DNA of 6,064 nt from Candidatus Izemoplasmatales bacterium. Lineage in GTDB: Bacteria > Bacillota_I > Bacilli_A > Izemoplasmatales > Hujiaoplasmataceae. Positions 1 through 6,064 of the stretch are shown one piece after another; the stretch's first letter is position 1; each line of letters starts with the position of its first letter. The notes under the pieces were generated by a model, which was not told where the DNA came from, searched no databases, and saw nothing but the letters and a program-made list of their open reading frames with translations. The stretch spans positions 1 to 6,064 of the forward strand of contig JAQVPE010000057.1 in assembly GCA_028702245.1 (NCBI GenBank), written 5' to 3'. The translations under genes were made by a program, and so were the position numbers.

Positions 1-26
1 TAGGCAAAAAAACCGAACCGACTTGC

Positions 27-55
27 TTGACATATGACAGCCTGTCATATAAAAT
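27..55 (+). promoter_or_regulatory. Sigma-A-type promoter of the tetR-ABC exporter operon
   Basis: A consensus -35 box TTGACA (27-32) and a -10 box TAAAAT (50-55, one mismatch to TATAAT) are separated by exactly 17 bp. Transcription should start near 61-62, leaving a leader of about 23 nt that contains the ribosome binding site. No other good promoter lies before the exporter gene at 711, so this one should serve both genes. Its spacer is occupied by the palindrome described separately. Confidence 0.85.
32..50. promoter_or_regulatory. Perfect 19-bp palindromic operator, probable TetR-family autoregulation site
   Basis: ATATGACAG-C-CTGTCATAT: two perfect 9-bp arms around one central C. It begins on the last base of the -35 box and ends on the first base of the -10 box, so a dimer bound here would block RNA polymerase. 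TetR-family repressors commonly bind such palindromes in their own promoters, and the TetR-family gene starts 35 bp downstream. I saw no second copy in the window, including the promoter before 3035. Symmetry and position are directly visible; the binding protein is inferred. Confidence 0.85.
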
Positions 56-70
56 GATAGCGATAGTGCA

Positions 71-80
71 AGAGGTGAGG
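71..80 (+). promoter_or_regulatory. Strong ribosome binding site of the TetR-family gene
   Basis: AGAGGTGAGG contains GAGGTGA (72-78), a seven-base match to the anti-Shine-Dalgarno tail, six bases before the ATG at 85. It fixes that start codon. Confidence 0.85.
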
Positions 81-84
81 TTGA

Positions 85-711
85 ATGCCATCAAAAACAT
101 TTTACAATCTTCAAAAGCATAAGCAAAAGCGGATCATCGACGCAGCCAAAAAAGAGTTTTCCGAGGCGGAGTTCGCCGAGGTCTCGATCAACCGGATCAT
201 CAAGGAAGCTGAAATCTCACGCGGAAGCTTCTACATGTATTTTTCCGATAAACTTGATTTGCTCATGTATCTTCTTGATGAATATAAACATCAGTTTTCA
301 ATCACGCTTAAGTCGATCGGAAAAAGCGCAAATGGCGATATCAACAAAATCATTATCGCCACTCACGATTATTTGCACGAAACGATGACTCTGGATGACA
401 ACAGGCGTTTTCTGAGCAACTTCTTGGCTTCTTCGCTTAAAGGATCCATCAAGAGGGATTGCCGAGACTTTGAAGCATCATCGCCGCTCTCAGCACTTGG
501 CGACTTGATACTCGAGTACGTTGACAAAGGCACACTCGACAACCGTTTTCAAGATGACCTCAAGAATCTTGTTGAAGCGCATCTGATCATCATGAAACAC
601 ACGCTCGCAAGTGCGTATGCCAATAAAACCACGATTGCCAAATCCCGTGAAGAACTGGAAAACAAATTACGGATTCTCCGGTATGGCTACGAAAGAAAAG
701 AGGAACAATAA
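85..711 (+). CDS. TetR/AcrR-family transcriptional repressor
   Basis: This 208-aa protein has the size and layout of a TetR-family repressor. An N-terminal DNA-binding domain covers about residues 10-60: a first helix (KRIIDAAKKEF), then the helix-turn-helix at about 33-53 ending in the family hallmark G47-S-F-Y-M-Y-F53, followed by DKLDLL. Residues of about 65-208 are helical and diverged, as expected for the dimerisation and ligand-binding domain, so the effector cannot be read from sequence. The start is fixed by a strong ribosome binding site. The gene sits directly behind a promoter whose spacer is a perfect palindrome, and its stop overlaps the next gene's ATG by one base (TAATG). It therefore most likely represses its own operon and responds to a substrate or stress linked to the exporter. 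The family is clear; the ligand and targets are inference. Confidence 0.93.
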   Translation: MPSKTFYNLQKHKQKRIIDAAKKEFSEAEFAEVSINRIIKEAEISRGSFYMYFSDKLDLLMYLLDEYKHQFSITLKSIGKSANGDINKIIIATHDYLHETMTLDDNRRFLSNFLASSLKGSIKRDCRDFEASSPLSALGDLILEYVDKGTLDNRFQDDLKNLVEAHLIIMKHTLASAYANKTTIAKSREELENKLRILRYGYERKEEQ

Positions 712-2924
712 TGCTAAAATTAATCGGAATCGACAAAAGCTATACTACCGGAACGTTCACCCAAAAAGCCTTGAGCGGCGTCACTCTTGATTTTCGCAGA
801 AACGAATTCGTGACTGTTTTAGGACCGTCAGGCTGCGGAAAAACGACACTGCTCAACATCATCGGCGGTCTTGATCAATATGACCATGGTGACTTGATCA
901 TCAGTGGCAAATCCACCAAATCATTCACTGACGTTGAATGGGACATGTACCGGAACAACTCAATTGGCTTTGTTTTTCAAAGCCATAATTTGATTCAACA
1001 TCTAAATGTTCTCCAAAATGTCGAGATGGGTATGACCCTAAGCGGCGTTTCCTCATCGGAACGCAAGCGTCGCGCCCAGGAAGTACTCGAGCAGGTTGGA
1101 CTTCGCAATCATATGCATAAGCGTCCCAACCAGCTATCCGGAGGGGAATCGCAAAGAGTGGCCATCGCACGGGCTTTGGCAAATGATCCCGATGTCATCC
1201 TCGCTGATGAGCCGACCGGTTCGCTTGATTCGGTGACCAGCGTCCAAATATTAGATTTGATCAAACGGATCGCCAAAGACAAATTGGTGATTATGGTCAC
1301 CCATAATTCCGAGCTTGCTGAGAAATACGCTACGAGAATTATCAGATTAAAAGACGGAGAAGTTATAGACGACACCAACCCGGTCATAGAAGAAAAAGAA
1401 CTCAAAGCGGAGTTCAGTCTAAAAAAGACGTCAATGAGTTTCTTGACCGCCATCATATCTTCGCTGAACAATATTCGTACTAAGTTGGGAAGAACTCTTC
1501 TGACGGCTTTTGCCGGTAGCATCGGCATCATTGGCATCGCTTTGATCATGTCGCTTTCAAACGGCATGGATCAAGAAATCGCAAACTTCGAACGCGATAC
1601 CCTCTCAGGTTATCCGATTGCGATCACCAACTCCAAGTTCGATTTCCAGAAGATCATGGAAATGGACGAGGAGGATATGGTTTCTTTCCCCGACACTGAA
1701 TTTGCGACTATCTTTGATGAGAATCGCCTGCAACAGTATTTTCTCCCGAATATCATAACCGACAATTATGTGGACTATGTCAATGATTACGTTGATAACA
1801 TCGCTCCCGAAACGATTTCCGGAATCAAGTATGTCCGGAAAATGAACCTTTCTTTGTTGAGATATGATTTAGAGACCTCCGCGTATGTTGAAATCTACGA
1901 CGAAGAGAAAACAGCTGTTCCCCAAAACCCCGGCAACGTCTTTGGTTTTGTCTCAAGTCGGTTTACCTTGATTCCCGACGGGGATGTCTTTGGCGACAAC
2001 TACGATCTGATCCATGGATACTATCCCGTCAATGATCTTGAGGAGGGGAAAATCCAAGTCGTGCTTGTCGTTGATGAATACAACCGGATCTACAAGTCGA
2101 CGCTCGAGCGTCTGGGTTATGATGTCGATCAACAGACGGAATATCCATTTTCTGACATCGTGGGTAGGGAGTTCAAGTTGTTTGTCGGCGTCTATGACGA
2201 ATCGACCAGCGATGTCGCAACTGCACTCGATGTGGAAATATCAGGAATCATCAGAATCAAACAAGGGTCGAATGTCAATCTGCTTTACAACGGTTTTGGC
2301 TACACCGCTGACGTAGTCGATTATTTGGCAGAACAATATCCTAGTGAAGTCGGCGATATCAGCAGTATTTACATCTATCCCGTCAGTTTTGAAGAAAAAG
2401 ACGAACTTAAAACATATCTGGATTCTTACAATGATCAATTTGAAACCGACAGTCTCGAACGGATCGATTATGTCGATCAGGCCGCGACTTTCACCGCCAT
2501 GGCGAGCGGCATCGTCGACACGATCTCGATCGTTCTTGTCGCCTTCGCCTCGATCTCGCTTGTCGTTTCCTCGATCATGATCGCCATCATCACTTATATC
2601 TCTGTTTTGGAGCGGATCAAGGAAATTGGCGTTTTGAGAGCTCTTGGCGCGAGGAAGAAAGATATCGCCCGCGTCTTCAACACCGAGAATATGTTGATCG
2701 GCTTTGCCTCCGGCATCGTTGGCATCTTGTTCGCTGGTTTATTGATAATTCCAATCAATTTGATCATCGAAAGATTGGCTGAAATGGGAAATGTAGCGAA
2801 ACTTTCACCACTACATGCCATTGTCTTGATCGCTATCAGCGTTGTCCTCGCTCTAGTTGCCGGCTTGATTCCGGCCCGGATGGCATCGAAAAAAGATCCT
2901 GTCGTGGCTTTAAGAACAGAATAG
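711..2924 (+). CDS. ABC exporter with fused ATPase and FtsX/MacB-type permease
   Basis: This 737-aa membrane protein joins a nucleotide-binding domain (about 1-222) to a permease. Walker A is GPSGCGKTT (38-46), the Q-loop Q90, the signature LSGGE (142-146), Walker B VILADE (162-167) with catalytic E167, the D-loop near D173 and the H-loop H198, so the ATPase looks intact. One membrane segment (about 262-283) is followed by a very acidic, cysteine-free extracytoplasmic domain of about 310 residues, then three segments (about 605-630, 662-684, 702-721). The motif ERIKEIGVLRALGA (from residue 634) is typical of FtsX-type permeases. This ATPase-TM1-large domain-TM2-4 order is that of MacB-like mechanotransmission exporters, which work as dimers. 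No MacA-like adaptor gene is nearby, consistent with a single-membrane cell. Relatives handle antimicrobial peptides, drugs, lipoproteins or lipids; the substrate here is unknown. AAAGAGGA (697-704) precedes the ATG, and translation is probably coupled to the repressor gene. Confidence 0.92.
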   Translation: MLKLIGIDKSYTTGTFTQKALSGVTLDFRRNEFVTVLGPSGCGKTTLLNIIGGLDQYDHGDLIISGKSTKSFTDVEWDMYRNNSIGFVFQSHNLIQHLNVLQNVEMGMTLSGVSSSERKRRAQEVLEQVGLRNHMHKRPNQLSGGESQRVAIARALANDPDVILADEPTGSLDSVTSVQILDLIKRIAKDKLVIMVTHNSELAEKYATRIIRLKDGEVIDDTNPVIEEKELKAEFSLKKTSMSFLTAIISSLNNIRTKLGRTLLTAFAGSIGIIGIALIMSLSNGMDQEIANFERDTLSGYPIAITNSKFDFQKIMEMDEEDMVSFPDTEFATIFDENRLQQYFLPNIITDNYVDYVNDYVDNIAPETISGIKYVRKMNLSLLRYDLETSAYVEIYDEEKTAVPQNPGNVFGFVSSRFTLIPDGDVFGDNYDLIHGYYPVNDLEEGKIQVVLVVDEYNRIYKSTLERLGYDVDQQTEYPFSDIVGREFKLFVGVYDESTSDVATALDVEISGIIRIKQGSNVNLLYNGFGYTADVVDYLAEQYPSEVGDISSIYIYPVSFEEKDELKTYLDSYNDQFETDSLERIDYVDQAATFTAMASGIVDTISIVLVAFASISLVVSSIMIAIITYISVLERIKEIGVLRALGARKKDIARVFNTENMLIGFASGIVGILFAGLLIIPINLIIERLAEMGNVAKLSPLHAIVLIAISVVLALVAGLIPARMASKKDPVVALRTE

Positions 2925-2930
2925 CACTGG

Positions 2931-2957
2931 ACCGGCCAACTGGCCGGTTTTTTATTT
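2931..2957 (+). terminator. Intrinsic terminator of the repressor-exporter operon
   Basis: ACCGGCC (2931-2937) pairs perfectly with GGCCGGT (2942-2948) around the loop AACT. The GC-rich 7-bp stem runs straight into six T's (2948-2953) and then ATTT. It lies 7 bases after the exporter stop codon and separates this operon from the one starting near 3033. Confidence 0.92.
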
Positions 2958-3017
2958 CGGTTATTTTGAATCAATCCTTCTCATGGTTTGATATGTCTAT
3001 ACTTTGGGTTGCGAGTA

Positions 3018-3026
3018 TGATATAAT
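3018..3026 (+). promoter_or_regulatory. Extended -10 promoter of the cyclase-like/oxoamine synthase/SDR operon
   Basis: TGATATAAT is a perfect extended -10 (TGn before TATAAT at 3021-3026). No convincing -35 box lies at the right distance (2998-3003 reads TATACT), which an extended -10 can compensate. Transcription would start near 3033, almost on the ATG at 3035, which argues for translation starting downstream. It is the only plausible promoter seen before 3059 after the upstream terminator. Confidence 0.7.
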
Positions 3027-3045
3027 ACAAAATCATGAAAAAGAT

Positions 3046-3053
3046 AGAGGTGA
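3046..3053 (+). promoter_or_regulatory. Ribosome binding site that favours a GTG start at 3059
   Basis: AGAGGTGA repeats the core of the site at 71-78 (GAGGTGA) and lies five bases before an in-frame GTG at 3059. The ATG at 3035 has no purine-rich site before it, only the -10 box and an A/T-rich stretch. The GTG is therefore the better start. Confidence 0.75.
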
Positions 3054-3058
3054 AGAGA

Positions 3059-3766
3059 GTGAACGACATTCGGGCGAAAATAGCAGAGATTTTGAACAAG
3101 GAAGAAGACTTGGGCGAGTTTTCCGCTAACGCAAAAGAAGATTTGATCGAGACCTACGACGAGTACGATTATGAGGAGTTATATACAGACATCTATGTGA
3201 TGGTCAAAAACATCGAAGATTTCTACGGCGATCACTCTCACCCAAAAGCGGCTGCACTGCTTGAGTCGTTTCTGCTCGAGACAATGGTGCTTCTCAAAGA
3301 AGATCCCGAAGTTATTGTCGTCGAATCTGGCGATTTCTTCTGCCGATCGACAAGCTACACTCCTGACAGCGAAGCGGTAATGCACCTCTTTGAAAATGTC
3401 GTCTGGATCAACTCGATGGCTGAACTATATAACCAGGCGCTTATCGATGTCGAGTTGACGCCAATGGATCTTGGCATCGGCGTGGTGACTTTTCCGCGCG
3501 AAGCGATCAGCCCCGAGCTTGAGGAGAACCGGCAACCCGGTTCCGATATCGAGTTCGATTATGGAATCGACTTTCAGAACACAGCGATGAAACTCGCGAT
3601 CATTGCCAACACCGAGGGTAGAGAATCAATCATAGTCAACGATATGGCTTATGATTTTCTGCTTGAAGTTGATAAAGCCTTTTTTGAAGCAAACCTTGAC
3701 AAAGATTATCTCAAGGATGAAGAAATGACCGTTTTTCACGGCAACATCGTCACTGACGACATTTGA
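3059..3766 (+). CDS. Unknown protein with a degenerate class III nucleotidyl cyclase-like domain
   Basis: This 235-aa acidic, soluble protein (243 aa if started at the ATG 3035) has no signal peptide or membrane segment. I do not know a named gene for it. Its order of motifs matches the class III adenylate/guanylate cyclase catalytic domain. Near residue 49, VKNIEDF stands where FxDIxxF is expected, so the first metal Asp is N51. SGDFF follows with the second metal Asp, D92, 41 residues later (family spacing about 44). GIGVV (from G139) matches the strand before the dimerisation arm. FDYGIDFQNTAMKL then matches the family's D-x6-N-x3-R pattern as D167, N174 and K178. Family knowledge thus suggests a cyclase fold, while the D-to-N and R-to-K changes suggest weak, altered or absent catalysis, perhaps a nucleotide sensor. 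It leads an operon, ending 24 bases before the oxoamine synthase gene. The fold is inferred by eye from remembered family motifs; the function is open. Confidence 0.55.
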   Translation: MNDIRAKIAEILNKEEDLGEFSANAKEDLIETYDEYDYEELYTDIYVMVKNIEDFYGDHSHPKAAALLESFLLETMVLLKEDPEVIVVESGDFFCRSTSYTPDSEAVMHLFENVVWINSMAELYNQALIDVELTPMDLGIGVVTFPREAISPELEENRQPGSDIEFDYGIDFQNTAMKLAIIANTEGRESIIVNDMAYDFLLEVDKAFFEANLDKDYLKDEEMTVFHGNIVTDDI

Positions 3767-3790
3767 TCGAACCAATTAGAGGGGGACAAC

Positions 3791-4999
3791 ATGGATTTGT
3801 TTAAAAAATGTTACGATTTCAAAACGGTTGATGAATATAAGGCAATGGGGATCTATCCCTACTTTCACGCCCTCGAGACCAAACAGGATATTGAAGTTAT
3901 GATGGAAGGCAAACGCCGAATCATGATTGGTTCTAACAACTATCTTGGACTCACCGGTGACGATCGAGTAATCGCTGCTGGCGTCAAAGCAATCGAAGAA
4001 TTTGGTTCCGGGGTTTCCGGATCAAGATTTTTGAATGGTACTCTAACAACACACATCACCTTGGAAACGGAACTGGCAGCATTCTTGAACAAGGAAGCTT
4101 GCATGACATTTTCGACTGGTTTTCAATCTAATCTCGGGATTATCTCGGCGATCGCCGGCAGAAACGACGTTATTTTCTGCGACCGGGAAAACCACGCTTC
4201 GATCTACGATGGTGCTAAACTAAGTTACGCGTCCATGGTCAGGTTCCATCACAATGATATGGAAGATCTGGAAAAGCGTCTTCAAGAAGCCGACCCGGAA
4301 AAGGGCAGGCTGATTGTCACCGATGGCGTTTTTTCAATGTCCGGAGACATCTGCAAGCTTCCACAGATTGTCGCTCTTGGCAAGAAATACGGAGCCAGAA
4401 TCATGGTCGATGACGCTCATGGTCTTGGAGTTTTGGGTAAATATGGAAGAGGCACGGCAGAATATTTTGGTTTAGAAAAAGAAGTGGACATCATCATGGG
4501 GACTTTTTCGAAGTCGCTTGCTTCTTTGGGCGGCTATATGGCCGGCGAACATGCAGTCGTCGATTACGTCAAACACAAGTCGAGGCCATTCATCTTTTGC
4601 GCTGCCATCACGCCGGCAAATGCCGCAACGGCACTTGAGTCTCTTAGAATATTGAAAGCGGAACCACATAGGCCAAAAGCGTTGCTGGAAATCGCCGCTT
4701 ACGTGCGCAAGCGCTTATTGGAAAAAGGCCTTAAGATCATCGATTCCTCAATCGCGCCAATCATTCCTATCTATACTTATACAGCTCTCAGAACGCTCGT
4801 CGCCTGCAAGAGGCTCTATGACCGCGGCGTCTATGTGAATCCGGTTTTGCCGCCAGCTACTCCGGAAGGTGAATGTTTGATTCGGACCAGCTATACATCG
4901 ACCCATACCAAGGAATTGATGGATGAAGCCGTTGATATCATCGCCGACGTGCTCCATAACTTGCCGGAAAACGACGACGAACTTCTTAAAGAACTATGA
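3791..4999 (+). CDS. Alpha-oxoamine synthase, probable serine palmitoyltransferase (PLP-dependent)
   Basis: This 402-aa fold-type I PLP enzyme belongs to the family that condenses an amino acid with an acyl-CoA and releases CO2. Visible active-site residues are H135 (HASIYDG, stacking on PLP), D207 and H210 (VDDAHG), the Schiff-base lysine K241 (GTFSKSLASLGG) and the C-terminal carboxylate-binding R365 (LIRTSY). GSNNYLGL (47-54) and SGSRFLNGT (76-84) are family hallmarks. The motif PPATP (354-358) is associated with serine palmitoyltransferases, and the N-terminal pattern (GIYPYF, then GSRFLNGTL) resembles Bacteroidota serine palmitoyltransferases as I remember them. The likely reaction is L-serine plus palmitoyl-CoA to 3-ketosphinganine in the cytoplasm. 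Glycine C-acetyltransferase, AONS, 5-aminolevulinate synthase or a CqsA-like signal synthase remain possible. No biotin or threonine-degradation genes are visible, while a reductase gene overlaps its end. AGAGGGGG (3778-3785) is a strong ribosome binding site. Confidence 0.85.
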   Translation: MDLFKKCYDFKTVDEYKAMGIYPYFHALETKQDIEVMMEGKRRIMIGSNNYLGLTGDDRVIAAGVKAIEEFGSGVSGSRFLNGTLTTHITLETELAAFLNKEACMTFSTGFQSNLGIISAIAGRNDVIFCDRENHASIYDGAKLSYASMVRFHHNDMEDLEKRLQEADPEKGRLIVTDGVFSMSGDICKLPQIVALGKKYGARIMVDDAHGLGVLGKYGRGTAEYFGLEKEVDIIMGTFSKSLASLGGYMAGEHAVVDYVKHKSRPFIFCAAITPANAATALESLRILKAEPHRPKALLEIAAYVRKRLLEKGLKIIDSSIAPIIPIYTYTALRTLVACKRLYDRGVYVNPVLPPATPEGECLIRTSYTSTHTKELMDEAVDIIADVLHNLPENDDELLKEL

Positions 5000-5802
5000 A
5001 AACTTCTGGACAAGTCGTTGTAGTGACCGGTGCTTCGAGCGGCATTGGCTTTGCGATCGCTTCACTTCTTTCTGCTTCGGGAATGAAGGTTTATGGCCTT
5101 TCCAGATCAAAATCAACTGAAAAGCATGATTTCACCCATATTTTCGCCGATGTCACCAAGAAAGAAACCTTGATTGAGGCCGCAACATTCATTAAACAAA
5201 ACGAGGGTTCAATCGATGTTCTTGTTTGTTGCGCAGGCATCGGAATCGGCGGTTCGGTTGAAGAAACCTCTGAAACCGCTTATGACAAACTTTTTGCGGT
5301 GAATGTCAAAGGAGTCTTCTTGACAACCAAGACTTTCTTGCCGTTGCTTCGTGAAGGTGAGGGGAAGAAGATAATCAATATCGGCTCCGTCGCGGGAGTT
5401 TTGCCAGTCCCCTACCAAACTTTCTACTCGATGTCCAAAGCGGCTATCCAAGCCTTCTCCGAAGCCTTGAACAACGAAGTCAGGCCATTTGGCATCCAAG
5501 TCGCCACCGTCCTCCCCGGAGACACCAAAACCGCTTTTACAGCTAACCGGGAGAAGAACGCAAGCTCCGAAGGGTCGCTATACGCCATAAGAGAAGAACG
5601 CTCTCTCAAAAAGATGGAGTTGGATGAACAAAAAGGAAGAGATCCCCGTTCGGTAGCGAGAATCGTATTCTGGTTGATAAAGCGAAAACGTCTACCGATT
5701 CAAGTCACTGTCGGTTTTGAATACAAACTATTCGTTTTCTTGAATCGGATTCTACCGAAGCGGCTGGTCAATTGGATCTTATACAAAATGTACGGAAGAT
5801 GA
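4996..5802 (+). CDS. Short-chain dehydrogenase/reductase, candidate 3-ketosphinganine reductase
   Basis: This 268-aa classical SDR has an N-terminal Rossmann fold with TGASSGIG (11-18). R37 after the second strand suggests NADPH preference, and D52-V53 is the usual adenine-contact site. Catalytic residues are N103, S131 and Y144-x3-K148 (YSMSK), with a PG motif after the sixth strand (VLPGDT). The usual NNAG motif reads C78-C79-A-G, an uncommon variant. The tail (about 240-268) is basic and amphipathic, with Leu, Phe, Ile and Trp among Lys and Arg, so it may sit on the membrane surface, as fits a lipid-handling reductase. Its ATG overlaps the preceding stop (ATGA, 4-bp overlap) and has only a weak AAAGAA before it, pointing to translational coupling. 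With an oxoamine synthase upstream, reduction of the 3-keto product to an amino alcohol is the natural inference. The SDR family is certain; the substrate is not. Confidence 0.88.
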   Translation: MKTSGQVVVVTGASSGIGFAIASLLSASGMKVYGLSRSKSTEKHDFTHIFADVTKKETLIEAATFIKQNEGSIDVLVCCAGIGIGGSVEETSETAYDKLFAVNVKGVFLTTKTFLPLLREGEGKKIINIGSVAGVLPVPYQTFYSMSKAAIQAFSEALNNEVRPFGIQVATVLPGDTKTAFTANREKNASSEGSLYAIREERSLKKMELDEQKGRDPRSVARIVFWLIKRKRLPIQVTVGFEYKLFVFLNRILPKRLVNWILYKMYGR

Positions 5803-5808
5803 CTTTGC

Positions 5809-5838
5809 AAAGCAGATGTTTCTGCTTTCTTGTCTTTT
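5809..5838 (+). terminator. Intrinsic terminator after the SDR gene
   Basis: AAAGCAGA (5809-5816) pairs perfectly with TCTGCTTT (5821-5828) around the tetraloop TGTT, followed by the T-rich CTTGTCTTTT. The stem is A/T-rich at its base and the T run is broken, so termination may be incomplete. It begins 7 bases after the SDR stop and ends next to the ribosome binding site of the next gene. Confidence 0.75.
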
Positions 5839-5849
5839 AGGGGGTTATG

Positions 5850-6064
5850 ATGTTCAAACTAAAGGTCGAAGCAAAAGAACTAAACGATTTCGGCTATGCG
5901 GTAGTCAGAGTTAAAGAACGTAATTTCCAAATCAGAAATATGTTGCCCGGCGAGACTGCAGAAGTCACTTTTTTTGATAACGGCACCGGAAAAGTGGACA
6001 GACTAATCGACAAAAGCCCCCTTCGTCAAAAACCGAAATGTCCATGGTATTCGGTATGCGGAGG
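5850..6064 (+). CDS. rlmD: 23S rRNA (uracil-C5) methyltransferase, RumA/RlmD family, 5' part only
   Basis: Only the first 71 codons lie in the window; the gene runs off the right edge. Residues of about 1-55 form a TRAM-like RNA-binding domain: a glycine/aromatic stretch (NDFGYAVVRV), the conserved LPGE (32-35), then SPLRQKPKC. C64 and C70 in CPWYSVCGG match the C-x5-C-x2-C ligands of the [4Fe-4S] cluster in RumA-type enzymes; the third Cys is expected just past the edge. The family uses S-adenosylmethionine to make 5-methyluridine in 23S rRNA (U1939 and/or U747; a single RlmCD does both in some Bacillota) or in tRNA, so the exact target is open. AGGGGG (5839-5844) sits five bases before the ATG at 5850 but only two before the in-frame ATG at 5847, so 5850 is preferred. 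A terminator directly upstream separates it from the SDR gene, and I see no clear promoter for it. Confidence 0.85.
   Translation, partial: MFKLKVEAKELNDFGYAVVRVKERNFQIRNMLPGETAEVTFFDNGTGKVDRLIDKSPLRQKPKCPWYSVCG

Follow-up and report, generated by a model that had tools for sequence, protein, structure and literature searches.

Sphingolipids are best known from animals and from Bacteroidota, and chemical work of the 1970s described those of Acholeplasma, with no genes attached to them. The closest described counterparts of the locus presented here are the serine palmitoyltransferase (SPT) of Bacteroidota, represented by that of Sphingobacterium multivorum (PDB 3a2b/8guh) and by the NCBIfam model NF047600, the 3-ketosphinganine (3-ketodihydrosphingosine) reductase (KDSR) BT_0972 of Bacteroides, the Caulobacter-type ceramide pathway, and the Pycsar pyrimidine cyclases, PycC (PADLOC profile PDLC02368; BcPycC, 7r65, and AnPycC, 8jsz). 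The Caulobacter-type pathway, with spt, AcpR, AasR, CerR, and an acyltransferase (PMC9386255, available part), also starts with SPT, but the DNA analysed here carries no gene for an ACP or an acyl-ACP synthetase, and its reductase is KDSR-like. The earlier note on this DNA had named Bacteroidota and some Proteobacteria as the groups where sphingolipid synthesis is best known, a view that is dated, as a 2024 study reported Spt-like genes in Black Sea MAGs of 38 phyla; its main text does not contain Firmicutes, Bacillota, Tenericutes, Izemoplasma, or Clostridia (PMC11334938). Among the papers listed in searches of an open-access library, none concerns an SPT–KDSR operon of Bacillota or Izemoplasmatales.

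Organization of the locus

The window, i.e., the whole analysed stretch of 6,064 nucleotides, corresponds to positions 1–6064 of contig C150 of the draft genome G000 (1.19 Mb in 226 contigs, 86% complete). It comprises three tightly spaced genes of the + strand, ORF1, ORF2, and ORF3, with the following features:

2929..2950, + strand: terminator-like hairpin of 9 pairs (6 G-C) with a loop of 4, followed by TTTATTT, located 3' of an ABC-transporter gene
3018..3026, + strand: extended -10 promoter element TGATATAAT
3059..3766, + strand: ORF1, 235 aa, predicted pseudo-cyclase with the class III cyclase fold, of the PycC kind (from profile and predicted fold)
3791..4999, + strand: ORF2, 402 aa, alpha-oxoamine synthase of the SPT clade (from profiles, tree, and residues)
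4996..5802, + strand: ORF3, 268 aa, classical SDR, likely KDSR (from profiles, motifs, and adjacency to the SPT gene)
5809..5828, + strand: weak terminator-like hairpin of 8 pairs (3 G-C), located 3' of ORF3

The stop codon of ORF1 is separated by 24 bases from the ATG of ORF2, and ORF2 overlaps ORF3 by 4 bases (ATGA), so the arrangement given in the earlier note is borne out by the coordinates. ORF1 starts with GTG at 3059, preceded by GAGGTG ending 6 bases 5' of it; this start is favoured over the ATG at 3035 because 20 of the 24 aligned ORF1 sequences, that of the window included, begin in the same column. The single extended -10 promoter proposed before was found as an exact TGATATAAT, the sole TGNTATAAT match in the window; the chance expectation is 0.14, and at least one match occurred in 26 of 200 shuffles. 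A two-hexamer promoter scan of the window did not report this element at 3018–3026. The terminator claimed after the third gene is present as a hairpin; it is weak, however, and such sites are common in the window (11, with 5.9 expected, sd 2.7), and hence it constitutes weak evidence. On the 5' side the neighbours are a TetR gene and the ABC-transporter gene, likely separated from the locus by the hairpin at 2929–2950. ORF1, ORF2, and ORF3 likely form one operon, which would be expressed as a single transcript.

The SPT-clade synthase and the likely reductase beside it

Against the NCBIfam models ORF2 scores 512.5 bits for SPT-CFB, 400.6 for SPT-beta, 377.6 for KBL, 364.5 for AONS, 328.3 for SPT-alpha, and 258 for ALAS. 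The first value lies below the 640-bit cut-off of NF047600, the Bacteroidota SPT equivalog, and thus ORF2 is placed only in the wider SPT clade and not in that equivalog. Three Bacteroidota proteins taken from sequence records reach 650–700 bits against this model, and the cut-off was reached in none of the 61 genomes searched. The best solved relative is the S. multivorum SPT (409.6 bits), while chains not named SPT score at most 261.2.

A maximum likelihood tree of 42 rows, with CqsA and cysteate acyltransferase left out and with long-branched AONS rows, places ORF2 in a 31-row SPT clade (support 100/99) consisting of 6 reference SPTs, 2 rows above the NCBI SPT-beta cut-off, 3 unassigned enzymes, and 20 Bacillota rows, and containing no KBL, AONS, or ALAS. 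Within it, ORF2 belongs to the 20-row Bacillota clade (100/99), which includes Acholeplasmataceae and Clostridia and is sister to the Bacteroidota SPTs (92/93). The phylogeny proposed in the earlier note has thus put the protein with the SPTs, and not in the KBL or AONS clade. The alternative of a common KBL or AONS, serving threonine breakdown or biotin synthesis, has in its favour the shared superfamily and the names given to relatives of ORF2, which several sources annotate as 8-amino-7-oxononanoate synthase. The tree argues strongly against it, as do the contents of the window, which includes neither tdh nor bio genes, and the presence in the same genome of another alpha-oxoamine synthase copy (two fragments on two contigs), which groups with Bacillus KBL; we regard this assignment, and that to ALAS, as extremely improbable. 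Phage records with a match to ORF2 numbered 20; the 15 listed do not exceed 39.6% identity, and the named genes are KBL or BioF.

The active site agrees with the tree. The ORF2 residues K241, H135, D207, A209, H210, T238, S240, N49, G77, S78, and S182 are those of the S. multivorum SPT, whose PLP and L-serine contacts are named in the available part of PMC10196870; the only difference is Ile268 in place of Met271, and Ile is also found in the Bacteroides SPT. The conserved set includes the PLP lysine (K241), the stacking histidine, the Asp-Ala-His residues, and the positions that contact serine. The full PLP site and the PPATP motif, both announced previously, were confirmed on the alignment with the reference SPTs, together with GSRFLNGT. 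GSRxLNGT and P-A at 355–356 occur in all 6 reference SPTs, while the three KBLs have SVRxIxGT and P-V or P-T instead, and the two SPT-beta rows keep P-A and lack GSRxLNGT. GSRFLNGT was found in 77 of 79 related proteins, drawn from the best 80 of at least 574 matches in named genomes. The assignment of ORF2 as an alpha-oxoamine synthase of the SPT clade is supported by this comparison of sequences.

ORF3 had been called a classical SDR, which agrees with its TGASSGIG and YSMSK (Tyr-x-x-x-Lys) motifs and with the PF00106 match (155.4 bits). Its top NCBIfam family is KDSR (NF049977, 218 bits), followed by PRK06179 (200.4), 18 bits lower. As in BT_0972, of which we take NF049977 to be the model, the match is full-length, the motifs are TGxxxGIG and YxxxK, and NF049977 is the best family. 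ORF3 differs from the BT_0972 system in its score, 218 bits against an equivalog cut-off of 400, a value reached in none of the 101 genomes searched, and in being encoded beside the SPT gene. At E 0.001 the KDSR model gives at least one match in each of the 101 genomes, so a match alone means little; one genome devoid of SPT (G046) has a match of 206 bits.

Two other observations support the reading of ORF3 as a 3-ketosphinganine reductase. No other SDR of its genome matches the KDSR model as well (217.5 bits for ORF3, 102.1 for the next SDR), and by hand count all 43 SPT-bearing genomes among the 101 have a strong KDSR match adjoining the SPT gene, which in some of them is partial and lies on a contig end. 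The 43 comprise 28 of the 34 genomes of the family, 13 of the family f3, and 2 from elsewhere, with SPT identity of 63–100%. In the best 80 of at least 574 named loci, a gene of the KDSR cluster lies within 400 bases of the SPT gene in 51 (50 plus the locus L119), on the same strand in 48; 23 have no such gene within that distance, and 6 are too short. The SPT gene of the window is followed directly by the reductase gene, unlike in two annotated Bacteroidota neighbourhoods. On these grounds ORF3 is likely a 3-ketosphinganine reductase. When KDSR reference sequences were sought in plasmids, the 25 matches listed were SDRs of general or no name, and none of them served as a reference.

The cyclase-like protein encoded by ORF1

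The cyclase-like character ascribed to ORF1 holds at the level of fold and profile. ORF1 matches the PycC profile and is predicted by fold comparison to have the class III cyclase fold, with BcPycC and AnPycC as relatives. A profile–profile comparison with five cyclases is weak when taken alone (probability 53%, E 1.3e-4), and searches of Pfam, NCBIfam, and the PDB sequences gave nothing useful. The analysis adds that this relative of PycC lacks one of the two metal-binding aspartates. The first of them (Asp1, position 48) is absent from all 24 ORF1 sequences, which carry L, M, I, S, R, E, T, or Q instead, while position 92 is D in 17 and E in 7. The spacing of 44–45 within the Asp pair of PycC (PMC11224242, available part) also points to residue 48. 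Asn51, considered as the replacement of the metal aspartate, was dropped, since BLAST, MAFFT, and the Asp-pair spacing all put Asp1 at residue 48.

ORF1 differs from PycC also in its surroundings: no PycTM or PycTIR effector lies beside it, its neighbours in the window being the SPT gene and the ABC-transporter gene. The window's copy has no Cys/His insert. Both the missing aspartate and the absence of an effector-like gene speak against ORF1 being an active pyrimidine or purine cyclase of an unusual unit for signalling or defence, akin to Pycsar, where a cyclic nucleotide would act on lipid synthesis; despite the PycC-type profile and fold, this seems very unlikely. We predict instead that ORF1 is a pseudo-cyclase, an assignment drawn from the fold model and the alignment. 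With a key catalytic residue missing, it would therefore regulate rather than catalyse.

Of the 13 genomes with a homologue of ORF1, 12 have it immediately 5' of the SPT gene, and in the remaining one the locus is cut by a contig end. Its reading frame is conserved among homologues at 43–91% identity. Both facts weigh against ORF1 being an unrelated passenger on a shared transcript, whereas the family's 28 genomes with an SPT gene, 16 of which yielded no ORF1, speak for it; on balance the passenger explanation appears somewhat unlikely. The same absence from 16 genomes indicates that ORF1 is not needed for the pathway. Among 61 genomes PF00211 gave 8 matches in 7 genomes, none being an ORF1 adjoining an SPT gene, and 152 pattern matches in viral contigs included no relatives of ORF1.

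The position of the gene and the loss of catalysis are what suggests, tentatively, that ORF1 may regulate the SPT step. The protein may form a head-to-tail dimer, as described for its family, and its degenerate site could bind a nucleotide or another ligand without cyclisation; the protein might in this way adjust SPT activity. A more specific version, in which a Pycsar antiphage cyclase lost catalysis and was recruited in a wall-less lineage as a nucleotide-sensing regulatory subunit of SPT, similar in logic to ORMDL, which regulates SPT in eukaryotes, is speculative and rather doubtful. No link of the Pycsar cyclase family to lipid synthesis appears in the titles and opening abstract lines of five Pycsar papers.

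Predicted pathway and distribution

The reading that we favour as probable is that the SPT-clade enzyme and the likely KDSR make a sphinganine-like base, with ORF1 acting as a non-catalytic regulator or sensor. Because the chemistry of SPT and KDSR is established (BT_0972; PMC9278070, available part), ORF2 would be expected to condense L-serine with a fatty acyl thioester, giving 3-ketosphinganine with loss of CO2, which ORF3 would reduce to sphinganine, probably with NADPH. The earlier note had deduced a sphinganine-like product from the operon, and its deduction gains support from the tree of ORF2 and from the KDSR match and SPT linkage of ORF3. The long-chain base may remain free; alternatively, an N-acylating enzyme encoded outside the locus may act on it.

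FabF was found in 26 of 41 genomes of relatives, where fatty-acid synthesis is thus present; no FabF was detected in the 86%-complete genome to which the window belongs. No ACP or acyl-ACP synthetase gene was seen among the selected SPT neighbours scanned in other genomes, and no ceramide synthase among 30 selected neighbours of SPT genes in other clades. The lipid-related genes among those 30 code for a PAP2 phosphatase and an acyl-ACP thioesterase-like protein. PF04339, which we take to cover bacterial ceramide synthase, had no match in 61 genomes, but the Bacteroides control was also negative, so this absence carries little weight.

The last result agrees with a different product, an alanine- or glycine-derived amino alcohol of the 1-deoxysphinganine type or one of shorter chain, made by ORF2 and ORF3 as a signal or secondary metabolite and not as a membrane lipid backbone. 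The S. multivorum SPT also accepts L-alanine and glycine, with much lower efficiency (PMC10196870, available part), the study of Black Sea bacteria discusses 1-deoxyceramides (PMC11334938), and the 23 loci without an adjacent KDSR-like gene point the same way. Opposed to it are the named L-serine contacts, kept in ORF2 apart from Met271, and the SPT orthologues in 28 of the 34 family genomes, a frequency more like that of a core lipid function. We hold such a product to be unlikely and retain the sphinganine-like base as the preferred one.

The scan of named genomes gave at least 574 stretches with relatives of ORF2, of which KBL-like ones are possible at the lower ranks. The best 80 of them are 63–82% identical and come from Izemoplasmatales, Acholeplasmataceae including Peloplasma aerotolerans, and many MAGs labelled Clostridia. 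Matches at E 1e-120 or better were obtained in 55 of 296 genomes in the class and in 30 of 392 in the phylum. Where an organism is named, the close homologues of ORF2 belong mostly to Candidatus Izemoplasmatales. One is present in the cultured Hujiaoplasma nucleasis; in the main text of its metabolomics paper the strings 'sphingo' and 'ceramide' are absent (PMC10470597), which speaks against sphingolipid synthesis there.

The locus represents a known pathway in a variant form and in an unexpected lineage. For Izemoplasmatales, Acholeplasmataceae, and MAGs labelled Clostridia, where relatives go by the names 8-amino-7-oxononanoate synthase or plain aminotransferase, it puts forward two definite genes as candidates for making sphingoid bases, and through this SPT clade the old observation of sphingolipids in Acholeplasma becomes testable. 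The predicted pseudo-cyclase is its most interesting part, hinting that SPT may have a regulator in organisms other than eukaryotes.

Genes upstream of the SPT module

In the window, the gene immediately 5' of the SPT module codes for a MacB-like ABC transporter with an FtsX-type permease. This gene is found in the same place in the family members L051, L054-L057, L062-L064, and L070, irrespective of the presence or absence of ORF1, and a TetR gene usually precedes it. A role of the transporter in export or lipid handling is possible, and a repeat located 5' of the TetR gene is a possible autoregulatory operator of this gene. The two features of the window are:

85-2924: stretch with the MacB-like ABC transporter gene
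32-50: 9-base inverted repeat, ATATGACAG-C-CTGTCATAT, covering the -35/-10 spacer 5' of the TetR gene

SPT loci and related genes in other genomes

In G098 the SPT gene has a PAP2-family lipid phosphatase gene directly upstream (L068:4878-5909:-). In five Ruminococcus- or Clostridia-type loci (L108, L111, L124, L127, and L129) the SPT-KDSR pair is adjoined by a divergent gene belonging to a single cluster, the copy tested from which, that of L124, encodes an acyl-ACP thioesterase-like product. The order of the two genes is reversed in G096 (C15:136463-138422), with the SPT gene interrupted and the neighbouring KDSR-like gene open. An Izemoplasmatales-like SPT-KDSR locus is also present in L081 (CAMBSI010000011.1), from a MAG labelled Staphylococcus epidermidis, a label that is probably wrong. 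Long proteins with an SPT-like region are encoded by Methylocystis and Pseudoalteromonas plasmids (L159, L160), where the genes on either side encode an acyl carrier protein, an AMP-binding enzyme, and a polyketide synthase; these loci would represent a different aminoketone-type pathway.

The KBL-like paralogue of the window's genome, G000, is divided between contigs C216 (L003) and C220 (L002), the ends of which code for overlapping segments of the protein; the split is probably an assembly break.

ORF1 homologues and Pycsar-type cyclases

A Cys-containing, mostly His-rich insert of variable length is carried by 15 of the 23 ORF1 homologues in alignment A2 (P0006, P0007, P0009, P0011, and P0014-P0024); the window's copy is devoid of it. 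The insert resembles a metal-binding loop.

Another PycC gene, at L176, matches the same PADLOC profile as ORF1, and L173 holds a near copy of the cyclase type found at L171 (G020) and L172 (G016). At these last two Izemoplasmatales loci, both scanned, a PycC gene retaining both metal-binding Asp residues has a PycTM-like effector gene directly downstream, and the two gene pairs are likely Pycsar systems.
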